8,392 nucleotides of DNA from Deltaproteobacteria bacterium RBG_13_61_14 (GTDB taxonomy: Bacteria > RBG-13-61-14). The translations under genes and the position numbers were made by a program. The stretch spans positions 1-8,392 of the forward strand of contig MGQK01000107.1 in the NCBI GenBank assembly GCA_001797815.1, given 5' to 3'. Positions 1 to 8,392 of this stretch are shown here, one piece after another (within the stretch, counting starts at the first letter, position 1; each line of letters opens with the position of its first letter). The notes beneath the pieces were generated by a model. That model was not told the origin of the DNA and made no database searches. It was given only the letters and a program-made list of their open reading frames with translations.

Positions 1-3
1 CAT

Positions 4-48
4 CGTTAATCTAATATTTGGGGTCAGACCCCAAATATTAGATTAACG
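4..48. repeat. Perfect 45-bp palindromic element
   Basis: Two 22-bp arms (4-25 and 27-48) are exact reverse complements around a single A at 26. The core reads GGGGTCAGACCCC and is flanked by AT-rich arms. On the minus strand the TAA stop of the gene at 43-585 lies within the outer end of the arm, so the element supplies the last codon and the stop. A degenerate relative lies at 3231-3271. Palindromes of this kind resemble REP-like sequences that are mobilised in trans by REP-associated tyrosine transposases, but no such gene is in the window, so that link is inference. The hairpin could also act as a 3'-end structure for the gene's mRNA. Confidence 0.85.
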
Positions 49-585
49 CTTTATCTCCCCGGGCGCTCGGCGGTGGCGTTCCATGATAAAGAAGGTGGGG
101 AAGGCCCGGGCCGGTCCGAGCGCGATATAGACCTTGGCGAGGTAGAGGTCGTCGTTATCCGGGTCCACTTGCTTGAGGTAGTCCCGGAGCAGGCTTCCCT
201 CCCAAACCGGGTTCCGGCCGTCTCCGTAATTCAAGATCAGCGCGCCCGGCTCCTTGTTCTCTTTACCCTGGGCCGTGACCGGTTTCACCGAGTAGAAGGC
301 GTAGCGCCGGGGGTTATCGTCCGAAGGCCGGCATTGCCAGGGCTGGTCCACCGGGTTTTGCTCCACCGGGATGTTGTAGCCCCAATATTCATCGCCCTGC
401 TGATAAAAGCCCTTCTTGAACTTTTTCACCCCGATCAGCTTGGCGATGAAAGGAATGTTGTAGCCGTTGAACTCCCAGCCCACCAGTTTCTCCGGGTCCG
501 GGGTCAGGCCTTTCTGGAAAATTTTCTCCAACTGCTCGGTTGAAAGCCCGGCCAGATCCTTGAGCGTTCTTTTCTTTTGATTCAT
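43..585 (-). CDS. Conserved-looking uncharacterised protein, 180 aa
   Basis: No known function can be assigned. The frame opens further upstream (to 675), but the ATG at 585 (MNQKKRTLKDL...) is preferred: GGAGAG, with a GGGGGA run before it, lies directly upstream, and the added residues have no protein-like character. An N-terminal helix (about residues 5-25, TLKDLAGLSTEQLEKIF) is followed by GWEFNGYNIPFIAKLIGVKKFKKGF. A strand-rich domain with many Tyr, Trp and Phe comes next and includes a YGDGRNP turn and ALGPARAFPTFFIMER near the end. There is no signal peptide or membrane segment, so it is probably cytoplasmic. From memory the GWEF/KKFKKGF pattern recalls an unannotated family in myxobacteria and relatives, possibly a small beta-barrel; this was not checked. 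It is transcribed away from the dismutase gene and ends inside the palindrome at 4-48. Confidence 0.75.
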   Translation of the reverse strand: MNQKKRTLKDLAGLSTEQLEKIFQKGLTPDPEKLVGWEFNGYNIPFIAKLIGVKKFKKGFYQQGDEYWGYNIPVEQNPVDQPWQCRPSDDNPRRYAFYSVKPVTAQGKENKEPGALILNYGDGRNPVWEGSLLRDYLKQVDPDNDDLYLAKVYIALGPARAFPTFFIMERHRRAPGEIKR

Positions 586-617
586 CTCTCCATTCCCCCG
601 CTTAATAAGCATGGACC

Positions 618-647
618 ATGTTATCACGCCGGGCCAGGGGTTGCCAA
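618..647 (-). promoter_or_regulatory. Possible sigma70 promoter for the gene at 43-585
   Basis: On the minus strand TTGGCA (647-642) and TAACAT (623-618) are separated by 18 nt. The first matches five of six consensus bases and the second four of six. Initiation near 611 would give a leader of about 26 nt before the ATG at 585. The match is modest and could be chance. Confidence 0.35.
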
Positions 648-815
648 ACCGAGCGGAGCAGGGGCAAAAAGCCATGAGAGCAGCGTTAAATTTTATGTTT
701 AGGGCCTGTTGCCCAAATCCAAAGAATTAAATTTTGAACCCGATAGGCTTGAGGCTTGATGGTTTAGGGGTCAGAGTTTCAGTTGTGAGTTTAGAGCAGT
801 AAAAAGTGCCCAAAG

Positions 816-837
816 CAGTGCACAGTAAACAGTGCAC
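816..837. repeat. Short direct repeat, CAGTGCAC twice
   Basis: CAGTGCAC at 816-823 recurs at 830-837 with a 14-bp period, and related AGT/AAC words extend on both sides (AAAAGTGCCCAAAG before, GGAAAGTGGAAAGT after). It looks like a decayed simple-sequence repeat. No function is evident. Confidence 0.5.
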
Positions 838-876
838 GATGGAAAGTGGAAAGTCTTAGAGGATGCGCGGAAGAAT

Positions 877-898
877 GCGCGGGTGCCCGCACCCGCGC
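877..898 (+). repeat. 22-nt palindrome, intergenic copy
   Basis: Arm GCGCGGGTG (877-885), loop CCCG (886-889), then the exact complementary arm (890-898). The same arms with a 4-nt loop recur three times within the coding region at 8211-8372. Reading those on the minus strand, all four share the loop pattern CCCN, so the element has a consensus orientation. This copy is on the plus strand. Confidence 0.8.
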
Positions 899-935
899 CC
901 CGAAAGTCAGGCCGCGCCCCGGGAGTCTTGCTGAA

Positions 936-990
936 AAAATCTGTGAAATCTGACCTCGGCGAGCTCGGTCGAACCGCGAAATCTATGGAT
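936..990. repeat. Composite repeat: interrupted AAATCTGTGAAATCT-type repeat
   Basis: AAATCTGTGAAATCTG (938-953) and CGAAATCTATGGAT (977-990) look like two halves of one simple repeat (period near 10, words GTGAAATCT and GCGAAATCT). They are separated by ACCTCGGCGAGCTCGGTCGAACCG. The core CGGCGAGCTC recurs at 4224-4233 in the hairpin element, which suggests a nested dispersed repeat. This is a by-eye reading. Confidence 0.4.
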
Positions 991-1007
991 CGCTCTTTTC
1001 TTAGCGG

Positions 1008-1035
1008 TTGACAGATCCGGGATTTTGGCTATCAT
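1008..1035 (+). promoter_or_regulatory. Sigma70-type promoter of the dismutase operon
   Basis: A perfect TTGACA (1008-1013) is followed after 16 nt by TATCAT (1030-1035), five of six bases of the -10 consensus. Transcription would begin near 1042 and leave a leader of about 95 nt before the ATG at 1139. No operator palindrome was recognised next to it. Confidence 0.7.
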
Positions 1036-1138
1036 CCCCAGCAGGTTTTGGTCGGAGGGGCCAGGCCGGCTTCATCGGGTTCTGGAGGAAGCCAAGAGCC
1101 TGTTCAAGGCAGAACAGAGACGAGAGGAGGACCTTGTC

Positions 1139-1852
1139 ATGGAGAACCTGTCCCGACGCGGATGGCTGCGACTGTTTGGCGCAAGCGCCATGGGGGCGAC
1201 GGCCCTGGGCCTGGCCGGCGGCGGCCATTCCAAATCTTCAGCCGGGCCGAGCGCGATCAAGCCCTACGAGCTGCCGGCGCTGCCCTATCCGCCCGATGCC
1301 CTGGAGCCGCACCTTGACGGCCGCACCATCAGCATCCACCACGACAAGCACCATGCCGGCTACGTCAAGGGGCTGAACACCACCCTGGAAAAGCTGGAAG
1401 AGGCCCGGGCCAAGAACGAATTCAGCGCCATCCAGGCGCTCTCGCGGGCGCTGGCTTTCCACGGCTCGGGCCACGTGCTCCACACCCTGTATTTCGCCAA
1501 CCTGGCGCCCAAGTCGGCCGGGCCCAAGGGCGCGCTGGCCGAGGCGATCAAGGCCCAGTTCGGAAGCCAGGAGACCCTCCAGGCCCAGCTTACCGAGGCC
1601 AGCAACACCACCGCGGGCAGCGGCTGGGGGGTGTTGGCCTACGAGCCTTTTGCCGGCCGGCTGCTGGTTTTGCAGATCGAGAAGCATGAAAACCAGATCC
1701 TGGCCGGGGCGGCGCCGCTGTTGGCGATTGACGTGTGGGAGCACGCTTATTACCTGAAGTATCAGAACCTGCGGGCGGATTATCTCAAGGCCATCTGGAA
1801 CGTGATCAATTGGGAGGAAGTGAATCGTCGGTTCGACCAGGCCCGAAAGTAA
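1139..1852 (+). CDS. Fe/Mn-family superoxide dismutase with Tat signal
   Basis: It disproportionates superoxide to oxygen and hydrogen peroxide. The ATG at 1139 is chosen because AGAGGAGG (1123-1130) lies 8 nt upstream and because a twin-arginine signal starts there: SRRGWLRLFGA (residues 5-15) followed by a hydrophobic Ala/Gly stretch to about residue 28. The mature enzyme (about 40-237) should therefore fold in the cytoplasm and act outside the inner membrane. Metal ligands are H67 (HHDKHH), H115, D198 and H202 (DVWEHAYY); the gateway Tyr is Y75. H183 sits 15 residues before D198, where the mycobacterial iron enzyme has His145 rather than the Gln of E. coli enzymes. The sequence LEPHLDG...KLEEARAK also recalls the mycobacterial type. 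Metal choice (Fe, Mn or either) is open. Length (237 aa) fits the family plus signal. It is followed closely by a lipoprotein gene and is probably co-transcribed with it. Confidence 0.93.
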   Translation: MENLSRRGWLRLFGASAMGATALGLAGGGHSKSSAGPSAIKPYELPALPYPPDALEPHLDGRTISIHHDKHHAGYVKGLNTTLEKLEEARAKNEFSAIQALSRALAFHGSGHVLHTLYFANLAPKSAGPKGALAEAIKAQFGSQETLQAQLTEASNTTAGSGWGVLAYEPFAGRLLVLQIEKHENQILAGAAPLLAIDVWEHAYYLKYQNLRADYLKAIWNVINWEEVNRRFDQARK

Positions 1853-1884
1853 GAGCTTCCCGGCCGTTTCGTCTTTCCAAGTTC

Positions 1885-3234
1885 TTGGGCAGGCGCGCCC
1901 TGGCCCTGGCAGGGTTGGGGTGCGCCTTGCTTTTACTGGGGTCCGGCTCGAGCTGCAAGGAGCGGGGGGAAGCGCCGGCTCCCCAGGCCATCACCTTGAT
2001 GGGCAACGCGGTCAAGGGCGGGATCAACTCCCAGGTGGCGGAGTGGTATGAGGAAGTGCTGCCCGAGGTGGAGCGGGAGTTGGGGTTCCCGGTCCGCTAC
2101 CAGAGCGCCGGGATCCCGGACCAGGACTTCAAGGCCCGCGCCGCCCTGGATATCAAGAGCGGCAAAGGGCCGGACATCCTGGACCTGGACCAGTTCTGGA
2201 TCCCGGAGTTCGCCGAAGCCGGATTCCTGCTCCCGCTGGATTCCTATTACCAAGCCTGGCCCGACCGCGACCAGTATTACCAAGGCGTCCAAAAGATGGG
2301 CCAGTATGCCGGCCACACCTACACCGTGGTCTGGAACGCCGACCTGCGGCTCCTCTTCTTTCACCAGCCCATCCTTTTGGCGGCCGGGATCCCGCTGCCC
2401 TGGCAGCCCCGGAGCTGGGGCGACATCATCGCCGCGGCGAAAAAGATCAAAGCCAGTCAGCCGGGGGTCACGCCCCTGCAAGTGGACGCCGGGGTGGAAA
2501 TGGGCGAGGCAACCACCATGCAGGGCTTTTACATGGTCCTGCTGGGGGCGGGCGGCCGACTCTATGACCCGGAAGGCCGGCAGTGGATCGCGTCCAGCCC
2601 GGCCTTGCGCCAAGCCGCGGAGTTCTACCGCCGCATCTACCAGAAGGACAAGCTGGCCGATGCCGAGCTCCAGGTGTCGGCCAAGGCGCGGGACAAGTCC
2701 TTTGAGCGGTTCCAGAAAGGCCGGATCGCCATCTACCTGGAGAGCACGTGGTTCTACAACTCGGTGATCGAGCCGACCGGCACCTGGGGGATCCCGGACC
2801 GGGACCAGCGCATCGGCTGGGCCTACATGCCCCGGGAGACGGCCGGCGAGACCGGCGCCATGAACTGGGTCTCGATCTCCGGGGGGGACGGCCTGGTGAT
2901 TAACCCCAACTGCTCCCAGCCGGAGCGGGCCTGGAAGGTGATCGCCGCGCTCAATACCCTGGACCGCCAGGCGCGCCTCTTTGCCAAGAAACCCTTTACT
3001 CCCACCCGGCGCGACCTGGCCGCGTTGCCCCAGGTGCGGAAAAATCGGTTTATCGCCGAGACCGCGGAGGCGCTGATGCCCGTCACCACCTCCCGGCCCG
3101 GACTGCCCGAATACCAGGAAATCTCCTTCCAGGTTCAGCTCCTGACCGAGCGCATCGCCACCGGACAAATGAGCGTGGACCAGGCGCTCGAGGCCTATGC
3201 CCATGAAGTGAAACAGGTGGCAAGACATCCTTAA
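1885..3234 (+). CDS. ABC transporter extracellular solute-binding lipoprotein, family 1 (sugar type)
   Basis: This is probably the ligand-capture subunit of a carbohydrate-type ABC importer, anchored outside the inner membrane. With the TTG at 1885 the protein has 449 residues and a compact lipoprotein signal: GRR, then a hydrophobic run, then GSGSSC with the lipid-bearing Cys at residue 24. The lipobox is weak because Gly is at -3. No good Shine-Dalgarno precedes it. Other in-frame starts are TTG 1810 and GTG 1735, both inside the dismutase gene, so the start is uncertain. Typical family features follow: GKGPDILDLDQFWIPEFAEAG (about 93-113, split here as GKGPDILDLDQ and FWIPEFAEAG), the hinge-like QPRSWGDIIAAAKKI, and GFYMVLLGAGGRLYDPEG. 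No permease or ATPase gene is in the window, so the partner is elsewhere or absent and the ligand cannot be named. The gap to the dismutase stop is 32 nt, with no terminator seen. The TAA stop lies in a repeat element (3231-3271). Confidence 0.85.
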   Translation: MGRRALALAGLGCALLLLGSGSSCKERGEAPAPQAITLMGNAVKGGINSQVAEWYEEVLPEVERELGFPVRYQSAGIPDQDFKARAALDIKSGKGPDILDLDQFWIPEFAEAGFLLPLDSYYQAWPDRDQYYQGVQKMGQYAGHTYTVVWNADLRLLFFHQPILLAAGIPLPWQPRSWGDIIAAAKKIKASQPGVTPLQVDAGVEMGEATTMQGFYMVLLGAGGRLYDPEGRQWIASSPALRQAAEFYRRIYQKDKLADAELQVSAKARDKSFERFQKGRIAIYLESTWFYNSVIEPTGTWGIPDRDQRIGWAYMPRETAGETGAMNWVSISGGDGLVINPNCSQPERAWKVIAALNTLDRQARLFAKKPFTPTRRDLAALPQVRKNRFIAETAEALMPVTTSRPGLPEYQEISFQVQLLTERIATGQMSVDQALEAYAHEVKQVARHP

Positions 3235-3271
3235 TCTAACAAACGTGGTCTGACCTCAAATATTCACTAAT
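3231..3271 (+). repeat. Degenerate copy of the 4-48 palindrome
   Basis: Aligned without gaps to the minus-strand reading of 46-6, 30 of 41 bases match, including TTAATCTAA at the start, GGTCTGACC in the centre and CAAATATT after it. The orientation relative to the upstream gene is the same as in the first copy. The TAA stop of the binding-protein gene (3232-3234) occupies bases 2-4 of the element, exactly where the other gene's stop sits. The outer palindromic arms have decayed, but the central GGTC/GACC pairing remains. Confidence 0.7.
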
Positions 3272-3502
3272 AAATTCAAATGGTTAGAAAAGATCAACCA
3301 ATCAAAGGGGCACCACCCTCATGCCTCCTTGCTTCCATAAAAAACCAGCCAAGAAGACATTTATCTTTCGATAAGATAATAAAAAATGGCTGGATCTCTA
3401 TTTTGTGTGATCTCACTGGTTTTAATGAGCAGACTAATTAAAAAAATTTAACCTTTAACTGATTGGATATAAAGAAAAAATGACTGGAAGTGAAGATTTC
3501 TC
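3272..3502. other. AT-rich non-coding island
   Basis: GC content is about 33% over 3241-3540, against clearly GC-rich flanks, with 3421-3480 at only 20%. No gene is supported. It contains the stem-loop at 3345-3393 and a small TGGTT/AACCA hairpin (3281-3285 and 3296-3300). A weak promoter-like pair is also present, TTTAAC (3447-3452) and TATAAA (3468-3473), spaced 15 nt apart. The composition suggests foreign or relaxed sequence. Confidence 0.6.
3345..3393. other. Nested stem-loop in AT-rich spacer
   Basis: CCAGCCA (3345-3351) pairs with TGGCTGG (3387-3393). Between them TTATC (3361-3365) pairs with GATAA (3370-3374) around the loop TTTC; an alternative pairing is TTATCT with AGATAA (3374-3379). 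Runs of A precede both outer arms. It may be a structured RNA, a repeat remnant or a weak terminator for the upstream gene. No family was recognised. Confidence 0.4.
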
Positions 3503-3533
3503 TTGACAAGATACAAGATATTGGTAATAATAT
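3503..3533 (+). promoter_or_regulatory. Possible promoter at the start of the CxxC protein gene
   Basis: TTGACA (3503-3508) is a perfect -35 box. Candidate -10 boxes are TAATAA (3525-3530, spacer 16) or TAATAT (3528-3533, spacer 19). The same TTG could be read as a start codon for the following frame. The promoter reading favours the downstream TTG at 3572 as the true start. Confidence 0.4.
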
Positions 3534-3571
3534 CCGATCAAGCGCAAAATGTTGATGAAGCGGAGTCATAC

Positions 3572-3931
3572 TTGATTTGCCCCAACTGCCTGGAAGAATA
3601 TAAATTTATCAAATTTGAACTCCATCCTGAGTCTCCGGAGCCAAGGGCCATTTTTTCCTGCGAGTGCGACCGTCCCACCATCCTCCGCGTCCGCGACAGC
3701 CTTAACCTGGAGATGCTTCAGGAAGAGCAAAAAGACCAACTGCGCATCTTTAAGCTGATGGCCTTGCGCTCCGCCTTGGACCGCGAACGCCGGCCCCTGC
3801 CGCTTCCCTCTCAGGCTCTGCCCGTGCGCGTCCGCAACCTCGAGCGCTACCTCTCCGAAATTTCTTTGAAAGAATTCGGGCCGGCCAAACTCGCCCGCAC
3901 CTCCGGCATCTCTCCTCCGACCAAGAAATAG
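3572..3931 (+). CDS. Small putative zinc-binding protein, 119 aa, unknown function
   Basis: No family was recognised. From the TTG at 3572, where GCGGAG (3560-3565) ends 6 nt upstream, the product begins MICPNCLEEYKF. It carries CPNC near the N-terminus and CEC about 25 residues later (IFSCECDRP), a set of four Cys that could form a small zinc ribbon. The rest is a charged, probably helical segment (LNLEMLQEEQKDQLRIFKLMALRSALDRERR), given here in part as LEMLQEEQKDQLRIFKLM, and a Pro- and Arg-rich tail. A longer version starting at TTG 3503 adds 23 residues in low-GC codons (several AGA and ATA) and overlaps a TTGACA box, so it is less favoured. Codon use shifts from AT-rich at the 5' end to GC-rich after about 3640. 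No membrane segment or signal is seen. No neighbour suggests a role; it is convergent with the thiolase gene. Confidence 0.6.
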   Translation: MICPNCLEEYKFIKFELHPESPEPRAIFSCECDRPTILRVRDSLNLEMLQEEQKDQLRIFKLMALRSALDRERRPLPLPSQALPVRVRNLERYLSEISLKEFGPAKLARTSGISPPTKK

Positions 3932-4029
3932 CTGAGTCCTCCTGCTTCAGCCCAGTTGATTCCCGGGGACCGGCTCCGTTCCACTTCACCTGCATCTTTA
4001 ACCCGAATCTTGCAGTTGAAAAAAAGATT

Positions 4030-4178
4030 TTTAACCACAAAGGCACAAAGACACCAAGAATAAACCGGTTGAGACCACTGAGTACGGGCGCGAGGGGTCA
4101 ACTTGGATTGCGAAAAAAATTCAGCCGAATTGCCAAGAAATCATTCTGACTTAGAGCCTTTGTGTCTTGGTGGTTAAA
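4030..4178. mobile_element. 149-bp MITE-like element with 29-bp imperfect terminal inverted repeats
   Basis: The left end (4030-4058, TTTAACCACAAAGGCACAAAG...) matches the reverse complement of the right end (4150-4178) at 24 of 29 positions, with nine identical bases at each tip. The 91-bp interior has no credible gene. Repeats built from AACCAC, AAAG and CACAAAG words are often dispersed in bacterial genomes. Whether this one is a non-autonomous transposon or only a repeat pair is inference. A related word pattern lies at 5744-5770. Confidence 0.55.
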
Positions 4179-4201
4179 TTCTAATTGCATTTTCCGGGTT
4201 T

Positions 4202-4293
4202 AAAAAAAATCGGGGCACGGACTTCGGCGAGCTCCCCTCGGCAAGCTCGGGGCCTGAGCCTGTCGAAGGCAGTCGAGCCGCCAGCCGTGCCCC
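4202..4293 (-). terminator. Long hairpin plus T-run ending the thiolase transcript
   Basis: Nine-base arms GGGGCACGG (4212-4220) and CCGTGCCCC (4285-4293) are perfect complements. Inside them CTTCGGCGAGCTC and GAGCCTGTCGAAG pair at 10 of 13 positions. On the minus strand the stem is followed by ATTTTTTTTA (4210-4201). That is the pattern of an intrinsic terminator about 55 nt beyond the thiolase stop, though the loop is far longer than usual. The internal GAGCCTGTCGAAGG word resembles a dispersed repeat, so a repeat element may have been recruited as a terminator. Confidence 0.5.
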
Positions 4294-4347
4294 TCTACCA
4301 CCCAACCCGTAAGTTCTGAAGGGTAACAGACCGGAATGTCTGTTCTC

Positions 4348-5523
4348 CTATTTCACCGCCTCCCAGATGCTGGCGTTGGCGTTGCCGAAGCCGCCGCAGA
4401 GCATGGCCAATCCGAGCTTGGCGTCCTTCTTGTCGGTCTTCATGATGTTGTTGAGGGTGATGATGACCCGGGCGCCGGACTCGCCCAGGGGATGGCCCAG
4501 GGCCAAAGCCCCGCCCCAGAGGTTAGTCTTCTTGAAGGGCGCGTTCTGCTCGATGCCCAGTTCCCGGAGCACGGCCAGGGCCTGGGTGCCGAAGGCCTCA
4601 TTCAACTCGACCACGTCAATGTCCTTCGCGGTCAGGCCCGTGCGCTCCAGCACCTTGCGCGCCGCGAAGAGGGGACCGATGCCCATCATCGTGGGGTCGC
4701 AGCCGACCATGGCCCCGGCCTTGTATTTCAGGTGGTATTTGCAGCCGAGCTGGTCGGCCTTGCTCCGCTCCAGGAGCAGGAGCGCGCAGGCGCCGGTGGT
4801 GAGCGGGGAGGAGGTGGCTGCGGTGACGATGCCGTCGGGCTTGAACGCGGGCTTGAGGGTGGCCATCTTCTCCATGTTCACGTCGTCCCGGATCCATTGG
4901 TCGTGTTCGACCAGGAAGGGTGAGCCATCGTCTTTCACGCCTTCCACCGGCACGATCTCGTTCTTGAACTTGCCCTGGTCCCGCGCCTCGGCCGCCCGCT
5001 TGTTGCTCCAGTAAGCCATGGTCTCGGTGTCCTGCCGGTTGACCTTATATTGGACCGCCACCTTCTCCGCGGTCATGCCCATGGGCAGCTCCATGGGGCT
5101 GAAGTATTTGGCGATCCGGGGCGGGAAGTCAATGCTCGCGCCCATGGGCACGTTCATCATGTCCTCCACCCCGGCCGCGATGTAAATGTCGCCTTCTCCG
5201 CACATGATGGCCCGGGCGCAGTGCTCGGTGGCGGCCATGCCCGAGGGGCACTGCTGGTTGATGCCGTTGGTGGCCACGTTCACCGGCAGGCCGGAAGCCA
5301 GCCAGCCCAGGCGGGCAATGTCGTTGCACATGCCGCTCTGGTTGGCGGTGCCCACGAACACCGCTTCCACCTGATCCGGCTTGACCTTCGGGTTGCGCTG
5401 GAACAGCGCGTCATAAACCGCGCTCAGCAGCTCATCCGGACGTTTGTTGCGGAACCACCCTTTCTCCTTGTGAGCCCGGCCGTTCGGCGTTCTCACCCCA
5501 TCCACAATCACACATTCTTTCAT
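4348..5523 (-). CDS. Acetyl-CoA acetyltransferase / thiolase, 391 aa
   Basis: A cytoplasmic thiolase that condenses two acetyl-CoA to acetoacetyl-CoA or cleaves 3-ketoacyl-CoA. The full set of active-site elements is present. The nucleophile is C92 (NQQCPSGMAA), then N308 in NEAFG, H344 in GGALALGHPLGESGAR and C376 in CGGFGNAN. These positions agree with the well-studied Zoogloea enzyme (Cys89, Asn316, His348, Cys378), and the length is normal. The ATG at 5523 is taken as start with AAAGGAGA 9 nt upstream; a GTG one codon earlier (5526) is also possible. NEAFG has Gly where Ala is usual, and GVEDMM stands where most thiolases have GGxESMS. Whether it acts in synthesis or in beta-oxidation cannot be told, since no dehydrogenase, hydratase or CoA-transferase gene adjoins. 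It has its own promoter and terminator, so it is probably monocistronic. Confidence 0.93.
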   Translation of the reverse strand: MKECVIVDGVRTPNGRAHKEKGWFRNKRPDELLSAVYDALFQRNPKVKPDQVEAVFVGTANQSGMCNDIARLGWLASGLPVNVATNGINQQCPSGMAATEHCARAIMCGEGDIYIAAGVEDMMNVPMGASIDFPPRIAKYFSPMELPMGMTAEKVAVQYKVNRQDTETMAYWSNKRAAEARDQGKFKNEIVPVEGVKDDGSPFLVEHDQWIRDDVNMEKMATLKPAFKPDGIVTAATSSPLTTGACALLLLERSKADQLGCKYHLKYKAGAMVGCDPTMMGIGPLFAARKVLERTGLTAKDIDVVELNEAFGTQALAVLRELGIEQNAPFKKTNLWGGALALGHPLGESGARVIITLNNIMKTDKKDAKLGLAMLCGGFGNANASIWEAVK

Positions 5524-5603
5524 CACTCATTTCTCCTTTTCATGAAACTTCCAATTCTACCGAGGCGGATACTACTACCCAGATAAAACTGAACGACGAT
5601 TCA

Positions 5604-5633
5604 TTTTTACCACAACCCTTGCGAACCTGTCAA
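5604..5633 (-). promoter_or_regulatory. Sigma70-type promoter of the thiolase gene
   Basis: On the minus strand TTGACA (5633-5628) is followed after 18 nt by TAAAAA (5609-5604). Initiation near 5597 gives a leader of about 74 nt before the ATG at 5523. The -35 box starts two to three bases after the T-run of the preceding terminator, so the two units are tightly packed. Confidence 0.55.
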
Positions 5634-5635
5634 AT

Positions 5636-5667
5636 AAAAAAAAAGAGGCTCCCCTCGAGGATTGGGG
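5636..5667 (-). terminator. Probable intrinsic terminator of the serS/thymidylate-synthase operon
   Basis: Reading the minus strand, CCCC (5667-5664) pairs with GGGG (5654-5651) around a 9-nt loop. A short GC-rich stretch and nine T (5644-5636) follow. A longer alternative arm GGCTCC (5730-5725) can pair with GGAGCC (5652-5647), directly before TCTTTTTTTTT. Two competing stems ahead of the same T-run are visible. The short stem alone would be weak. Confidence 0.45.
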
Positions 5668-5743
5668 GGTCGAAACCAAGCTTGATCTCGAGCCAGGCAT
5701 GCTTTTACCCACAGATTCTTAAGAGGAGCCGAAACTTTTTTTA

Positions 5744-5770
5744 CTCTGTGCGCTCGGTGTCTCGGTGAGG
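5744..5770. repeat. Degenerate CAC/GAG-word repeat
   Basis: On the minus strand the sequence reads CCTCACCGAGACACCGAG then CGCACAGAG. It alternates CAC and GAG words in the manner of the CACAAAG-type ends of the element at 4030-4178. It begins eight bases beyond the stop codon of the thymidylate-synthase-like gene. Only by-eye similarity supports it. Confidence 0.4.
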
Positions 5771-5778
5771 AAACTCTT

Positions 5779-6723
5779 TCAATCTTCCCGCCGGCGCTGG
5801 CGGTCCTGGGCCGCGATCTTCTCCCGGATGCGGGGCCGGGCTTCGGCAAAGAACGGCTCGGCAAAGGCGCGGGTCCAGGTGCGCTGCTCAAATCTGCGGC
5901 TCATCACCTGCTTGAGGAACCGGTCCTCGAAGTCGCGCAGCTTGGAGCCGTAAATGTGAAAGGAGTCCGATTCGTCCAGGTAGCGGCCGAGGCGGACTTC
6001 GCGGCCGGTCTTTTCCGAGAGTTGCCGGGCCACCCGCTCCTGGAGCAGGATCAGGGCGAAGCAGTTCATGAAGGCCGCGTCGTAAGCGTCGCGGGAGCGG
6101 AAGCGGACGTTCAGGTTCAGCCGCCAGACGCCGTCCTCATCCGGCAAGATTCGAAACCATAGGCTCTGCATGCAAGCCGGGTCGTGGATGCCGGTGTCCT
6201 CCCAGACCTTCCAGGTGATCGCCTGGCAGCGCCGGCTGATGGGCGAGCGGGCCAATCCCTCCACCACCGCGGCCAACTGATCCACCGCCCCCTCCTTCCC
6301 GGGCACGGTGTAGCGGAACAGCCGCTCGTGGTAAGTGTATTCCCAGCGCTCGTCCTCCGGGTCGTCGGGATCGCGCACCCAATGGTCCTTGATCCCGTCC
6401 AGCACCTCCTGCCGATATTCCTCGAGCGAGTCCAGCCCGCCCGGAAAACAGCGGTGGATCATGGGTTCGGCCAGCGGCTCCTCCACGATCAGCCGCATCG
6501 TGCAGTCCCGGCTCGGCGGGTCCAGGAAATTCCCGGCGGAATCTTTGCGGTCGTATTCGGTGCGGATCTCGCAGCCGTAGGCATAGACCGCGAGCAGGGA
6601 ATTTTCCCAGGCCTCGGCCAGGCATCTTCCGCGCGCGGTCAGGCAGGGGATGCGGCCCTGGCCGGCGGGGAGCTCGAGAAAAATCCGGTCTTTTCGCTCG
6701 GCGAGCAGGGCGGGCAGGTCCAT
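5779..6723 (-). CDS. Thymidylate-synthase-like protein (ThyA fold, archaeal-type), 314 aa
   Basis: Probably converts dUMP to dTMP with a folate-derived one-carbon unit, in the cytoplasm. The ThyA core reads in order: SRR (163-165, the dUMP phosphate arginines), the W of AITW (171), the nucleophile C184 in DPACMQ, RSRD (209-212), N220 in AAFMNCF, and SDSFHIY (252-258), which holds the His and Tyr that bind the nucleotide. The stretch from LARSPISRR to the Cys lines up well with E. coli ThyA (SRR...W...APCH). The N-terminal 150 residues differ from bacterial ThyA and resemble the divergent archaeal-type enzymes; this is recalled, not searched. It lacks an obvious RTGTGT-like loop. The ATG at 6723 begins 5 nt after the serS stop with no clear Shine-Dalgarno, which points to translational coupling. 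A related nucleotide hydroxymethyltransferase is an alternative. The stop is TGA. Confidence 0.78.
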   Translation of the reverse strand: MDLPALLAERKDRIFLELPAGQGRIPCLTARGRCLAEAWENSLLAVYAYGCEIRTEYDRKDSAGNFLDPPSRDCTMRLIVEEPLAEPMIHRCFPGGLDSLEEYRQEVLDGIKDHWVRDPDDPEDERWEYTYHERLFRYTVPGKEGAVDQLAAVVEGLARSPISRRCQAITWKVWEDTGIHDPACMQSLWFRILPDEDGVWRLNLNVRFRSRDAYDAAFMNCFALILLQERVARQLSEKTGREVRLGRYLDESDSFHIYGSKLRDFEDRFLKQVMSRRFEQRTWTRAFAEPFFAEARPRIREKIAAQDRQRRRED

Positions 6724-6728
6724 GGCGG

Positions 6729-8036
<1,308 letters not shown>

Positions 8037-8392
8037 TTACTTGGCCAGCAGGGCCTCGAGCGAGATGGTGAGCGTGCTGGAGAACTCCTGGCCCGTAGTC
8101 TGATCGCGAAAGGTGAGAGGGATCTTGAGGGCATTGGGCCCCGCGGCCTGGGGAGTTCCCCACCGGGCCAGCACCAGTTGCGCCGGCTTGGGGTTGGCCG
8201 CTGGGGGAGTCGCGGGTGAGGGCACCCGCGCCACTGCCGGAACCGGTGCAGGAGGCTTGGCCGCGGCCGGGGCGGCTTTGACGGCTGGAGGCGGCGCGGG
8301 TGGGGGCACCCGCGCCACTCCCGGGGCAGCGGCGGGTCTGGCCGGAGCCTGCGCGGGTGAGGGCACCCGCGCCCCGGCCGGGGCAGCGGCGG
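8037..8392 (-). CDS. Proline/alanine-rich protein, C-terminal part (cut by window edge)
   Basis: Only the last 118 residues are visible; the frame runs off the right end and its start lies outside. The GTG at 8366 is internal and should not be taken as the start. The visible part is a low-complexity Pro/Ala/Val linker in which ARVPSPA or ARVPPPA occurs three times. A compact C-terminal segment of about 55 residues follows (AQLVLARWGTP, NALKIPLTFRDQTTGQEF, SSTLTISLEALLAK). Its alternating hydrophobic pattern suggests a small beta-rich domain. Such linkers are common in envelope-spanning or surface proteins, but no signal or membrane segment can be seen here. Function unknown. It is the first visible gene of the serS operon (24-nt gap). 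The DNA of the linker is made of palindromes and tandem duplications. Confidence 0.7.
   Translation of the reverse strand, partial: AAAPAGARVPSPAQAPARPAAAPGVARVPPPAPPPAVKAAPAAAKPPAPVPAVARVPSPATPPAANPKPAQLVLARWGTPQAAGPNALKIPLTFRDQTTGQEFSSTLTISLEALLAK
8211..8230 (-). repeat. Palindrome, coding copy 1
   Basis: Arms CGCGGGTG (8211-8218) and CACCCGCG (8223-8230) with loop AGGG. On the minus strand it is read in frame as ARVPSPA within the proline-rich protein. It shares its arms with 877-898. Confidence 0.75.
8293..8316 (-). repeat. Palindrome, coding copy 2
   Basis: Arms GGCGCGGGTG (8293-8302) and its complement (8307-8316) with loop GGGG. This is the longest stem of the set (10 bp). On the minus strand it encodes ARVPPPA in frame. 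Confidence 0.75.
8294..8392 (-). repeat. 57-bp partial tandem repeat in the proline-rich gene
   Basis: Palindrome copies 2 and 3 and the following CCGGGGCAGCGGCGG blocks (8321-8335 and 8378-8392) recur with the same 57-bp offset, equal to 19 codons. Copy 1 lies 84 bp (28 codons) from copy 2. All offsets are multiples of three, so expansion or contraction keeps the frame. The repeat may continue past the window edge. Confidence 0.6.
8351..8372 (-). repeat. Palindrome, coding copy 3
   Basis: Arms GCGCGGGTG (8351-8359) and its complement (8364-8372) with loop AGGG. On the minus strand it encodes ARVPSPA in frame. It lies 57 bp from copy 2, and the flanking CCGGGGCAGCGGCGG is repeated with the same offset (8321 and 8378). 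Confidence 0.75.

Follow-up and report, generated by a model that had tools for sequence, protein, structure and literature searches.

Introduction

GTAG-headed REPs have been described by Di Nocera and colleagues in many phyla, and GTGG-headed ones in Opitutus terrae (PMC3733652). Intragenic REPs lean to genes for DNA repair and replication, and REPtrons have been described as well (PMC3733652). From what is established for RAYTs and for TnpA of IS200/IS605, the substrate of a RAYT would be the folded single strand together with its head, and the cut would be made beside it (PMC2817692). GGGGWSAS TIRs belong to related transposases (PMC3733652). The intragenic repeats of Rickettsia conorii are classed there as RPE-4 and RPE-6, of the CGTC type and without a transposase (PMC3733652).

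The window (the whole 8,392-nt stretch of DNA analysed here) contains a palindrome that had been noticed from the letters alone, once between genes and three times within a gene. The source genome is a 4.74 Mb draft of 132 contigs with runs of N, and the counts given below come from searches and fetched stretches. Genes were called by a simple codon-model script, and some of the resulting host ORFs are without family support.

Results

Palindromes in the window

The four palindromes reported by the sequence-only reading were all recovered (Table 1), each with a loop of 4 nt that reads CCCN in the orientation used there. Their number is far beyond chance (200 shuffles of the window with 2 mismatches allowed gave a mean of 0.11 matches, and 0/200 reached four). 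The observation is thus correct, with two refinements. The repeat unit is longer than the palindrome. In addition, the copy at 877 is in + orientation when judged by its flank, yet its loop is inverted relative to those at 8211, 8293 and 8351. This copy folds as a 9-bp DNA hairpin (z -4.25). A search of the window against Rfam gave no match.

Translation of the minus strand confirms a single shared frame for the coding copies, with all three giving ARVP-x-PA (VARVPSPA, VARVPPPA and GARVPSPA). Their flanks are 64-80% alike over 59 nt, and the three copies may be due partly to local duplication rather than to three landings.

Table 1. Positions of the palindromes, repeat copies and host gene in the window
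Feature	Position	Strand	Description	Basis
Palindrome copy	877-898	+	between genes; GCGCGGGTG-CCCG-CACCCGCGC, arms 9	
Palindrome copy, coding	8211-8230		arms 8	
Palindrome copy, coding	8293-8316		arms 10	
Palindrome copy, coding	8351-8372		arms 9	
REP copy between genes	874..908	+	hairpin at 877-898 with its head flank CCCCGAAAGTC at 899-908; loop inverted vs most copies	model R1, 35.9 bits, E 3.6e-5 for the genome
Degenerate further unit	~911-927		GCCGCGCCCCGGGAGTC, after the REP copy at 874..908	
REP copy in minus-strand gene	8207..8241	+	VARVPSPAT; minus-strand head AGTGG	R1, 44.4 bits; translation
REP copy in minus-strand gene	8291..8325	+	VARVPPPAP; minus-strand head AGTGG	R1, 42.6 bits; translation
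REP copy in minus-strand gene	8348..8382	+	GARVPSPAQ; degenerate head (CGGGG)	R1, 39.6 bits; translation
MglA-type GTPase gene, 3' part	8037..8392	-	Pro/Ala-rich linker with three copies, then conserved C-terminal domain (AQLVLARWGTPQ...LEALLAK)	ORF

Anatomy of the repeat

The unit exceeds 22 nt and consists of a 9-bp hairpin and a directional head, which is GTGG or TTAG on the other strand. Copies have a right flank in common (GCGCC[CA]C[T/C/G]AAAGTC), and on the left a less marked one around GG(T/A)T. On the other strand, two layouts occur: TTTAGGGG-CGCGGGTG-loop-CACCCGCG-CAACC and GAGTGG-TGCGGGTG-loop-CACCCGCA-ACC. The heads of the 63 exact copies are degenerate: TTAG (22), GTGG (19), CGGGG (7) or other (15). 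An exact GTAG head is nearly absent (one copy, L131, is near-GTAG), and TTAG is outside the published GTAG variants (GYAG, GYRG, GTGG). Because heads vary, the strict head-plus-stem pattern GCGCCCCTAAAGTC has only 15 matches in the genome.

As is typical of REPs, the hairpin is kept via compensatory changes. Stem pairs covary: the outer one shows a double change 16 times and a break twice, and in variant copies the stem is compensated as a whole (GCGGCTG/CAGCCGC and GCGGATG/CATCCGC).

In several copies, the loop holds an extra palindromic module around TTCGGCCGTGAGCTCAGCCGAA, and these are mostly 26-27 nt longer than a plain copy. The core of this module occurs 29 times in the source genome and not at all in the sister genomes. 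Four module-bearing copies lie within called genes, and the extra length is 27 nt in all of them, so that the reading frame is kept. Two copies (L160:518-552 and L170:4038-4072) have a long downstream flank in common (CAACACAA...GGAAAGTATTGCAAAATTCTCGAAGA) and are thus both part of a larger repeated unit. The window itself has an intergenic inverted-repeat element at 4213-4292 (GGGGCACGG...CCGTGCCCC, with inner tracts CTTCGGCGAGCTC and GAGCCTGTCGAAGG), which is similar to the long modules found in the loops of certain REP copies (L285, L160). An imperfect 29-nt inverted repeat (TTTAACCACAAAGGCACAAAGACACCAAG) around a 91-nt core is found at 4030-4058 and 4150-4178, also intergenic.

Copies across the genome

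The palindrome is not rare. Its directional core GGGTGNGGKCACCC occurs 63 times in the 4.74 Mb (reversed control, 0), and the full GCGGGTGNNNNCACCCGC is found at 60 places. A covariance model was built on 47 copies, and up to 150 candidates per genome were scored with it. This resulted in at least 111 matches in the source genome, some of which are the two strands of one place; after removal of double counts, at least ~96 distinct copies remain (63 exact and 33 variants). Among the candidates scored in the two sister genomes, none matched in G002 and two marginally in G001. The palindrome is a genome-wide dispersed repeat, located both between and inside genes.

The 18-nt core is absent from 40 other genomes searched, including two of the same order. 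The same 18-nt hairpin core, GCGGGTGNGGKCACCCGC, is found in unrelated phyla, at loci L026, L053, L066 and L081 (Acidobacteria), L094 (Flavonifractor), L027-L093 (Opitutae) and L061-L089 (Victivallales). At the Acidobacteria and Flavonifractor loci, it is followed by CCCTAC, which corresponds to a true GTAG head. Since the flanks differ across these unrelated phyla, we do not claim shared descent of the 18-nt core. Chance is a likely cause in genomes of high G+C, e.g., Streptomyces.

Placement and host genes

Of the 63 exact copies, 37 are intergenic, compared to 18% non-coding sequence in the fetched DNA (p ~5e-13). The family has the size (20-40 nt), copy number and location that are expected of REPs. 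In 16 of 36 copies, a stop codon is within 25 nt of the non-head side. ORFs harbour 26 of the 63 exact and 10 of the 33 variant copies (about a third, in frame). Family support is lacking for the host ORFs of L165 and L179, which look spurious. The RAYT gene of L200 (see below) was missed by the gene caller, so that its internal copy was tallied as intergenic.

Hosts supported by family or homologue include AlaRS, QueC, WaaA, GrpE, KdsB, thymidylate kinase (Tmk), PriA and RecG, an adenine-type DNA methyltransferase, an O-antigen ligase, a YfhO protein, a TonB-like protein and a TPR protein; one RAYT is also among the hosts of in-frame copies. The peptides result from four main frames, while frames that read the element's TAG, TAA and TGA are nearly absent. 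The ARVPxPA frame is the one used in the window and in the TonB-like and TPR proteins, in all cases in linkers; other frames give peptides such as AGALTRA, AGEVTRA and CGCPHPH. The idea that a protein linker is the target is only partly adequate: a Pro/Ala linker has been hit, but linkers are only one target class, and enzyme domains are hit too. Within supported host genes, 13 copies run against the direction of reading and 4 along it, an orientation bias that is only marginal and was set aside.

Comparison with orthologues indicates that these copies are insertions rather than ancestral sequence, and the proposal that a palindrome has been turned into peptide is illustrated by three enzymes; the inserted lengths vary. 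Neither solved AlaRS chains nor the closest same-order relative has the AlaRS peptide SKTLGARVPSPARS (a gain of ~17 residues). QueC has gained ~19 residues and WaaA 10-11 residues compared to their relatives. The peptide DFRGAGAHTRA is missing in two methyltransferase paralogs of the same genome. GrpE and KdsB are weaker cases because orthologues align poorly in the respective regions (a variable N-terminal region and a C-terminal tail).

RAYT genes

The genome has 19 Y1_Tnp matches. Two of these are RAYT ORFs on contig C130 that lie between inverted palindromes (L199: 1287 + and 1830 -; L200: 1396 + and 2173 -), and the bracketing copies are near or overlap the ORF ends. This is the arrangement of a REPtron, a RAYT gene between two inverted REP copies. 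The proteins of L199 and L200 score 91.8 and 88.5 against NCBIfam REP_Tyr_transpos (NF047646; cut-off 80), and the HVH and YY motif, as expected for the RAYT family, is visible in both. A third RAYT fragment, nearly identical to that of L199, is cut by a contig end and abuts one copy with a 3-nt loop. The other 16 Y1_Tnp genes have no palindrome copy at their ends.

The RAYT of L199 is flanked by GTGG-type copies and that of L200 by TTAG-type copies, which suggests that these are cognate pairs. The RAYT of L200 has in-frame tandem units between the HUH motif and the C-terminal part, amounting to nearly 40 residues that are missing in the L199 protein, and a further copy encodes its C-terminus. 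With a hairpin repeat and RAYTs between inverted copies, the palindromes are assigned to a REP family with its RAYTs. The spread of the hairpin to ~100 places was very probably helped by a transposase-like enzyme.

The GTPase linker

A scaffold gap (a run of N) leaves the last gene of the window open where the window ends. On the far side of the gap, this minus-strand gene goes on as an MglA-type GTPase (L166), with the 5' GTPase part located there; the Pro/Ala linker is followed by a C-terminal domain that is short and conserved. The gap (window 8392; L166 ~8379-8404) lies inside the GTPase gene, directly beside a REP copy, and hairpin repeats may have broken the assembly at this point.

An orthologue from a sister family (L205 in G002) is ~80% identical over the GTPase and has its own linker and C-terminal domain. 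Its linker contains three copies of GGGGCAGGACACGCGTGTCCCACTCTTGTCTGCCAACA at a spacing of 108-111 nt, which also encode RVP. GGGGCAGGACACGCGTGTCCCACTCTTGTCTGCCAACA is a second dispersed palindrome; G002 has it at two further places and G001 at one. A separate hairpin repeat (CGCAGACA-CTCT-TGTCTGCG), matched by the outer arms of GGGGCAGGACACGCGTGTCCCACTCTTGTCTGCCAACA, differs in abundance by lineage, being present at ~26 places in G001, at ~6 in G002 and at one in the source genome (C92:10967); in G002, one copy of this hairpin is just downstream of a RAYT (L288). In two families, then, the palindromes found in the linker are specific to the lineage. A unit that had landed was likely duplicated in tandem in each of the two genomes, given spacings that are multiples of three and the similarity of the window flanks.

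The ARVP repeats are not conserved in orthologues, and neither of the two refuting observations named by the sequence-only reading (rarity of the palindrome, conserved ARVP repeats) was made. The GTPase orthologues examined in other phyla have unrelated linkers of varied length without RVP repeats, and the same-order orthologue has a different palindrome, even though it likewise encodes RVP. The initial proposal that a mobile palindrome has colonised a linker is thus supported by a dispersed repeat that is in frame and is missing from orthologues.

Discussion

Origin of the family

The repeat family, the covariation of its hairpin, the REP-RAYT-inverted-REP layout, the in-frame coding copies and their absence from orthologues are observations. 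We are confident that they reflect a REP of the GTAG superfamily which was spread by RAYTs and whose in-frame copies in genes were kept as peptides. RAYTs (Y1/HUH tyrosine transposases related to TnpA of IS200/IS605) would recognise the single-stranded hairpin and its head and would spread REP copies through the genome. Landings between genes, often just behind a stop codon, would be tolerated. Those in genes would survive if the insert is a multiple of three, if its reading frame avoids the stop codons of the element, and if it sits in a permissive loop or linker; the copy would then become a peptide (e.g., ARVPSPA, DFRGAGALTR or AGEVTRA). Selection would remove gene-breaking copies, leaving intergenic copies and those in frame at permissive sites. 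The Pro/Ala linker of the MglA-type GTPase in the window was probably lengthened by one or more landings, and perhaps by local duplication afterwards. We infer that these RAYTs are the actual mobilising enzymes and that the mechanism is single-stranded.

The sequence-only reading had drawn a parallel to the RPEs of Rickettsia, which is not upheld, as the copies bracket RAYT genes, a REP/REPtron layout. A coding palindrome of the RPE kind, with an unknown agent and no dedicated transposase behind its spread, would account for in-frame copies in many unrelated proteins, essential enzymes included, just as in RPEs. We consider it very unlikely, given the inverted copies around RAYT genes, the intergenic location of the majority of copies and the lack of a CGTC head in the column counts, when RPE-4 and RPE-6 are classed as CGTC repeats without transposase (PMC3733652).

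It is also highly unlikely that the palindrome is a host functional site under selection (a terminator, an mRNA hairpin or a protein-binding site), with the coding copies being incidental. A palindromic, dispersed sequence with many copies just behind stop codons would be consistent with such a site, but neither the bracketing of RAYTs nor the tandem and nested copies would be expected, sister genomes have different families, conserved coding sequence has received insertions, and no T run follows the hairpin in the listed copies. For single copies, a host function and a REP origin can both be true.

It is hardly credible that selection favours ARVPxPA as a peptide repeat in Pro/Ala linkers, with the palindrome following only from the choice of codons. 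The copies in the window, the TonB-like protein and the TPR protein are indeed linkers in that frame, and the repeat of the G002 orthologue encodes RVP too. However, most copies are intergenic, other proteins use other frames, RVP repeats are missing in orthologues outside the order, and DNA flanks outside the palindrome are conserved in coding and intergenic copies alike; ARVP as a selected protein motif was rejected on the basis of the frames, the intergenic copies and the distant orthologues. The chance that the in-frame inserts are artefacts of short-read metagenome assembly is negligible: the 132-contig draft has N runs, one directly beside a window copy, but about a third of the ~96 copies are in open frames, 4 of 6 frames are used, and stop-bearing frames are nearly absent, whereas random joins would break frames.

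Returning to REPs spread by RAYTs, it is tempting to speculate that this process is a recurring source of in-frame insertions in the order, that two unrelated REP-type palindromes entered this one GTPase linker independently of each other in sister families, and that RAYTs, not an unknown agent, are a general cause of protein-coding palindromes. This extension is tentative, and we would sooner doubt it than rely on it.

Significance

The family adds one more to the REPs, of which GTAG-type and intragenic ones are already known. It stands out by the combination, within one genome, of coding palindromes with bracketed RAYTs, RAYT self-insertion and frame-keeping nested modules, and by a second lineage that fills the same linker with another palindrome. 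Coding palindromes are thereby tied to a named transposase family in one genome, including those in essential enzymes and in the transposase itself. This provides a natural system for studying how REPs move and how often mobile DNA becomes protein sequence. To judge from the orthologous linker of the sister family, with its different palindrome, some linkers may be landed on repeatedly.

Comparison with known systems

As in RPEs, palindromes are inserted in frame and add peptides to unrelated proteins (here AlaRS, QueC and WaaA). Unlike RPE-4 and RPE-6 (CGTC-type, no transposase), the element has another head and brackets RAYTs.

TIRYTs and TIRtrons share the Y1_Tnp superfamily, and the genome has 16 further Y1_Tnp genes, but the palindrome was not found at their ends. 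Some of these genes share GGGGTCAG-type end repeats. At window positions 1-48, there is a perfect 22-bp inverted repeat CGTTAATCTAATATTTGGGGTC/GACCCCAAATATTAGATTAACG (a GGGGTCAGACCCC repeat lies at 4-48), with a 79% alike copy at 3226-3264. The inverted repeat fits a GGGGWSAS-type terminal repeat of TIR-associated tyrosine transposases.

The closest kind is that of intragenic GTAG-type REPs, which have already been described (PMC3733652), rather than the Rickettsia RPE. Like GTAG REPs and REPtrons (PMC3733652, PMC2817692; e.g., GTAG-20 of Opitutus terrae, with a GTGG head), the family consists of many copies of a short hairpin with an unpaired head, has RAYTs between inverted copies, prefers gene 3' ends and has some in-frame coding copies. 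Replication and repair genes as well as tRNA synthetases are hosts, as in intragenic GTAG REPs (here PriA, RecG and AlaRS). It differs from GTAG REPs in that the heads are TTAG or GTGG, about a third of the copies are coding, a RAYT gene itself has in-frame copies, and a palindromic module of 26-27 nt is nested in some of the loops.
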